Shown here piece after piece: positions 1-64,000 of a DNA stretch of 64,000 nucleotides; within the stretch, counting starts at the first letter, position 1, and each line of letters begins with the position of its first letter. The DNA is taken from positions 1-64,000 of the forward strand of contig JAFIGH010000010.1 in NCBI GenBank assembly GCA_020831525.1, in the 5' to 3' direction. The translations under genes were made by a program, and so were the position numbers. This DNA comes from Opitutales bacterium. GTDB taxonomy: Bacteria; Verrucomicrobiota; Verrucomicrobiia; Opitutales; Oceanipulchritudinaceae. The notes under the pieces were generated by a model that saw only the letters and a list, made by a program, of their open reading frames with translations, did no database searches and was not told where the DNA came from.

Positions 1-164
1 GCCGCTACACCCCCAGGCCAGCGGGCTTTGTTTTATTTTTTGTTCACCCACCTGGGTTGGGTCCCGGCCCGCCCGCGGGCACACGCCCGCGGCCGTTGCA
101 TGTAACGGAGGAAAAAAGGATCTGCCGAGCAGCAGCCGAACGCGTAAACGCTTGGGCCGAAGCC
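1..164. other. Non-coding left edge with a GC hairpin
   Basis: No convincing gene is seen in these bases. Positions 73-92 form a perfect 8-bp stem (CCGCGGGC / GCCCGCGG) with an ACAC loop, lying just past the end of the minus-strand xylose isomerase gene. It could help end that transcript, but no T-tract follows it in that direction. Bases 134-156 (AGCCGAACGCGTAAACGCTTG...) resemble, in inverted orientation, a segment at 50841-50862, which suggests a small dispersed repeat. Confidence 0.4.
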
Positions 165-1472
165 TCAGATGAAATCGTTGAGCAGGTTTTCGAGCATTTC
201 CTGGCGGCCGCTGGGGATCTTGGGTTCGCCGGCGGCGAGGGCAGCTTCGGAAAGCTCTTGGAGCCCGACTTCGCCTTTCTCGACCTTGGCCCCGAGTCCA
301 CTATCGAAGGAGCTGTAGCGCTTGCGCACGAACTCCTCGAAGCGCCCGTCGGCGCGGATGGCGGCGGCGATCTTGAGCCCGCGGGCGAAGGCGTCCATTC
401 CGCCGATGTGGGCGTGGAAGAGGTCTTCCGGCTCGTGTGACTCGCGGCGGCGCTTGGCATCGAAGTTGAGTCCGCCTGTCGTGAAACCGCCCATGCCGAG
501 GACGATGAGCATGACGTCCACGGTGCCGTAGATATCGGTGGGGAACTGGTCTGTGTCCCAGCCGAGGAGGAGGTCGCCGCGGTTGGCGTCGATGCTGCCG
601 AGGGCGTCAGCATTGGCCGCAACGGTCAGTTCGTGCCGCATGGAGTGGCCCGCGAGGGTGGCGTGGTTGGTCTCGATGTTGAGCTTGAAGTGCTCGAGGA
701 GGCCGTATTCACGCAGAAAGTTCAGGCAGGCCGCGGCGTCGGAGTCATACTGGTGGGTGGTGGGTTCGCGCGGCTTGGGCTCAATGTAGAACTGCCCCTT
801 GAAGCCGATGGCCTTCTTGTAGTCGACAGCCATGTGGAGGAGGCGGGCGAGGTGGTCCAGCTCGCGCTTCATGTCGGTGTTGAGGAGGGTGGCGTAACCC
901 TCGCGCCCGCCCCAGAAGGTGTAGCCCTCGCCGCCGAGCGCGTGGGTGGCGTCGATGGCCGCCTTCACTTGGGCTGCCGCATAGGCGAAGACCTCGGCGT
1001 AAGGCGAGGTGCCGGCGCCCTGCGCGTAGCGGGGATGGGTAAAGAGGCAGGCGGTGCCCCAGAGCAGCTTCTTGCCGGTCGCTTTCTGCGCCTCGCCGAG
1101 CTTGGCGACGACTTTTTCGAGGGCTGCGTTGGAAGCCGCGAGGTCGTTCAGCTCCGGCGCAATATCGCGGTCGTGGAAGCAATAGTAGTCGATGCCGGTC
1201 TTGTCGAGAAACTCGAAGAAGACGTCGACGCGCTTGAGGGCGTTATCCACGGAGGTCGTGCCGTCGTCCCACGGCATGAGGGCGGTGCCCTGCCCGAAGG
1301 GATCGGCCAGCTCGTTGCGCATGCAATGCCAGTAGGGGGCGGCAAAGCGCAGGTGCTCGCGCATTGTCTTGCCCTCAACGACTTCATCGGGGTTGTAGTG
1401 GCGGAAAGCGAAAGGATTTTTCGTCTTCGGGCCCTCGTAGCGGATTTTCTGGATTTCAGGGAAGTATTCCAT
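165..1472 (-). CDS. xylA: Xylose isomerase
   Basis: Interconverts D-xylose and D-xylulose, the first cytoplasmic step of bacterial xylose use. The 435-residue length fits the long (class II, E. coli-like, about 440 aa) enzymes. Visible active-site residues are H100 and D103 (FHDRD), E231 and K233 (IEPKP), E267 and H270 (ETNHA), D295 (GSIDANRGD), and D306 and D308 (WDTDQ), each one position off the E. coli numbering. The frame stays open upstream to 1640, but the start at 1472 (MEYFPEIQ) matches the family N-terminus and leaves a 105-bp divergent promoter region. The gene sits about 34 kb from the GH10/GH43 locus, whose products would release xylose. No xylulokinase is in the window. Function is very secure. 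Confidence 0.97.
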
Positions 1473-1577
1473 AGCGTATAAAGTCTGTCGGACGCCTGTG
1501 CGGAATTGGAAGCACGAAATGCACTCCGGAGTTGTCGGAATACGGTCCGCCGTCCATATACCGTAAAACCAATCACC
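1473..1577. promoter_or_regulatory. Divergent xylA/adh intergenic region
   Basis: This 105-bp gap separates two divergent starts and must hold both promoters. A weak rightward candidate is TTGTCG (1532-1537) and TATACC (1557-1562) with a 19-bp spacer. I see no clear operator palindrome, so regulation by xylose is only an inference from the gene content. Confidence 0.3.
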
Positions 1578-2732
1578 ATGAACAACTTCACCTACCACAA
1601 TCCCACACGCATCGTCTTCGGCAAGGGAACCGCCGGCCATGCACGCAAGTACCTCGAGCCGCAGAAGCGCGTCCTCCTACTCTACGGCGGGGGATCGATC
1701 AAGAGCAACGGCGTCTACGAAAAGGTTCTCGGGGGTCTGCCCACTCCTCCCGTTCTTGAATTCGGCGGCATTGAGCCGAACCCCGAGTATGAAACCTGTA
1801 TGCGCGCCGTCGAAGGCGCCCGCGGCGCGGGTATCGACTTCATCCTCGCCGTGGGCGGAGGTTCCGTCATCGACGCCGCCAAATTTATCGCCGCCGCTAT
1901 CCCCTACCGCGAGGGCGACCCGTGGGACATTCTCGAAAAGGGCGCCGCCGTGAGCGCGGCCATCCCGCTCGGCACCGTCCTCACTCTGCCGGGGACCGGG
2001 TCGGAGGCGAACGCGGCGAGCGTGATCTCGCGCCGTGCGCGCCAACAGAAGCTCGCCTTCATCCACCCGCGCGTGCAGCCGGTCTTCAGCATCCTCGACC
2101 CCGAGACAACCTATTCGCTGCCCATGCGACAGACGGCGAACGGCGTCGTCGACGCAATCTCGCATGTCATCGAGCAGTACATGACGTATCCCGTCGAAAG
2201 CCCCTTGCAGGACCGCCAGGCGGAAGCGGTACTTCTCACCCTCATTGAAGAGGGACCGCGCGCGGTCGCGCAGCCAAACGACTACAACGCACGTGCCAAT
2301 GTGATGCTCGCCGCGATGTGGGCGCTCAACGGACACCTTTCCTGCGGAGTTCCGGGTGACTGGTCCACGCACATGATCGGGCATGAGTTGACAGCCTTCT
2401 TCGGCATCGACCACGCCCGCACGCTTGCCGTCGTCATGCCCGCGCTCCTGCGGGAACAACGCGCCACCAAACACGCCAAGCTCCTTCAGTTTTCCCGCCG
2501 CGTCTGGGGCGTTACGAAGAAAGACGAGGAAACCGCCGTCGAAGAGGGCATCGCCGCGATGGAAAATTTCTTTCACAACCTAGGCGTGGAGACGAAGCTG
2601 AGCGCCTACGACGTGCCGGTGGAGAAGACCGCGCCCATCGTCGAACGCTTCCGCAGCGCCGGTGCCCGCCTCGGGGAACACGGCGATCTCGACGCCGACC
2701 GCATCGAAGCTATCTTCCGCGCCTGTGCCTGA
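1578..2732 (+). CDS. Iron-containing alcohol dehydrogenase, YqhD/BdhA-like
   Basis: Group III metal-dependent alcohol dehydrogenase of the YqhD/butanol dehydrogenase type, a cytoplasmic NAD(P)H-linked aldehyde reductase. The 384 residues match the family (about 387). The nucleotide-binding stretch [10 protein letters not shown] is at residues 93-102. Metal ligands by alignment to YqhD are D192 and H196 (DAISH), H265 (HMIGH) and H279 (DHA). The start at 1578 gives the typical [14 protein letters not shown] opening. It is divergent from xylA, and the last 8 bp overlap the likely GTG start of the next gene. Sugar-derived aldehydes are a plausible substrate given the neighbour, but the sequence does not show this. 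Confidence 0.93.
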
Positions 2733-3414
2733 GTCCGCCGAAGATCCGGTGACAGTCGAACGAGCCGTCGCCGTCCTCGAACCGTTTGTCTCCGACGCGA
2801 AAAAAGCGCGCATGGAGGCGGTCCTCGCGCGCCGCACCGCGCACATTCGCCTCGTCCTCGAGGACATCTACCAAACCCACAACGCGAGCGCGGCCATGCG
2901 TTCGTGCGAATGCTTCGGCGTACAACACCTGCACGTCATCGAGCAGCTTTACCCCTACTCCCTCAATCCCGATGTCGACATGGGCAGCCGCAAGTGGATC
3001 ACCCTCCACCGCCATCGCAAACCCGGCACCGACAACCGCCGCGCCTGCCTGCGCGAACTCCGCGCGGCAGGTCAGCGCATCGTCGCCACGACGCCCGCCC
3101 CCGACGCCACGCCCTTGCACGCCTTTCCTCTCGACCGTCCCTTCGCGCTCTGTTTCGGTACCGAAAAGGACGGCCTCAGCGACACCCTCCTCGGCGAAGC
3201 CGACGAGCGCTTGCGCATCCCCATGGAAGGCTTCACGGAGAGCTTCAATATTTCCGTTAGCGTCGCCCTCTGCCTCTACGACCTCACCACCCGCCTGCGA
3301 AATTCCGGCACCACATGGCAACTGCCCCCCGCTGAGCAGCGCCGCGTCTACCTCGGCTGGCTCCGCCGCGCCGTGCGCCACGCAGACGCTATCCTACGCC
3401 GCCAAGGCCTTTGA
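2725..3414 (+). CDS. TrmH-type tRNA/rRNA 2'-O-methyltransferase (SpoU family)
   Basis: SPOUT-class RNA ribose methyltransferase, probably tRNA (guanosine-18-2'-O) like TrmH, using S-adenosylmethionine. The three SpoU motifs are visible: QTHNASAAMRSCECFG near residues 51-66, CFGTEKDGLSD in the middle, and IPMEGFTESFNISVSVAL near the C-terminus. The VLEDIYQTHN opening and CECFG resemble the short Bacteroidetes-type TrmH. A GTG at 2725 overlapping the upstream stop, or a GTG at 2749, are the best starts; an in-frame ATG at 2662 would lie inside the dehydrogenase gene, and the first later ATG (2812) is close to the core. The exact target nucleotide is not proven. Confidence 0.85.
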   Translation: MPESAEDPVTVERAVAVLEPFVSDAKKARMEAVLARRTAHIRLVLEDIYQTHNASAAMRSCECFGVQHLHVIEQLYPYSLNPDVDMGSRKWITLHRHRKPGTDNRRACLRELRAAGQRIVATTPAPDATPLHAFPLDRPFALCFGTEKDGLSDTLLGEADERLRIPMEGFTESFNISVSVALCLYDLTTRLRNSGTTWQLPPAEQRRVYLGWLRRAVRHADAILRRQGL

Positions 3415-3660
3415 CCGGCATCCCCCGGTGCCGGAAAAACCGCCCTTGTCCCGGCGGGGCGCGAGACATTCGTTCCCTTGATCCACAACGGGCGGGTCCT
3501 CGTGCCGCGCGGACCTGCCGCACCGCACACCGGGGGCGGCGACCGAATAGGGTCAATACCCTGTAAATCCATCCTGATCGATCAACGGAAGCGCGCTAAA
3601 GCATTGCAATCCGCACAAAGTCCCTCAGGTTATGACGGTAATGGGAGGACAGTTCATCCA

Positions 3661-4344
3661 ATGAGCCAATACCAGCCTGAAGGCTTTTCCGACGGAGAGT
3701 GGGATGACCGCGAGGATCTTTCATGGAACGAATATGACTGGCGGCAATTCCTGCGGCGCCAGCAGAAAGAAATCGCCCGTTTCTCCAATCTCTACCTGAA
3801 GCACTGCTACGACACCGACCATCTCGACGTCGTCGCCAAGGAGATGGGCTGGGAGGTCGGCGACTGGTCGGCGGTGGACCCGGACTCCGATGACGAGGCC
3901 GAGGCCGCCCGCGAGGACGAAGGCGGTGAGTTCGACCCCTACACCATTCACCGGCATCCTGTCTTCGTCGTCACCTCCGGCATCTTCGCGCAGCTTCGGT
4001 TCATCGCCGAAACGCTGCTTGCGCGCGGGCGCATGCAGACCGTGTGCGCCAAATCGCTCTGGAATTTCGGGCAGGCCGTCGGCGACGGCGAACGCAACAT
4101 GCTCCTCGCCCTGCAGTCCCTCGACATGGGCGATTTCATGCTCAGCGTCATCCACCTGAAGTATTCGCTGCGCGCCATCAACGAGTGCATGCGCTGGGCC
4201 GAGGAACTTGTCGGCCAAGCCGACCATGCGCACGAGTTCCGGCTAGAGTCGCGCATCCGGTTGTTCGATCTCCGCGAAGTGTGCCTGCGCCTCATCAGCG
4301 ACTGCCGCGAAGAAGAGCGGCGCGGGTTCCGCGAGAACGATTGA
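3661..4344 (+). CDS. Conserved hypothetical protein, 227 aa
   Basis: I do not recognise a named family. The acidic N-terminal 90 residues (many D/E) are followed by a mostly helical region with patterns such as FIAETLLARGRMQTVCAKSLWNF and LALQSLDMGDFMLSVIHLKYSLRAINEC, which could form a helical bundle. There is no signal peptide or membrane segment, so a cytoplasmic location is likely. A GGGAGGA ribosome-binding site lies at 3641-3647 upstream of the ATG at 3661. The 246 bp before it show no gene. It ends 11 bp before the PhoD-like gene, suggesting cotranscription. Confidence 0.75.
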   Translation: MSQYQPEGFSDGEWDDREDLSWNEYDWRQFLRRQQKEIARFSNLYLKHCYDTDHLDVVAKEMGWEVGDWSAVDPDSDDEAEAAREDEGGEFDPYTIHRHPVFVVTSGIFAQLRFIAETLLARGRMQTVCAKSLWNFGQAVGDGERNMLLALQSLDMGDFMLSVIHLKYSLRAINECMRWAEELVGQADHAHEFRLESRIRLFDLREVCLRLISDCREEERRGFREND

Positions 4345-4355
4345 CGCCTGGCCGC

Positions 4356-5693
4356 ATGCTCCCGGCGGTCCGCCTGCTTCTCGGGTTGCTCCTACCGGCA
4401 CTGCCGGCCGTCCTTTCCTCCGCCCATCCAGCTGTTGTCGCCGGCCCCTACGCCGGATACATCTTGCCCCGCGAGGCGTCGCTTGTCGTCGACACGGCGG
4501 AGGAAGCCGTTGTCACCGCCGAACTCCGTTCACCGGACGACCCGGACGCGCGGCAATCCCGCACAGTGATCACGGACGCCGACAATGGGTTCCGCGCAAT
4601 CTTCCTCTTCTCCGGACTCCGCGCCGATACCCGCTACACGTACGGAATCTCCATCAACGGCGAACCGCCCACAGAAGCGCTCCGCGGTGCCTTCCGCACG
4701 CCGCCGCCGCCCCTTGAAGTCGCTCCGGAGCGCCCGTTACGCGTTGCCTTCGTCGGCGCACGCCATCCCGCCGCACCGGGCGTCCCTCCCGAACAAAATG
4801 CCCTACCCGCTCTCGCCGACAGCAGGGTTGACGGCGTCATCTGGACCGGCGGGCAACAGCCGGTCGACCGCCAGTCCACACCGACCGCCGATGGACTGCG
4901 AAGGCAATACCGGACTCTCTTTGAAGAGCCCGACCTCGCACCGCTCCTGCGCAACACCGCCCAATACAGCGTCTGGTCCCGCTACGAAGCAGGACATCCC
5001 CGGTCCGGCAACCGCTGGATCCACCGCGCCGGCGCCACCGACGCCTTTTGCAAATCGCTTCCGCGAACGGTCTGCGGGCACCCTGGGTTCGGCGGCACGG
5101 CGTCGCAGGTCCGCCTCGGGCCCGCTGAGTTTTTCTTTCTCGATGCGGTTTCCTTCCACCGTTCTGCCGGCACCGGCGCACCCGCCGCCTTTGGCGAAAC
5201 CCAGCTCGCGTGGCTGCTCGACGCTCTAGAAGCCAGCGACGCGCCCTTCCGCGTCGTTATCGCCGGAAGGTCCCTCCTCACCCCGGTCGACCAAGGACAC
5301 ACATGGCAGTTCGCCCGCGCCGAGCGCAATGGCTTCCTCGAGGCACTCCGCGCCGCCGCGGTGCCGGGCGTCTTTCTTGTCACCGGCGCCGCCCCCGAGG
5401 GAGAGATGACCCGCATCTCGCGCACCGGTGCCTACCCCTTGCACGAACTTTCACTCGGACCCGTACGCAGCGGCGGTGCCCCGGAAACGTCGCGGCCCGC
5501 CCTCAATTACGACAGGATGCCGGGTACCCGCGTGGACACGGCACACTTTGCCGTAGCCGAATTCGGCAGCGACCGCGGCGAACCGTCGATGAGGATCACC
5601 GTCATCGATGCAGCGGGAGAATCCCTGTGGCGCGATACCTTCCGCGCCTCCGAGCTTCGTCAGCGTGAGGCGAGCCAACGCAGCACACCCTGA
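4356..5693 (+). CDS. PhoD-like metallophosphatase homologue lacking catalytic residues
   Basis: Secreted 445-residue protein with a signal-peptide-like N-terminus (residues 1-22), a beta-sandwich N-domain of the PhoD/purple phosphatase type (about 30-115) and a C-terminal phosphatase fold (about 127-420). The fold can be followed motif by motif, yet every metal or catalytic signature is changed: the GSC strand is GAR (134-136), the FLGDN metal motif is WTGGQ (163-167), WDDHD is WSRYE (207-211), and the SGDRH motif is TGAAP (343-347). Flanking residues such as ETQLAWLLDAL and YPLHEL are kept. I infer a pseudoenzyme, perhaps binding rather than hydrolysing. The 3' end overlaps the opposite-strand DUF2851 gene by 34 bp. 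Confidence 0.75.
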   Translation: MLPAVRLLLGLLLPALPAVLSSAHPAVVAGPYAGYILPREASLVVDTAEEAVVTAELRSPDDPDARQSRTVITDADNGFRAIFLFSGLRADTRYTYGISINGEPPTEALRGAFRTPPPPLEVAPERPLRVAFVGARHPAAPGVPPEQNALPALADSRVDGVIWTGGQQPVDRQSTPTADGLRRQYRTLFEEPDLAPLLRNTAQYSVWSRYEAGHPRSGNRWIHRAGATDAFCKSLPRTVCGHPGFGGTASQVRLGPAEFFFLDAVSFHRSAGTGAPAAFGETQLAWLLDALEASDAPFRVVIAGRSLLTPVDQGHTWQFARAERNGFLEALRAAAVPGVFLVTGAAPEGEMTRISRTGAYPLHELSLGPVRSGGAPETSRPALNYDRMPGTRVDTAHFAVAEFGSDRGEPSMRITVIDAAGESLWRDTFRASELRQREASQRSTP

Positions 5694-6922
5694 TACGAGC
5701 CGTTGCACACAGGCCGGACGCGCGGCTCACGGTGCAGCCCCGCCACCCGCAGAAAGTCACCGACACGGTCGGGCATATCCCCGGCAAACCAGTGGTACCA
5801 GACCGTCGCCCAGTCCTCCGCCCGGTCCACCGTCGCACACAGCGGGAAGAACACGTCGACCAAGAGCGTGTCCCAGCGCGTGCCGCTGACTGCTTTGCCC
5901 GCCACGCGAACCGCGAACCGCTCTCGCAGAGAACGCGCCCCGATCCTCCGCCGGTAGGCCGCCGTCGCCTCCTCCGGCGAACCCGCAAGTCCCTCCGTGT
6001 CGGCAAGCAACCGCAGCGCCGCGGGCCAGTCACCGACACTCTCCACCCAGTGGGCATACTGCCGCAAACGCGTCCGCGGTTGGTTCGCCGGGCGGATCCC
6101 GCTCCGCACCCACGACAAAGATTCATCCCTTGCCAGAGCGTCCACGTCAGGCGGCTCCGCCCTCCAGCGCGTCAGCGGAATTTGCTGTCCCACCGCATGC
6201 ATCCCGCGCCGGTTGCGCGCGTAACCCAGCGTAATCAACGCCATGCGATGGCACGCTTCATCCCAACCGACCTCTTCCACGCGCGCCCGCGCAAAGGCGG
6301 CTTTCGCCTCCCAGCGCCGCTGAGCTTCCTCCCGCAGCAATGCCCGCCGCCGCTCCACCGGCAGTTCAAGGAGCGGCAGCGCCAGTTCGAGAAGATCGCG
6401 CTCCTCCAACTGCCGCAGCGCGTCCTGCTCTGCGTAAGTTTCAAGGTCCGTCGCCATCAACGGCGCTAGCACGCACTCGTCCGGACGCGTTCCCGCGCAG
6501 GTGCGCACCCCCGGGGACGCCTCCGGCGGCTCGAAGACAAGCACATGGAGGACCACCCCGTTGAACGCCGGATTCCTCTCATGCCCGTGCAACACCCAGT
6601 CGCGCTGGTAAAAATGCATCTCCACATCACCCACCACCCGGCGCTCGCCGATCTCCAACTCCGCCCCCTTGAAATCCGGACCGCCCAAGCGGTTCCATGT
6701 CCCCGGATGAAGGACACGCACCCGCTCCCCGCCGCGCGTCCACAACGCATCCCGGCGGAAATCACCGCGCAGCCATAGCTTCTGGATCAGCACCTCGGCG
6801 ACCGCCACCGGCCCGTACTCACCCGCCACCTCGGCAACTTGCGACTCCGTCTTTACACTCACGGCGATCCGATCCTGTCCACAACCTCCCCACCCTGCCA
6901 AGCCGGTTTTTCTCAAAAACAC
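5660..6922 (-). CDS. DUF2851 family protein
   Basis: A 420-residue cytoplasmic protein with the DUF2851 opening: WLRGDFRRDALWTRGGERVRV, then HPGTWNRLGGPDFKGAELEIG and GDVEMHFYQRDWVLHGH, followed by an arginine-rich helical remainder. The GPDF and GDVE-H-x-W-HGH motifs recall nuclease-like folds, but no activity is established to my knowledge. The first ATG (6922) gives about 25 residues before the conserved part; a GTG near residue 22 is an alternative. It converges with the PhoD-like gene with a 34-bp tail overlap, so no terminator separates them. Confidence 0.8.
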   Translation of the reverse strand: MFLRKTGLAGWGGCGQDRIAVSVKTESQVAEVAGEYGPVAVAEVLIQKLWLRGDFRRDALWTRGGERVRVLHPGTWNRLGGPDFKGAELEIGERRVVGDVEMHFYQRDWVLHGHERNPAFNGVVLHVLVFEPPEASPGVRTCAGTRPDECVLAPLMATDLETYAEQDALRQLEERDLLELALPLLELPVERRRALLREEAQRRWEAKAAFARARVEEVGWDEACHRMALITLGYARNRRGMHAVGQQIPLTRWRAEPPDVDALARDESLSWVRSGIRPANQPRTRLRQYAHWVESVGDWPAALRLLADTEGLAGSPEEATAAYRRRIGARSLRERFAVRVAGKAVSGTRWDTLLVDVFFPLCATVDRAEDWATVWYHWFAGDMPDRVGDFLRVAGLHREPRVRPVCNGSYQGVLRWLASR

Positions 6923-7045
6923 CCGCCACCGCGAATTTACTCAGAAATAGAATGGCTGGCATTTATTATTTGCACGAAATACAATGGCATACATTAATTT
7001 CATGCTTGCATTGTGCGGAGAAATCCTGCCAGCCTGCGATTTACC

Positions 7046-8059
7046 ATGTATAGAAAACCTTATCCGAAACGACTTGTCCGGCTGGATGGTCCGGCGTGTT
7101 ATCACTGCTACGGCAGGTGCGTGAACAAAGAGCGTCTGCTCGGTGACGAGGAGGCGAAGGACCGCTTTGTCGCGGAGCTGCGGCGCGTGGCGGACTTCTG
7201 CGGGGTGCAGGTGCTGACCTTCTGCGTGATGTCCAACCACTACCATATCCTCGTGCGGGTCGACCCGCGGGCGAAGGAAGCGGACGACAAGGAGCTGGTG
7301 CGGCGCTTCCGCGCGCTCTACGGGGAGGAGAAGTGCCCGTATATCAACATGGACGCGCGGCGGGTGGCGTGGGTGCTGGACTCGAAGCTGGATGACGCTA
7401 AGGAAGTGCGCGCGCACCTGCGCGGTCGCATGGGCGATCTGGCGGGATTCATGAAGACGCTCAAGCAGCGTTACAGCGTGTGGTACAACGGGGAGCGTGG
7501 GCGCGTGGGAACCTTGTGGGCGGAGCGCTACAAGAGCTGCGTGGTGCAGGACAGCGCGGCGGTGCTGCGTGTGGTGGGCGCGTATATCGAGCTGAACCCG
7601 GTGCGCGCGGGCTTGGCGGAACGGGCGGAAGCCTACCGCTGGAGCGGCTGGGGCGCGGCGACCGGCGGGGAGGTTTCCGCGTCGCAGCGTGCGTGGGCGC
7701 GGGCGGGGATTGTAGAAATGCTCGGGGAGGAGACGAGAGAGGGAGAGGAAGGAAGAAGGTTTCTCGAATCGTACGGGTTTCTACTGCGAGTGAAGGATGA
7801 CGCGGGACGCGGGGAAACGGGGCCGGTGAGCGGGGACGGGACCGGCTCCCTCCTCGAGCGTGCGCCCGCCCTGTTGCGCGGGGCGGTGGTCGGGACGCGG
7901 GCTTTCGTGATCCGTTGGTCGACATGTCTAGGTAGGATGCGGACGGCATCGCCATTGTCCTGTAGGATCGGTGCGTCCGGGTCGGAGCTGTTTCACGCGC
8001 GACAGCCAAATCGAAAGCGGCGAACACCGGCGAGAGCGACCACAGGAACACAAAAATAA
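7046..8059 (+). CDS. REP-associated tyrosine transposase (Y1_Tnp/RAYT)
   Basis: Single-strand HUH-type nuclease of the Y1_Tnp (IS200-like) superfamily. The metal-binding motif is MSNHYHILVRV near residue 66, and the candidate catalytic tyrosine lies in the helix LKQRYSVWYN. The 337-residue form with WAERYKSCVV and YIELNPVRAGL is typical of chromosomal RAYTs. The start at 7046 (MYRKPYPKR) fits family members. The final 60 or so residues after TRAFVIRW do not look like the family and read as out-of-frame tail, so the 3' end is probably eroded. REP-like hairpins occur 1-2 kb downstream beside a second RAYT. Confidence 0.85.
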   Translation: MYRKPYPKRLVRLDGPACYHCYGRCVNKERLLGDEEAKDRFVAELRRVADFCGVQVLTFCVMSNHYHILVRVDPRAKEADDKELVRRFRALYGEEKCPYINMDARRVAWVLDSKLDDAKEVRAHLRGRMGDLAGFMKTLKQRYSVWYNGERGRVGTLWAERYKSCVVQDSAAVLRVVGAYIELNPVRAGLAERAEAYRWSGWGAATGGEVSASQRAWARAGIVEMLGEETREGEEGRRFLESYGFLLRVKDDAGRGETGPVSGDGTGSLLERAPALLRGAVVGTRAFVIRWSTCLGRMRTASPLSCRIGASGSELFHARQPNRKRRTPARATTGTQK

Positions 8060-8171
8060 AGCCTGATCGCATTGATTGAACGGGCCGAAGGACGCGGAAT
8101 CGGTCCGGCGCGGAAAAGCGCTCTTTTCCGTTGTCAGACGCGGCGGCTGTGGCGCAGAACTCCATCCCGTT

Positions 8172-9116
8172 ATGCAGACAGACGAACTTTCCCTTTCCGT
8201 AATCGACATCCACGGCGGCACGCAGAGCCGGGCCGCCACCAACGACGACGCCGTGGGCAGCTACGCCGACGAGATGGAGGCGGGCACCGTCTTCCCGCCC
8301 GTAACTGTCTATTTCGACGGCTCCAAACACTGGCTCGCCGACGGCTTCCACCGCTACCTCGCGGCAAAGCGCACCGGGCGCGAAACGATCACCGCGGAGG
8401 TGCACGGCGGCACCCGCACCGACGCCCTGCGCCACGCCCTCGGGGCCAACGCCGCAAACGGGCTCTTCCGCTCCAACGCCGACAAGCGCAACGCCGTCGA
8501 AATCGCCCTCGAGGAGTGGCCCGACCTCGCCAACCCCGTCATCGCCGAACTCTGCAAGGTTTCCGCCGACCTTGTGCGCCGCTGCCGCACCGAGATGGAG
8601 AAGGCCATGCGCATCGACAAACCGGGCAAAGTCACCGGACGCGACGGCAAGCAATACCCCGCCGCCGTCGAGCGTGAACCCCGCGGTGTCACGGAAAAGC
8701 CGTCTTCCGCGGACCAGGGCAGCGGCGGTGGAGGCGGCGGCAAGCCCAAGGGCGGCGACTTCTCCCTCTCCCCCGGCGGCGCCAACCGCGAAATCGAAGC
8801 CGAAGCACGCTCCATGGTACGCAAGGGCGAAATCCCTTTCAAGGAACTCGCCTCCCTCCGCAGCGCGACGGCCATGGACTACGCCGAAACCGCCGTCAAC
8901 GTCCTCGACCTCATGCCCGCCGACGACCCGAAACGCGGCGAAGCCATCGCCCGCCTCGAACGCTGGATCGCCAAGCAACGCCTCACCCCCGCCAAGCCCG
9001 CACCCGTCTCCGCCGAAACCGGCAAGCGTGGAACCGACGAACGCGAACCCGACGAACGCGAAACCCCCGAGACCAAGGCGGCCGAAACGGAAACACCCGC
9101 CGAGGCCGCCGTGTAG
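8172..9116 (+). CDS. ParB/Srx-fold N-terminal domain protein
   Basis: A 314-residue protein whose N-terminal 90 residues match the ParB-like nuclease domain: GTQSRAATNDDAVGSYADEM, FPPVTVYFDGSKHWLADGFHR, then an ALGANAANG-x-RSNADKR-type helix block. A helix-turn-helix-like segment (VIAELCKVSADLVRRCR) follows. The middle is low in complexity (poly-Gly, about 180-190) and the C-terminal 50 residues are charged repeats (DEREPDERET, ETKAAETETPAEAAV). Such solo proteins are common in plasmid- or element-derived regions; the neighbourhood of two RAYTs agrees. Start at 8172 fits the domain. No ParA or parS is visible, so chromosome partition is unlikely. Confidence 0.75.
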   Translation: MQTDELSLSVIDIHGGTQSRAATNDDAVGSYADEMEAGTVFPPVTVYFDGSKHWLADGFHRYLAAKRTGRETITAEVHGGTRTDALRHALGANAANGLFRSNADKRNAVEIALEEWPDLANPVIAELCKVSADLVRRCRTEMEKAMRIDKPGKVTGRDGKQYPAAVEREPRGVTEKPSSADQGSGGGGGGKPKGGDFSLSPGGANREIEAEARSMVRKGEIPFKELASLRSATAMDYAETAVNVLDLMPADDPKRGEAIARLERWIAKQRLTPAKPAPVSAETGKRGTDEREPDERETPETKAAETETPAEAAV

Positions 9117-9130
9117 GCGCGCGGAAAGTG

Positions 9131-9186
9131 GCGCAGGCATCTTGCCTGAGGTCCCCGGGAAGTCGGCAGGCAGCACGCCTGCCACA
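9131..9186. repeat. REP hairpin pair (BIME-like)
   Basis: Two inverted repeats in a head-to-head arrangement: a GCAGGCATCTTGCCTG hairpin and GGCAGGCAGCACGCCTGCC. They match the repeats at 10023-10125 that border the minus-strand RAYT gene. Such paired REPs are the known substrates of RAYT enzymes. Confidence 0.7.
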
Positions 9187-9441
9187 CTTTCACTTTTGTG
9201 CCCGCATTCTATCAGGCCTCGCGAGGCATTTGTGAAACTTCGGCGGACGGAACGCCCGTACCGCATTCTGCTTGAATGGTATCGAGACCGGCTTTGGCAG
9301 GACGGCAGGCAGCACGCCTGCCACACTTTCACTTTTGTGCCCGCATTCTATCAGGCCTCGCGAGGCATTTGTGAAACTTCGGCGGACGGAACGCCCGTAC
9401 CGCATTCTGCTTGAATGGTATCGAGACCGGCTTTGGCAGGA
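9164..9441. repeat. Perfect 139-bp tandem duplication
   Basis: Bases 9164-9302 and 9303-9441 read the same base for base. Each copy begins with a REP hairpin (CGGCAGGCAGCACGCCTGCC) and ends with sequence that codes for the C-terminal end of the minus-strand RAYT gene in the right-hand copy. Absence of differences points to a recent event. Confidence 0.9.
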
Positions 9442-10010
9442 TTCTCCCGAATGTAGGTGCGGAAGAAGTTGAGCTGTGCCGCGGAGCGAACGATGTGGTC
9501 GTAGCTCTCATCCTGCCAAACCGAACCGCTGGTTCCGTTGGCCCGGTTGATTTGCTTGGCCGTATAGGATTTCCATGAGTGCAGAATGGAGGAGAGACCG
9601 TGCTCGCCCAGTAGCTTCACCAACACATGGACATGGTTGGGCATGAGGACAAACGCATCGAGGCGGTAGCGTTCGCCGTCGAAATACTTGAGGGCAGAAC
9701 GCACGATATCCGCGGTCTCCGCTTTTCTGAGGAGGCGGCTTCCGTACCCATTGTCCAGCCACTGTTGGCGGCGCCCGGGAAACAGCCGCGAATACTCCGC
9801 GACCGTCGTTTCATCCCATGGCTCCGGGTGGGTGCCCAGCCACTGCTCGCGCTCCGCTTTCCACAGAGCGAGTTTCTCCTGAGGAATCGAGTCGCCCAAC
9901 CGGAAGGTGACAAAATAGGTGGCATCCGACTGTTGCCAGTGGGGCAGGCGCCGCCGCGTGACATCGATTTCCTCCCATGGATTGAATGGAGTAAAGTGAG
10001 GCGCAGACAC
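9351..10010 (-). CDS. REP-associated transposase, second RAYT type
   Basis: A 219-residue Y1_Tnp protein of the small RAYT type: HFTPFNPWEEIDVTRRRLPHW at the N-terminus, the HUH motif LMPNHVHVLVKLL, and the C-terminal helix SYTAKQINR with WQDESYDHIVRSAAQLNFFRTYI. I place the start at a GTG (10010) directly before the conserved opening. The same frame is open to ATGs at 10082 and 10172, but those would translate REP hairpins. The last codons lie in the right copy of the 139-bp duplication. It is not closely related to the RAYT at 7046-8059; REPs flank it on both sides. Confidence 0.82.
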   Translation of the reverse strand: MSAPHFTPFNPWEEIDVTRRRLPHWQQSDATYFVTFRLGDSIPQEKLALWKAEREQWLGTHPEPWDETTVAEYSRLFPGRRQQWLDNGYGSRLLRKAETADIVRSALKYFDGERYRLDAFVLMPNHVHVLVKLLGEHGLSSILHSWKSYTAKQINRANGTSGSVWQDESYDHIVRSAAQLNFFRTYIRENPAKAGLDTIQAECGTGVPSAEVSQMPREA

Positions 10011-10022
10011 TTTTGAGACATT

Positions 10023-10125
10023 GGCAGGCGGGACGCCTGCCCCACGTTTTTTGCCTGCGGCTTCAGAGTGTGGCGCAGGCATCTTGCCTGCGGACCCTGG
10101 GGAATCGGCAGGCGGGACGCCTGCC
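10023..10125. repeat. REP cluster upstream of the RAYT gene
   Basis: Two copies of GGCAGGCGGGACGCCTGCC (10023-10041 and 10107-10125, 8-bp perfect stems) enclose an opposite REP, GCAGGCATCTTGCCTGC (10075-10091). This alternating order is the BIME layout expected beside a RAYT. Confidence 0.8.
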
Positions 10126-10289
10126 CCACATTCGGCGCCCTTGTTCTTTTGTCTGATTCTTGTTGCCTTCACGCTTTCTCAATTCCCTATGATGGAAACC
10201 CGCGCTGCGTTTCCGATGGCGGGCAAGGAAGTCCAAGATCGCTCGCGTAAGCGAAGATTGGGTCGCCGATTTGTCAAGACAGCGGGGCG

Positions 10290-10568
10290 GTGGCGCGGCG
10301 TTTCGATGTGGTGACCGCTTCGGCGGGCAGCTGGGTGTTCAAGCCGCGCGGGCAGTGGCGCACCTTCTGGAACGCCGGCGACACCCCCTGCGAGATCATC
10401 GAGGTGACCTCCCCCGCCGGCTTCGAAAATTTTTTCCGCGAAGTGGCCGCCGCATGGGGTGATCTGCAGAAATTCGCCGAGATCAACAAGCGGTACCACC
10501 TTGAAATGGATTTTGGGAGCGTCCCGAAACTCTGCGAACGCTTCGGGCTCACGTTTCCGAAGTTGTGA
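10290..10568 (+). pseudogene. Cupin-domain protein, C-terminal fragment
   Basis: A 92-residue frame whose N-terminal half matches the second strand set of a small cupin: AGSWVFKPRGQWRTFWNAGDTPCEIIEVTSPAGFENFFRE, followed by a helical tail. The first cupin motif with its metal-binding His/Glu cluster is missing, and the upstream 100 bp hold no matching frame. I read it as the surviving 3' part of a gene cut at its 5' side, close to the RAYT/REP cluster. It converges on uvrA, leaving 20 bp. Confidence 0.55.
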
Positions 10569-10588
10569 GGAGCGGAGCAACGTCCCCG

Positions 10589-13504
<2,916 letters not shown>

Positions 13505-13606
13505 TCAGAATAAGCGAATAAACTTGAAAACTTTGTGGATGCGGGCGAATCACCTTTGCCTTTTGTCCGCAACCAGACCGAACATTCGAAGGCTTTTTTC
13601 CGTTTA

Positions 13607-13900
13607 ATGAAAGACAAACTCCGTCCGACCCTCTACATCAAACCCGGCTGCCCGTGGTGCCGCGAGGCCATGGCGTTCTTTTCGCAGCACGGTGTCGAGG
13701 TCAATGTCCGCGACGTCAACGCGAACGCGCAGAACATGCAGCGCATGATCGAAGTGAGCGGTCAAAGCCTTACGCCGACGTTTGAGTTCGGCGAATTCAT
13801 CGTGGCCGATTTCAGCGTCGACGAACTGATCAGCGAGCTGGAGCAAGTGCCCGAAATCAAACGGGATCTCGGCTTTGGAGACACCGAAGACTGGAACTGA
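13607..13900 (+). CDS. Glutaredoxin-like protein
   Basis: Small 97-residue thioredoxin-fold oxidoreductase with the dithiol active site CPWC (C15, C18) and a cis-proline region QSLTPTFEFGEFIVADF. It probably reduces protein disulfides or glutathione adducts in the cytoplasm. The ATG at 13607 places the first strand (PTLYIKPGCPWC) directly after the start. Its last 26 bp overlap the start of the permease gene, so the two are likely translated together. Confidence 0.87.
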   Translation: MKDKLRPTLYIKPGCPWCREAMAFFSQHGVEVNVRDVNANAQNMQRMIEVSGQSLTPTFEFGEFIVADFSVDELISELEQVPEIKRDLGFGDTEDWN

Positions 13901-15047
13901 GGGCGACGGCGCCGACGGGCGGCCATGGCTCACCGGGATCCAGCGCCAGCTGGTGACCGCCGCGCTGGTCTGCGTCTCGCTCTTTGTCATCGGTGCCCTC
14001 GCCTTCGGCGTCTTTCTCGTCCTCCGCTCCTTCGTCACCACCTTTTCCAACGTCCTCTGGCCGCTGGCCGTGGCGGGAATCCTCGCGCTTCTCCTTCGAC
14101 CGGTCGCCCTCCTCCTGCAAGAGCACCTGCGCTTTTCGCGCGTCGGGGCCATCGCCGCGATCTACGGGCTGATCCTCCTCGCCTGCGCGGCCGTCATCGC
14201 TTTTGTCGTGCCCATCCTCGTCGAACAGAGCCTGAAGTTTGCCCGCGAGGTTCCCGTCCTCCTCGAACGCGCGCAGGAAGGCTTCGACAACCGCTTCCCC
14301 CAGGTCATGGAGTTCCTCGAGGAAAAAGTGGGGGCGGAAAAACTGGAGGAATACCGCGAGACGCTCACCCGCTACGCGCAGGAGAGCTTTGCCCATGCCG
14401 CGCCCGCCGTCGGGCGTTTCGGCACATGGCTCATGGACCTATTCGCGTGGGCCGCCGCCGCCGCCATCGTGCCTGTCTACCTGTTCTTCTTCCTCCTCTC
14501 CGACCGCAACCCTATGCGCGACCTCAAGGAGCAGCTCTCCTTCATCCGCAAGGACATCCGCGAGGACATCGTCTTCCTTATCAACGAATTCGCCTTGAGC
14601 ATGGTCGCCTTCTTCCGGGGGCAAATCCTCATCGGCATGATCATGGGCGTCCTCTTCGCCGCCGGGTTCAGCGCGGTGGGCGTCAACTTCGCCATCGTCC
14701 TCGGTCTCCTCCTCGGCGCGCTCAACATCATCCCCTACCTCGGTACCATCCTCGGTCTCGCCAGCGTCCTGCCTATCGCCTACTTCCAGCCCGACGGCGG
14801 CATCGTCACCGCCGCGCTGGCGCTCGGTGTCTTCGGCGTCGTCCAGCTCATCGAGAGCTACTTCCTCACCCCGAAGATCATGGGCCAATCCACCGGCCTG
14901 CACCCCCTCGTCATCATCATCGCCATCTTCTTCTGGGGCACCGCCCTCGGCGGCATCCTCGGCATGATCCTCGCCATCCCCCTCACCGCATTTTTCGTCG
15001 TCGCATGGCGACTCCTGCGCCAGAAATACCTTGCCCGTCTCGCCTGA
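13875..15047 (+). CDS. AI-2E family transporter (PerM/TqsA-like)
   Basis: Inner-membrane protein of 390 residues with about seven to eight hydrophobic helices, including a pair near residues 25-50 and 65-80 and a C-terminal block (about 250-385) containing the family pattern GALNIIPYLGTILGL and the GLHPLVIIIAIFFWGTALGGILGMILAIPLTAF segment (split here only by wording). The soluble middle (about 115-200) is amphipathic. Members export AI-2 or act in ion and pH balance; the substrate here is not known. Translation appears to start at a TTG (13875) inside the glutaredoxin gene. Stop is 34 bp from the convergent Sel1-repeat gene. Confidence 0.85.
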   Translation: METPKTGTEGDGADGRPWLTGIQRQLVTAALVCVSLFVIGALAFGVFLVLRSFVTTFSNVLWPLAVAGILALLLRPVALLLQEHLRFSRVGAIAAIYGLILLACAAVIAFVVPILVEQSLKFAREVPVLLERAQEGFDNRFPQVMEFLEEKVGAEKLEEYRETLTRYAQESFAHAAPAVGRFGTWLMDLFAWAAAAAIVPVYLFFFLLSDRNPMRDLKEQLSFIRKDIREDIVFLINEFALSMVAFFRGQILIGMIMGVLFAAGFSAVGVNFAIVLGLLLGALNIIPYLGTILGLASVLPIAYFQPDGGIVTAALALGVFGVVQLIESYFLTPKIMGQSTGLHPLVIIIAIFFWGTALGGILGMILAIPLTAFFVVAWRLLRQKYLARLA

Positions 15048-15081
15048 GCAGCGGTTCCGCCCACCCGCCCGCGCCATTCCG

Positions 15082-18000
15082 TCACCACACCGGCACCTCG
15101 AGGGTCGTCTCCGCCCCCACCGGCTCGCCCCCGCGCACCGCGGGCAGGAACCGCGCCCGCGTTAGGTTGCGCAGCAACTCCGGCACACTCGCGCCCGGCA
15201 GCCTGTCCGGCGGGGACAGGTCCTGCACAATACCGTCCGGGCTAACCCGCACCCGCACGGGAAATGTCGTGCCCGCGGGCGCGGCGGCAAAGGTCACGGG
15301 CCGTAGTTCCGTCGCGAGGGCAGGCGGCGCGTATTTATCTGCGTCCGCCGCGCGGCGCAGGAATTCATCGCGCTCGCGCGCAAACGCATCCAGTTCTGTC
15401 CGCCCGAGGTGCGACAGCTGCACGCGGCGCGACGTGACCACCTCGCGACCGTCGCTGAAGATCATGAGCGCGACCGGACGGTTGCGCCACCCGCGCTGCT
15501 CGAACTCGACCTGCACAACACGCTCGCGCCCCGCCCGTAGCGTCCCGATGGACTGCCACCATGCGCGATAGCCGCCATCGCTGTCACCAATGACCAATGC
15601 CGCGAAACAATTGCGCAGATCCGCTTCCGCCGTGAGCGTCGCCACGATCCGGGGCGAGAGTGTGCTCACGGCAAGGGCGCCGCCAATGCGCACCACCGGA
15701 CCCGTGTAGAATAATTCGTCTATCTCCACACGGGCCGGAGAAAAAGCGTCGTCGGGCAGCAAATACACGGCGGCGGCGCCGTCGAGACGCACACGCCGGT
15801 TGTTGACAACGGCATAGGGCCGGTTGCGGCGCACCGAAGACACAGCCACCGGTCCGCCGTCCTCGACCATCACCAACCGAATGGGAAAAATTTCACCTGC
15901 CCCGTAGCCGTGACCGGCGAAAACCGCCACCGCCTCGGTCTCCGACGCCACCACGCCGGAATCCGCCATGCGGGCCATGTCCGCCAAGGCATTGCGCGCG
16001 GCATCGTGACCCTGCCGCGCCGCCGCCTCGAGATAGCCGCGTGCCCGCTCCGCGTCGCGCACGACAATCCTGCCCTCAACATAGCGCATGCCCGCGGCAA
16101 ACTGCGCATCGGCGTTCCCGGCTTCCGCCGCCGCTTCCAGCCAGCGCAGCGACCGCAGGGCGTCCGGCTCCACGTTCTCACCCGCATGATAGAGTTCCGC
16201 GAGGCGCAGAAAGGCCGGCTCGTAGCCAAGATAGGCCGCTTCCTCGATCCACTCCAGTGCGGTCTCCGTCATCCCCGCCGCCGATTCCTCGCCCAACATC
16301 CACGATCCCAGCCAATAGGCCGCCCGGTCCGAGCCGAGTGTATTGGCTTGGTAGTACAAGTCGGCGAACGACAAAGCCACGGTCTCTTCCGGATCGGCGC
16401 CGGCGTCGCCGCCAAGGTCAATGAAAAGCCCCTCCGCGGTCGCATTGCCTCCCTCCGCGGCGGTCCGCATGTGGTGCACCCCTGCTTCGAGAGTCGGTTC
16501 GTCCAGCTGCATTGCTTCCATCGCCTCATTGAGGATGGACGATCCGAGGAGGTAATGCGCTTCCGCGTTGCCCCGCTGCGCGGCGGGCTCGAGGAGAACG
16601 CGGGCGGCGGCATGGTCGACCGGAGGCTGATCGCGACCGGAGAGGATCGCACTGATCTCCCGGACGCGCTCGTTATCGCCTTCCCGGTGCGCCTCGATGC
16701 GGTTTTTTTCCAGCGCGCGGCGCTCGACGCCCGACCGGACGTATCCAAGCAACACAGCCGCCGCACGCACTGCGGATTCATCGTGCCCCAGTGCGGCCGC
16801 CTGCTTCCAATAGTCCATAGCCCGCTCACGTAGATCCGCAAACGTCTCGCCGTCCCGCGGCAGCCGCCGCCAATGCAGATCTCCCATGTGATAGAGCGGC
16901 CATACATGGTCCTCCGCCGCGAGCCGGACCAGCGCGCGACGTGTCGTCGTATTCTGCAGCGAAATACCCCGTCCCTCGACGAACAGCTCCTCCAGCAGTG
17001 CCTCTGCCTCGGCGCTGTCTTCGGCGCGTTGAAGCATCACCACCGCCGAACGGTCCGCGTCCGCACTGCCTTTGGCAAGAAGGCGGTGCGCCGCGTCGAG
17101 CAGCGCACCGTGGTGGCCGGCCAGTTCCGCCAGCGACCGCATTGCCTCCGCCGTTTCCGGATCGTACTGCGGGCCTCCGGCGTCGGCATGGACCTTGTAG
17201 ACAGTCCAAGCCGCCTCAACATGTCCCCCGTACGCCGCCCGCAACAACCAGAACGCCGCGTCCTCCGCATCCTTGGCAAGCCCGTCCCCTGTCTTCAACG
17301 CCAACGCCAGCCTGTAGGCCGCTTCCGCGTCGCCGTCCGCCGCCGAGGTATACACATCTTCCCAGCCCGGATAGGCCGCGTGCGGAAGCGTTGGCTCCGC
17401 AAACCACGCGCGGACTGCCGATTCGAGATCGGCTCCGTCCTCTGTCCATGACCGGCGCACCGCCTCGATACCGCGCGCAACGATCTTCCCATCGTGGTCC
17501 CGGACCGCCGAAAGCTCACCACCCGTCCGTCGTCGTGCCGGTTTTTCTGCTGGAAACGCTTGCCCGCCGTAGACCTGCCAACCCGCCAGAATCGACGCCG
17601 CATGCTCGGCTTGAACCTCCGTCCGGGGGTATAGGCGCAACAGTCGCTCAAGCGCCGCAAAGTCCCCCGCCAGCGCGCCCACCGCAAAATGGATCAATGC
17701 CTCCTCCTGCCGGCCCTCCCGCCAGAGATAATCGCCCATGGGACCGGCGGCCTGCGGGATCCCGTTGTCATAGGCAAACCGCAGACGCTCCCGCGCGTAG
17801 GCGCGTTGGTGCGCCGACCGCGCCCGGCGGTGGAAAATCCGCCCGATCGCATACGACGCCTCCACATGGCCCGCCGACGCCGCCAAGTTCATCCAGCGCT
17901 CGGCCTCGGCCGTATTCGACCCCAGCGCTCCGGCTTCGCCGTATGCACCGGCCAGCCAGTACATCGCCTCGACCTCGCCGTCCGCCGCCGCCCGCCGGAT

Positions 18001-18492
18001 CCTCCGCACCCCCTTACGGAATCGACCGTCTTCGGTCCCCGCCGCCACCTTGCGCGCACCAAGCGCCCATGCCGCCGCCGCATGCCCTTCGTTCGCCGCG
18101 ATCCGCAGCCAATGCTCCGCTCCGGCCGCATCACCGGCATCCTCCAGAGCGCCGGCCCGCCGGTAGGCCGCCTCCGGTTCTCCCGACCGGGCCAAGACCG
18201 CCGTCCAATGCTTCGCCTCGGCGCTGTCCGCCTCTGCAAGCCGCACCACACCCCGCATTCCATCAAGGAGTCCGTCCCGCGCCGCCGCCTCGTACCATCC
18301 AAGGGCCGCGCCCGGGTCCCGCACCTCATGCCGCCGCGCCAGTTCCAACTGCGCCTCCGCCTGACCGCGCTCCGCCCGCCAGCGCAGCGCCGACTCGCTG
18401 CCTGACGTCTCCAGCCACCAGTAAGCGCCCGCGCCGACCGCGGCCAGCAGCGCAACCGCGGTCAGAGCCGCCCACAGGAAAACGCGTTTCAC
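15082..18492 (-). CDS. Sel1-repeat protein with TonB-like C-terminal domain
   Basis: An 1136-residue envelope protein. Residues 5-27 form one membrane or signal helix; residues about 35-830 are Sel1/TPR-like alpha-helical repeats with the recurring pattern A-x-x-G-x-x-x-A-x-x-x-L-G (for example AAANEGHAAAAWALG- and AAEAGNADAQFAAGM-type units). A beta-rich region (about 840-1040) follows, and the last 75 residues resemble a TonB C-terminal domain (PDGIVQDL..., RARFLPAVRGGEPVGAETTLEVPVW). The GTG start overlaps the S9 peptidase stop by 4 bp (GTGA), so translation is coupled. I infer a periplasm-facing scaffold that partners the peptidase; no homologue with known function comes to mind. Confidence 0.8.
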   Translation of the reverse strand: MKRVFLWAALTAVALLAAVGAGAYWWLETSGSESALRWRAERGQAEAQLELARRHEVRDPGAALGWYEAAARDGLLDGMRGVVRLAEADSAEAKHWTAVLARSGEPEAAYRRAGALEDAGDAAGAEHWLRIAANEGHAAAAWALGARKVAAGTEDGRFRKGVRRIRRAAADGEVEAMYWLAGAYGEAGALGSNTAEAERWMNLAASAGHVEASYAIGRIFHRRARSAHQRAYARERLRFAYDNGIPQAAGPMGDYLWREGRQEEALIHFAVGALAGDFAALERLLRLYPRTEVQAEHAASILAGWQVYGGQAFPAEKPARRRTGGELSAVRDHDGKIVARGIEAVRRSWTEDGADLESAVRAWFAEPTLPHAAYPGWEDVYTSAADGDAEAAYRLALALKTGDGLAKDAEDAAFWLLRAAYGGHVEAAWTVYKVHADAGGPQYDPETAEAMRSLAELAGHHGALLDAAHRLLAKGSADADRSAVVMLQRAEDSAEAEALLEELFVEGRGISLQNTTTRRALVRLAAEDHVWPLYHMGDLHWRRLPRDGETFADLRERAMDYWKQAAALGHDESAVRAAAVLLGYVRSGVERRALEKNRIEAHREGDNERVREISAILSGRDQPPVDHAAARVLLEPAAQRGNAEAHYLLGSSILNEAMEAMQLDEPTLEAGVHHMRTAAEGGNATAEGLFIDLGGDAGADPEETVALSFADLYYQANTLGSDRAAYWLGSWMLGEESAAGMTETALEWIEEAAYLGYEPAFLRLAELYHAGENVEPDALRSLRWLEAAAEAGNADAQFAAGMRYVEGRIVVRDAERARGYLEAAARQGHDAARNALADMARMADSGVVASETEAVAVFAGHGYGAGEIFPIRLVMVEDGGPVAVSSVRRNRPYAVVNNRRVRLDGAAAVYLLPDDAFSPARVEIDELFYTGPVVRIGGALAVSTLSPRIVATLTAEADLRNCFAALVIGDSDGGYRAWWQSIGTLRAGRERVVQVEFEQRGWRNRPVALMIFSDGREVVTSRRVQLSHLGRTELDAFARERDEFLRRAADADKYAPPALATELRPVTFAAAPAGTTFPVRVRVSPDGIVQDLSPPDRLPGASVPELLRNLTRARFLPAVRGGEPVGAETTLEVPVW

Positions 18493-20519
18493 CGGTCCGC
18501 CTCCTTCACATGTTCATTCAAAAAGCGCAGTATCCGCTCATAGAGGAGGATGCGGTCGCGCATCGGCCCGGTGCCGTGGCCCGTATCTTCCAGCAGCAGG
18601 AACTCATGCACGATCCCCGCCGCCGCCAGCGCCTCGACCAGTTGCTCACTCTGTTCCGGCGGCACGACTACATCCTCCACGCCGTGCGCGACAAACACCG
18701 GTGCCCGCACCCGGTCCACCGACCCCAGCGGCGACATCTCCCGCAACTCGCGGCGGTTCCAGATACCCCCCGTCATCTCCCGCCAGAACTCGTACCCCAT
18801 ACGGGGAGCGGCCCGGCGCGTGTGGCGTAGCTGCCCGGGAATGTCATACACCCCCGCGACAGCCACCCCCGCCCGAAAGCGGTCCGGGGCCACCGCCATT
18901 GCGCGGAGTGTGGCGAGCCCGCCGTAGCTGGCGCCCATCGCAGCCACGCGGTCCGGGTCCGCGTAGCCCTGTCCCACTGCCCAGTCCAATCCGTCGAGGA
19001 TGTCGCGCACCGCCGGATCGCCGAGGTCGCCCCGCAGCGCATCGAGGTGCGCGAACCCGTAACCCGTCGATCCCCGGAAGTTCACCTGCAAAACCGTGAA
19101 CCCGTGGTACGCCAGAAACTGCACTTCCGGATGGTACCCATAAGTATCCCGGATCCACGGGCCGCCGTGAATCAACACCACCGTGCGGTTGGGCACGCCC
19201 TTTGGACGGTCCTTCGGAACCGTCAGGTAGCCGTGCAGCGCATGCCCGTCGCGCCCCGGAAACTCGATCGGCCGCATCGCCGACATATCCTCCGCGCGGA
19301 AGCGGCGGTCCGCCTCCGCCAGAGCCGTCAGCTCGCCGCTCCCGCGGTCATACAGATGCGCCAGCCCCTTGTGCCGGCTCGACGCCGAGTAGACGACGAA
19401 CCGGTTCTCCGCCGCATCCATCCCGGTGATAAAGTTGATCGTTTCCGGCAGCCGCCTGTCCACCGCCGCCTGCAACGCTTCGAACGCCGGGTCGAACCAC
19501 AGCGCGTGCGGTTGTTCCGCATCGTAGTAGATGCCTGCAAGATCTCCCGTGCGCGCGCTGAATACCGGGGCGAGATGGTCCCCGCCGTAAGTGAACAGGT
19601 CGTACACCGGGTCCTCCGCAAGGAGCGTGCGCTCGCCGGTCGACAACCGGTAGGAAAACAACGCCGCGCGGTCCCGCCCCGCGTTCGAGGCTAGATAAAA
19701 AACGTCCGCATCGCGCGCGAATCCCAGAAAATGGTGCCGCCGCCCCGCCAGCGTCCGGCCCGAATACGCAAACCGCCCGTCGTCGTCCGGCATCACCCGG
19801 TCAAGCGAACGCCAGCGCGCGCCCGGCGCCTCCCGGTAGAGCAGACGCTCCTGCCCGCGCTGGTACTGCATACCGATCCGCACGGTGCCCGACCTGTCCG
19901 CAATCCATGAATATACGTCCCTCTGCCCGTCCTGCACAACCTCCGCCTCACCGGTGTGGATCTCCACGCGGGAAACCCGCGGTAGCCCGTCCCGCCCCCG
20001 CGCATGCACCAGAATGTAGTCGGGGTCCTGCGGCAGGCGCGACAAAATCCTCGGGTAGGCAAAGTCCCCGAACAAGAGAAACCCCCACCCCAGCAGCACG
20101 CGCCCAGCGTCATACAGCTCCGTGCGCTTCGACAAGTCGATATTGATGGCCGTCAGCGTTCCGAAATTCTCCTGATACGCCACCCGTTCATTCGTCAGCC
20201 AACGCAGCTCCGTGATCATCCCCGTGTCCGCCCCGGAGGAATGCAGCACACGCTCCCGCTCGCTCTCGATCCCGCGCACAACCACCGTCGCGCGCCGCCG
20301 CCGCGTCGTCACATACGCCACATGCTCCCCGTCCGGCGACAACTGCGGCGAAGACAACGCCACGGGACGGAAGAAGTCCTCCACGTGATACCCCAGCACC
20401 CGGCCCCCGGCCGCGGCCGCCCCGCACCACAACCACACCAGCCCCAGACACAACACCGCCGTCAGGACCCTTCCGGACCGGACCGAACCGCTGACTGGCT
20501 TTACCTTCACCGTGCCCAC
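18489..20519 (-). CDS. Secreted S9 family (prolyl oligopeptidase-type) peptidase
   Basis: Serine peptidase of family S9, closest in look to S9C acylaminoacyl-peptidase-like enzymes. An N-terminal signal-like helix (about 19-38, VLTAVLCLGLVWLWCGAAAA) is followed by a beta-propeller (about 50-410) and an alpha/beta-hydrolase domain. The catalytic triad is S531 (GASYGG), D616 (HGVED) and H648 (DTGHG); the oxyanion HGGP is present. Length 676 is normal. Start is a GTG at 20519. It is first in a two-gene unit, with the Sel1-repeat protein starting inside its stop codon. Confidence 0.9.
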   Translation of the reverse strand: MGTVKVKPVSGSVRSGRVLTAVLCLGLVWLWCGAAAAGGRVLGYHVEDFFRPVALSSPQLSPDGEHVAYVTTRRRRATVVVRGIESERERVLHSSGADTGMITELRWLTNERVAYQENFGTLTAINIDLSKRTELYDAGRVLLGWGFLLFGDFAYPRILSRLPQDPDYILVHARGRDGLPRVSRVEIHTGEAEVVQDGQRDVYSWIADRSGTVRIGMQYQRGQERLLYREAPGARWRSLDRVMPDDDGRFAYSGRTLAGRRHHFLGFARDADVFYLASNAGRDRAALFSYRLSTGERTLLAEDPVYDLFTYGGDHLAPVFSARTGDLAGIYYDAEQPHALWFDPAFEALQAAVDRRLPETINFITGMDAAENRFVVYSASSRHKGLAHLYDRGSGELTALAEADRRFRAEDMSAMRPIEFPGRDGHALHGYLTVPKDRPKGVPNRTVVLIHGGPWIRDTYGYHPEVQFLAYHGFTVLQVNFRGSTGYGFAHLDALRGDLGDPAVRDILDGLDWAVGQGYADPDRVAAMGASYGGLATLRAMAVAPDRFRAGVAVAGVYDIPGQLRHTRRAAPRMGYEFWREMTGGIWNRRELREMSPLGSVDRVRAPVFVAHGVEDVVVPPEQSEQLVEALAAAGIVHEFLLLEDTGHGTGPMRDRILLYERILRFLNEHVKEADR

Positions 20520-20633
20520 AATTCCGGAACCCTACGCATCGCCGCCCCCGGCAATCAAGCGCGAACCTCCGGAAACGCCATATCCAAAGGAAGAACTCTC
20601 TGTTAATTCTTTCATCACATCCTTCAGTCATAT

Positions 20634-20818
20634 CGGGACGCGACTTGCCGCGATAAATAAAGAACCGTTTCACGGCTCGCCCAGTTCGGTTTCCAATGCA
20701 GGCGATCAAGGTGAAATACTGGCAGCCCGAGAATCTCACCCATCTGCCGGGCGAGGGTAGACTTTCCCGATCCTCCGGGCCCGATGAGGATGATTCGTTT
20801 CGCTCTTCCTGCGAACAG
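20634..20818 (-). pseudogene. Truncated P-loop kinase/topology-modulation-type ATPase
   Basis: About 60 codons read KRIILIGPGGSGKSTLARQMG then EILGLPVFHLDRLHWKPNWASRE, the N-terminus of small adenylate-kinase-like 'DNA topology modulation' (FlaR-type) ATPases. The frame stops at 20634 after Walker A and the first lid region, whereas family members run to about 170-180 residues. No matching continuation is found further along the minus strand. No ATG opens the frame; a stop lies just upstream. The flanks are AT-richer than the chromosome average, as expected for an acquired remnant. Confidence 0.6.
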
Positions 20819-21111
20819 ATTTAATTAGCATATTCCTAGCGGTTTTAAGATAAGACGACAGTTTTTTTCGTGCCTTGAAATCTGAGGGATCGGGTATGGT
20901 TTTGTCAATGAATCATATACGGGCAACCGGGAGTTGGGCGACGCTGCGGTCTCGCCGCCGAGCGTCCATGCTTCGCTGAAGCTTCAGCCTACGCTGTGCA
21001 TCCGTGCCTCGCTTTGGTCTACGCGCGTTATCGCACATGCGCCGGAGACGCCGCCATTGGCGGCAGGCCCGGTTCTTCTTACCCTTGACACCGTGAACCG
21101 GACGCTCCTGA
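20819..21111. other. Non-coding region upstream of a sulfatase
   Basis: About 290 bp without a gene. The left third is AT-rich; the right part includes GC-rich text with several CGCT/AGCG inverted stretches (about 20930-21060) resembling a decayed repeat. It should contain the promoter for the sulfatase at 21112, but I cannot pick one with confidence. Confidence 0.4.
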
Positions 21112-22827
21112 ATGAATGGAATGTTCAATTCAAAGAAGTGGAAAGCGGCTCTGTTGATGGGCGCGGCGGGAAGCATGGTTTGCGGCGCGGCGGAAGACGT
21201 GGCCGGAGCGGATTCGGCACCGCCGAATTTCATCATCCTCATCGCGGACGACCTGAACGATTCGGTGGAGGGCATGGGCGGGCACCCGCAGGCGATCACG
21301 CCCAACCTCGACCGCATGGCGGCGGAGGGCCTGCGCATGCAGAACGCGCATTGCACGGTGGCGATCTGCGGGCCGTCGCGGGCGAGTATGTGGACGGGCA
21401 TGTCGCCGCTGCGGACGGGCTATTACGGCTACCGGCAGCAGCAGAACAACTGGCGGGAGTTCGGGGAAATGAAGGATGCCGTCACGCTCATGGAGTCTTT
21501 TGCGGCGCGCGGCTACGCTGTCATGGGCACGGGCAAAATCTTCCACAACGGCCATGAGGACAACAGCGTGTTCAACACGCCCATGGACGGGCTGGAGCCG
21601 AGCTTTGGTCCCGCACCGTGGGACGGCGAGAGGTATTTCCCGTGGAACAAGCCGGAGGGCCGGGGCCATCCGGCGATGCCGGGTGACCGCACGGAGAGCT
21701 ACTGGGGCGGGTTCGGGCGGCTGAGCGAAATCCCGGAGGTCGACGGCTGGCGCGGCTGGATGGCCGACTGGGCCTGGGGCGAAGTGGGCGATCCCGATTC
21801 ATGGCGCTTCCGCTGGGAATCTCCCGACGACCGCGACCGGATGCCCGACGAAATCTCCGCGCAATGGGCGGCGGAGAAGCTGCGCTCGGCGGATGCGCGG
21901 GAGGAACCCTTCGTCATGATCGTGGGCTTCAACCGCCCCCATACCCCGATGTATGCCCCAGACGAGTTTTTCGAGCTATGGGATCCCGCCGAAATCCGGT
22001 TGCCGCCCTACCTGCCCAACGATCTGGAGGATATTCCCGAAATCCTGTGGAAGGACCCGGAAACCGGAGAGCGTACCCACCATGCCATGCGTCTGCCGCA
22101 ACTCATGCGCCAGGGCGACGCCACGCCGGAGGGCGGCTTCGAGTGGTGGCGGCGCTGGACGCACGCCTACCTTGCCTGCACGGCCTTTGTCGACTATCAG
22201 GTCGGCGTCATCCTGGACGCCTTGGAAGACAGCCCGCACCGCGACAACACCTACGTGATCTTCACCTCAGACCACGGCTACCATATGGGCGAAAAGGACT
22301 TCATGGGCAAGACGACGATCTGGGAAGAGAGCACCCGCGTGCCCTTGCTCTGGGTCGGACCGGACATTCCCGCGGGCACGGAGACAAATGCCCCCGTCAG
22401 CCTGCTCGACGTCTACCCCACCCTTGTCGAACTCGCGGGCCTCGCGCCCGCGCCGCCCGGAGACCGTGCCCCACCGCTCGACGGCGACTCCATCGCCGAT
22501 CTCCTGCGCGACCCCGCCTCCGTCACCGCGGTCGATGACCGGCGGGGCGTCCTCTCGCACCTCGCCGGACCCAGACACCTCGAACCGCACACCTATTCGG
22601 AACCCGCGTGGAACCACCACAGCATCCGCACGGAACGCTACCGCTACACCCTCTGCAGCGACGGCAGCGAGGAACTCTACGACCTCCTCAAAGATCCCCA
22701 TGCCTGGGACAACCGCGCGGGCGACCCGGACTACCGTGACATCCGCGCCGACCTCGCCGCCTACCTCGCGGAGCGCCTCGCCGCCGCCCCCGGCCCGCAA
22801 GGGCGCTCAGGCGAGAACCGGCCTTGA
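21112..22827 (+). CDS. Type I sulfatase, iduronate-2-sulfatase-like
   Basis: Secreted sulfatase of 571 residues (alkaline-phosphatase superfamily). Residues 1-27 look like a signal peptide. Metal-binding D46-D47 sit in LIADDLND, and the formylglycine motif is C86-G-P-S-R with ASMWTG after it, so it needs a formylglycine-generating enzyme, not seen here. VMGTGKIFHNG, NRPHTPMY and TSDHGYHMGEK are typical of the S1_7 (iduronate-2-sulfatase-like) group. It stands apart from the two sulfatases in the xylan locus and on the opposite strand. Sulfated sugar substrate is inferred from family only. Confidence 0.92.
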   Translation: MNGMFNSKKWKAALLMGAAGSMVCGAAEDVAGADSAPPNFIILIADDLNDSVEGMGGHPQAITPNLDRMAAEGLRMQNAHCTVAICGPSRASMWTGMSPLRTGYYGYRQQQNNWREFGEMKDAVTLMESFAARGYAVMGTGKIFHNGHEDNSVFNTPMDGLEPSFGPAPWDGERYFPWNKPEGRGHPAMPGDRTESYWGGFGRLSEIPEVDGWRGWMADWAWGEVGDPDSWRFRWESPDDRDRMPDEISAQWAAEKLRSADAREEPFVMIVGFNRPHTPMYAPDEFFELWDPAEIRLPPYLPNDLEDIPEILWKDPETGERTHHAMRLPQLMRQGDATPEGGFEWWRRWTHAYLACTAFVDYQVGVILDALEDSPHRDNTYVIFTSDHGYHMGEKDFMGKTTIWEESTRVPLLWVGPDIPAGTETNAPVSLLDVYPTLVELAGLAPAPPGDRAPPLDGDSIADLLRDPASVTAVDDRRGVLSHLAGPRHLEPHTYSEPAWNHHSIRTERYRYTLCSDGSEELYDLLKDPHAWDNRAGDPDYRDIRADLAAYLAERLAAAPGPQGRSGENRP

Positions 22828-23014
22828 CGACCTTGCCCGCGGTTCTCCGCAGCTCGCCGCCGCCCTCCCCGCACCGGCGGAGCGCATGGGAGTAAACGAC
22901 CGCCCATTATCGTTGGTTCAACATCTCCATTGCAAAAGCTTGATCACCATGCCGTCAAAAACGACAAAGACATTGTTCTGAGTGTCCACAAAGGGCTGGC
23001 ATCGTCGAGGTGTG

Positions 23015-23227
23015 CTACTCCGATGGAGCAGAGGGAGGGACGACCGGCGCGGAATCGGAGTTGGCACTACCGTCTGGTTGTGCTTTCAGCTTTGGATTCA
23101 CGAAAACAATGGCTCCATCTCTCCAGACAGGTATCTGCAATCCAAAACGGGCAGCTCGTTCACGGGCGATGACCGCTGCGCGGCGCATACCCTTGAGTGC
23201 TAAATCCTTATCTTCCGTGTTTTTCAT
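23015..23227 (-). CDS. Small partner of zeta-like toxin
   Basis: A 70-residue protein, ALKGMRRAAVIARERAARFGLQIPVW-type (helix) then RDGAIVFVNP (strand), with a proline-rich tail. Small proteins of this shape commonly sit directly next to zeta-toxin-like kinases and are presumed antidotes. The ATG overlaps the toxin stop by 4 bp. The toxin-first order differs from classic epsilon/zeta. Assignment as antitoxin is inference from position and shape. Confidence 0.65.
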   Translation of the reverse strand: MKNTEDKDLALKGMRRAAVIARERAARFGLQIPVWRDGAIVFVNPKLKAQPDGSANSDSAPVVPPSAPSE

Positions 23228-23736
23228 GATGATCTTTCCAAAACAATAGGGTCATCGCCGCTGTTGTCGAACACGATCCACTCATCTGCAAGGTTTCGGT
23301 AAAGCTTCGTGAAATTCTGCCAACTGCGCTTGAATCGCCTCCTGATATCAGCTGCTGGGATGTTGTGTCCGCCCTCCTTGACCCGGCATCTGACGCGCTC
23401 AATTGCCAATTCCTCGGAGACCAGCTGGAGATAATAAATGACGATTCGGTAGCCTTTCTTTTTTAGGCTTTCGATACGCCGTAGGTGTCCGGTTCCACTT
23501 AGCGTCGACTCGAAGGCGAAGGTGATTTCTCTATTCGAGTATTCCTCTATCTTCCGAAACAAAATCTTTCCTGCTTCTACACCCGCATTTTCAGGACGAA
23601 GAGGAGAAATTCCTTTAGCAATCATGTCAGCGTTTACAAAATAAAAACAATTTGCTTCATTGGGTAGGAACGACTCTGCAAAAGACGATTTACCAGCACC
23701 GTTCGGTCCAGCGACTATGAAACATGTTTTTTTCAT
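23224..23736 (-). CDS. Zeta-toxin-like P-loop kinase
   Basis: A 170-residue AAA/zeta-toxin-family protein. Walker A is GPNGAGKS (residues 10-17), followed by the family's FVNADMIAKGISPLRPE, the ETL-type strand ITFAFESTLSGTGHLRRI, and the RVKEGGHNIP segment with R..RF..S near residue 135. Zeta toxins phosphorylate UDP-N-acetylglucosamine and block wall synthesis; short chromosomal relatives of this type are less studied. It starts 17 nt after the GTT of an attC-like site (23754-23756) and is coupled to the small partner gene, so the pair may be one mobile cassette. Confidence 0.82.
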   Translation of the reverse strand: MKKTCFIVAGPNGAGKSSFAESFLPNEANCFYFVNADMIAKGISPLRPENAGVEAGKILFRKIEEYSNREITFAFESTLSGTGHLRRIESLKKKGYRIVIYYLQLVSEELAIERVRCRVKEGGHNIPAADIRRRFKRSWQNFTKLYRNLADEWIVFDNSGDDPIVLERSS

Positions 23737-23753
23737 TTATTCATTTCCTGCAC

Positions 23754-23813
23754 AACATCGAGCACACTCGCCGAATGGGCGCTAGCCCATTCGGTTGAGT
23801 GCTGCGTCTGGTT
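23754..23813 (-). repeat. attC-like recombination site 2
   Basis: A 60-bp imperfect inverted repeat, AAC...GTT at its ends. Read on the minus strand the left arm is AACCAGACGCAGCACTCAA and the inner stem CCGAATGGGC pairs perfectly around a 4-base loop (23771-23794). Compared with the right arm, the left arm has one unpaired G before CACTC and one extra A after it, the same positions as in the site at 24698-24759. It follows the HEAT-like gene and precedes the zeta gene. Confidence 0.65.
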
Positions 23814-23836
23814 CTGTGCTTGGTTGTGCCTGAGCG

Positions 23837-24682
23837 TCACTGCCATGCATCATGCCTGGCGTAAATGAGATCAACCTGAACAACTCCTTCTGTCTTCCGA
23901 ACGTACCTGATACCTACTTTCTTATCCTCTATCGAATAAAATCCCTGCCTTCGGGCCAATGCAGAAGGAAAGTCGAAGGAACCCTGTTCTGGGTCCGGCT
24001 CTCCCAACAGATCTCTGAGGAACCGAGCTACGGGTTCAAATTCCTTTTCGAAAATATAAATCGTAGCTCCACCGGAATTGAGCGAGTAACGCCACTGCTT
24101 GCCAAGGATGCTGAGGTCCGCGTCATGCTGAATCTGAGCACCGCCCGTCTTGATAGCATCAGCGAGGAACTTTCCGACAGAGCCTTTCCCTTCCTCCGCG
24201 ATCTCGTAAGGCTCGTAACGGTTCCCAAGCCGCGGGCGGTGTCCAAGATTCGATTTCCAATTGAGCTGGAAATCGGGATTTTCTTCGAGCCACCAACTTC
24301 GCCATGCGTCAAAATCCGCTCCAAACGACTTTTTCGTAAGATCCTCAAGCCAACCAACTATCTCATCGTCTCCCCGACTGGCAGTGTGCCGAAGAGCCTT
24401 TATGAGGTAGGGAATCGCTTCTTCACGTCCGAGACTGCCGAGATAACGCGCCGCATTCACCCACAGATAGGCGTCGGGAACTTTCACGTCCTCCAATGCA
24501 TGCTCGAGGGCTATGGGATCCTGTCGCGAGGTGAGTATGGAATACGAGTCATAGACGCGTTCCATATTCTGCTTCTGCTCGATGACGCGAAGGTGCAAGT
24601 GGCTGGGGGGCGACTCCGCAAAGGTGCTCACCAACAAGCACGCGGCGAGGAGGCTAATGATGGTTGTAAGAATAATCCTCAT
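23837..24682 (-). CDS. Secreted HEAT-repeat-like protein, 281 aa
   Basis: Residues 1-22 form a signal peptide (LLAACLLVSTFAES). Residues 55-115 resemble a HEAT/PBS-type helical repeat (DAYLWVNAARYLGSLGREEAIPYLIKAL, quoted in part), then comes a WLEDLTKKSFG and W-rich stretch (DAWRSWWLEENPDF) seen in other repeat proteins. The C-terminal half is unassigned. Base composition is lower in GC than the flanks. It starts 15 nt after the GTT of an attC-like site and ends 24 bp before the next one, as expected for an integron cassette gene. The function is unknown. Confidence 0.7.
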   Translation of the reverse strand: MRIILTTIISLLAACLLVSTFAESPPSHLHLRVIEQKQNMERVYDSYSILTSRQDPIALEHALEDVKVPDAYLWVNAARYLGSLGREEAIPYLIKALRHTASRGDDEIVGWLEDLTKKSFGADFDAWRSWWLEENPDFQLNWKSNLGHRPRLGNRYEPYEIAEEGKGSVGKFLADAIKTGGAQIQHDADLSILGKQWRYSLNSGGATIYIFEKEFEPVARFLRDLLGEPDPEQGSFDFPSALARRQGFYSIEDKKVGIRYVRKTEGVVQVDLIYARHDAWQ

Positions 24683-24697
24683 TTAATTTTCCCACAG

Positions 24698-24759
24698 AAC
24701 GTAAAGGACACTCATGGAGAGAGGCGGCAGCCTCTCGGAATTGAGTGCTCCGCTTGGTT
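24698..24759 (-). repeat. attC-like recombination site 1
   Basis: A 62-bp imperfect inverted repeat. On the minus strand it reads AACCAAGCGGAGCACTCAA, an inner GAGAGGC/GCCTCTC stem with a 4-base loop, ATGAGTGTCC and a final GTT. Its arms pair with a single bulged G before CACTC and a bulged A after, and its outer half is shared with the site at 23754-23813. The VOC gene stop codon (TAA) overlaps its first AAC, a common arrangement in gene cassettes. Confidence 0.65.
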
Positions 24760-25129
24760 AGCCGTTCCCTTCCTCGACCGGACATCCGAAGCAGATCAAA
24801 TTCCCGTCGGTGTCCTTAATCTGAAAATCTCTCATCCCGTATGGATATGTGTTCAATGGAGATGTGACTTCGGCTCCCTTCGCTCTAATCGCGTCGTAGT
24901 AAATATCGACCTCGTCACAAAATACATAAACGGATCCCATTCCACGCCGTTCGGCATTTTCTTCTGACCTGCATAGGTGAAAGATGACATCGTTCCTTTT
25001 TACTCCGGCGTAGTAAGCGGGTTCGCCATAGACGAACTCCCTGGAGAACCCAAGGATATCACAATAGAAAGCAATAGCTTTGTTCAGATCGGCGACCTGA
25101 AGAATGGGGGATGCGCATGATATATTCAT
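24758..25129 (-). CDS. VOC (glyoxalase/bleomycin-resistance) family protein
   Basis: A 123-residue cytoplasmic protein with one vicinal-oxygen-chelate module pair: ASPILQVADLNKAIAFYCDILGF at the N-terminus, VIFHLCRSEEN in the middle, and the C-terminal DVDIYYDAIRAKGAEV, YGMRDFQIKDTDGNLICFG. Metal-ligand positions H55-like and E/D positions are partly present, but substrate cannot be read off. The ATG at 25129 fits the family; an open frame extends to 25189. It begins 18 nt after a GTT core (25148-25150, minus strand), and its stop lies in an attC-like site. Confidence 0.85.
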   Translation of the reverse strand: MNISCASPILQVADLNKAIAFYCDILGFSREFVYGEPAYYAGVKRNDVIFHLCRSEENAERRGMGSVYVFCDEVDIYYDAIRAKGAEVTSPLNTYPYGMRDFQIKDTDGNLICFGCPVEEGNG

Positions 25130-25214
25130 AATTCTATTTTCTGGGCTAACAGTGATATGGGGAATACTCAGTTTCGCATTTGTCGGCATCGACGCGCGAT
25201 ATGCGGCCCGGGGC

Positions 25215-25631
25215 TCACGCCAACAATGGAAGTTTTGACTCTCGATAACAGCATGATGCGCCTAGATTTACGATTTCGTGCACAGTGTCAAGAGTTTCGC
25301 GGCGAGTGCGGAACGGGCGATGGCCCCTCCTGAAAAAGGAATACCCGCGGCGCATGCGATCCTGTCGTGCATCAATTCGCGCACTGAGTTTCGCATATTC
25401 CGGGTTGATATCACTCGCCCTCACGGGCGAAAAGTCCGCAAACACCTGAAGTTCAACAGAATGCGTTTCCTCTTCGGTAAATCCCCACGCGTCGCAGTCC
25501 GGAAAATGCGTCACCCAACGGTTGTTAAGATGCACGGAAGAAACGGCCGGCGTAGGAACGGGAAGCCCTTGGCGCTCGGATAAGATAGGAATCGGAGAAC
25601 GGACCAACGGTGTTTCGCTGTCTGAAGACAT
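25215..25631 (-). CDS. Hypothetical protein, 138 aa
   Basis: An open frame from ATG 25631, with a proline-rich start (PIPILSERQGLPVPTPAVSS) and a composition unlike the antisense shadows. Segments such as HFPDCDAWGFTEEETHSVEL and AKLSARIDARQDRMRRG look protein-like, and the base composition is intermediate. I do not recognise a family and see no signal peptide. It ends 65 bp before the GTT that opens the VOC cassette, and lies 42 bp downstream of the permease operon. It could be a degraded or cassette-borne gene. Confidence 0.4.
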   Translation of the reverse strand: MSSDSETPLVRSPIPILSERQGLPVPTPAVSSVHLNNRWVTHFPDCDAWGFTEEETHSVELQVFADFSPVRASDINPEYAKLSARIDARQDRMRRGYSFFRRGHRPFRTRRETLDTVHEIVNLGASCCYRESKLPLLA

Positions 25632-25672
25632 GCGCTCCAGTGAGTCAGTCGCGTATCCGGGCGCCGTTGCCC

Positions 25673-26608
25673 CTACCCCTTCACCGCGCCGGAGGTGAGG
25701 CCGCTGATGAACTCGCGCTGGAGGAGGAAGAAGAGAATGACGGGCGGGAGTATGGCGATGAGGGTGCCGGCGAGGAAGACGCCGTATTGCGAGGAGTAGT
25801 CGCCCACGTATTGCTGGAGGATGACGGGGAGGGTGAGCTTGTGGGTGGAGTGGAGAAAGACGTTGGGGGCGATGAAGTTGTTCCACGAGGCGAGGAAGGC
25901 GACGAGGCAGAAGGCGCCGCTCATGGGACGGACAAGCGGCAGGGCGACGGAAAAGTAGAGCCGGAACTCGCTCGCGCCCTCCACGCGGGCGGCCTCGAGG
26001 AGTTCCTTGGGTACGCCGAGCATGGCCTGGCGGAACAGAAAGATGCCGTAGCCGCTGACGGCGGAGGGCACGATGAGGGCGAGAAAGGAGTCGATCCAGC
26101 CGAGGTTGACGATGATCATGTAGACCGGGGCGAGCAGAAGGATGGGCGGGATCATCATGGACCCGAGGATGAAGCCGAGGACGAGACCCGATCCGCGGAA
26201 GGAATACTTCGCGAGGGCAAAGCCCGCCATCGACGAGGTGAAGAGCTGGAGGCCTGTTTGGGTGCAGGCGAGAAAGAGGGAGTTGAAGATGAAGAGCCAG
26301 AAGGTGAAGGTCCCCGCCGAGGTCTGCCGCGGCTCGAAGAGGACGCGCAGGTTTTTGAAGTTGAGTGTGTCGGAGGACCACTCCGAGAGCGGGGGAAAGA
26401 ACACGTATTCATTGAGAACGTCCGGATCTTTGAAGGTCGCCGCGACGAGCCACGCGAAGGGCGCGAGGACGAGGAACGACGCCGCGAGGATGAGGGCGTA
26501 GCGCAAGAAGGTGTTCGCCGAGGCCCCGTGGTCACTCCGCAAAAACCAGAGAGCGCCGTAGACCGCCGCGGCGGCGAGGACGAGGGCATGGAAGATGTTG
26601 AAGCTCAT
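25673..26608 (-). CDS. ABC sugar transporter permease, MalG-like (CUT1)
   Basis: Inner-membrane subunit of a carbohydrate ABC importer, 311 residues with about seven hydrophobic helices. The EAA loop reads EAARVEGASEFRLYFSVALPLVRP near residue 200, the contact site for the ATPase. ATG overlaps the stop of the MalF-like permease by 4 bp. It completes a set of binding protein and two permeases; no ATPase gene follows, so a shared MsmX/UgpC-like ATPase elsewhere is expected. The N-terminus is longer than usual, with an extra hydrophobic helix before the transport domain. Confidence 0.92.
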   Translation of the reverse strand: MSFNIFHALVLAAAAVYGALWFLRSDHGASANTFLRYALILAASFLVLAPFAWLVAATFKDPDVLNEYVFFPPLSEWSSDTLNFKNLRVLFEPRQTSAGTFTFWLFIFNSLFLACTQTGLQLFTSSMAGFALAKYSFRGSGLVLGFILGSMMIPPILLLAPVYMIIVNLGWIDSFLALIVPSAVSGYGIFLFRQAMLGVPKELLEAARVEGASEFRLYFSVALPLVRPMSGAFCLVAFLASWNNFIAPNVFLHSTHKLTLPVILQQYVGDYSSQYGVFLAGTLIAILPPVILFFLLQREFISGLTSGAVKG

Positions 26609-27486
26609 GGCGACTCCAGTCCCCTCGAAATTCGGATTTGCGCCATGGAGATGGCGAAGATAATGAGCGCGAGGATCCAGCCCACGGCCGCGCCCGTGCC
26701 GAGATCGCCGGACTCAAAGGCGTGCTGGTAGAGATACATCACAATCGTCAAACCGGCGTTGTCAGGACCGCCCGTTCCGTTGAGGAGGGCATAGGGCAGT
26801 TCGAAGAGCTGGAATGACCCGATGGTGCTCATGATGACAACGAAGAGGGCGACCGGCTTGATGGCGGGGACGATGACGTTGACGAAGCGCTGCCACGGCC
26901 CCGCGCCGTCCACGCGGGCGGCGTCCATGAGATCTTCGGACACATTCTGGAGTCCGGCGAGGAAGTAAATCATGTTGAACCCGACATACATCCACAGCGA
27001 AGTGAGGACAAGGGCGGGCATGACGAGCGCGGGGTCGGCGAGCCAGCGCAGGTCCAGTCCCCAGCCCGAGACGTGGTGGAGAAAGCGGTTGATCATGCCG
27101 AAGCGCGCCGTGAAGAGGACGGAAAAGAGAATGCCCACGAAGATCGGGCCGACAAGGTGGGGGGAAAAGAGGATGAGCCGGAAGAAGCCTTTCCAACGGT
27201 CCTTGCGGGAGTTGAGGAGAAGCGCCAGGCCGAGCGAAAGCGGCAGTTGCAGGAAAACGGAGAAGGCGGCGAAGACGGTCGTGTTGCGCAGGGCGCGGAA
27301 AAACTCGGGATCGGAGAGGACAAAGCGGAAGTTGCTCCAACCGACGAAGACGGAGTGCAGCGACCCGCTCGTCTGATAGAAGGCGAGGATCGTAGCCCAG
27401 AGAAACGGATAGATGAAAAACACACCGCTCAAGATGAGGAAGGGCGAGAGAAACAGCCACGCGCTGATGAGCTGGCGGCGTCTCAT
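26605..27486 (-). CDS. ABC sugar transporter permease, MalF-like (CUT1)
   Basis: Inner-membrane partner of the MalG-like subunit, 293 residues with six clear hydrophobic helices. The EAA-type loop is MDAARVDGAGPWQRFVNVIVPAIKP near residue 200. Start is taken at 27486 (MRRRQLISAW), overlapping the binding-protein stop by 4 bp; an open frame runs on to 27546 but inside the upstream gene. The gene order binding protein, MalF-like, MalG-like is standard for CUT1 oligosaccharide importers. Confidence 0.93.
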   Translation of the reverse strand: MRRRQLISAWLFLSPFLILSGVFFIYPFLWATILAFYQTSGSLHSVFVGWSNFRFVLSDPEFFRALRNTTVFAAFSVFLQLPLSLGLALLLNSRKDRWKGFFRLILFSPHLVGPIFVGILFSVLFTARFGMINRFLHHVSGWGLDLRWLADPALVMPALVLTSLWMYVGFNMIYFLAGLQNVSEDLMDAARVDGAGPWQRFVNVIVPAIKPVALFVVIMSTIGSFQLFELPYALLNGTGGPDNAGLTIVMYLYQHAFESGDLGTGAAVGWILALIIFAISMAQIRISRGLESP

Positions 27487-28868
27487 CGCTGCTCGGCCTC
27501 CCCCTGCGGCGGTGCGAGAAAGACATTGCGGTCGAGGCGGCGCCACACGTCGGCTTCGGCTGCCGTCAGCTCGGCGCGGATGAAGTCACGCGGATCGGCC
27601 CCGGGGTTGTTTCGCGCCCAGCGCAGCGCCCGCGTGAAGACGGTGGAGAGTCGGTTGCGCGCGTAGTCGCGGTAGGGCGAGGGATGCACCGCAGGGACAT
27701 CCTCGGCGAGGTCGGCGTAGCGCCGCCCGATGGGCTGCTCCCAGAACGGATGCACGTCGTCGAGAAAGGGCTCGTCCCATGCCGAGCGGGCGGGCGGGAT
27801 GATGTTGGTGTTGCGAAAACGGTCGGGGAGAAACTCCTTCTCAAGATAGAGAAACTTGGCGAACTCCCATGCAAGGTCGGGATTGCGCGCCGTCTTCGGG
27901 ATAACGAGCGAGCTGCCGCCCCATGTCGACGTGTGGCGGCCGCCCGCCTCCCACGCGGGCAGCGGCATGAGCTTGAGCGAACCGGCGAGACGGGGGTTGT
28001 CCGTCTGGATCTGGTGCGTGCGCCAGTCCGGGGCGACGAGAAAGAGAATGAGCCCGTCGCTGAGGGCCTTGGCGAGGTTCTGCCCCCACCCCGCCGGAAA
28101 GGAGATGCGGTCCGGCCCCTGCGTCTGCCGCAGAAACCATGCGAACAACTCCACCGTGGCCTCCCGGTTGAAAGCGGGACGACCGAGGGCATCGATAACG
28201 TCCACCCCGGCCTGCGGCAAAAGGACGTCGATCAGCTCCGGAAGCCCCGATAACGAAAAATCGATGGCATATCGGTCGGTTACGCCGTTGCCCGTGAGGT
28301 CGGCGACCATGTGCTCCCGTGCCACGGCCTCGAAGCGCTCCCATGTGTCGAGGGCGGCGGGGTCGACGCCAATCTCTTTGAGAATATCGGCCCGGTAGGC
28401 AAGCATGACGGGATGGATGTCGTGCGGGATCCCGAAGATGCGCCCGTCCCGCGTCCACATGGCAAGCCGCGAGTCGATGAAGTCTTCCATCAGCCCGTCC
28501 TTGCGGATGCGGTCGGTGAGGTCGTGAAAGCCGATGCCTTCGAGCGGTCCCTGCGTAAGCGCACCGAACATGCTCGCCTCGATCTCGACGATGTCAGGCA
28601 TGCGCGTACCCGACATGAGGGCAGACTGGAGGCGGCTCTGCAGGGCCTGATTGTTCACGAGTTGCATCTGGATGCGCACGCCGTGGCGACGCTCAAACTC
28701 GGCGATGGCCGCGCTGTAGTCGTCGTAGTGATTGAGCGCGAACATCACAAACTCAAGGTCGGGCGGCGGCTCCGACGCCATGCGCTGCCGCGCGCCGAAG
28801 ACGAGCACGCCCGCCACAAAGGCGGTCAAGAGAATGGCAAGAACGGCGTTACCGGGTGGAAATCGCAT
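27483..28868 (-). CDS. ABC sugar-binding protein (family 1 extracellular)
   Basis: Periplasmic, probably membrane-anchored solute-binding protein of 461 residues. An N-terminal hydrophobic segment (about 8-25) lacks a lipobox cysteine, so it is either cleaved or left as an anchor. Family features include MPDIVEIEASMFGAL, the FGIPHDIHPVMLAYRADIL hinge strand, TWGGSSLVIPKTARNPDLAWEFAKFL, and a C-terminal helix. The binding of xylo-oligosaccharide is inferred from the GH10/GH43 neighbours. Its start is 27 bp after the sulfatase stop, so it probably belongs to the same transcript. Confidence 0.9.
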   Translation of the reverse strand: MRFPPGNAVLAILLTAFVAGVLVFGARQRMASEPPPDLEFVMFALNHYDDYSAAIAEFERRHGVRIQMQLVNNQALQSRLQSALMSGTRMPDIVEIEASMFGALTQGPLEGIGFHDLTDRIRKDGLMEDFIDSRLAMWTRDGRIFGIPHDIHPVMLAYRADILKEIGVDPAALDTWERFEAVAREHMVADLTGNGVTDRYAIDFSLSGLPELIDVLLPQAGVDVIDALGRPAFNREATVELFAWFLRQTQGPDRISFPAGWGQNLAKALSDGLILFLVAPDWRTHQIQTDNPRLAGSLKLMPLPAWEAGGRHTSTWGGSSLVIPKTARNPDLAWEFAKFLYLEKEFLPDRFRNTNIIPPARSAWDEPFLDDVHPFWEQPIGRRYADLAEDVPAVHPSPYRDYARNRLSTVFTRALRWARNNPGADPRDFIRAELTAAEADVWRRLDRNVFLAPPQGEAEQR

Positions 28869-28895
28869 AAAGGAGTCGTGGGGATGGAGACATGC

Positions 28896-30443
28896 TTACG
28901 GCCCTGGTTCAAGCCCAAGGCGCGCGCTCAGCGCACCGCGCAGGTTCTCAAGCACCGGCCGGTGCCCGCGGTCCGCCGCCAAATCTTCGAATGCATGCGG
29001 ATCGGTCGCTTGGTCGAACAGCGCCTCCGACCCGTCGGCGGCCCGGATGTACCGCCAGCGGCGGCTGCGCAGGGCGTAGTGCTGCCGCCGCGCATCGGAG
29101 CGGCCGTCCGGCCAAGGTTCCGCCTCCGCCGGCACGACGGTCACGACACCGTCGTATTCCGGAAAGGCGGCGGCGGGATCCCGCAGCCACGGACGAAGGT
29201 CTTTGCCGTCGTCCGGGCGCGCGGCACCGAGGCCGGGGCCGTCCAGACCGCACAATCCGGCAAGCGTGGGATAGAGATCGAGCAAACCGGCGGGGACGTC
29301 GCTCTGCGCGCCCGCCGCGCAGCCTTCCGCCGCAATGACGAGCGGGACCCGCGTCGACGGCTCCCAGAGGGTGTTCTTGAAAAGGTAGCCACGCTCCCCA
29401 AGCTGGTAGCCGTGGTCCGCTGTAAAGACGACAACGGTCTTCCGGCCTTTTGGCGATCCTTCCAGCGCGTCGAGCAGGACGCCCAGTTGATCGTCGGCGA
29501 AGGCCACCGAAGCGAGGTAGGCGCGGACCCACCGGCGACAGACCTCCGCGCCGCCCGCCGTCCGCAGGCGGTCCCAACGTTCGTAGCCGACATTCGTGTT
29601 GACCCAGCCGCCGCGCCCCAGCGCCGGGAGGACCGGTGCCGTCCGGCGACCGTCCCAACCCGGAAGGTCGATGGATTCCAATGGTATGCGGTCGAAATAC
29701 TCGTCGGGTACATGGAGCGGCGTGTGCGGCCGGTTGAGGCCCACGGCAAGCAACTGCGGCTCCGCCGACGGGCGGCGCAACCGCTCCGCCGCCCAGCGCA
29801 CGGAAATCTCGTCGGGCATGGCGTCACGGTCGTCCCCGGCGTTCCAGTGCCACGGACGGCCGTTCACCGACCAGCCGTCCGTTCCGCGACGGTTTTTGCC
29901 CGCCTTGCGAAAGCGCGGAACAGCGGAGAGCGGCCCGAAGCTCAGGTCCCATGCATGCGGCGTATCTTCGTTGAGCGGCGGCGGGAGATCCGGATGCGGC
30001 AGCCAACCGCCGCTGCCGGCATCCACGCCATCCCATGCGATCGGCCCGAAGGAAGGCGGCGCGCCCCGCTCCATCCACACCGTGTCGTCTTCGTGACCGT
30101 TGTGGAAAATCTTTCCCGTTCCGCGGGTGACGTATCCGCATGCACGGGCGTCCTCCACAAAAGTCCGCGCCCCGGCAAGGACAGGATTCGCGCGAAAGGG
30201 GTATTGCTGCTGGTTGTATCCACAGTGCCCCGACCGCCACGGCGCGACCCCGGTGAGCGCGGCGGCCCGCGACGGTCCGCAGAGCGGTGCCGGGCAATGC
30301 GCGTTGAGAAAGGTTACGCCCCGCGCGCGCAGCCTGTCGAGATTCGGTGTCTGGACTGCGGCGCATCCACCCGGACCGGCGTGGTAGGCGCTCCAGTCGT
30401 CGGCGATAACGAAGAGGATATCCGGTGCCGGCTCAGTCATCAC
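28896..30443 (-). CDS. Type I sulfatase without signal peptide
   Basis: Sulfatase of 515 residues with D15-D16 (FVIADD), the formylglycine motif C55-G-P-S-R, KIFHNGHEDD and TADHGYQLGERG. The first residues (MMTEPAPDILFVIADD) show no signal peptide, so it may act in the cytoplasm on imported sulfated oligosaccharides, unlike the secreted sulfatase upstream. The ATG overlaps that gene's stop region by 11 bp. Of the other sulfatases here it resembles most the one at 21112-22827 (same CGPSRA and KIFHNGHED strings), suggesting a common origin. Confidence 0.9.
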   Translation of the reverse strand: MMTEPAPDILFVIADDWSAYHAGPGGCAAVQTPNLDRLRARGVTFLNAHCPAPLCGPSRAAALTGVAPWRSGHCGYNQQQYPFRANPVLAGARTFVEDARACGYVTRGTGKIFHNGHEDDTVWMERGAPPSFGPIAWDGVDAGSGGWLPHPDLPPPLNEDTPHAWDLSFGPLSAVPRFRKAGKNRRGTDGWSVNGRPWHWNAGDDRDAMPDEISVRWAAERLRRPSAEPQLLAVGLNRPHTPLHVPDEYFDRIPLESIDLPGWDGRRTAPVLPALGRGGWVNTNVGYERWDRLRTAGGAEVCRRWVRAYLASVAFADDQLGVLLDALEGSPKGRKTVVVFTADHGYQLGERGYLFKNTLWEPSTRVPLVIAAEGCAAGAQSDVPAGLLDLYPTLAGLCGLDGPGLGAARPDDGKDLRPWLRDPAAAFPEYDGVVTVVPAEAEPWPDGRSDARRQHYALRSRRWRYIRAADGSEALFDQATDPHAFEDLAADRGHRPVLENLRGALSARLGLEPGP

Positions 30444-32016
30444 TTCCGCCGCTAGTCTCCGCCGTCATGCGCGCGGGCCGCCGGTCCGGAGGCCCCGCCC
30501 GCATAAGCGCGGAGAGGATTCCCTCCACGCCGGTGTAATCCGGATCGCCCGCCAGATTCCGCTTCTCGTGCGGGTCGGTCTCGTAGTCATAAAGCTCGCG
30601 TGCCACAACCCGGTTGCCCGGCCACGGATGGTAATGCATGCCCTCCGGCCAGTCCGGGTTCACGACCCACTCGGTGTAGCGGTAGCGCTGCGTGCGCAGG
30701 GAATACCCCATGCCGCGCGGGTCGTCGTCGATGTGGCGCGGGTACTGGCTCAAGGCAAACGGCTTCCACTCCGCTCCGGGATCTTCGATCACCGGCACAA
30801 GGTTGCGGCCTTCGATCTGGTCCGCGGGTGGTTCCAGCCCGGCGAATGCAGCGAGCGTCGGGTAGATGTCGAGCAGCTCCACCGGACGCGCCACGCGGCG
30901 GCCTTCGGGATTGCCCGGATAGCGGAGCATGAGTGCACTATGGTTGGCCTGCTCGAAGTTGGTGTGTTTGCACCACATGCCGTGGTCGCCGAGGTGGTAA
31001 CCGTGGTCGCCGAAGAGGAGGACAACCGTATTCTCGGCGAGCCCCGTCGCCTCCAGCGTGTCAAGCACACGCCCGATAAGCGCGTCGATGAAGCTCACGG
31101 ACGCGTAGTAGCCGTGGATCAATTCGAGGCCCTTCGTCTCCGGTATGGGTTCGCCCCGCGGCGGGATATCGGGGTAGTTGCGCAGTTCCCACGAGTCCTG
31201 GAAGGCGAAACGCGGAGCGCCCTCGGGTAGTTCGGATGTCGGGGGCAGCTCCAACTCGTCCCGGTCATAGAGATCCCAATACTTTGCGGGGGCCGAAAAC
31301 GGCAGGTGCGGGAGCAGGTAGCCGATGGTGTAGAAAAAGGGTTCGCCGCTCGCCGCCTTTTCTTCGAGCTTGCCGATGAGGCGGAGCGTCATGTCACCGT
31401 CGGGGTACGCCTCTTCCGGCGCCTCCGCGCGTTCCGTGGACGGCCCGCGGGTGGCGAGGTAGAAGTCGAGTCCCGTGAGCCCCTCGGCACGGGCGCGCTC
31501 GCGCTTTTTCTCGATTGCCGCGAGCGTCTCCTCCTTGACCCACATATCCATACCCGCGGGCGAGTAGCCTTCGTTCCACGAATACGACTGGTCATCGGGA
31601 TCTCCCGGCCGGGAAGCATGAAAAATCTTGCCCGTGCCCCATGTGCCGTAGCCGTTCTCCGCGAAAAGCTGCGGCAGCGTGACGGCATCAGGATTGATGT
31701 CGCGGAAGTGCGTGAAGAGATCGATCACCCCCGTGGAATCCGGACGCATGCCGGTGAGCAGACTCGCCCGCGAGGGCGCGCAGATCGCCTGCTGGCAATA
31801 GGCGCGCTCGAAAAGCACGCCCTCCGCCGCGAGACGGTCGAGATTGGGTGTGTGCATGATCTCATGCCCGTAGGCCGCGGTCTGCGGCTTGAAATCGTCC
31901 ACCGAGATGAGGAGCACGTTGGGCCGGGGCGCATCGGAGGCGGCGACCACGGCGCACGCGAGAAGGCATTTCCCCGCGGCAAGGGTTGTCCATGGATAGT
32001 TACCTAGTAGATTCAT
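30433..32016 (-). CDS. Type I sulfatase, iduronate-2-sulfatase-like, secreted
   Basis: Sulfatase of 527 residues, S1_7-like. A short hydrophobic N-terminus (about 10-26) suggests export. Metal ligands D40-D41 (ISVDDF), formylglycine motif C79-A-P-S-R with ASLLTGMRPDSTG, GTWGTGKIFHASRPGD, and GDHGYHLGDHG-MWCKHTNFE are characteristic. It lies directly downstream of the TonB receptor and overlaps the next sulfatase by 11 bp. Position in a GH10/GH43 operon suggests removal of sulfate from a xylan-type or mixed algal polysaccharide, but the sugar is not defined by sequence. Confidence 0.92.
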   Translation of the reverse strand: MNLLGNYPWTTLAAGKCLLACAVVAASDAPRPNVLLISVDDFKPQTAAYGHEIMHTPNLDRLAAEGVLFERAYCQQAICAPSRASLLTGMRPDSTGVIDLFTHFRDINPDAVTLPQLFAENGYGTWGTGKIFHASRPGDPDDQSYSWNEGYSPAGMDMWVKEETLAAIEKKRERARAEGLTGLDFYLATRGPSTERAEAPEEAYPDGDMTLRLIGKLEEKAASGEPFFYTIGYLLPHLPFSAPAKYWDLYDRDELELPPTSELPEGAPRFAFQDSWELRNYPDIPPRGEPIPETKGLELIHGYYASVSFIDALIGRVLDTLEATGLAENTVVLLFGDHGYHLGDHGMWCKHTNFEQANHSALMLRYPGNPEGRRVARPVELLDIYPTLAAFAGLEPPADQIEGRNLVPVIEDPGAEWKPFALSQYPRHIDDDPRGMGYSLRTQRYRYTEWVVNPDWPEGMHYHPWPGNRVVARELYDYETDPHEKRNLAGDPDYTGVEGILSALMRAGPPDRRPARMTAETSGGSDD

Positions 32017-32196
32017 TCTCGTCAGCTATTCTTCTATGTGGAAGGAGGGAGTTCAAAACGACCGAGACGACGCGTGACGGGGATGAAAGGCCCGGCCGGA
32101 GGAATCATAGTCTCGGCCGGGCCAATCAACCCGTTCCCAGTTGCCGGGAACGGCGAACGCATCCAACCCCCGAGGAGTGCGTCCGCCATGGAGTGA

Positions 32197-35100
32197 TCAA
32201 AAAGAGAACGTGTTTGTGAGCGTCCACATCGTCGTCGGCCCGAGGCGCACACCGGCTGTCGATCCGTCGGGCTGGGCGTTGATCGGGATCAGCTTCTTGC
32301 TCGAAAAGACGTTGCGGACGTTCAGTTGGATCCTCCAGTCGATGTGGCGCGTGAGGGAACGCTCGTAGCCCACCCACAGATCGACGTTGCTCTGCGTCGG
32401 CCCGCGGTACGGATTGTCGAGGTCGAACCCGGCGAGGCCCGTCTCTTCGTTCGTGACAATCGGATAGCCAATGATAACGTCGTCCTGCCAGCGGTAAGCC
32501 CCGCCCACATTGAAGCCGTCGAGCGCGCCGTCCGTGAAGCGGTAGTTCGTGACGAGATTGAAACGCCACTTGCGCAGTTCCGGCGCGGCCGTGCCCTCCG
32601 TGAGCTTGGCGAGTTCCCAGTTGCCGAGAAAGACTCGGTTGAACTGTTCGAGTTGCGTCTCGGAGTTGGCCCCGCCGTTGTTCACACGGAGATTGCCCGC
32701 ATCGGTGTTGTTGAGGTCGTCGACCAGCAGATCGACATAGCGGTTCAGGGCATTGTCGCCGATATTGGATCGGACGGACACGACACGCGCCAAATTTGCC
32801 GATATACGCCAGTTGCGGGTGGGCTGCGCCGTGAACTCAAACTCCCAGCCCTCCGAGGTGAAGTCCTCCGTCGAAGCGTAGCCGCCCGGTGCCTGCGCGG
32901 CGGGCAGCGGCGGCCCGGGATCGCGGTCCCAGTCCACACCCCAAGCGTCGTAGAAGGCGTCCGGATCGCCCGTGAGTTCCTGCGAGAGGGCACGCACATT
33001 GTCGACATGCGCGCGCCACCCGGCGATGGCGGCGGCCTCTTCCGCATCGGCCTCCTCGCGCGATTGCCCGGGGCGCGGCTGGTAGGTGTTCTGGAAGTTG
33101 TTGTCACCTCCTGGCTGGCCGCCCACGACATTGAATTCAAAACGGTTGGCCGCCGTGATTCCGCGGTTCTGGATCTGACCGAGATACCAGTCGTTCTGCG
33201 CCCGGGTCCCCGTCGCATCGGACACCGACGAGTGGAAGCGCGTCACCCGCAGGGCGTAGCGGTTGTCCTTCGTCGCGATGAGAACGCTCCGGTCGATCGT
33301 GCGCCCCGAGGGCGGCGCGAGCGACTGGCCGAAGAGATCGACGCGCCCGGCGAGCGGCTGAAAATTCTCCGACGTGTTGTAGTAGAAACTCACGTCGACC
33401 GGCAGACGCCCAGCACGGTCAAACAACTGCGTGCCATGCACGGCGACACTCCAGCTTGTCGATTGCTCGTCGACAACCGCCGTTGGTTCATCCGGAAAGC
33501 GGTCGTCGTCCATGCGGATGCGCTGCGTGTCGGGATCGCGCGCTGCACGCTGCAAATGCGCTGTCGCCTTGTCCCGCCGCCAGCCGTACATGCCCACCAC
33601 GGCACCGTCCCAGAAGTAGCTTTGCAGGACGAGCATCTGCGAATCCACTTTGGAGCGGGAGCGGTCGAGAAACGTGGCAAGGGTGTCGCGGTGGCCCTCT
33701 TCGGCGATGAGCACATCAAAGTCGCGCTCGACCCAGCCCACGTAGTTGGCCGGATTGTCCGCCTGCACGGGATCGCCCACGCTGACATTGGCGGGCGGAG
33801 TCCACGGCGCGGAGGGATCGACATCGCCCCCCGCCCACGTGGAATCCCATGTGCGCACGGTGAGTGTCGAGGGGATGTCGAGCCTCGCTGTGAGGCCCGG
33901 AATATTCGCGCCTTCCGCCGATTCCCGGTCGAGCAGCGACGGCCCGAGGTAAATCACGGGGTTGAGCTGGCGGCGGTTGGCGAAGGGATCGGTCTCGCCC
34001 ATAAACTCGCCGTAATCGTCGCCCATGCCGAAACTCTCCCACCCCGTGGAGCGGGTCGTCGTCGTCTCCTCGCTCAGGAGGCCGGTGAGAACGTGCCGCC
34101 CGAGGAGCCGCCGCCACCACGAATCCTCTCCATGGTCGCGGAAGTCAAACTCACCGAATCCGGTGAGCCGCAGGGCGTCGCGCACCTGGTCGTCCGAACT
34201 GTTGCCAAACTGGCCCGTGTCCGTAAGGAAGGGCCGCCCCGCGTTGGGATTGGGCGAACCGTCGGGCAAATGGGAGTTCACGTCGATGAAGATCGCCTGC
34301 CGGAAACCCGTGAGGATCTGCGTGCTCTCTTGGTAGTATTCCTGCCGGTCATACGCCAACTCATAGCCGAAGGCGTTGTCAAAGAAGCTTTGGCTTACGC
34401 TCGCGCTGTAGTTGTCCCACTCCTGAATCTCGTTCTTCGTCGTGCCGTCGAGGGAGCGGTTCCAGAAATCAAAGATGCTCGGATCGGTGAGATGGATGTT
34501 GTTCCACTGCCCCAGTTCACTGCCCGGCAGCCCGAGGTTGCGAGAAATACCGAAGAAGCCGTCAATTCCCACCATGCGCTGGAAGGGCAGCCCGCGGATG
34601 GAGCCGTCGATCTCCCCGTCGGGACCGATCCCGCGCGGGTTCGTGTTGTGGTTCTCCGACTGGAAGGCGCGCAGCACCTGCCCCTCGTCCCACTCAAAGT
34701 GGGCGTGCGGCCCGCCGAACGATTGTCCGTAGTTGCCCAACGAAGGCACGTAGAACGGATTTTCCGAACCGTCGTTGAAGAAGCGCTCCGCCTGCCCCGT
34801 GTCCGGTGCCTGCGAGTTGACGTCGCGCACGTCCACGGGGTGGAACAGCTGCCCGCCGAGACCGCCCTCGGGATTAAAAGAACCGTCCTCCAGCCGCACC
34901 GGACGGAAGAACGCCGTGATGCGGTCCTGCGGCGTGATGGCGCGCGGGCGGTTGGCGCTGATACGCCCGTGCTCGTAATGGGCGTTTACGACCATGGGCA
35001 TGCCGCGCTCGCGGAAAAATTCCGGTTCGTAGCGACCGGCCGCATACACCCGCTTGTCGTGCTCGAAGGCGGGTTTCTGGCGGAACTTCGTTTCGTCGTT

Positions 35101-35787
35101 CAGCGCAATGACGCGGACCGCCAACTCGTTCTCAAGAATCACTTGATTGAGGTCACCGATGGTCCGGTGGCTGCCCTCGTTGTCGAGGCGCAGGGAGATT
35201 TCGTAGGCACTCTCCCACGCGGGCCGTTTGAGCGAGGCGTTGATGATCCCCGCCGGACTGCCGAAGCCGAAAAGCAGTGCGTTGGGGCCGCGCTGCAGGT
35301 CCACCCGGTCGACGTTATAGCCGTCCCACGGGATGTCCGTGAGAAAAAAGTTCCGCGTGTTGTCCGCCGCCGCAAGACCACGCACACGCGTCGTGTTTGA
35401 CGGGTTCTGAAAGCTCTCATTCAGCTGCGAGGCGTTACCCGCGCCGGTGAAGTTGCCGGACACGCCCCCCACCTCCGTGCCGAGGGTGTAGAGGAGCAGG
35501 TCTTGGTTTCCCGTCGTCGCGGTGTCTTCCATGAACTCCGCTGTGATCACCGAGATCGCCGAGCCGAGGTCGCGCAACTCCGTGCGCAGGCGTGTGCCGC
35601 TCAAGGTGTGGGTGGCGAAATACCCCTCGGTGTCGCCTGCCCGCACCTCGAAGGGTGATAGCTCGAAGACGTCTTCCTCTTCCGCGCCGGGCGCCGTCTG
35701 GCCGACCGCGGTCACCGCCGCGGAGAGAATGAACGGTATGATGAGACCCGCGCGGGCCTTTCTTCTGACTTGTCGCATATGGTTCAT
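32197..35787 (-). CDS. TonB-dependent outer-membrane receptor
   Basis: Outer-membrane beta-barrel with N-terminal plug, about 1196 residues. The N-terminus has a signal peptide (AGLIIPFILSAAVTAVGQTAPGA, in part) and the FELSPFEVRA motif typical of Opitutales receptors. The plug follows (about 55-215: TELRDLGSAISVITAEFMEDT, RGPNALLFGFGSPAGIIN), then the barrel, ending in W-T-L-T-N-T-F-S-F with a terminal phenylalanine. The frame opens at 35814; ATGs at 35787 or 35778 better suit the signal peptide. No SusD partner is present. Its place between GH10 and sulfatases suggests uptake of xylan fragments. Confidence 0.94.
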   Translation of the reverse strand: MNHMRQVRRKARAGLIIPFILSAAVTAVGQTAPGAEEEDVFELSPFEVRAGDTEGYFATHTLSGTRLRTELRDLGSAISVITAEFMEDTATTGNQDLLLYTLGTEVGGVSGNFTGAGNASQLNESFQNPSNTTRVRGLAAADNTRNFFLTDIPWDGYNVDRVDLQRGPNALLFGFGSPAGIINASLKRPAWESAYEISLRLDNEGSHRTIGDLNQVILENELAVRVIALNDETKFRQKPAFEHDKRVYAAGRYEPEFFRERGMPMVVNAHYEHGRISANRPRAITPQDRITAFFRPVRLEDGSFNPEGGLGGQLFHPVDVRDVNSQAPDTGQAERFFNDGSENPFYVPSLGNYGQSFGGPHAHFEWDEGQVLRAFQSENHNTNPRGIGPDGEIDGSIRGLPFQRMVGIDGFFGISRNLGLPGSELGQWNNIHLTDPSIFDFWNRSLDGTTKNEIQEWDNYSASVSQSFFDNAFGYELAYDRQEYYQESTQILTGFRQAIFIDVNSHLPDGSPNPNAGRPFLTDTGQFGNSSDDQVRDALRLTGFGEFDFRDHGEDSWWRRLLGRHVLTGLLSEETTTTRSTGWESFGMGDDYGEFMGETDPFANRRQLNPVIYLGPSLLDRESAEGANIPGLTARLDIPSTLTVRTWDSTWAGGDVDPSAPWTPPANVSVGDPVQADNPANYVGWVERDFDVLIAEEGHRDTLATFLDRSRSKVDSQMLVLQSYFWDGAVVGMYGWRRDKATAHLQRAARDPDTQRIRMDDDRFPDEPTAVVDEQSTSWSVAVHGTQLFDRAGRLPVDVSFYYNTSENFQPLAGRVDLFGQSLAPPSGRTIDRSVLIATKDNRYALRVTRFHSSVSDATGTRAQNDWYLGQIQNRGITAANRFEFNVVGGQPGGDNNFQNTYQPRPGQSREEADAEEAAAIAGWRAHVDNVRALSQELTGDPDAFYDAWGVDWDRDPGPPLPAAQAPGGYASTEDFTSEGWEFEFTAQPTRNWRISANLARVVSVRSNIGDNALNRYVDLLVDDLNNTDAGNLRVNNGGANSETQLEQFNRVFLGNWELAKLTEGTAAPELRKWRFNLVTNYRFTDGALDGFNVGGAYRWQDDVIIGYPIVTNEETGLAGFDLDNPYRGPTQSNVDLWVGYERSLTRHIDWRIQLNVRNVFSSKKLIPINAQPDGSTAGVRLGPTTMWTLTNTFSF

Positions 35788-35985
35788 AAGGAGGTTGGTT
35801 GGTGGTTTAAGCATTCCCGCTGCCCCGCCGGACGGGACCCAAAGGGCCGGGGATGTCCGCTTTGCAGAGGTTTCGTCGTCAAAGCAAAGGACACGCGGAA
35901 CAATTTCAAGAAAAAAATGGAATGTTTTATTCCGGGGAGGTAATTCATGCCTTTTGCCGTGGATCGGCCACCCGTGGAGGTGTCC
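35788..35985. promoter_or_regulatory. GH10-TonB receptor intergenic region with operator-like motif
   Basis: About 200 bp with no gene. It contains an inverted repeat GGAAT-GTTTT-ATTCC at 35918-35932. The overlapping 16-mer AAATGGAATGTTTTAT (35914-35929) recurs with two changes as AAATAGAATGTTTCAT at 39177-39192, just before the GH43 gene. It may be a binding site for the LacI-type regulator or a promoter element. Confidence 0.35.
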
Positions 35986-37593
35986 TCAATCGAGCCGCAA
36001 GACGCCCGCCCGTTCCGGTGCGTCATCGCCGTAGGCGGTGTCGGCCCAGCGCAACAGGTAGGTTCCCCGTGGGTCGGCGGCGGGCGCGCGCCATTCGAGA
36101 TCGAAGGCAATTTCGCCCGCTTCGATGACGTGCGGCGAGAGCGCGAGACGCACGCGCAGGCGCTCCCCTTCACCGGACGCCTCCCATTCAGGAACGTCGG
36201 CGGAGAACGCATGCCACTTGCCATCGAGATAGACGCGGAGGACGGTTTCGTCCGATGCGCGCCCGTTCCAGCGGGTATCGGTGACATCGAGGGCGGCTTC
36301 AAGCGCGTCCCCGGCAAGGGCCAGCTCAACCGAGACACGCAGGCGCCCCCGGTCGACGAGTGTGTTGGGCGGCACGGCGAGTTGGCTGAGCCGCAGGTAG
36401 GCGGGACGGTCCGCACGCACCGACACCTCCGGAGCGGTCTCCGGCTCCTCCGGACGCCATTCCGGCACCGGACCGAAGGCAGCGAGAAAGACTCCGGGCG
36501 ACTGAAAGGCAAGGAACGCGGGTTTGGGGCGGCCGTGGCGGTCGATCAAACCGGCGTGGTCGCGGCGTCCTTCCACGGGAAAGTTGTTTTTCCAGTTCCG
36601 GTCGTCGAACGGTCCCCAGTGGGTCACCCGTTCAATGTCGGCGGCGCAGCGGCGGTAGAGTTGCATGACACGCGCGATCCGGTCGGCCTGGAAGAGAGCG
36701 AGCGGCTCGGGCAGTGCCTCGCGGTAGCGGTCGGCTGTATCCGTCCAGTCATACACGGACATGTCGAACTCACTTATGGCCACCCGCACACCGGTGGCGG
36801 CGAGCGCGCGGAGACTGTTCTCGATCATCTCCACGGGCGGCCAATAGACGCTCATGTGCGACTGCATGCCGAAGATGTCGGGCATGGCCTCCTCCGCACC
36901 GAGGCGCTCCAGCAAATGCAGCGCGGAGGCCAGCTTATCCGGATTGGACATACCGTAGTCGTTCACGGCGAGGAGCGCGTCCGGATCAGCGGCACGCGCC
37001 AGCCGTATCGTTTCCGCCATGTAGTCCTCACCGAGAATGCGGAGCCAGCGCGAGTCCCGGAACGGGTCCGCCGGATCGGAGGTCAGGACCTCGTTGAGGA
37101 CATCCCATCCATAGACGCGGCCGCGGAAATGTCCCATGACAGTTTCGATGTGCGTGTGCAGGCGTTCGCGCAAGAGGGCGGGCGGTGCCTCGCCGCCGTC
37201 CGGCCCCTCGAAGACCCAATCCGGCACCTGGTTGTGCCACAGGAGGGTGTGTCCCCATACGCGCAGCCCGTTGGCCTCCGCCCAGTCGACGAGGCGGTCG
37301 GCCTCCTCAAAAGTGAAGACACCCTCCTCCGGCTGGAGGCGTTCCCACTTCATCTCGTTCTCCGCCACGACATGGTCGAAATGCCGCCGGATGACATCGA
37401 GCCGAGGAGCATAGGCCCGGTCCGTGAGAAAGTCCCGCGGCACCGCCGTGCCGACAGGGAAAGCGTCCGCGTAAGCGTGATGGAGGGACGAAGCGTGCAT
37501 AAGCGACTCGTGCGGCGCGGCAGGCTCCGACGCGGCTACCATGGCCGGAAGCGCGAGGGCGAAGACCACCGCATGTGAATTACTGTTCCTCAT
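35986..37593 (-). CDS. GH10 endo-1,4-beta-xylanase with C-terminal beta domain
   Basis: Secreted xylan-cleaving enzyme, 535 residues. Signal peptide at 1-22 (VVFALALPAMVAAS). The GH10 barrel spans about 35-385 with HTLLWHNQVPDW, the acid/base E168 in WDVLNEVL, and the nucleophile E275 in ISEFDM. GRPKPAFLAFQSP near 370 is typical of the barrel end. The last 140 residues form a beta-rich appended domain I cannot name; a carbohydrate-binding role is possible. Start at 37593 fits the signal peptide and overlaps the GH43 stop by 14 bp; the longer frame to 37686 would intrude further. Confidence 0.94.
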   Translation of the reverse strand: MRNSNSHAVVFALALPAMVAASEPAAPHESLMHASSLHHAYADAFPVGTAVPRDFLTDRAYAPRLDVIRRHFDHVVAENEMKWERLQPEEGVFTFEEADRLVDWAEANGLRVWGHTLLWHNQVPDWVFEGPDGGEAPPALLRERLHTHIETVMGHFRGRVYGWDVLNEVLTSDPADPFRDSRWLRILGEDYMAETIRLARAADPDALLAVNDYGMSNPDKLASALHLLERLGAEEAMPDIFGMQSHMSVYWPPVEMIENSLRALAATGVRVAISEFDMSVYDWTDTADRYREALPEPLALFQADRIARVMQLYRRCAADIERVTHWGPFDDRNWKNNFPVEGRRDHAGLIDRHGRPKPAFLAFQSPGVFLAAFGPVPEWRPEEPETAPEVSVRADRPAYLRLSQLAVPPNTLVDRGRLRVSVELALAGDALEAALDVTDTRWNGRASDETVLRVYLDGKWHAFSADVPEWEASGEGERLRVRLALSPHVIEAGEIAFDLEWRAPAADPRGTYLLRWADTAYGDDAPERAGVLRLD

Positions 37594-39172
37594 AGACAAA
37601 ATCCTTGAAATCCGCCGGTGCGCGTTGCCCGGTCGCGTCAAACGCAGCCAGCACCCAGAAGGCCCCGGTGAAAGTGATCGAACCATAGTCGTCCGAAAGA
37701 ACGGTCGCGTCGAGTTCCGGACCCAGCGGGGTCCAATCCTGCGCCTCGTCCTCGCGGAAGAAAAACCGGAGCCGCTCGCCGGATAGGGCTCCGCGCAAAG
37801 ACACCCCGCCCTCTCCGGTGAGCCGGTGCCGCCCGCCTTCCGGCAGCACGGCGGTGCCGCCCACTACCGCCGTGAGCCGGATCCAGCGGTTGCCGTCGTC
37901 CTCCGCCGTCACACCCGCAAAATAGTTGTGTGCCCCGTCGTAGTAGGCACCGAGCCCCGCCTCCTGCTGAAACTCTGTCGGCGAAAACTCCATGCGCACA
38001 GCCGCGGAGCAATGCCACGCCTGCACCCGGCGGCCGACAAGGCTTTGGCGGAAGGGACTGCCGAGGGCTTCTTCGCCGAAGAGCCGCAGCCATCCCGGCC
38101 GCGCCCGCAGGCTGCACCAAGACTCCTCTATGGGCCGACGCAGGCTCTGCCAATCCAGCCCGAGGCCCCGCCCGTCCGGGAACGGCGTCGCTTTTGCCGC
38201 AGGCACCTCCCCCGACCCCGCTCCGTTCACACGGAAACGCGGTGCCGGCAGCGGGCCGCCTTCGACCACAGGCCATCCGTCCTCCGTCCAATCCACGCGC
38301 TGCAGCCCCGTCTCCCGGCCGAGAACACAACGCCGCTCGGGCCCCAGCGGCCGCGCACACAGGTGCGCAAGATACCACTCCCCGTCCGGCGTCTCCACCA
38401 GCGATCCGTGGCCCGCCTTCTGCAAAGGATGGTCCGGCGCGTCGTGCGCCGTGAGCAAGGGACCATGCGGACTGTCCTCGTACGGACCCCACACCGAGCG
38501 CGCCCGCGCTACCGAGCAACGGTGCCCGTAGCCCGTGCCGCCCTCCGCCGTGAGCAGGTAATACCACTCCCCGCGCTTGTATATATGCGGCCCTTCCACC
38601 CGGCCCCACCCCGACCCGCGGTAGATGAGCCGCGTCTCCCCGCGCAAACACCCCGCCGCCTCATCCCACTCTGTCGCCACGATCCCGCCGAAGCGCTCGC
38701 GCTCCGGACGGTGGTCCCACACCATCGCCAGCATATACTTCCGCCCGTCCACGTCGTGAAAGAGCGACGGGTCAAATCCCCGCGAATGCAGGTAGACCGG
38801 GTCCGACCAAGGACCGGCGGCGTCCTCCGCCGTGACAAGGTAATTGTGCGCCACTTTCCATGGATTGCGGTTCCACAGCTTCACATCCGTGTAGACCAGA
38901 TAAAACCGCCCGCCGCTCCAGCTCAGACTCGGTGCCCACACCCCGCCGGAGTCCGGATTGCCCGCCAAGTCCAGCTGCTCCCGGCGCGTCAATGCCCACC
39001 CCAGCGGACGCCACTGCCGCAGATCCCGCGAACGGTGCAGCCGCACCCCCGGAAACCACTCGAAGGTCGAGGTCGCCACATAGTAGTCCGCTCCCGCCCG
39101 CACAATCGAGGGGTCCGGATGAAATCCGCGCAAAACCGGGTTCTCCACCCATTCCTCTCTCTCCGTCTCCAT
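37580..39172 (-). CDS. GH43 beta-xylosidase/alpha-arabinofuranosidase
   Basis: Five-bladed propeller hydrolase of 530 residues, matching XynB-like GH43 enzymes (about 535). Expected catalytic residues are D20 (FHPDPS, base), D134 (RGFDPS, pKa modulator) and E193 (RVEGPHIYK, acid). The C-terminal 200 residues are the beta-sandwich that closes the active site in this subfamily. No signal peptide when started at 39172 (METERE), so it is probably cytoplasmic and trims imported xylo-oligosaccharides. An extension to 39298 is open but unlikely. It is followed by the GH10 gene with a 14-bp overlap. Confidence 0.94.
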   Translation of the reverse strand: METEREEWVENPVLRGFHPDPSIVRAGADYYVATSTFEWFPGVRLHRSRDLRQWRPLGWALTRREQLDLAGNPDSGGVWAPSLSWSGGRFYLVYTDVKLWNRNPWKVAHNYLVTAEDAAGPWSDPVYLHSRGFDPSLFHDVDGRKYMLAMVWDHRPERERFGGIVATEWDEAAGCLRGETRLIYRGSGWGRVEGPHIYKRGEWYYLLTAEGGTGYGHRCSVARARSVWGPYEDSPHGPLLTAHDAPDHPLQKAGHGSLVETPDGEWYLAHLCARPLGPERRCVLGRETGLQRVDWTEDGWPVVEGGPLPAPRFRVNGAGSGEVPAAKATPFPDGRGLGLDWQSLRRPIEESWCSLRARPGWLRLFGEEALGSPFRQSLVGRRVQAWHCSAAVRMEFSPTEFQQEAGLGAYYDGAHNYFAGVTAEDDGNRWIRLTAVVGGTAVLPEGGRHRLTGEGGVSLRGALSGERLRFFFREDEAQDWTPLGPELDATVLSDDYGSITFTGAFWVLAAFDATGQRAPADFKDFVYEEQ

Positions 39173-39176
39173 GCCG

Positions 39177-39192
39177 AAATAGAATGTTTCAT
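39177..39192. promoter_or_regulatory. 16-bp motif shared with the TonB receptor upstream region
   Basis: AAATAGAATGTTTCAT differs at two positions from 35914-35929. It lies 4 bases upstream of the GH43 ATG. Presence of the same word ahead of two genes of one locus, controlled presumably by the adjacent LacI protein, makes it an operator candidate, but two sites are thin evidence. Confidence 0.3.
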
Positions 39193-39281
39193 CTACAGGG
39201 AGGGCGGCACCCGCAACAAAAAAAGCCCGGAAATCCGGAAATCCGGAAAAATCGCCTCCCGTCGCGCACCCGCCGCACCCG

Positions 39282-40331
39282 TCAGCGGGTCGACTCACCG
39301 ACCGAGAGAGTACTCATGAACTTCAGTGAAGGGACATTCGCATCCCCCCCTGCCTCCACCAGTTCCATAGCCATGGAAAACGCGGCGCGCCCCATCTCAT
39401 AGGTAGGGAGGAGAATCGTCGTGAGGGGGCACCATGCGCACAGAGCGGCATAACTGCCGTTGTACCCGGCGAGGGCGACGTCGCGCGGCACATGGATCCC
39501 GCGGCGGTAGAAGAGCTTCGCCACACTGTTGGCGAGGTCGTCGTCATAGCAAAAGACGGCCTCGGGCAAGGGTTCGCCCTCGGGCAGCCAGTCCTCCGGC
39601 ATGCGCTGGTTCTCCTCCACAAGGTCGCGCATGAGGACGGTGCGGACATCCGGCTCGAGACCCGCCGCCCGCATCGCCCGGCGGTAGCCGTCGATCCGCT
39701 CGCGCGCGCTGTGGTGCATGCGCGACAGCGGCGGATTCATCGTCGACTTGCGCAGCAGAAAGGCGATTCGCTTGTAGCCGCTCCCGACGAGGTGCCGCGT
39801 CATCTCCCTCGCCCCCGCCGCTTCGTCGACATAAACAGCGTTGTGCGGGTGCCGGTCGTTGAGATAGACAATCGGAAGACCCGATCCCTCCAGTTCCGCA
39901 TGGATTTCCGCCGTCATCGCGTGGTGGCTCGTGATGATGAGCGCGTCGAGGTTCTTCTCCCGCAGGATTCCCGGCACCGTCTCGCGGTACTCCCCCGCCT
40001 CCGTAGCCACCGGGGAAAACACCACCCGGTAGTCATGCAGCAGCGCCCCGTCCACGACGCCGCGCAAATAGCCTTCCGGCGCCCGCGTGCGCGGACCCAT
40101 CTTGGCGACAAAAAACCCGACGTTCTGGAAGCGCGACGAGCGGATCGAACCCGCCCCCGCGTGCCGCCGGTAGTCCAGCTTGCGCGCGACCGCCACGACG
40201 CGCTCACGCGTCGCCTCGCTCACTTTCACCGTCGAGCGCTCCGTCGGGCGCAGCGCCTGCGACACCGCCGCCACACTCAGCCCGGCCTCCCGCGCCACAT
40301 CTTTGATCGTTACTCGTTTTCGAGGTTCCAC
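39282..40331 (-). CDS. LacI-family transcriptional regulator
   Basis: Sugar-responsive DNA-binding repressor or activator, 349 residues. The helix-turn-helix is at residues about 6-28 (VTIKDVAREAGLSVAAVSQAL) with hinge helix, and the periplasmic-binding-protein-like sensor domain fills the rest (VGFFVAKMG..., AVFCYDDDLANSVAKLFYRRG, DVALAGYNG). I chose the GTG at 40331 (VEPRKRVTIK); the open frame reaches 40388, but those residues are unlike family N-termini. It heads the xylan locus, 109 bp upstream of GH43, so it probably controls GH43-GH10-TonB and possibly the transporter. Confidence 0.9.
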   Translation of the reverse strand: MEPRKRVTIKDVAREAGLSVAAVSQALRPTERSTVKVSEATRERVVAVARKLDYRRHAGAGSIRSSRFQNVGFFVAKMGPRTRAPEGYLRGVVDGALLHDYRVVFSPVATEAGEYRETVPGILREKNLDALIITSHHAMTAEIHAELEGSGLPIVYLNDRHPHNAVYVDEAAGAREMTRHLVGSGYKRIAFLLRKSTMNPPLSRMHHSARERIDGYRRAMRAAGLEPDVRTVLMRDLVEENQRMPEDWLPEGEPLPEAVFCYDDDLANSVAKLFYRRGIHVPRDVALAGYNGSYAALCAWCPLTTILLPTYEMGRAAFSMAMELVEAGGDANVPSLKFMSTLSVGESTR

Positions 40332-40633
40332 AGCATAGAAAATAAAACTAACTATCCACCCCGCTGCCGCAGAAGCAATCCCAAACACTCCCGGAAAAGC
40401 CCGCCGAGGGGGTGCTCACAGCGTCTGCCACGTGGCGAACAAGCTTGCCCGCCGCCCCCCGCACCGCAGCTTGCGCCGCTTGCGGCCGCGTTCCGCTACC
40501 GACTTCGCACCGCATTTTAAAAACCCTGTCAAACCGTGCCTTTCCGTCGAAACCATATAGACAATACCCCCCAATTCCTTTCTCTTGACCACCAAAACAC
40601 ATTCTGCAAACTTCACACAACCACGCAAACGCA
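40332..40633. other. Intergenic region between divergent LacI and surface-protein genes
   Basis: About 300 bp without a gene between divergently read genes. It is AT-rich next to the regulator start (40320-40380, with TAGAAAATAAAACTAAC) and again near 40540-40620. I see no clear operator palindrome, and the 16-bp motif found at GH43 and the TonB gene is not present. Confidence 0.4.
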
Positions 40634-41548
40634 ATGAACAAGACATCTCTTCCCCGCCTCCTCCTAGCCGGACTCCTCGCCCCGTGGGGACTCTCCGCCG
40701 AACCCGTCACGATCTCCACCGTGCCTTTTGGTGGCATGATCCTCGAGATTCCCGCGGGCACCTCCGTCGTCTCCGACGTGTTCATCGGCAGCGCCCTCTA
40801 TCAGGGACCGGTCGCTTCCGTCTCCGCCGAGGGCGATGTTCTCGGAATGAGCAACGTCCCCGCCATTGAGAACCCCTCCTACATCCACGTCCTCTCCGGT
40901 GACGACGAAGGCATGGTCTCTACCATCCTTGAAGCCGACAGCGAATCCGTCACTGTCGAGACCCCGCTGAACCTCGTCGAAGGCGATATCGTGGCGATCC
41001 GGAAACACCAGACCATCGGGCAGTTTTTTGCAGGGGCGGCGCTGAGTGATTTCGATACCGTCACATTCTACAATACAGATGGAAAGGTCGAAACATTATT
41101 GTATTTCGAGGGCAATTGGTATGATTCGGAGACAGAAGCTCCCAGTGATAATACGATAATTTTCCCTGCGGAGGCCATAGTTCCGTCGCTTTCCGCTGGA
41201 ACGACACTGGTTGTATCCGGGTCAGTATCAGCCAATCCGGTCAAGGTAGAATTTGGCGCAAATGTCGTAAACCTTATCGGAGGATTGGATCCAGTGAATT
41301 CCCCTACCCTGAACTCGATCTTTCTATCTGCATTAAATGACTTTGAGACAGTTACACTTTACAACAATGTGAACGGGACATTAACTTCCACCGGCACTTA
41401 CTTGCGCTTCGGCGACTCACTTTTCGATGCGTTTACCGAAGATCCTGCCGACGACGTAAGCGTTGAAATTGCCAGTGGCGCAGTCATACTTACATCAAAC
41501 AAAGGCTACTTACACATAGGGGCCGCTTATTCCAGCAGCAATGAATAA
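40634..41548 (+). CDS. Secreted protein, TIGR02597-like
   Basis: A 304-residue exported protein with signal peptide (1-22, LLLAGLLAPWGLSA). The recurring patterns are VVSDVFIGSALYQGPVASVS, the IGQFFAGAAL and FDTVTFYNTDGKVETLLYF units, and LGM/IEIPAGTSV. This layout recalls the Verrucomicrobia-specific TIGR02597 family; that match is from memory. The first 400 bp are GC-rich, but from about 41030 the gene turns AT-rich, and the AT-rich stretch continues into the next gene. No PEP-CTERM tail is present. The role is unknown; a surface or extracellular location is likely. Confidence 0.7.
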   Translation: MNKTSLPRLLLAGLLAPWGLSAEPVTISTVPFGGMILEIPAGTSVVSDVFIGSALYQGPVASVSAEGDVLGMSNVPAIENPSYIHVLSGDDEGMVSTILEADSESVTVETPLNLVEGDIVAIRKHQTIGQFFAGAALSDFDTVTFYNTDGKVETLLYFEGNWYDSETEAPSDNTIIFPAEAIVPSLSAGTTLVVSGSVSANPVKVEFGANVVNLIGGLDPVNSPTLNSIFLSALNDFETVTLYNNVNGTLTSTGTYLRFGDSLFDAFTEDPADDVSVEIASGAVILTSNKGYLHIGAAYSSSNE

Positions 41549-41600
41549 ACAAGAGTATTTCCAAACGACGCAGGCAACCTGACATCCAACAACCAATTTT

Positions 41601-42248
41601 ATGCGGCTATTCAAATCAACAAACTTCCTAGCTCTTTTGCTCCTTTGCGCCTCTGTTTCTTATGGCCAGATAACGATTACCTACATGATTGAACGAGAAA
41701 CTGTTTTTCTCCCGGATAACACTAATCTCAATCGTGAGAACTTCGATGAAGGCGAACGGAATGTTACTGTCTACGGAGGACTCGTTGCTTCGGTAGAGGC
41801 GGCTGAAAATGCACTAGCCGGATTCAATACTTCAACAAACCCTAGCGACCGCGTAGCTGCTTTACAATCGGCATTCTCCAGTGAGACCTTTACTTGGCTA
41901 GGCGAACCGATTCCCACTTCAAGTGATTTGTTTGCGAGCAGCCTCGACTGGCGTGGCACGCGCAGCACATCTCCCGGAGAATTCGCCGTTTTGTTAATTA
42001 CGACCCAGCCAATTGCTGAACTACAAATCGATTCTCATGTGGGTTTCGTAATTACAAATCAAGTAGTTTCTTCCGCTCTTGGCGGTGAGTCCATTGGATT
42101 CAATACCACGCCTTTGAATTGGGACAACGCCCTCATCGGCGAACTCGGTTCACTCACTCTCGCCGCCATCCCCGAGCCCCGCGTCTACGCGGCGGTCTTC
42201 GGAATCTTCGCTCTTGGCTTTGTCCTCTGGCGTCGCCGCCGGGCCTGA
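41601..42248 (+). CDS. PEP-CTERM sorting-domain protein
   Basis: A 215-residue exported protein. Signal peptide at 1-22 (NFLALLLLCASVSYGQ). The C-terminus carries the exosortase sorting signal: I-P-E-P, a hydrophobic helix (VYAAVFGIFALGFVLW) and R-R-R-R-A. The middle is beta-rich and unassigned. Such proteins are processed by exosortase and linked to extracellular polymer export. The coding sequence is AT-rich until about 42120 and GC-rich for the PEP-CTERM tail. It follows the previous gene by 52 bp and ends just before a strong terminator. Confidence 0.85.
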   Translation: MRLFKSTNFLALLLLCASVSYGQITITYMIERETVFLPDNTNLNRENFDEGERNVTVYGGLVASVEAAENALAGFNTSTNPSDRVAALQSAFSSETFTWLGEPIPTSSDLFASSLDWRGTRSTSPGEFAVLLITTQPIAELQIDSHVGFVITNQVVSSALGGESIGFNTTPLNWDNALIGELGSLTLAAIPEPRVYAAVFGIFALGFVLWRRRRA

Positions 42249-42276
42249 CGGGTTTGACTATCATACCCTTTCCAAG

Positions 42277-42308
42277 CCCCTCCCCGCCGTCCGGCGGGAG
42301 GGGTTTTT
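42277..42308 (+). terminator. Rho-independent terminator
   Basis: CCCCTCCCCGCC pairs with GGCGGGAGGGG across a GTCC loop (one bulged C), followed by TTTTT. It lies 28 bp after the PEP-CTERM gene and 19 bp from the stop of the convergent M20 peptidase gene. Confidence 0.9.
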
Positions 42309-42327
42309 CTTGTCCAAGTCTCCGCCC

Positions 42328-43701
42328 TCACGCCACGCCCGCGACGGCGGCGAGAATGCGTTCGCTCACGGCGGAGCCGCGTTGGAGCATGCGCAGGTCG
42401 ACGCTTTCGTCGGGCGCGTGGAGGTTGTCGGCGGGGGTGAACATGCCGATCATGAGGGAATCCATCCCGAGGACGCGTTTGATGTCGCCGATGATGGGCA
42501 CGCTGCCGCCCTCGCGCAGGTAGAGGGGCGGTGAGCCGAAGACGTCAGCCACGCCCGCTTCGGCGGCGCGGAAGCCCGCCGCGAGGCGGGGGTTCTGGTC
42601 GGCGGGCGTGTCGGGACGGTCCGGCGGCACGACGCGGTAGGGCGGCCCGCTGTGCCCGGGCGAGAGCTTGAGACGCACGGTGTCCGGGCAGCGGTCCCGC
42701 AGGGCTTTGCGCAGGGCCGCTTCAATCCGCGCGGGGTCCTGCTCGGCGACGAGGCGGCAGGAAATCTTGGCCATGGCACGGGACGGGATGATCGTCTTCG
42801 AGCCCTCGCCTTGGTAGCCGCCCCCGATGCCGTTGAACTCGAGGGTGGGCTGAAAGCGCGTCGCCTCCGCGGGGGACCAGCCGCCCGCGCGCGGGAGCGC
42901 CGGGACGCCGAGGTCCGCCGCAAAGGCGGCTTCGTCAAACGCAAGCGCCTTCAGGCTCTCCCGCTCCCAATCTTCGGGCAGGACCACGTCGTCGTAAAAT
43001 CCGGGCACGTTGACGCGACCGTTGTCGTCGTGCAGGGAGGCGCAGAGGCGGGCGAGGACGGCCACGGGATTGGCCACCGCACCGCCGAAAATCCCGGAGT
43101 GCAAGTCGCTCTTCGGACCCTCCACTTCGACGTCCAGACACACGATCCCTCGCAAGCCCGTCGTGATGGCAATGCGCTCAGGCGAGGGACTCATCGTATC
43201 CGAAAGGAGCACAAAATCGCCCGTCAGCTCCGCCGCGTGCCGCTCCAGCACCCCCGCGAAACTCGGACTCCCGATCTCCTCCTCGCCCTCGATAAGAAAG
43301 GTGAGGCGGATCGGCGCGTCGGGATGTTTTTCCAAGAGCCGGGCCGCCGCCGCGATGTGGACCATCATGGGCCCCTTGTTGTCCGCCGCGCCGCGCCCGT
43401 AGAGCCGCCCGTCCCGGACCACGGGCTCAAAGGGCGGAGTCGTCCAAAGCTCCAGCGGATCGGCGGGTTGCACGTCGTAGTGCCCGTAAATGACCACATG
43501 GGGCCACTCCTCCGGCCCCTCCCGGCGCGCGAGGACGAGCGGATGCAGGGGTGTTTCGATCAGGCGCGTTTCCAGCCCCATGGAGCGGAAAATCCCCGCA
43601 ATGTGCTCCCGCGCCCCCGCCATGCCCTCCCGGCTGCGGGAGTCCGTCGACACACTGGGAAAACGGATAAAGTCAGCGATGGCCTTTTCTACATCAAACA
43701 T
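42328..43701 (-). CDS. M20-family dipeptidase
   Basis: Zinc-dependent peptidase of 457 residues in the M20/ArgE-DapE family, close to carnosinase-type dipeptidases. Visible metal and catalytic positions are H74 and D76 (YGHYDVQPAD), D107 (GRGAADNKG), and the E140-E141 pair (IEGEEEIGSP). The dimerisation domain spans about 200-380. It probably acts in the cytoplasm on dipeptides. I chose the ATG at 43701 (MFDVEKAIADF); the frame is open to 43761. It is the last gene before the terminator, with a 148-bp gap from the giant-protein operon. Confidence 0.9.
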   Translation of the reverse strand: MFDVEKAIADFIRFPSVSTDSRSREGMAGAREHIAGIFRSMGLETRLIETPLHPLVLARREGPEEWPHVVIYGHYDVQPADPLELWTTPPFEPVVRDGRLYGRGAADNKGPMMVHIAAAARLLEKHPDAPIRLTFLIEGEEEIGSPSFAGVLERHAAELTGDFVLLSDTMSPSPERIAITTGLRGIVCLDVEVEGPKSDLHSGIFGGAVANPVAVLARLCASLHDDNGRVNVPGFYDDVVLPEDWERESLKALAFDEAAFAADLGVPALPRAGGWSPAEATRFQPTLEFNGIGGGYQGEGSKTIIPSRAMAKISCRLVAEQDPARIEAALRKALRDRCPDTVRLKLSPGHSGPPYRVVPPDRPDTPADQNPRLAAGFRAAEAGVADVFGSPPLYLREGGSVPIIGDIKRVLGMDSLMIGMFTPADNLHAPDESVDLRMLQRGSAVSERILAAVAGVA

Positions 43702-43849
43702 GGCCCTACCTTCTGCCCCTTTTCCCACACAATGCAATCCCCCGCGGGCGCAGCCCGCCATGGACTGCCGTTCGACAAGCTCGGGTCCAGAGCATCGCCG
43801 AAGGGCAGTGATCTTTCACCGCCTTGGCCGCAGGGCAAGGCGCACGTAA

Positions 43850-46800
43850 TCACCGCAGAGTCATCTCGAAGCGATAGAACACCGGCCACTGAGCGGGTTC
43901 GGGGATGATGAGGCCGAGTTCGTCCGTGCCGATGGGGGCGGCGTCGAGGCTTTGGTCGGAGAAGGGGGTCGAGAGGTCGTCCGACTTTTGCAGGCGGAAG
44001 CGCAGGTGGGGAGCGTAGTCGCCGGGAAAGTCCATGCGAAAGACGAGTTGTCCCTGTTCGTCGCGCTCCATGCGCACTGGCGGCGGGGCGAGGGAGACGG
44101 GCGGACCGTCGGGCATACTCTGGGGGTCGAGGGGATCGGAACCGTCGAGAAACTCCTGGAGGAGGCTGTAGCCGTCGCCGTCGAGATCGGCGAAGGGATC
44201 AAAAGCGGTGTCACCCAGAGCCTGCCACATCCACTCCGGCGGAAGGAGGCCGGGGAATTCGCCGGGATCGTGGGGCGGCAGGCTGACGAGGCTTACCGCG
44301 ATCACTTCCATGGCCTCGGGCGCGCAGGCGGGGGCCTCGACATCGGTGTAGCCGCGCACGTCCACGACCGCCCCCGATAGCAGGCGCAATGAACCCGAAA
44401 TGCGCACCGGATCGCCATCCGCTCCGAGCAGCGCCACGGGGCTGTCGTTGCCAACCCGATACAGCCGCACACATGCCGCCCCCATGCTGTCCGTGTCGAC
44501 CCACAGGGCGATCTCGTCCTGCGGGCGCTCCGCCGCCGCACCGATGACGGCCTCCGCGGCGGCTCGGGCCTCGGCCAGTTCGGCGGCGGAAAGCGCGGTG
44601 GCGGCGGCATAGCCCTCCGGGGGATCAGCGGCGGCACCGAAAAGCTCCCCGCTTTCGAGGAAAGCGCGCAAGACCCGCACCGGCGACGGATACAGCCCCG
44701 GCAAGTCGTTGGCCGCTACAGCGCTGCGGTGGTAGGTCTCCCGCGCCAGCTCGCGCAGGTGCGCGACCCCAGCGTCCGTGCCCGCTCGCACCGCATCCTC
44801 CATCTCCGCAAAGACGGCGGCGAGGTCGTAGCCGCCGTCCACGCCCGGCATTTTGTGGCGCAGCGAGCGCATAAGCGCGCGGGACAAACGGATGCGCTCG
44901 TCATCCACCGGCACATTCTCCGTTTCGGGCGGGAGTGAGCGGTCGCTCTCGCGGAAGGGCGTGAGCGTCACGCGCGGATCGATAATCTCCCCGCGGGCGT
45001 AGAGCGCTGCTCCGAGGAAGCGTTCGAAGAGCAGCAAGGCCAGCGTATCCAAGAAATCGATCTCCCGGTCCATGCGGGGCCTTGTCAACGCCGCGAAGTG
45101 CGCCTGCGCGGCGGCGAGCCATGCGTTGGCTTCGTCCAGCGGGTCGCCCCCGCCGTAGATGTAGGGCACGGGCACGGCGGGCATGGGCGGCGGACGCACC
45201 AGTGCGAGCAGCTCGCGCCCCGTATCCGGATCTTCGTGCGCCGTCTGCACCGGGAAATTCCGCGCCGTGGCAACAACCACAAAGGGCGATGCCGCCCCAC
45301 CGTCAACCGCCGGGAAGTAGGCCACCGGACCGGACGGCGCGCCGGAGGGCAGGCCGTCCGTCGTCGTGCGGGTGGTGCGCAATTGGGCGCGGTCAAGGTT
45401 GTGCAGGCTGACCCGCGCGCCGCGCCCGGTGGCGCTTTCGTCGAGCGGCGGCACAAACGGTGAACCGTCGCCCGTGTCGGGATCGAGCGAACGGGGTGCG
45501 GCGAGCAAATCGAAAAAGCCCGGCGTGACAAACTCCGCCATCCGCCCGTAGTCGGGCACGTTCACGTTGGGATCGAGGTCGGAAGGCCGCGTGGGATAGT
45601 CGCTGTCATCCAGCGGATCGTAGCCGAGGAGCAACTCCACAAGGTCGGGAAAACCGTCGCCGTCGGAATCGGCCGGGCCGCGCGGATCGAGCCCAAGGGC
45701 GGCGCGCACAAAGTCGGGCATGCCGTCGCGGTTCGAGTCCATATCCTCGGGTGCCACGGAAAAGCTGTAGGTCACGTGCCGCAGGGGACCGGCCACACCG
45801 CCGGGGCTGCGCGCGTAGTAGCTCACCACGGTGTCCTTGTAGAGCGGACCCACCGGACCCGTCGCCTCCAGCCACGGTCCCTCATGGTTGAAGCGGTAGT
45901 AGACGGTGTCGCTTGGCCGTGGCGGCTGGAAAGTGAGCGTAATGCTCGCGTCGAAGACGCCGAGTGCGGGCGAGACAGTGGCCTCACCGGGTCCGGCCCC
46001 ACCGGGATCGTCGAGGCTGAAGATGGAGAGCACGGGCAGGACTTCATTGGTCATGACGTGCGCTGCGCCAGCGGGCAAACCGCTGACCGAGGCCGCCTCC
46101 GCCGCGCCCAGTCCGTCCGCCGCGCCCCCGAAGCGCTCCGCCGTGAAATCCACCCGGCCGGCCCCGGCGTCGAGCGAGGGCGAGCGCGTCCAGTCGGGAT
46201 AATGGTACTGCGCGAGCAGTTCCGGCTGCGGATCGACAAAGGGTTCGCCGGTGAAGACGAGGATGTTTGTGGTCGCGCCGAGGACAGGCGGGGGCGCGAT
46301 GCTGTAGCGACCGTGCCCGGCGAAGGATGCGCCGTCGCGCTCGTAGTAGGTGCCGCCGGTCGAATACGATGCACCCGGGACACTCTCAAACAGGTGAAAG
46401 CCGTCACGCCCCGGCAGGGGCAACGCTCCGGAAAAGCGCACCCCCGACGGTGCCGTAAAGGTCTGCTCCGCCGTAAGCCCGCCCCCGCCATCGTCGGCGA
46501 GCACATGGGCGTGCAGGCCGTCCTCCGACACGGCGAGCAAACGCGTGCCGCCGTCGAACCGGACGGGATAGACCCAACCGACGGGGAAGCCCACGGCCGT
46601 GCCGCCCGCGGCTCCGAATTCAGGGTTGCCCGAATCGCCCGCCAGCTGCACCCGCGTCACCGTGGAGTCTCCGGAACCGTAAAGCACGAACTCGCCGCGC
46701 GCGGGCGGATCGAAGACAACAAAGACAAAGCGCATCCCGGCATCGAGCCCGCCCAGCGTATCCAAAACAGGGTGCGCGGCGTTGGCGGCGGAGAGGAGCG

Positions 46801-47563
46801 CCAGTTCGGCGCCGCCCGCCGCCGGTTCCACGAGGGCGGCGAGAAGCGCGGGCGAGCCGTCGCCCGGCACGACCTCCGCCAAAGCGACGGGCGCACCCGC
46901 CGCCGTATTTGTGCGGTATTGATCGGGAGTGCCCGCCACGCTGTGGAAGGAAAGCGCGTGGTCGTCCGGCGCACCGTTGTAGCGGGTCCCCACGGCGACC
47001 CCGTCGAGCAGGGTCGAGACCGCGCCGGGCAATTTGAAGCCGAGCACCGACGATGGGCCGACGCGGTCAAGCGGCAGGCGCTCCGGCGGCACCACGCCCG
47101 TTGCCCCCACAGGCTCCAGCCCGAGGAGGTTCACCCGGTTCGAGAAGGAGGAACCAACGGCAAAGCTGTCACGGTTTGCGGCGACGAAGCGGCCCACACC
47201 CACCCCGTCCACGTCCCGCACGCCCGTCGGGCGCGCGGACGAAAACTCCGGAGCCGCGCTGTGCTCCGCCACGCGGAAGAGCCCGCGCGCGCGCTCCACG
47301 AGCAACAGCTCCTCCGCGCCCGCGTCGGAGTACGCGCCTTCCGCGAAATACTCGTGCTCACCCTCCCAGACTGGCGCGGCGGGCGCGGTTGCGCAAACTC
47401 CGACGAAGGCACAAACGGACATCCCCCACCGGAACACGTGCCGGATCGCCTGGGTAAGTCCGGAGCCCGAAACATTTCCGGCGGTTTTACGCGGTCTAAA
47501 GACACGCGCTCCTGTCGGCAGTCCGGAGATTCGGACGCCCTGGCGTTTCATTCGCGCGTTCAT
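43850..47563 (-). CDS. Giant secreted protein C, 1237 aa, with calcium-binding-type motifs
   Basis: Third gene of a coupled operon; ATG overlaps the upstream stop by 4 bp. The N-terminus has about 45 residues before a hydrophobic segment (SVCAFVGVCATAPAAP), so the signal region is unusually long. Residues 60-550 are beta-rich with FG-GAP-like phrases (DVDGVGVGRFVAANRDSFAV). A thrombospondin-type-3-like acidic run (DSNRDGMPDF..., DSDGDGFPDLVELLLGYDPL) lies near 610-655 and another (DLDGDGYSLLQEFL) near 1150. The rest is unassigned. I expect export to the periplasm or surface and calcium binding, but no enzymatic motif is visible. Confidence 0.75.
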   Translation of the reverse strand: MNARMKRQGVRISGLPTGARVFRPRKTAGNVSGSGLTQAIRHVFRWGMSVCAFVGVCATAPAAPVWEGEHEYFAEGAYSDAGAEELLLVERARGLFRVAEHSAAPEFSSARPTGVRDVDGVGVGRFVAANRDSFAVGSSFSNRVNLLGLEPVGATGVVPPERLPLDRVGPSSVLGFKLPGAVSTLLDGVAVGTRYNGAPDDHALSFHSVAGTPDQYRTNTAAGAPVALAEVVPGDGSPALLAALVEPAAGGAELALLSAANAAHPVLDTLGGLDAGMRFVFVVFDPPARGEFVLYGSGDSTVTRVQLAGDSGNPEFGAAGGTAVGFPVGWVYPVRFDGGTRLLAVSEDGLHAHVLADDGGGGLTAEQTFTAPSGVRFSGALPLPGRDGFHLFESVPGASYSTGGTYYERDGASFAGHGRYSIAPPPVLGATTNILVFTGEPFVDPQPELLAQYHYPDWTRSPSLDAGAGRVDFTAERFGGAADGLGAAEAASVSGLPAGAAHVMTNEVLPVLSIFSLDDPGGAGPGEATVSPALGVFDASITLTFQPPRPSDTVYYRFNHEGPWLEATGPVGPLYKDTVVSYYARSPGGVAGPLRHVTYSFSVAPEDMDSNRDGMPDFVRAALGLDPRGPADSDGDGFPDLVELLLGYDPLDDSDYPTRPSDLDPNVNVPDYGRMAEFVTPGFFDLLAAPRSLDPDTGDGSPFVPPLDESATGRGARVSLHNLDRAQLRTTRTTTDGLPSGAPSGPVAYFPAVDGGAASPFVVVATARNFPVQTAHEDPDTGRELLALVRPPPMPAVPVPYIYGGGDPLDEANAWLAAAQAHFAALTRPRMDREIDFLDTLALLLFERFLGAALYARGEIIDPRVTLTPFRESDRSLPPETENVPVDDERIRLSRALMRSLRHKMPGVDGGYDLAAVFAEMEDAVRAGTDAGVAHLRELARETYHRSAVAANDLPGLYPSPVRVLRAFLESGELFGAAADPPEGYAAATALSAAELAEARAAAEAVIGAAAERPQDEIALWVDTDSMGAACVRLYRVGNDSPVALLGADGDPVRISGSLRLLSGAVVDVRGYTDVEAPACAPEAMEVIAVSLVSLPPHDPGEFPGLLPPEWMWQALGDTAFDPFADLDGDGYSLLQEFLDGSDPLDPQSMPDGPPVSLAPPPVRMERDEQGQLVFRMDFPGDYAPHLRFRLQKSDDLSTPFSDQSLDAAPIGTDELGLIIPEPAQWPVFYRFEMTLR

Positions 47564-50500
47564 GGGATCTCAATGGTTTCGGACGGCAGGACGCGATCGA
47601 TCTCGCCGTCGGGGCGGAAGCGGACAAGGAAATACTGGTAGAGCGATCCGGAGATCACCCGCTGTGTATCGACAAGGTGGAGACCCTGCCGCGCGGGGAA
47701 CACGCTGTCGACCGCATGGAAAAGGACATAGGGATCGCGCACGAGGGTGCGCTCCTCGCCGTCCGCCGAGGGCTCGATGGTGTGGGCGATGCGCTCGATG
47801 AGGGGCGAGACCTGGATGACGTCCCGGCTCACTTCGGGAAAGCGCTCATTGGGCAGTTGCACGCGGTAGAGCACAGCGGGCAGGACGGTCTCCCCCTCCT
47901 CGCTCCGGTAGAGGTGTTCCGCGGGATCCTCGGGTGCCTCCAGCGTGAAGGGCAGCGTGCCCGCCGGTTCGGGCGAGAGGCCGCCGAAGGTCACCTCGCC
48001 CACGCGCACGCCGACGGCCCCGCGCAGTCCCGTGCCGAAGTAGACGGCGGGCAGGGGGGCGATGAACTCGGGATCTTCGTCCGGCACGGCGCGCGCGGGC
48101 CACGGCAGCGGACTGCACCATGTGATGGTGCCGTCGTCCGGGGGCACCCACGTGAACTCGACAAGGTTGCTCGGGTCGCCGGCATCACCGTAGGGATTCA
48201 CCGCCTCAATGAAAGCGGTGTAGTTGCGCCCCGAGCGCACCGGTATCGCCACTTCAAATACGGGATTGTTGCCGAAGTTCACCCCCACGACGCCCGTCTC
48301 GTAATAGCGGAAGAGCAGGTCGGGATCGAGGTCGTGGCGCGTCACCGGACCCGTCTCGGGAAGTGCGCCGGAGAGTTCATCGCCCAGCGTGTCGGGCAAC
48401 GGACGGCGACGCTCGGCCAGCCACACCCGGAAGCGATGCGCGCCCGGGCCGGGAGAAACCCAGCGCAGCCGCACCTCGGGGTCAAGGGCGTCGCCTTCGG
48501 ACTCCACGGGCTGGAGGAGGGGCGTGGGCGGCGGGCTCGTACCGACGATCTCAACGCACTCGGCACGCTCCATCGGGCCAGGATTACCGTGTTCGTCAAA
48601 CTGCTGCACGTAGTAGCAAACAACATCGGCGTGGGGCGGCATTGCCCGGTCCTCGGCGATGACAGTGCCCACCTGCCCGGACTCGTTCAGGCCCTGCGCG
48701 ATGAGGGTCAGTTTTCCGGTGTAGCCAAGCCGCCGGTACACCTTGTATTCGTAGGCACCCTCGACCATTTCGAAGACAAGGCTCACCGGACCGATCTGCG
48801 GGTCCCAGCGTGTGCGCGTGACATGGACAAAGCAGTGTGGGCCGTAGGGCCGCGGATCGAGGCTGTCGGGATCAAGCCCGAGCCCGAAGGTGGGAAAGAT
48901 CTTTTTGCCGCCGGCGAAATCCGTCTCAATCAGCACCGGAACCCACTCCGTGACGCGCCCGCCGGGGCCCGCCGCGCGCGCGTGGGCAACGAGGAGAAGT
49001 GAGGGCGGCATGTCGGGGTCGTCTCCGGGCACCATCCCGTCGGCGAGCATCTCCAGCGGAAGCGATGTGTCCACCTCGACAAAGGCGTCGAGCGTGCGTT
49101 GCAGGTAGTGTCGCCCGTAGTGAAAATGCGGCTCGGCCCCGTGCTCCAGACCCGATGGTCCAACGGAAAGCCCGAACTCCACCCACGTCACGCCCGGCAT
49201 CGCCGGGAAGGCCTGGAAACAAACATCCACCTTGTCCGGTGCCACGCCGGGGGCGCCTTCCCAGACAAAGGGCGGCTGCGGATCGACCTCCGGCCAAATG
49301 CAGATGATCTCCACATTGACGTTCTCGCCGCCCGCCGCGCCCGGACCGCGGAACTCGCGCAGCACGCCCCACATCGGCGCGCTGTTGCCCGAGGCGAGCA
49401 TCTCGCCGCAGGCATTCTCGATAAACGCGCGCACGGAGTAGTAATAGGTAGTGCCGTCGGCGGTGTCCGGGCCGTTTTCGTCGACCCACTCGTAGCGTTC
49501 GACGGCGGGATCGTGCGGGACAAGCCCGCTCACATCGTAGTCGGGGTCGAGAGGATTCTCCTCGCCCGAGGCAACCTCCTCCGCCGAAGTCCAGCGGTAG
49601 ACGCGGTAGCCGATAATCTCCATCCCTGCCGGGGCCTTGACGGGATCCCAGCGCACACGGAAGCGCAGGTGCTCTTCGCCGCCGTTGCCGTTGTCTTCAA
49701 ATGTGTAGTCCGTATCCACGTCGATATTACGCGGCGCCACCGGGGGCAGGCGGAAACACGCCTCGATGGGATCGGAGGGGACGCTGTGCCCGTCGCGCCC
49801 GAGCAGATCGCGCGGGGTCGCGAAATAGACGAAGCTGTCACCGTCGTTGAAGATATCGCCTTCGCCGAAGCGGTCGTTGTCGTCGGTGAAGAAGAAATTC
49901 TCCGGGTCGAACTCCGGGTCGGCGGCCTGCGCGTCGGTGAAGACGGCCTCGGGCAGGATGGGCAGGCGGTTGGCGCGCGCCACTTCGTCGTCGAGGATGA
50001 GGTGCGGCCACATCTCCGGGTCGGGGGCTTCGCTGTCGAAGCCGTGCGTCTGCGCGTAGCCCGTCTCCATGCGGTAGAGGTTGAAGCCGTATTGGAGCAG
50101 CGACTGCCGGGCGAGGTCGTCCGTCATGGCCCAGCGGAGGCGCAGATTGAGGTGACCCTCCGGTGTGGCCACGGGCACAAGCCGGGCCGGGCCGGGCGCG
50201 ACGAGGATCAGCGGCTCGCCGGCGGTGAGAACGATGCGCCCGATCACCGAATCGCATTCGGCGTCCGGATCGGCAAAGCCGGGCGGACAGGCGCGCACCT
50301 CGTAGGTGGCCGTCTCGGCCAGGCCCATGCGGCCCGCGAAGGCCGTGCCCAGCGTCAGCGCGACGCCGGGGTTGAGGCGGGAGAGGAAGACGAGATTGCT
50401 CCACACCTCGTCGTCTTCGAGCGCCCCGCGGTAGACATACGAGAGCTTTTCGCCAAGGCTCAGCGCGGGGCTCGGAATGAGCGTCTCGAAGAGTTCGTCG

Positions 50501-50937
50501 ACCGCCTGTTCGAGCACGTCGAGGTCCTGCCCGAGGTTGCGCGAGCGTTCAAGGATGGAGTGGATCGCCCGCGGATCGAGCTGGGTTTGCACGACGCTTT
50601 GCAGGGTAAAGGCACCGGCGTCTTCCGGTCCGCCCGGCTTGCGGTAGACGGCGAGCGCTCGGTTGCGCAGAAGGACGGGCTCGAAAGATTGCCAGACGAG
50701 AAACGCCCAGTCGCGGTCGTGGGCGTCTTCCCACACCGTTCCCGCCGTGAAGACGGCATCGCCGAATTCGGCGGCCTCCGTCTGCGGGGAGGTAAAGGCA
50801 AAGGCGAGAATGAAGGCGAGGAACGAGAGGACCACGCCATCCAAACGCTTACGCGTTCGGCTACCTACCGGGGCTACGCCGTAGCCGAAGCCGTCAGGCT
50901 TTGGACCCGCGTGATCGAATGGATACACCTGCCTCAT
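47560..50937 (-). CDS. Giant secreted protein B, 1125 aa, beta-sandwich repeats
   Basis: Second gene of the operon; ATG (50935-50937) overlaps the upstream stop. An N-terminal helix (VVLSFLAFILAFAF, about 35-48) follows a 30-residue basic lead, then AEFGDAVFTAG. The body has several fibronectin-III-like beta units with W/Y spacing, such as LRFRVRWDPVKAPAGMEIIGYRVYRW and VEYKVYRRLGY-like strands, often in pairs, and many acidic loops. No catalytic motif or membrane anchor is visible at the C-terminus. It is translated in step with genes A and C, so the three products probably belong to one assembly at the cell surface. Confidence 0.75.
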   Translation of the reverse strand: MRQVYPFDHAGPKPDGFGYGVAPVGSRTRKRLDGVVLSFLAFILAFAFTSPQTEAAEFGDAVFTAGTVWEDAHDRDWAFLVWQSFEPVLLRNRALAVYRKPGGPEDAGAFTLQSVVQTQLDPRAIHSILERSRNLGQDLDVLEQAVDELFETLIPSPALSLGEKLSYVYRGALEDDEVWSNLVFLSRLNPGVALTLGTAFAGRMGLAETATYEVRACPPGFADPDAECDSVIGRIVLTAGEPLILVAPGPARLVPVATPEGHLNLRLRWAMTDDLARQSLLQYGFNLYRMETGYAQTHGFDSEAPDPEMWPHLILDDEVARANRLPILPEAVFTDAQAADPEFDPENFFFTDDNDRFGEGDIFNDGDSFVYFATPRDLLGRDGHSVPSDPIEACFRLPPVAPRNIDVDTDYTFEDNGNGGEEHLRFRVRWDPVKAPAGMEIIGYRVYRWTSAEEVASGEENPLDPDYDVSGLVPHDPAVERYEWVDENGPDTADGTTYYYSVRAFIENACGEMLASGNSAPMWGVLREFRGPGAAGGENVNVEIICIWPEVDPQPPFVWEGAPGVAPDKVDVCFQAFPAMPGVTWVEFGLSVGPSGLEHGAEPHFHYGRHYLQRTLDAFVEVDTSLPLEMLADGMVPGDDPDMPPSLLLVAHARAAGPGGRVTEWVPVLIETDFAGGKKIFPTFGLGLDPDSLDPRPYGPHCFVHVTRTRWDPQIGPVSLVFEMVEGAYEYKVYRRLGYTGKLTLIAQGLNESGQVGTVIAEDRAMPPHADVVCYYVQQFDEHGNPGPMERAECVEIVGTSPPPTPLLQPVESEGDALDPEVRLRWVSPGPGAHRFRVWLAERRRPLPDTLGDELSGALPETGPVTRHDLDPDLLFRYYETGVVGVNFGNNPVFEVAIPVRSGRNYTAFIEAVNPYGDAGDPSNLVEFTWVPPDDGTITWCSPLPWPARAVPDEDPEFIAPLPAVYFGTGLRGAVGVRVGEVTFGGLSPEPAGTLPFTLEAPEDPAEHLYRSEEGETVLPAVLYRVQLPNERFPEVSRDVIQVSPLIERIAHTIEPSADGEERTLVRDPYVLFHAVDSVFPARQGLHLVDTQRVISGSLYQYFLVRFRPDGEIDRVLPSETIEIP

Positions 50938-53900
50938 AGCCGTTTCCACTCCTGGTTTTTGTAGAGCAGGCGAATGCTCTCGCGCCATTTGATGCAGAAG
51001 AAGTCACAAATTCCCAGCGTGGCGCGGAGCGTTCCCTCCCCGTAGAAATTGAATTCGTCGCCCACCTTGGCGGCGATCATTTCCATGCGGGCACGCGCGG
51101 TGAAGATGCAGATCGCCTCACCGCCGACCTGGGCCGTCATCTTCGCGCCGTAGGTGGGGCCTTCGACGAAATAGAATACACCGAAACCGGCCCCCGCGCC
51201 GAGGCGGAGCAGGCACCCGTAGTTGAGGATGGAGAAGTAGCCCTCCGCGAAGACATAGCCGCCGGTGAAGGGAGGATCGCCGAGGACGAGCGAGACGTTG
51301 CGGTCGACCATGCGTATCGGATCCAGACTGCACGTGCGCCCGAGGAAGACGGCACCGTAGAATTCGTAGCCGTCGAACTCCACATGGGCACGCCCCGCCA
51401 CGTAGTTTTCGAGCAGGCCAAAGGAGACGAGGGCGGCGAAGTCGGTGATGCCGACATCCTGAAACTCCAGCGCCCCCTCGACCATTTCAAGACCGCCGCC
51501 GAAGCCGATGGGCACGGTGTTGCCGCCAAAGGTCGCGAAGGAGAATTTGGCGAAGACATTGAACCGCAAATCCTCGCCGATCCACGCCACCGGCACGTCG
51601 TCCGCCCCGACCGTGACCTCGGCGGCGTAGGTCGAGCCCGACACGCTGCACGCGTCGCTGCCCGTCGACTTCAACTGGCGGATGATGAGGTAGCCGTTGA
51701 ACTCCATCTCGTCGGGCACCTTCAACTGCAGGTGAAGATCGATGCGCAGGAACCGGAGGGCATCGCCGTTGATATGCGCGTAGCCGTCCATGCGCCCGGC
51801 GGAGAGGACGGCGTTCATGTCGCCGATGACCCCTTGGAGGGCGTCGTCGATCTCGGCGAGGACCTCGCCGACGAGGTCTTTGATGACCTGATTGACCTCG
51901 CGGAAGAGAGAGTCGGTCGCCTCCAGAAAGGCCGCCTGCACTTCGTAGATGCGGTACTTGATGGCGACCTGGATCTCCGTAATGAGGCTGCTCGCCCCGA
52001 AGGCGTCGCGCACGGTCACGCGCAGGAAGGCCTTCATCTCCTCGGCGGCGTATTCGTCGAACTGCGTCGTGGAGGCCCCTGCCCCGGCGAAGAAGGCGTT
52101 GGCCGTTTCGATGGCATCCTCGATGAACTCATCGACCGTCTCCTCGGCGTCCCTCACGATGGCGGTGATGTGCGCGATAAAATCGCCGCCCGCCTCCAGC
52201 TCCGCGCGCACCGCCTTGATGAAGCCCTGTATTTCCAGGAGACCGTCGCGGATCGTGTCGAGGGTGGGGGCGGCATCCTTGAAGAGCCCGTTGAGCCAGT
52301 CGGCGAGTTCACCCTCGGAGAGCACCTTGTCGAAGTTCTGCGCGAGGTCGGGCGCGAGCGTGAAGAGGAGCTGCCGCGCGAGGGCCGTGGCAATGGGATA
52401 GGCGCCGGAGCTGTCGGGCTTGAAAATCCCGTCGATCGTCGCCGCCACCTGTCCTTGGAAATTGTCGGGGTCGATGATGATGTTGCCTTGGTCGTCGATC
52501 TTGATCTCGTCGATGAGCGCGCGGACGGCGTTCTCGGCCTGCGCGAGGTAGCGGTCGATCTGCTTGACCATGCCGTCGGCCTGACCGAGCCCGGCATCGA
52601 GTTCGAGGAAGACCTCGCGGATGCTGCCCTGACCGTCGCGGAGAAACTCAATGACGACATCCTCGTAGGCGGCGACACTGCTCCACTCCCGCGCGACGGG
52701 ATCCCATGCGTTTTGCAGTTCCGCGTAGAGGTCGTCGATGACCGGATCGACAAGCGCCTCGAAGATATCGTCGAAGAAGCGGTCGAGCTGGTCGTTGAGG
52801 AGCGCGGCGAAGGAATCGACCCCGCCCACGAGGCTGTCCGTCACCTCCTGTGTGGCCGCCGCGACGAGACTGGAGAGCACGCCGGTCTGCTCGTCGATGG
52901 CGTTGTAGACGAGGTTGGTGAGGTTGATGTCGGGCATGCCGTCGTAGGACACGCCGAACTTCAGCTCCGCGTTCTCCGCGCTCAGGTGGACGACGCGGTG
53001 GTCGATCTCAAAAACAAGAAACTCGTCCAGGAGCGTGTCGGGTGAACGGAAAACGCGCGTCGATGAACTCCACTCCAGCGGGTATTCAAAGTTGATGACG
53101 CCCAGCCAGCTCTGCCGCGCGCGCACGTAGTGGGCACCGTCCGGCCCGCCCGCGCGGTAGTCGATAAGGTCCACCCCGCCGGGGAAGCCCCGGTGCGCCG
53201 CGTCGAAGTCCGCCAGCGTGAAGAAGTCGTCGTCGTTGCCGTCCTTCCATTCGCCCATGAGGTGGATCGGGGCGATGGACGCTCCGCTCGCGCTCGTCTG
53301 CACGTGCGCTTCGAGGTCGACAAAGAAGGGCACGTCGATCCGCGCCGCGAAGTTGAGGAAGCCGACCGGGTGCTCGCCGGGGTCGACCTCGTCGAAGGCG
53401 TTGTAGTAGGCCCCCGTGACGGGAAAGACGGTGTAGACTTCGTCGCCCGGTCCCGCCATGTGGATGGTGTTGGGCATACGCAGGCGCGAGTCGTATTCCG
53501 GCAGCAGACCGTCCGCCGCCGTGAGGACGCGCCCTGTGGGGAGGAGGCCGACATTGCCGACGAGCCGCTCTTCGACGTGCGAGACGGTCGTCTCCACCTC
53601 GATGGAGAGGTAGCCGGGGGCCGACGGGTCGCAGAGGGTCATCGGGTGCCGCTCGAAGGCGATTCCGAAAATCTCCACCGGGCTGTTCCAGTATTCGAGG
53701 GTGCGGTTTTCCGCGCCGGCCTCGGGATAGGCTGTCGTGGGATTTCCGATACAGTCGAAGAAGAGCGAGCGGAAGACCACATCGATATTCGCGGGCGCGG
53801 GCACATGCACGGCGCCGTTCACGCGCGAGCCGACGACCCGCCCGTCGAGAAAGGCGAGGCCGAAACTCGCGAAGTCCGTCTCGTAGCCGTAGATGTCGAG

Positions 53901-56294
53901 CGTCGGGGGAAAGGTGGCGTCGTCGGGATCGTGCACGCCCGTCACCGTGCCCATGCGCACGACGTAGTGCGCGCACTCGCCGGAAAGCGAATACGGCCCG
54001 GTGGGGGCGTCGCCGAGGCGCGATTGCGCCGTGAGGGTACCGGGGTCCTGCTCGGCGGAGCGCAGGTTGGCCCCCGCGAGATCGCCCTCGCCCGCGCGGT
54101 AAGCCGTTTCGATGGGCCGAAAAAGCACGCCCCCCGCCGCCGACCATGCGCTCAGCAGGAGCACCGCGGCGGCGCGTTCTTCGCCGAAGCCGTGCGCCTC
54201 GCCCCGCAACCAGAGGCCCGGCATGTGAAAGCCGCCCCGCTCCCAGCCGTCCGTCCGGTGAGCATAGTCGCCCGTCGCGGGCGAGTAACCCCACCCCACC
54301 GACTGCACGGACGAGAGGTCCCCGAAAAAGGCCAGCCCGCCGTCGGGTGTCACTGAAAACACCTCCGGTGCGTCAAACGTGAGGGTCTCCGGAGGTTCGG
54401 CGACAGGGCAGTCGCCCTCAAGACATCCGCGCAGGTGCGGCACCGCAACCTGGCCTCCGCCCCCCAGCCAACTGGCGTCCGGATCGGCCTCGCCCGCCGC
54501 GAGGACCACCTGTCCGTCCGTCCAGCGCAGCGCAGCGCCCTGCGGAAAATGGGCCGTCAGCGCGCCGCTTCCGAATTCGAAGGTCGCGCTCAGCCGCGCC
54601 GAGCCTCCGGCGTCCGCCGTCACCACGGCTGTCGCGGAGATGCCCATAACCGAATCCCAGTAGTGCGCGTTGTCCGGCTTGACCAAGTCCTCCGCGGGCA
54701 GCGCCGGGTCGGCCGCGAGGAGGTCGGCGAACACTTCCGCCGCATACACCGCCGCGCCCGTCGTTTGCAGGGTGAATGCGCCCGTGTCGGCATCCCACAC
54801 AAGCTCCGTTGCCCCGAAGACCACCGGATGCGTCTCCACAAAGGCGGCGAACGCCGTTCCCGCTCCGTCGTAAACGAAACCGCCCTCGGGCAGAAGGTCC
54901 TGCCGCAGGTTCTCCTGCGCGCTGTCAATGTGGTTGTCGAAAACGGTGTCGCCGGTGTCCGCCCCCACCCCGAAACCCGGCGGCAGGAGCAGGCGCGAGG
55001 CCGCGCGCATGCCCCGGTGGGTCAGCTCGATGGGGCCGAGGCGCTCAAAGCCCGTCCCGCCCACCGCCGACACGTCCGGTGTCTGCGGCGGCACGAGCGC
55101 GACGGCACCCTCCCTGCCCGTGTAGTGCGCCGTCCCGTCGCTGCCGAGGCGCGTCTCCAGTCCGCCGGGGGCGGCAAAGGTGTAGTCCTCCGACCCGACG
55201 AGTTCCGCCTCCTCGATCTCCAGTGACACCAGCAGGTCTCCCGGAGACGACGGAGACGGGGTCGCATGCGGCGCGCCGGGCGCGTCAACCAGCGCCGTGA
55301 CGCGCGTTTCAATGGCGTCGAAACGCAGCAGGCCGGTGAAATGCAGGTACCACTCCGCCGGGGAGTCCACCGTGTTGCCGTCGCGGATGACGAGGGGCGA
55401 GGCCTGCTCTTCGTGCGAAATCGTTACCTCCAGCCGGTAGGGACCCTGCGTCGAATCGAGCGGCGCGGACGGCTGGAACTCGAGGAGGTGCTGCCACTGC
55501 GCCTCGGACGGCGTATTCCCGTCGTGGCTCCACACATTGAAATTCGCGCTCAGCATGCCGGACGCCGCCGTCGTGTCGTCGGAATCGCGCACCAGCTCCC
55601 ATTCAAAGTAAACCGTCACCGGGTTGAGCGAGGGCGGGTCCGCAAAGCCGTCGTAGCGACGCAAGGTGAAATCCGCCTCCGCCGCGAACGTCTCCATGCC
55701 CGTCACCGATTCGACGAGCGTCACGCGCTGCGGCGTCACCGTCTCCAGCACCGCGATGACATTCAGCGCGGGATCGGCGCTCACGGTGTTCGTAAAGTGG
55801 TAAAGACGCGCCCCCGGCGTGTTCTCCGGACCCTCCGCGACCGCCCACGCGCCGCCGCTTTCCTCCTCCACCTGCAAGACCACGCGGTGGTCTTCGTAGG
55901 GCGAAAGCGCCGACACCGGCACCAGCGGCGATTCCGGTGAAAAGTCCTGATTCTGCACCCCCGGCGACGCCGCGAAATCGACGTCAAACGGCGCCGAAAA
56001 CACCCACTGCTGCGGCCCCGCCCCGCCGACCACCTCCACCGGCATCCACGCGCCCCCGTCCTCCCGCTCCAGACGCCACGCAAAGCGGAAAGTGCCGGCC
56101 GCTCCCGTCCCGCCCGGCACGGAAAACCGCACCGCCGCCTCCGCCCCGACCGTCTCGCTGTGGTCCGCCGCGATGACGAATTCGCGCGTCAGGTCAAGCG
56201 ACTGCACGTCCACGTCCATCGCCCCGTGCAGCGCGGAAGCAACCAATAGCACGCCGGCCGGGGCCAGAACCGGAAACCGCAGGAAGGCCTTCAT
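50934..56294 (-). CDS. Giant secreted protein A, 1786 aa, beta-helical-beta architecture
   Basis: First gene of the operon. The start at 56294 gives a signal peptide (FLRFPVLAPAGVLLVASALHG). Residues about 25-1120 are beta-rich with repeated short domains; residues about 1125-1500 are a long amphipathic helical tract (FAALLNDQLDRFFDDIFEAL, TVDEFIEDAIETANAFFAG and similar); residues about 1500-1786 return to beta structure with five spaced cysteines and end NQEWKRL. The helical middle resembles stalk or coil regions, but no family is recognised. The upstream frame to 56459 lacks a signal-peptide fit. Nothing points to an enzyme. Confidence 0.75.
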   Translation of the reverse strand: MKAFLRFPVLAPAGVLLVASALHGAMDVDVQSLDLTREFVIAADHSETVGAEAAVRFSVPGGTGAAGTFRFAWRLEREDGGAWMPVEVVGGAGPQQWVFSAPFDVDFAASPGVQNQDFSPESPLVPVSALSPYEDHRVVLQVEEESGGAWAVAEGPENTPGARLYHFTNTVSADPALNVIAVLETVTPQRVTLVESVTGMETFAAEADFTLRRYDGFADPPSLNPVTVYFEWELVRDSDDTTAASGMLSANFNVWSHDGNTPSEAQWQHLLEFQPSAPLDSTQGPYRLEVTISHEEQASPLVIRDGNTVDSPAEWYLHFTGLLRFDAIETRVTALVDAPGAPHATPSPSSPGDLLVSLEIEEAELVGSEDYTFAAPGGLETRLGSDGTAHYTGREGAVALVPPQTPDVSAVGGTGFERLGPIELTHRGMRAASRLLLPPGFGVGADTGDTVFDNHIDSAQENLRQDLLPEGGFVYDGAGTAFAAFVETHPVVFGATELVWDADTGAFTLQTTGAAVYAAEVFADLLAADPALPAEDLVKPDNAHYWDSVMGISATAVVTADAGGSARLSATFEFGSGALTAHFPQGAALRWTDGQVVLAAGEADPDASWLGGGGQVAVPHLRGCLEGDCPVAEPPETLTFDAPEVFSVTPDGGLAFFGDLSSVQSVGWGYSPATGDYAHRTDGWERGGFHMPGLWLRGEAHGFGEERAAAVLLLSAWSAAGGVLFRPIETAYRAGEGDLAGANLRSAEQDPGTLTAQSRLGDAPTGPYSLSGECAHYVVRMGTVTGVHDPDDATFPPTLDIYGYETDFASFGLAFLDGRVVGSRVNGAVHVPAPANIDVVFRSLFFDCIGNPTTAYPEAGAENRTLEYWNSPVEIFGIAFERHPMTLCDPSAPGYLSIEVETTVSHVEERLVGNVGLLPTGRVLTAADGLLPEYDSRLRMPNTIHMAGPGDEVYTVFPVTGAYYNAFDEVDPGEHPVGFLNFAARIDVPFFVDLEAHVQTSASGASIAPIHLMGEWKDGNDDDFFTLADFDAAHRGFPGGVDLIDYRAGGPDGAHYVRARQSWLGVINFEYPLEWSSSTRVFRSPDTLLDEFLVFEIDHRVVHLSAENAELKFGVSYDGMPDINLTNLVYNAIDEQTGVLSSLVAAATQEVTDSLVGGVDSFAALLNDQLDRFFDDIFEALVDPVIDDLYAELQNAWDPVAREWSSVAAYEDVVIEFLRDGQGSIREVFLELDAGLGQADGMVKQIDRYLAQAENAVRALIDEIKIDDQGNIIIDPDNFQGQVAATIDGIFKPDSSGAYPIATALARQLLFTLAPDLAQNFDKVLSEGELADWLNGLFKDAAPTLDTIRDGLLEIQGFIKAVRAELEAGGDFIAHITAIVRDAEETVDEFIEDAIETANAFFAGAGASTTQFDEYAAEEMKAFLRVTVRDAFGASSLITEIQVAIKYRIYEVQAAFLEATDSLFREVNQVIKDLVGEVLAEIDDALQGVIGDMNAVLSAGRMDGYAHINGDALRFLRIDLHLQLKVPDEMEFNGYLIIRQLKSTGSDACSVSGSTYAAEVTVGADDVPVAWIGEDLRFNVFAKFSFATFGGNTVPIGFGGGLEMVEGALEFQDVGITDFAALVSFGLLENYVAGRAHVEFDGYEFYGAVFLGRTCSLDPIRMVDRNVSLVLGDPPFTGGYVFAEGYFSILNYGCLLRLGAGAGFGVFYFVEGPTYGAKMTAQVGGEAICIFTARARMEMIAAKVGDEFNFYGEGTLRATLGICDFFCIKWRESIRLLYKNQEWKRL

Positions 56295-56542
56295 AACAAC
56301 AGACTGGGAGGTAGAAACGATGCGCCGCCGGAACCGCCGGACGACCGCGGAATCAGGGGACAATAACGGAATACCAGAGAGCGAAAACAGCGGAGGGCGG
56401 GTAAAGCGGTGACCAGCCCTCCGCGCAATCGAATCCGGCCACCAAAGGACATTCAGCAAAACTAATCCTCTCCATTAGTGACCGCCGGAGGCGGGGTCAA
56501 GGAATTCCGGTCCCTCGTGCAACCCCGGCAAATTCGCTCCCC
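56295..56542. promoter_or_regulatory. Region upstream of the giant-protein operon
   Basis: About 250 bp without a gene. Being 5' of a three-gene unit whose members overlap, it should carry the only promoter for 12.4 kb. It has no strong hairpin. Nearest is an AT-containing patch at 56445-56480; I cannot define -35/-10 boxes. To its right begins the duplicated hsdM 5' region. Confidence 0.35.
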
Positions 56543-56676
56543 TTTACACCTTGCCAAGGGGAAACGACTGAAAGACAGTGGCCCCGTTCTCCAATGACGC
56601 AAAAACGCACCCTCGGCCAGCTCGCCTCCCTCCTGTTTCGTGCCTGCGACGACCTGCGCGGCAATATTGGATGCTT
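56543..56676 (+). repeat. hsdM 5'-region duplicate, copy 1
   Basis: 134 bp that match 59693-59825 closely, including TTTACACCTTGCCAAGGGG before the gene and the first 25 codons ([23 protein letters not shown]). Agreement ends at the GGATGCTTC word. Copies are 3.15 kb apart and in the same direction. Confidence 0.85.
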
Positions 56677-56878
56677 CGTCTTCAACCGCATCGTCGGCGA
56701 GGCCACTGGAGGCGGATTCGAACTCGCCTTCGCCGACTTCCTCGACACCGCCGCCCAAGCCGACTCCCCCACGCCGACCCGCTGCCAATTCATCTATGTC
56801 GATCAGGAAGGCTTCGAGCAACACCCTCCGAAAACCTTCGCCAGCCTCGTCACCACCTTCACTGAATACCAGCCGTGA
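56594..56878 (+). pseudogene. hsdM start fused to an unrelated tail
   Basis: A 94-codon frame starting as type I restriction methyltransferase HsdM (MTQKRTLGQL then [14 protein letters not shown]) that switches at about residue 25 to CFVFNRIVGEATGGGFELAF... and a C-terminal CQFIYVDQEGFEQHPPKTF. This tail has no HsdM character; I do not recognise it. All methyltransferase motifs are missing, so the product cannot methylate DNA. The stop overlaps the ATG of the next gene (TGATG), giving accidental or real coupling. It is best seen as the scar of a deletion joining two genes. Confidence 0.65.
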
Positions 56879-57387
56879 TGACACCTGCTCAACTTGAAGA
56901 ACTACTATCCCGGTTGCTCGCGCGCTGGGAAGGGGAGTGCGTGGAATTCAAAGAGGCGAATGACAATTTCCCCACCTCCGACATTGGCAAGTATTTCTCC
57001 GCCCTCAGCAACGAAGCCAACTTACGGAGCCTGACCTCGGCGTGGCTGGTCTTCGGGGTGAACGACAAAACCCGGAGCGTCTCCGGCACCACCTACCGCA
57101 TGGACCGGGAACGCCTGCAAAGCCTCAAACAGCAGATCGCCCGGGACACGGAGCCGTCCACCACTTTCCGCGAAATCCATGAGCTGACCACGCCTCGGGG
57201 CCGGGTGCTTCTGTTCGAAATCCCACCGGCTCCCCGTGGTATCCCCATCGGATGGAAAACCCACTACTACGCCCGCAATGGGCAAAGCCTGGCCGGACTC
57301 TCCATTCCCAAACTCGATGAAATCCGGGCCCAATCGGTTTCTGAAGACTGGTCCGCCGTCGTCTGCCATCAGGCCACCTCCGCATGA
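56878..57387 (+). pseudogene. Schlafen/AlbA_2-type protein, N-terminal part
   Basis: A 169-residue product with the AlbA_2 (divergent AAA-4) domain: ECVEFKEANDNF, DIGKYFSALSNEANL, AWLVFGVND, then GWKTHYYARNGQSLAGLS near residue 130. Full-length relatives run to about 470-500 residues and continue with an ATPase-like domain. Here the frame stops at 57387 soon after EDWSAVV, and the missing middle is replaced by a direct joint to a second frame. Together with 57384-57962 it looks like one gene with an internal deletion of roughly 150 codons. Low-level activity of the N-domain alone is possible. Confidence 0.7.
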
Positions 57388-57962
57388 TCGACACCATGGG
57401 TTTCGGCATCCGTGAAATCATGTGGAAAGGGCAAGCCCGACGCTATTTTCCCCTGCCGGATTTCGATCTGTCCGACCCCCGCCATGTCGTCCTGCACTTG
57501 CCGGGGCGCTTTATTGACGAAAACTACAGCCGCACCCTCCTCTCCCACGCCGACCTTCCCTGGCCCGAAATTCTCGCCCTTGACACCATTCAGAAAGGGC
57601 AACTCCCGGATGAGGAAAGCATCGGTCGCTTGCGCGCAAAAGGGCTTGTAGAGGGCAGAAAGCCACGCCTGCACGTCACCTCAGAGATCGCCGCCGTCAC
57701 CGACACCGAGCCGGAATACCTCCACCACAAGGCTTTCGACGACCAGTATTACTGCGATCTGATCCTCCAATATTTGAAACAATTCCGATCTGCCAGAAGG
57801 TCGAAATTCAATCGACTCCTGGAAGGAAAGCTTTCCGATCTTCTGACCCCGGTTCAGAAGCGGACCAAAATCAAAAACCTGCTCCAACGGCTCCAGCGAG
57901 AGGGGAAAATCGAAGTGGAGGGCAAAACCAATTCCGCCGTCTGGCGCATTAAAGACTCATGA
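57384..57962 (+). pseudogene. Schlafen/AlbA_2-type protein, C-terminal part
   Basis: A 192-residue frame starting MIDTMGFGIREIMWKGQARR and RYFPLPDFDLSD, then GRFIDENYSRTLLSHADL, LALDTIQKGQLPDEESI, and a winged-helix-like C-terminus ending IEVEGKTNSAVWRIKDS. This is the normal C-terminal third of the same family as 56878-57387. Its ATG overlaps the previous stop by 4 bp (ATGA), so both halves could be made from one message. Whether the two pieces still work together is unknown. The sequence within each half shows no further frame breaks. Confidence 0.7.
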
Positions 57963-58212
57963 CTGCGATTGGATAAGATTGGTTAAGATTGGATAAAAAA
58001 TCAAACTAAACAGTTGCCCATCAAGGAATTACGAGATTCAACCGCCCCTGCAATACACTATGAATGCCCTACAATGCCCTACAAAGGACTACGAATGGAC
58101 GACGACCCACCCACCATCGCATGAGCGAACGATTCACAATCATCCGCCCTGCCGACCACTTTTTCCCGCCTTCATGAAATCTCCTAAATCCACCGCCGCA
58201 CCCGCCGCTTCC
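57963..58212. other. Spacer with short local repeats
   Basis: About 250 bp with no gene. It includes GATTGGATAAGATTGGTTAAG-type short repeats (57967-57998) and a doubled ATGCCCTACA word (58063-58082), followed by CTACGAATGGACGACG. These look like slippage products bordering the 174-bp repeats. Confidence 0.5.
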
Positions 58213-58650
58213 CATCCGCGTTCATCCGCGTCCATCCGCGGTTCCAACGCTGACCTCGAACCACGGATAAACGCGGATAGACACGGATTGATCCTGAAAG
58301 AGGAAACCGAAGCCAATCCCCGGAAAAGCTGAACAACCATCTCAACGATGCCCACTGACAAAAGCAAAACTCCCTCAACCGCTCCCCATCCGCGTTCATC
58401 CGCGTCCATCCGCGGTTCCCACACTGACCTCGAACCACGGATAAACGCGGATAGACACGGATTGATCCTGAAAGAGGAAACCGAAGCCAATCCCCGGAAA
58501 AGCTGAACAACCATCTCAACGATGCCCACTGACAAAAGCAAAACTCCCTCAACCGCTCCCCATCCGCGTTCATCCGCGTCCATCCGCGGTTCCCACACTG
58601 ACCTCGAACCACGGATAAACGCGGATAGACACGGATTGATCCTGAAAACG
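58213..58650. repeat. 174-bp tandem repeats of the GxxExxY 5' region
   Basis: Units start at 58213, 58387 and 58561, exactly 174 bp apart. Each opens CATCCGCGTTCATCCGCGTC, has AACCACGGATAAACGCGGAT in the middle, and ends with the ACTCCCTCAACCGCTCCC word. The third unit passes into the GxxExxY gene. Length 174 is a multiple of three, so frames are conserved across units. Two diverged units follow the gene at 59071 and 59244. Confidence 0.88.
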
Positions 58651-59016
58651 GAAACCGAAGCTATCGTGGGTTGCGCTTTCGAGGTGCTGAACGAATTGGG
58701 GCACGGGCTGCTGGAGAAACCTTACGAGAACGCCCTCGTCGTCGAGTTTGGCCTCCGCTCGATTTCATGCGAACAGCAGCGGCGTTACGATGTGCTCTAT
58801 AAGAGCGTGAAAGTGGGTGAATATGTTCCCGACCTCATCGCCTTTGGCTGCGTCGTGGTGGATACCAAGGTGATTGACCACATCACCGACCACGAACTGG
58901 GGCAGATGCTCAACTACCTTAAAATCACAGGCCACCCTGTCGGCCTCATCCTCAACTTCCGCCGCGCCCGGCTCGAATGGAAACGCGTGGTGAACACAAA
59001 CCACCGGAAAAGCTGA
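58522..59016 (+). CDS. GxxExxY protein
   Basis: Small protein of the GxxExxY family (TIGR04256). The family block is TETEAIVGCAFEVLNELGHGLLEKPYENAL, containing G-L-L-E-K-P-Y, and it continues VGEYVPDLIAFGCVVVDTKVID and LGQMLNYLKITGHPVGLILNF. The fold resembles PD-(D/E)xK nucleases, but no function is known to me. The ATG at 58522 yields an N-terminus (EPRINADRHGLIL) encoded in the repeat unit, which is common in this family; the conserved part starts at about residue 43. No partner gene is next to it, and the repeats around it suggest local amplification. Confidence 0.8.
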   Translation: MPTDKSKTPSTAPHPRSSASIRGSHTDLEPRINADRHGLILKTETEAIVGCAFEVLNELGHGLLEKPYENALVVEFGLRSISCEQQRRYDVLYKSVKVGEYVPDLIAFGCVVVDTKVIDHITDHELGQMLNYLKITGHPVGLILNFRRARLEWKRVVNTNHRKS

Positions 59017-59070
59017 ACAACCATCTCAACGATGCCCACTGAAAAAAGTATAACCCACCCAACCGAACCC

Positions 59071-59280
59071 CATCCGCGTTCATCCGCGTCCATCCGCGGT
59101 TCCCATGCTCCGTTCGAACCACCGATGAACGCGGATAGACACGGATAAATTTCGAAGCAAAATCCTCAGCCAGTCATCAACAAATCTTGGCAACCCACTC
59201 CACGATGCCGAAAGACATAAGCAAAACTCCTTCAACCGCTCCCCATCCGCGTTCATACGCGTCCATCCGCGGTTCCCACA
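59071..59280. repeat. Diverged copies of the 174-bp unit
   Basis: CATCCGCGTTCATCCGCGTC recurs at 59071 and, with one change (CATACGCGTC), at 59244, 173 bp apart. The parts between them drift (for example CACCGATGAACGCGGATAG). The unit upstream of 59244 ends the block where the mod fragment begins. Confidence 0.8.
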
Positions 59281-59282
59281 CT

Positions 59283-59530
59283 CCCGCCTACGAACTCAGC
59301 GAGACCGAGAAGCGCGACCTCATGCAGCTCATCCAAGCGGGCAAGCCCCAATGGCGCGGATAAGCCAACGTTCGATAGCTCTTGCGGCCCAGAATGCGGG
59401 CGGGACGCGCGCGCTCCCAGCGGATCACCTGCTCATCCGAGCGCCATTGCGGGCAAACCCCTCCCCGAGCGCTACCGCTTTCTCCTCTTCGACGACAAGC
59501 GCGAGGTCGAACTCGTCCGGGCGGGGCAAA
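59283..59530 (+). pseudogene. Type III restriction methylase (mod) N-terminal remnant
   Basis: 59283-59348 reads PAYELSETEKRDLMQLIQAGKP, and 59455-59520 reads KPLPERYRFLLFDDKREVEL. Joined, they restore the typical start of type III Mod methyltransferases (IQAGKPLPERYRFLLFDDKREVEL, written in parts here). The break is a roughly 100-bp insertion that also duplicates GCGGGCAAGCCCC. The insertion changes frame and adds a TAA at 59361. Beyond REVELV the frame turns into unrelated, alanine- and proline-rich sequence, so catalytic motifs DPPF and the target domain are gone. It cannot make an active enzyme. Confidence 0.65.
59349..59449. mobile_element. MITE-like insertion with target duplication
   Basis: The roughly 100-bp insert starts CAATGGCGCGGAT and ends ATCCGAGCGCCATTG, imperfect terminal inverted repeats with a 2-base gap. 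It is flanked by GCGGGCAAGCCCC (59337-59349) and GCGGGCAAACCCC (59449-59461), a near-perfect 12-13 bp direct repeat. Removing one flank and the insert restores the mod reading frame. It has no coding capacity. Confidence 0.6.
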
Positions 59531-59692
59531 GACTTGCGACGTCTGCACCGCTGTCCTCCCCTTTCGGACGCCACGCAAAGCGGAAAGCGCCGGCCGCCCC
59601 CGCCCCGCCGGGCACCCGGCAAACACGCGCCGCGCCCGCTCCGCCCACCGACGCACGGGCTTTGCCTCCAGCCCTCCCCGCTCCGCATACGT

Positions 59693-59825
59693 TTTACACC
59701 TTGCCAAGGGGAAACGACTGAAAGACAGTGACCCCGTTCTCCGATGACGCAAAAACTTACCCTCGGCCAACTCGCCTCCCTTCTTTTCCGCGCCTGCGAC
59801 GACTTGCGCGGCAACATGGATGCTT
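59693..59825 (+). repeat. hsdM 5'-region duplicate, copy 2
   Basis: Matches 56543-56676 from TTTACACCTTGCCAAGGGG to GGATGCTTC. In this copy the reading frame after the joint continues as normal HsdM ([20 protein letters not shown]), so copy 2 is probably the older arrangement. Confidence 0.85.
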
Positions 59826-60271
59826 CGGAGTATAAGGAATACATCTTCGGCATGCTCTTCCTCAAGCGGCTCTCCGACCGCTTTGACCAGGACCGGGAAC
59901 GGCTGGCCCGGGACCTCAAGGCCAAGGGCATGCGCGAGGACCTCATCGTCCAGCGTCTGGAGAACCCGGACCAATACACCTTTTACGTCCCCCCGGAAGC
60001 CCGCCGCGTCCCGGTCGAGGAGATTGCCGCCGAGGATTACAACTGCAACATCCGCCGCTACGTCGACAACGCCCCGCCCGCCGAACCCCACGACGTCCGC
60101 GCCCACCTCCACGGCGGCATCCCCCTCGCCGAAATCGAGTCCCGCGCCCCTACCTCTCCGTCAGCCGCAAATTCATCGGCCACCCCGAACGCGTCAAATC
60201 CATCCTCCTCGAAAACGGCACCGACCTCGAATGCGACCGCTACCACCAGGCCGCAGGCCTGCCGAACCTAG
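59744..60271 (+). pseudogene. hsdM remnant with internal deletion
   Basis: Begins as a normal type I methyltransferase N-domain: [21 protein letters not shown] then [21 protein letters not shown], to about residue 90 ([10 protein letters not shown]). It then jumps to [21 protein letters not shown], which in intact HsdM lies after the methyltransferase core. The whole catalytic domain with its NPPY-type motif is therefore missing. From about 60143 the frame loses homology; an alternative frame (60150-60285) reads [18 protein letters not shown]-like text of unknown origin. No hsdS or hsdR gene is close by. Confidence 0.7.
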
Positions 60272-60395
60272 CGAGGATGTTGCTGCATACTTGATTCTGG
60301 CGATGTATCCGTGGGAAAGAAAAATACTGGCTTCCAAAAAGGCCATGTGCGATAAAGATCTGAACTCCTCAGTTTCAAGTCCAACACCTAAAGAA

Positions 60396-60572
60396 ATGCA
60401 CAGAGTCTTTATTAGTTTCCACCACAAGAATGATCAGTTTTACAAAGATGAGTTGATTCGATTGAATCGAGACAGCCGGATTTTCATCGATGAATCGGTA
60501 AATACAAGAGACATTGACGAAAATTTGCCTGATCAGACGATTCGCCGGATAATCCTTTTCCTGCGTCGCTAA
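60396..60572 (+). pseudogene. ThsB-like TIR (DUF1863) N-terminal fragment
   Basis: A 58-residue frame: MHRVFISFHHKNDQFYKDEL, FIDESVNTRDIDENLPDQTIRRII. This is the start of the MTH538/ThsB-type TIR-like fold (PF08937), used in Thoeris and other TIR defence systems. Whole proteins run to about 150-200 residues; here the frame ends LFLRR after the second helix, replacing the usual RD-x-YL-x-DSTVT strand. The upstream frame to about 60303 may belong to the same protein or to a joint. Surrounding DNA is AT-rich. No ThsA gene is visible. Confidence 0.6.
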
Positions 60573-60606
60573 TGATTAGGTCATCTAGACAATTACGGTC
60601 TTTTTT

Positions 60607-60634
60607 ATTGAAGCGAAATCGATTTCCATTCAAT
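60607..60634. repeat. 28-bp palindrome, left copy
   Basis: ATTGAAGCGAAATCGATTTC followed by CATTCAAT; the central GAAATCGATTTC is a perfect palindrome and the outer ATTGAA/TTCAAT arms pair. Two related copies occur at 62772-62799 and 62813-62840. The three bound the Phd-AbiE segment. Confidence 0.75.
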
Positions 60635-60739
60635 AAGAGGTTGGTGAGCGGTCACGTTTTTCAGGGCGTTGCAAAGCACTTTTCCTAAAAGGAGAGGCAC
60701 TCTGGAGCGGTCGAGCGGTCTGTCACTATGGAAAGTGCC

Positions 60740-60766
60740 TTGACAGAATGTATCTCATGAGACACA
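60740..60766 (+). promoter_or_regulatory. Promoter and operator-like palindrome of the Phd-type gene
   Basis: TTGACA (60740-60745) fits a -35 box, followed by the near-perfect palindrome TGTATCTCATGAGACACA (60749-60766) which would cover the spacer and -10 region 10 bp before the ATG. Phd-family antitoxins repress their own promoters at such sites. GAGACACATT is kept ahead of the related gene at 63835. Confidence 0.5.
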
Positions 60767-60775
60767 TTTCCGCGT

Positions 60776-61006
60776 ATGAGTGACTTGGAAATACCGATCC
60801 GCGAATTACATGCGCGCACGGGACACTATGTGCGCAAGGCAGCGGCGCAGGGGCGGATTCTTGTGACGCACCGGGGCCAGCCAATGGCTGAGCTGCGTCC
60901 GCTTTCCGGGGAGGCGGGGCCGGCGGAAATAGGTTTGGGGATAATGCTGGGAATCGAATTTTCCTCGGTCAATTGCACCCAGAACAAACATTTTGCTTGC
61001 GATTGA
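60776..61006 (+). CDS. Phd/YefM-type antitoxin, altered C-terminus
   Basis: A 76-residue product. The first 41 residues (DLEIPIRELHARTGHYVRKAAAQG, RILVTHRGQPMAELR, in part) are a typical Phd/YefM DNA-binding domain. The remainder (GLGIMLGIEFSSVNCTQNKHF) lacks the usual acidic toxin-binding tail, and no PIN or Doc gene follows; AbiEi starts 26 bp downstream. It may keep operator binding but not neutralise a toxin. The domain is nearly identical (2 changes in 41) to the partial gene at 63835, so one is a copy of the other. Confidence 0.7.
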   Translation: MSDLEIPIRELHARTGHYVRKAAAQGRILVTHRGQPMAELRPLSGEAGPAEIGLGIMLGIEFSSVNCTQNKHFACD

Positions 61007-61031
61007 TTGGATTAGCGGCCACTAATCGAGA

Positions 61032-61775
61032 ATGGCTCGGTCTGGCAACGGCAGTATAATCAAGCGACTCCAAACATCCGCGCCGCGCGGGCGTCCCTTG
61101 GACAGCGCGGATCTGGCCCAATTTGGGGTGTCTTCCGATCTTGCCTATTTCTATGCCAAGTCCGGGTGGCTTGAAAGGCTGGCCCGTGGAACCTATATGC
61201 TTGCCGGAGATACGCTTGGCCGGGACGGATGCTTGCGGTTTCTGGCCGACCGCATGCCCGGATTTCACGTTGGGGGAAGGACGGCGCTGGCTTGGCAGGG
61301 AATTCTGCACAACGTGCCTGCGAAGGAAACTTTAACACTTTTGGGGCCGAAAAATAGCCGCTTGCCCAAGTGGTTTTCCCGGCGGTTCCCATGCCGTTTC
61401 ACTGTGCGCGAGCTTTTCTCGAAAGAACTGCCGCGCGACTTTGGTCTTCAGCCACTACCGGAATCGCCCGATGGGCCGCCCGTGTCTGTGCCGGAGAGAG
61501 CTTTGCTGGAGATGCTCAGCGAAGTGGGAGTCCATCAGGAAATTGAAGAGGCCCGGCACATTATGGAATCAGCCCGGCGATTGCGGGCGGATGTGCTTGG
61601 CCCTCTGCTGAAGGCTTGCAGACAACAAAAGGCCCTGCGCCTTTGTGTCGGATGGGCGGAGGAACTATCTTTGCCGTGGGCAGCCGAAGCGCGAAAAGCG
61701 GCGCAAAAACAGATCGGTGCCAACCGCTGGGTCAGTCGGGTCAAGGGTGGCCGCACCCTCATTCTAAAACCATAA
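61032..61775 (+). CDS. AbiEi-type antitoxin and transcriptional regulator
   Basis: A 247-residue protein of the AbiEi family (type IV toxin-antitoxin and abortive infection). The N-terminal winged helix (DSADLAQFGVSSDLAYFYAKSGWLERLARGTYML, here in part) is followed by the C-terminal domain with GFHVGGRTALAWQGILHNV and LLGPKNSRLPKWF. It represses its operon and prevents the toxin's effect without binding it directly. Its stop overlaps the toxin start by one base (TAATG). Both genes appear intact, in contrast to the broken genes around them. Confidence 0.88.
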   Translation: MARSGNGSIIKRLQTSAPRGRPLDSADLAQFGVSSDLAYFYAKSGWLERLARGTYMLAGDTLGRDGCLRFLADRMPGFHVGGRTALAWQGILHNVPAKETLTLLGPKNSRLPKWFSRRFPCRFTVRELFSKELPRDFGLQPLPESPDGPPVSVPERALLEMLSEVGVHQEIEEARHIMESARRLRADVLGPLLKACRQQKALRLCVGWAEELSLPWAAEARKAAQKQIGANRWVSRVKGGRTLILKP

Positions 61776-62692
61776 TGGAAAAAAGGTATGTAGAGCTTGT
61801 CCGCCTGTTGATCGATGCGGTGCCATCGGTTTGCGAGGGAAGTCCGTTTGCCTTGAAAGGCGGGACGGCGATCAACCTGTTCGTCGCCGGAATGCCGCGT
61901 CTGTCGGTCGATCTTGACCTCGTATTAATTGATCACCGGGTCAGTAGAAATGAGGCTCTGCGATCCATGGCCGGAGCTCTTTCGGTCGCACGTGATCGAC
62001 TGTTGCGGGCAGGGATCGAGGCAGACCTTGTCGCCTCCAAGAGCGGCGAGGAATCCAAGCTCTTCATTCGCCGCGACAGGAATCTTGTCAAAGTCGAAGC
62101 CAATCACGTGTTTCGTGGCACAGTGCTTCCGGTCGAACAGAGAGAAATGGTACCGGTGGCAAGGTCGTTGTTTGCGACCGGCCTTACGGTTACGACCCTC
62201 GCTGTGCCGGAACTTTACGGCAGCAAGCTGGTAGCCGCGCTGGATCGACAGCATCCGAGGGATCTTTTCGACGTGCATGGGCTTTTCGAAGGTAACGGCC
62301 TCACACCGGAAGTCGTGGATTGTTTCGTATGTTACCTGGCTGGGCACAACCGCCCGGTTCACGAGGTTCTCTTTTCGCGTCCCCTCGACATCGCGGCAGT
62401 GTTCGAGAACGAATTCGCCGGCATGGCACGCCAGCAAGTAGCGCTTGATGAGCTGCTAGCCGTGGGCGAACGCCTTCATGCTGAACTACCAGCGGCACTC
62501 TCACCAGAGCATCGCCGCTTCCTTTTCAGTCTCGTCGAGGCTGAACCAGACTGGAATGCCGCACCTTGTCCGCATCTGGCCGAGATGCCTGCGATTCGCT
62601 GGAAACTGGAAAACCTTCGAAAGCTCAAGGAAACGGATCCAAGAAAGTTCAGGCAGCAGTTAGGTGAACTGAAGAAGGCATTTGGAGTCTGA
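61775..62692 (+). CDS. AbiEii-type nucleotidyltransferase toxin
   Basis: A 305-residue nucleotidyltransferase of the AbiEii/DUF1814 family. The GGT motif is at residues 29-31 (FALKGGTAINL), the metal-binding D46-x-D48 in SVDLDLVL, and later LAVPELYGSKLVAALDRQHPRDLFDVHGLF forms the K-x-x-A-x-x-x-R-x-x-R-D-x-x-D family signature. AbiEii toxins pyrimidinylate or nucleotidylate tRNA acceptor stems and halt growth after phage infection. It is coupled to abiEi; the start at 61775 was chosen for this overlap. The length is normal, so the pair should be functional. Confidence 0.88.
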   Translation: MEKRYVELVRLLIDAVPSVCEGSPFALKGGTAINLFVAGMPRLSVDLDLVLIDHRVSRNEALRSMAGALSVARDRLLRAGIEADLVASKSGEESKLFIRRDRNLVKVEANHVFRGTVLPVEQREMVPVARSLFATGLTVTTLAVPELYGSKLVAALDRQHPRDLFDVHGLFEGNGLTPEVVDCFVCYLAGHNRPVHEVLFSRPLDIAAVFENEFAGMARQQVALDELLAVGERLHAELPAALSPEHRRFLFSLVEAEPDWNAAPCPHLAEMPAIRWKLENLRKLKETDPRKFRQQLGELKKAFGV

Positions 62693-63023
62693 TTCCTAGT
62701 CCAGTTTCCTTGGAACAGGACCTTTTCTGTTGCTCGCTGGAGCCATAATCCAAACAACGAAGTCCTTTTTTATTGAAGCGAAGTCGACTTTAATTCAACG
62801 ATCAGCCCTTCTATTGAAGCGATATGCACTTGAATTCAACCGGTTGCTGCTTGAGGTGAGCCGGAAAGGCGCGTGGCGCGAATGGCTGGAGTATTCATTC
62901 CATGAGCCAGCGCCACACCGGCACAACTTCCAGCCAAGGGGGCAGGTCCGGTCCAGCTTACGGAAATCCGGATGACGCGCACGGAAGGGGGAATAACGGC
63001 CGCCATGCAGAGCAGGCAGGCCG
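62693..63023. other. Spacer with two 28-bp palindromes
   Basis: No gene is seen in these 331 bp. Copies of the palindrome at 60607 are found at 62772-62799 (ATTGAAGCGAAGTCGACTTT...) and 62813-62840 (ATTGAAGCGATATGCACTTG...), 41 bp apart. TTTTTTATTGAAGCGA precedes the first copy as it does at 60600, so the shared sequence extends left of the palindrome. Confidence 0.7.
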
Positions 63024-63485
63024 TCAACACGCCCCGGGATCCTTCGAAATATCCACAACCTTGAGGCCGGCCTTGGCGGCGGCCCGGAGTTGCCATTGAT
63101 CGCCGGAAACAAACTCGCGCCAGCCAAGCCGTTTCGCGCTTGCCACATGCATCAGGTCAAGCGTCCGGCATCCGGTGGCACCCGTGATGGCGGGCAGCCC
63201 GCGCAAGGCTTCCATGGCAACGTCATCCAGAGACAGAGGCGGCCGGAAAAAACGGCCTTCGGCGAGGAGCCCTTCGATCAGGGCCAGACATTGTTTCAAC
63301 TGAAAGGGAGTGATTTCCTTTCGGAATCGTTTGGCGTACAGGGTGTTGACGGTTTCAATTTCAATCAACCGGGTATAGGCGACGGCCACGGCGCGTCGTT
63401 GCAGAAATCCCCGGACTCTGTCACTGAGGGGCTCCGCGACGATGAGTTTCACGACCAAGCCGGTGTCGAGGTAGGGCTGTGTCAT
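63024..63485 (-). CDS. PIN-domain toxin (VapC-type)
   Basis: A 153-residue PIN-fold ribonuclease. Acidic active-site positions are D7 (YLDTGLVVKL), E43-45 region (LIEIETVNTLYAK), and D near 120 (CRTLDLMHVASAKRLG). Toxins of this class cleave tRNA or rRNA and are neutralised by the partner encoded upstream. The start overlaps the antitoxin stop by 4 bp (ATGA). The sequence is full length, with a normal WREFVSGDQWQLRAA-type C-terminus (SGDQ strand). Function as toxin is inferred from the family and the partner. Confidence 0.88.
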   Translation of the reverse strand: MTQPYLDTGLVVKLIVAEPLSDRVRGFLQRRAVAVAYTRLIEIETVNTLYAKRFRKEITPFQLKQCLALIEGLLAEGRFFRPPLSLDDVAMEALRGLPAITGATGCRTLDLMHVASAKRLGWREFVSGDQWQLRAAAKAGLKVVDISKDPGAC

Positions 63486-63745
63486 CGTTCACCGCGAAGG
63501 TCGTCGAGAATTTCATCCGTGGAATGCCCGGGGGCCATGCGGCCATGCCAGATCTTTTCCAGGCGAGCGGGTAAATCAGACCAATCCACTTTCCCCGGCT
63601 CCGCGCCCGCGGGGCGAATGGGTACAATGTGCGCGATCGGTTTTTTGCGGCGCAGCACCTCAATCCGCTCTCCCTGCTCAACCCGCCGGAGGACCTGTGC
63701 GAGATTGTGCTGCGCCTCTCTGGTGGTGACCGTCGTCGTCTTCAT
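63482..63745 (-). CDS. Phd/YefM-type antitoxin of the PIN toxin
   Basis: An 87-residue antitoxin starting MKTTTVTTREAQHNLAQVLR, with RRVEQGERIEVLRRKKPIAHIVP as the Phd fold and a C-terminal helix DEILDDLRGER that should cap the PIN active site. I chose the ATG at 63745; the frame is open to 63826 but the added residues are hydrophobic and atypical. It precedes its toxin with a 4-bp overlap, the classic antitoxin-first order. It is not closely related to the Phd copies at 60776 and 63835. Confidence 0.85.
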   Translation of the reverse strand: MKTTTVTTREAQHNLAQVLRRVEQGERIEVLRRKKPIAHIVPIRPAGAEPGKVDWSDLPARLEKIWHGRMAPGHSTDEILDDLRGER

Positions 63746-63834
63746 GTAGCACAATAAGACGCACAATCCCACCGATATCAAGTCTGGAACCAAGCCCCTT
63801 AACGGCCGGTATCCCGTGAGACACATTTTCTCTC

Positions 63835-64000
63835 GTGAGTGATCTGGAAATACCGAGCCGCGAACTGCATGCGCGCACCGGGCACTATGTCCGCAAAGCG
63901 GCGGCGGAGGGTCGGATTCTGGTTACGCACCGGGGCCAGCCAATGGCGGAGCTGCGCCTTTGCCGCGTAACGCCGCCGCCCAACCGCAAAGGCGGCGGTC
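63835..64000 (+). CDS. Phd/YefM-type antitoxin, second copy (runs off the edge)
   Basis: Starts at GTG 63835 and reads SDLEIPSRELHARTGHYVRK, then AAAEGRILVTHRGQPMAELR, nearly identical to 60776-61006 over 41 residues, then diverges (LCRVTPPPNRKGGG). The window ends before a stop. Upstream GTGAGACACATTTTC matches part of the operator-like palindrome at 60749. The tail again lacks the acidic segment, and CGCCGCC/GGCGGCG at the edge can form a hairpin, so this may be a truncated copy. Confidence 0.6.
   Translation, partial: MSDLEIPSRELHARTGHYVRKAAAEGRILVTHRGQPMAELRLCRVTPPPNRKGGG

Follow-up and report, generated by a model that had tools for sequence, protein, structure and literature searches.

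How did three gene cassettes come to stand in a row, all facing one way, at a chromosomal place that has no integrase of its own? This question is raised by a stretch of DNA from an Opitutales bacterium (termed here the window: positions 1 to 64,000 of contig C6, within a draft genome of 5.3 Mb in 184 contigs), in which the original prediction had placed an integron-like array of three same-strand units, joined by two attC-like sites and lacking an integrase. The analysis supports an integrase-less cassette array and refines it: three attC sites are present, an attI-like leader stands at the start of the array, and an integron integrase (IntI) is encoded elsewhere in the genome. Most likely the array is the relic of a second integron lineage without its integrase--that is, a three-cassette CALIN, the term used by IntegronFinder for a cluster of attC sites without an integron integrase (PMC9024848), in this instance one that has kept its attI-like leader. 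Integrase-less arrays are common, and the array itself is of this known kind; the unusual part is the recurring integrase-less leader.

Two of the sites lie on the minus strand exactly where they had been predicted, at 24698-24759 (attC1) and 23754-23813 (attC2), and have the shared features ascribed to them: AAC and GTT ends, AGCACTCAA and GAGTGT, and a bulged G and a bulged A at matching places. Their anatomy is that of attC sites, with AAC/GTT ends, an L stem with bulged bases and a variable hairpin. Both were scored with a covariance model (termed here R1) that was built from 20 aligned attC sites in arrays adjoining intI genes in other families of the order; the model is home-made and not IntegronFinder's, and no sequence of this genus is in its training set. 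Within the 64-kb window R1 finds only two matches with E<1, namely attC1 (38.6 bits, E 2.1e-6) and attC2 (23.0 bits, E 0.0065, only a moderate score), where the E-values are rough owing to a shortened calibration; the third-best match (11.5 bits, E 2.4) is degenerate. Hence the covariance-model check proposed for the window does give a score to each predicted site, and the array has at least two attC sites by such a model. R1 also recovers many sites of the relatives' arrays that were left out of the model and, in 154 kb of DNA from this genome and its congeners, finds one further match, on contig C31. Genome-wide it returned no matches; this run, however, scored just 150 of 5160 candidates, missed the window sites too and so carries no weight. 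A scan of the window at Rfam gathering thresholds returned no matches. A finder based on the strict outer consensus RYYYAAC/GTTRRRY was dropped, as it matched reversed sequence as often as real sequence; the window's boxes GGCTAAC/GTTAGCC and ACAGAAC/GTTCTGT depart from this consensus, which is not defining in this order, because the relatives' arrays depart from it too.

A third site, attC3 (23001-23079, minus strand), was recognized from its sequence and fold. The original prediction had seen no site after the partner of the zeta-like toxin, and this is where attC3 lies, its R'' box GCACAAC matching the GTTGTGC with which that cassette starts. It is the last site of the array and ends in G|AT rather than G|TT; its spacers and bulges are as in attC1 and attC2, and its L stem has a single mismatch. 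Some caution is due with this site: its left end is all that R1 aligns, the 7-mer GCACAAC occurs at 23829 as well, and a gene reads through it.

In a real cassette, a single attC site supplies both the letters that follow the opening GTT and those that precede the closing AAC, so that the two sets are complementary. This provides a test that is independent of the criteria underlying the original prediction and that, with four free letters beyond AAC/GTT, would be passed by chance about once in 256 times per cassette (for the VOC and HEAT cassettes). The R' and R'' boxes are complementary at seven of seven positions in all three window cassettes, each of which lies on the minus strand: cassette 1 (24700-25149, starting with TTAGCC and ending on the attC1 G; GTTAGCC/GGCTAAC), cassette 2 (23756-24699, starting with TTCTGT and ending on the attC2 G; GTTCTGT/ACAGAAC) and cassette 3 (23003-23755, starting with TTGTGC and ending on the attC3 G; GTTGTGC/GCACAAC). 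The same holds for a GNAT-like cassette on C31 (GTTCGCG/CGCGAAC, again seven of seven) and, as far as they can be read, for the first cassettes on contigs C5 and C60. Taken with the covariance matches and the common strand, this complementarity supports the view that the three units form a cassette array.

The genes of the array all lie on the minus strand. Cassette 1 carries a gene of the VOC/glyoxalase superfamily (24758-25129, 123 aa; Pfam PF00903, E 2e-17, obtained on the longer frame 24758-25189). The gene of cassette 2 (23837-24682, 281 aa) has a signal-like start and one weak HEAT_PBS match, just under the cut-off (PF03130, E 6.5e-4). Cassette 3 carries a gene for a zeta-toxin/AAA_33-like kinase (23224-23736, 170 aa; PF06414, E 6.5e-10, and PF13671, E 3e-7) together with a small partner gene (23015-23227, 70 aa), a frame with no Pfam match that reads through attC3 just as the C31 gene reads through its own attC. 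Ten loci with zeta homologues elsewhere in the order, scanned with R1, gave no attC match.

The array is set between convergent genes for a sulfatase (21112-22827, plus strand; PF00884) and an ABC-transporter permease (25673-26608, minus strand; PF00528). The AT-richer composition that had been noted for it is borne out, with a GC content of 0.46-0.53 against 0.61-0.68 in the surroundings. The sulfatase gene is 89% identical in congener G130, and the permease gene about 90% identical in congeners G130 and G167, in each case up to the stop codon and divergent from there. Comparing these junctions with relatives, as had been proposed, gave an answer in part: the flanks are about 90% identical and have none of the cassettes next to them; the congener contigs, however, break there, with the two flanks on separate contigs in G130 and only the permease side available in G167. 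Up to these breaks, neither congener has the genes of the array as a fixed chromosomal block. The sequences thus compared suggest that cassettes were likely gained or lost between relatives at the gap between the sulfatase and the permease. Just past the permease stop, a stretch of about 100 nt (25570-25670) recurs at several places in the genome itself and in G167 with 70-81% identity. Shortly after the permease stop in G167 (contig C279; L187, about 4840-4875) there is also GCGAACCAAGCGGAGCAG, which shares AACCAAGCGGAGCA with attC1 and may be the remnant of an attC at the corresponding position; R1 reported no match at this stretch.

At the other end of the array, before the VOC cassette, lies the attI-like leader (25150-25318, minus strand, about 165 nt), which ends in CACTG|TT with the crossover between G (25150) and TT (25149-25148). 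The original prediction had described a third GTT before the VOC gene as a poorly formed site; it is instead the crossover point of this leader and not a poor attC. Copies of the leader occur at five loci of the genome (the window and contigs C31, C132, C103 and C45) and at two congener loci (one each in G167 and G130), and were absent from the other 14 genomes sampled in the family. The window copy is 79-83% identical to the better copies over 159-176 nt; that on C45 has an internal deletion. Mean pairwise identity among copies is 0.85 over the 40 nt leading up to the crossover versus 0.26 after it, and different genes begin at one and the same point behind them. It is because the sequence is fixed up to the G|TT crossover and unrelated beyond it that the leader is taken to be attI-like; it is not termed attI outright because the only divergent intI beside any copy is a fragment, on C45, no intact intI having been found next to any copy. 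A recognizable attC follows the leader in the window and on C31 only, and the C103, C45 and G130 copies are altered at the crossover.

These features suggest that the leader served as a recombination partner for cassettes, and it may also act as their promoter. A TTGACA box (25286-25291, minus strand), possibly the -35 element of a cassette promoter, stands 143 nt from the crossover, and six leader copies have a TTGAC(A/G) box at this distance; no good -10 element comes after TTGACA, and a promoter scan found no consensus promoter there. Translation of the seven copies reveals, in addition, a short frame, MPTNAKLSIPHIT (25150-25189, minus strand), that crosses the crossover in frame with the start codon of the VOC gene, an ATG lying 20 nt past the crossover. 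This frame fuses with or stops at the ATG of the first gene in six of the seven copies: it is open into that ATG in the window and on C31 and C45, its stop overlaps or abuts the ATG on C103 and in G167 and G130, and C132 is the exception. It lacks an ATG of its own in C45, G167 and G130, and no Shine-Dalgarno sequence was seen at it. In class 1 integrons, ORF-11 of attI1 likewise spans the crossover, has its stop codon supplied by the cassette and brings about translational coupling (PMC8876359). The likeness to the short frame is one of arrangement--both cross the crossover, are ended by the inserted cassette and can couple to a start codon--and the leader differs from attI1/ORF-11 in that no Shine-Dalgarno sequence was seen and no integrase is adjacent. 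This suggests a junction-crossing leader frame like ORF-11 in another integron lineage.

As had been predicted, there is no integrase at the array: the window yielded no IntI-like match worth keeping, and none was found upstream of the leader. The proposed search for intI elsewhere did locate an intact integron integrase gene, at positions 577-1911 of contig C5. Its full-length product scores 341.6 bits against TIGR02249 (cut-off 265), can be aligned to 2a3v, the structure of the Vibrio cholerae IntI, across both the IntI-specific region and the HxxR ... Y motifs, and is 90% identical to the integrase of the metagenome-assembled genome Opitutales bacterium CSSed162cmA_196. A second copy, on C60 (L019:5001-5362), is about 90% identical to the first and has residues 76-397 deleted, but retains its attI and first cassette. 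C5 and C60 have an attI of their own in common, which is unrelated to the leader and, when tried as its source, gave no match; both contigs end just inside the attC of the first cassette. The fragment on C45 (L018:5434-5785) comes from a different intI lineage; over about 50 residues its identity to IntIs from other families is 57-72%. It is separated from the leader copy by about 50 nt and lies on the other strand; divergence of intI from attI is the usual integron layout. Several intI genes per genome are not rare in this order; therefore, multiple leader copies need no new mechanism. Two side observations concern these fragments. The C45 intI fragment and its deleted leader copy directly follow a likely tRNA or tmRNA 3' end, which is a usual site for genomic islands, and C30 (L020:3681-3902) carries the C-terminal part of another IntI-like integrase, whose identity to the IntIs of the order is 55-58% over 33 residues.

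From this perspective, the array would have arisen as follows. Each cassette, as a circle with its attC folded, would have been joined by an integron integrase to the G|TT of the leader, which would explain the common direction of all the genes. Transcription of the first cassette would start in the leader, and its translation would depend on read-through or coupling from the short frame. The integrase for which the leader was the attI would belong to a second lineage, the fragment divergent from the C45 leader copy being its likely remnant. The intI gene of this lineage would later have been lost, presumably from the window locus as well, with C45 caught midway through such a loss. Three origins have been proposed for CALINs, and the loss of intI is among them (PMC8618304). 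The C5 integrase, for its part, may still be able to move cassettes in trans.

That the hairpins are instead ordinary terminators or repeats that resemble attC sites by chance is hardly credible: they are indeed inverted repeats near gene ends, but R1 matches at both places and only there and the R boxes are complementary, which together refute this in practice, and the bulges are as in the relatives' arrays beside intI. Nor is it at all likely that rearrangement or misassembly detached the array from the C5 or C60 integron, given that it is internal to its contig, between genes conserved in congeners, and that its leader differs from the C5/C60 attI, even though arrays often break draft assemblies (PMC9024848) and C5 and C60 do end just inside the attC of their first cassette.

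Two further explanations invoke the C5 integrase acting in trans. It might have inserted the cassettes at some ordinary place in the chromosome (attG or a secondary site) between the sulfatase and permease genes, off-target insertion being one proposed CALIN origin (PMC8618304); an intact IntI is at hand elsewhere in the genome, and the array ends in G|AT, cleavage of GAT between G and A having been reported at secondary sites (PMC10127599). This is improbable, however, in view of the upstream junction, a 165-nt leader that is common to six other loci and conserved to the crossover, as an arbitrary site would not be. Somewhat less improbable, though still doubtful, is that the leader works as an active attI for the C5 integrase acting in trans, so that the genus keeps several integrase-less platforms. 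The presence of five copies within this genome, followed by different genes, the intact C5 integrase, the conserved crossover and short frame, and the reported mobilization of CALIN cassettes in trans (PMC12444791) are all consistent with this; against it, the attI beside the C5 intI does not resemble the leader, the C103, C45 and G130 copies are altered at the crossover, and a fragment of another intI lineage stands at one copy. The fuller version, in which attI-and-promoter platforms without integrases are dispersed in the genus and loaded with cassettes in trans, a leader peptide coupling translation to the landed gene, is a similarly long shot. A relic of a second lineage that lost its integrase accordingly remains the preferred reading.

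Among known systems, the array resembles CALINs in having at least two attC sites, cassettes on one strand and no adjacent intI, and differs from them in keeping a recognizable attI-like leader with copies at several genomic loci. In other genomes of the order (e.g., G126, G090 and G164), chromosomal integrons have the same attC form (AACCARNCG ... CGTT), spacers and bulges, but their arrays adjoin an intact intI, as the window array does not. Insertions at attG or secondary sites (PMC10127599, PMC12444791) likewise place cassettes away from an integrase and end arrays with G|AT; their upstream site is arbitrary, however, whereas the window junction is a repeated, conserved leader. Outside class 1 integrons attI is poorly described and is not sought by standard software (PMC9024848); where a leader is repeated, attI can be read by comparison, which offers a way to separate arrays that lost their integrase from off-target insertions.

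Finally, what looks like the 3' end of a group II intron occurs at four contig ends: L017:1-54 (C5), L019:5828-5880 (C60), L027:1-55 (C22) and the end of L028 (C135). Its Rfam match (RF00029) reaches only 19.5 bits (E 0.22) and is cut off, and a search for group II intron proteins gave only a weak fragment, on C47. On C5 and C60 the intron-like end lies inside the R'' box of the first cassette, opposite to the cassette gene, and group IIC-attC introns sit likewise in attC sites, opposite to the cassette gene (PMC7923331); on C22 and C135 it interrupts ordinary frames. A short hairpin-bearing stretch, GTGCGCCGAGCGAAGCG...GTGAAAGTCCGGACG, is common to L188:7580-7640 (C31), the tail of L206 (C47) and L186:7860-7910 (contig C346 of G130); it precedes small genes, some of them toxin-antitoxin-like, and possibly represents a group II intron 5' end.

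Follow-up and report, generated by a model that had tools for sequence, protein, structure and literature searches.

A co-inherited cassette of three genes for large exported proteins in Verrucomicrobiota

Little is known of the surface machinery of Verrucomicrobiota, a phylum of abundant bacteria that degrade complex polysaccharides. In a minority of these bacteria, three genes encoding large exported proteins, here called A, B and C, are inherited together as a cassette that is multiplied within genomes and extends over three classes of the phylum and into Sumerlaeota. The three proteins may well form a self-contained and obligate complex, exported through Sec for display on the cell surface or outer membrane, with different copies serving different targets. 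Because A and B match no family in Pfam or NCBIfam and no described cassette corresponds to the trio, we regard the gene system itself as new. It has neither a name nor a described function, and two of its three parts lack a family model.

The cassette was analysed in a 64,000-nucleotide stretch of contig JAFIGH010000010.1 from an Opitutales bacterium (assembly GCA_020831525.1), referred to below as the window. All three genes were defined by open reading frame and translation, and successive genes share an ATGA overlap:

50934..56294, minus strand: gene A, 1786 amino acids
47560..50937, minus strand: gene B, 1125 amino acids
43850..47563, minus strand: gene C, 1237 amino acids
50934..50937, minus strand: ATGA overlap of the A stop codon and the B ATG
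47560..47563, minus strand: ATGA overlap of the B stop codon and the C ATG

Coordinates, lengths and both overlaps are exactly those given in the earlier note, and the export signals that it assigned to all three proteins are present. In A this is a plain Sec signal peptide at the N-terminus; in B and C a basic N-terminal stretch, about 33 residues long in B and about 40 in C, comes before the signal peptide. Compared with L086, the closest relative of the window cassette and the reference for all pN/pS and dN/dS values, dN/dS is 0.146 for A, 0.102 for B and 0.157 for C. Purifying selection on all three shows that these are real genes.

How consistently do the three genes occur together? The earlier note had proposed a search for co-occurrence in Opitutales, and profile searches of 373 genomes of the order bore it out: A, B and C are found in an identical set of 20 genomes from five families, while the other 353 have none of them. 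This identical pattern rules out a chance clustering of three unrelated genes. Across the phylum, A is present in 22 of 388 evenly drawn genomes from several classes. Scanning 84,980 genomes of named species yielded 78 loci, from Opitutales, Akkermansiaceae, Verrucomicrobiaceae, Pedosphaera, Kiritimatiellales and Pontiellaceae, as well as two distant loci, of which one is labelled Sumerlaeota and one came from the same phylum search. The core of the cassette is reduced in both distant loci: A has no N-terminal domains, and the profile match of C starts only at position 389. The set includes isolates (Haloferula luteola, Luteolibacter marinus and two Roseibacillus species) as well as metagenome-assembled genomes, and the cassette offers a short list of testable genes.

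Gene B lies directly 3' of A in 72 of the 78 loci. The remainder comprise four loci with the order B-C-A, three of which have a C/A ATGA overlap, one contig end and one orphan A. The orphan, a full-length gene of Roseibacillus persicicus (L145, 9974-15394), has neither a B nor a C nearby (within about 10 kb) and is counted against an obligate complex; the same species has a second, complete cassette (L172).

Is the cassette translationally coupled? The overlap ATGs of the window are conserved in L086. Residues 1-34 of B show no protein-level constraint relative to L086 (pN 0.27 and pS 0.20, against pN 0.09 and pS 0.42 downstream), and the stretch of C from the overlap to the signal peptide differs by 81 nt between the two loci. 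Taken from these comparisons, the overlap ATGs of B and C may not be the start codons in use, and the true starts could lie further in; coupling is thus plausible but unproven. The earlier note went further and held that coupling implies fixed stoichiometry. That step is not supported, since an overlap of 4 or 1 nt is found at 19 of 72 A-B junctions and 18 of 62 B-C junctions, the rest being mostly short gaps (51 and 40 more, respectively, fall within -20 to +60 nt), and since the overlap ATGs of the window are perhaps not true starts. Better evidence for a joint function comes from co-evolution and equal copy number. A scan for promoters and terminators gave nothing exceeding shuffled sequence.

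Genomes with the cassette have from one to about seven diverged copies. The genome of the window counts five genes each for A, B and C, two contig ends having been joined by inference to reach this total: one C sits at the edge of another contig, which probably connects to the C9 locus. Its four further full-length A paralogues are 34-35% identical, and each is followed by a B and, wherever the contig permits, by a C. Genome G006 has about seven A genes, five of them interrupted at differing sites by frameshifts or a stop (L083/L119, L080/L169, L079/L179, L082 and L099), and its B and C genes are mostly intact. Either assembly error, at about 12x coverage, or real decay could account for the broken genes.

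The trees of A, B and C, built from 55 complete cassettes, are congruent (Mantel r 0.77-0.87, against at most 0.20 in 999 permutations) and have 32-38 of 52 splits in common. Paralogues from one genome are scattered over the A tree, on which the Kiritimatiellae form one clade. Variation along A is strongly graded: the N-terminal 600 residues have dN/dS values of 0.25-0.37, declining to 0.03-0.07 over the last 600, and the N-terminus evolves about ten times as fast as the C-terminus. Extra domains are found at the N-terminus of A in some copies (a DUF5122/Rax2-type propeller, MAM-like, CARDB) and on C in others (DUF5122, Ig, cadherin-like, Rib). Judged from these patterns, the variable head of A on a conserved base would fit a recognition device.

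Protein A consists of a signal peptide, two tandem beta domains, a beta region, a helical stalk and a C-terminal amphipathic beta domain. The corresponding features are as follows:

55275..56105, minus strand: A residues 64-187 and 224-340, tandem duplicated beta domain in the fast-evolving head (profile self-comparison and dN/dS)
52944..54377, minus strand: A residues 640-1117, large beta domain of the conserved core (AlphaFold2, mostly pLDDT 85-95)
51828..52922, minus strand: A residues 1125-1489, helical stalk (AlphaFold2, helices of up to 54 residues)
50937..51806, minus strand: A residues 1497-1786, C-terminal domain of 15 long amphipathic antiparallel strands, where A is most conserved

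The repeated unit of the head is a beta domain of about 120 residues. An AlphaFold2 model of residues 640-1786, built from 52 homologues (pLDDT 84, pTM 0.72), confirms the beta, helical-stalk and beta zones recognised in the earlier note. Most of the 15 C-terminal strands are 11-16 residues long in this model, and their hydrophobic face has aliphatic and small residues in mid-strand and more aromatics at the ends. Six conserved cysteines fall in the C-terminal domain (1549, 1655, 1694, 1729, 1763 and 1767). Near-invariant cysteines number ten in A, whose placement suggests that they may be paired; seven are conserved in B and none in C. In Foldseek, no PDB entry matched the model as a whole or the beta domain 640-1117 at E <= 1e-3. 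In a PDB profile search, the stalk gave generic helical-bundle matches only; those to spike proteins and apolipoprotein A covered the stalk alone and were set aside as compositional.

What might the C-terminal strands of A do? On the model, the sheet could be an outer-membrane barrel, an open sheet that binds lipid, or something else. If it is a barrel, A would resemble the type V autotransporters, with the barrel anchoring or exporting stalk and head and with B and C bound outside. The resemblance lies in the Sec signal peptide, the order of variable passenger, helix and C-terminal long-strand beta domain on a conserved base, the amphipathic pattern just described, and Foldseek probabilities of 0.98 to BtuB and 0.75-0.9 to porins. 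However, TM-scores to outer-membrane barrels do not exceed 0.36 and no E falls below 1e-3; the barrel fold is not a confident one, and A does not match the Pfam Autotransporter family. The strand count of 15, the tight turns at both ends and the conserved cysteines at both ends are also unfavourable, and A has obligate partners, unlike the autotransporters. We regard an autotransporter-like A as worth keeping in mind but rather doubtful.

After its signal peptide, protein B is a fibronectin-III-like beta protein whose N-terminal region is conserved. The fibronectin-III-like strands noticed earlier are corroborated by fn3 (Pfam) matches in 4 of 12 B relatives (best E 2e-5).

Protein C is made up of a signal peptide, a beta-propeller, a TSP3 segment, a mixed helical domain, a second TSP3 segment and a C-terminal beta domain (AlphaFold2 model, pLDDT 84, pTM 0.65):

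46121..47380, minus strand: C residues 62-481, beta-propeller head (AlphaFold2, Foldseek, and FG-GAP in 6 of 14 relatives)
45572..45763, minus strand: C residues 601-664, first TSP3/calcium-type segment
44087..44287, minus strand: C residues 1093-1159, second TSP3/calcium-type segment, a duplicate of the first (profile self-comparison, E 7e-7)

The propeller head had been overlooked in the earlier note, which picked out the thrombospondin-3-like acidic repeats. The N-terminal domain of C has 215 Foldseek matches at E <= 1e-3, and those among the matches listed are mostly propellers, including DDB1 (E 6e-8), the archaeal surface-layer protein 1l0q (E 1.5e-7) and, further down, an integrin ectodomain. 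FG-GAP scores 10.2 bits in C itself, below the curated cut-off of 22.1; FG-GAP or FG-GAP_3 is found in 5-6 of 14 C relatives (best E 3e-4). Similarly, TSP3_bac is sub-threshold in C (16 bits against a cut-off of 25), and TSP3 is detected in 7 of the 14 relatives (best E 2e-15).

These domains invite comparison with known adhesive proteins. FG-GAP (VCBS) or integrin-type propellers are the closest counterpart of the N-terminus of C. Unlike integrins, the trio has no integrin beta partner or transmembrane segment, and the propeller belongs to a cassette of three genes; in the C copies of the two distant (Sumerlaeota) loci no propeller was detected. The bacterial TSP3 adhesins MtsD and CglD of Myxococcus are likewise exported with calcium-type TSP3 segments. 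By contrast with these, C scores only 14.7 bits for MtsD and 10.4 for CglD, far below the curated cut-offs of 800 and 400, and the similarity is confined to the TSP3 stretch. Glycan uptake of the SusC/SusD type finds no counterpart, as neither TonB nor SusD families were detected in A, B or C with Pfam and NCBIfam.

The trio could instead be a structural layer, sheath or fibre comparable to an S-layer that binds no ligand. Large proteins with cysteine bonds, calcium-type repeats and fibronectin-III-like domains would suit such a role, as would the resemblance of the C propeller to an archaeal surface-layer protein. Such an assembly is unlikely, because both the patchy presence of the genes in the phylum and the occurrence of several diverged copies with differing heads in one genome would be odd for a single coat.

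The best Foldseek matches of the whole A model raise the idea that A carries lipid or other hydrophobic cargo in the manner of the large lipid transfer proteins; B and C would then provide the docking. The top matches are apoB-100, the MTP large subunit and vitellogenin, which like A have the order beta, helical and amphipathic sheet. The matches are weak (E 1.6e-3 to 0.07, probability only 0.04-0.41, TM-scores <= 0.08), and even the best of them is not significant (E 1.6e-3, probability 0.41, TM 0.08). Moreover, the helical domain of large lipid transfer proteins is a superhelix, whereas the helical part of A consists of long rods, and a PDB search revealed no sequence similarity of A to these proteins. 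We consider a carrier function improbable. A polymorphic toxin or contact weapon would also be large, exported and present as several paralogues, but it is ruled out for practical purposes by the direction of variation in A, whose N-terminus varies on a most conserved C-terminus in the reverse of the polymorphic toxin pattern, and no toxin domain or adjoining immunity gene is found.

We return to the obligate three-protein complex. Following export from the cytoplasm by the Sec route, the proteins would be displayed at the cell surface or outer membrane. The C-terminal amphipathic sheet of A would serve as a conserved base from which the helical stalk carries the beta core and the variable N-terminal head. 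B would act as a fibronectin-III-like scaffold connecting the parts, and C as an arm stabilised by calcium through its TSP3 segments, with the propeller as a second head. Duplication of the cassette would allow heads to diverge or be swapped among copies, so that each copy probably binds a target of its own, whether another cell, a polysaccharide or a particle. We infer the binding or adhesive role, and any ligand, from the domain types; the physical complex, its surface location and its stoichiometry we likewise infer. The multi-part surface structure proposed in the earlier note would fit the export signals, the conserved cysteines, the calcium-type repeats and the variable heads. Its alternative proposal of an export apparatus gained no positive evidence, there being no ATPase and no conserved neighbour.

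If the trio is merely an adhesin complex, its working principle is known and only the proteins are unfamiliar. More tentatively, the cassette might be a new type of outer-membrane machine, in which the C-terminal sheet of A, of a fold not seen before, would be embedded in the membrane or bind lipid, and paralogues would exchange heads to yield target-specific receptors or adhesion devices.

Has such a system been reported before? The earlier note knew of none, and none was found in the open-access literature searched, including PMC12057145 and PMC13274419; subscription journals fall outside this search, and absence from it is no proof. Giant genes in the PVC superphylum (Omnitrophota and others) are described as encoding single giant proteins with adhesion or degradative domains (PMC12057145). 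The trio resembles them in consisting of large, exported, multidomain proteins from related phyla, and differs in that no three-gene unit is described for them.

Does the cassette belong to a larger operon? Flanking genes lie on the cassette strand at chance level (32 of 62 and 25 of 45), no conserved accessory genes surround the trio, and neighbours are unrelated across loci, which rules out a larger operon. An origin from a phage or plasmid was likewise rejected, as no relatives of A, B or C were found in phages, plasmids or viral contigs.

Some neighbours nevertheless recur. A WD40-repeat Ser/Thr kinase family gene adjoins six loci (L131, L141, L146, L151, L157 and L159), five of which also have an ECF sigma factor family gene, three of these five being of the B-C-A order. 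DUF1573 genes (Ig-like, HYDIN-type) adjoin five loci of different classes (L121, L123, L128, L166 and L170). In the window, two exported proteins with no Pfam family are encoded downstream of the cassette on the opposite strand (40634-42248), the second of which has a PEP-CTERM-like tail by eye and no Pfam match.

On the other side of the cassette, the 5' end of A (56050-56145) has a degenerate second copy, 79-85% identical, at 59541-59645, about 3.4 kb away; this is the only other match to the A 5' end in the genome. The region upstream of A is likewise present in a degenerate second copy (56543-56667 and 59693-59817), and the copy adjoins a gene for an HsdM N-terminal domain (59744-60271). 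To judge from its letters, an old duplication or rearrangement has left its trace next to the cassette. Between A and this copy, a 148-nt direct repeat occurs in five intergenic copies of 70-100% identity (58141-58726 and 58999-59319), as part of units of 173-174 nt.
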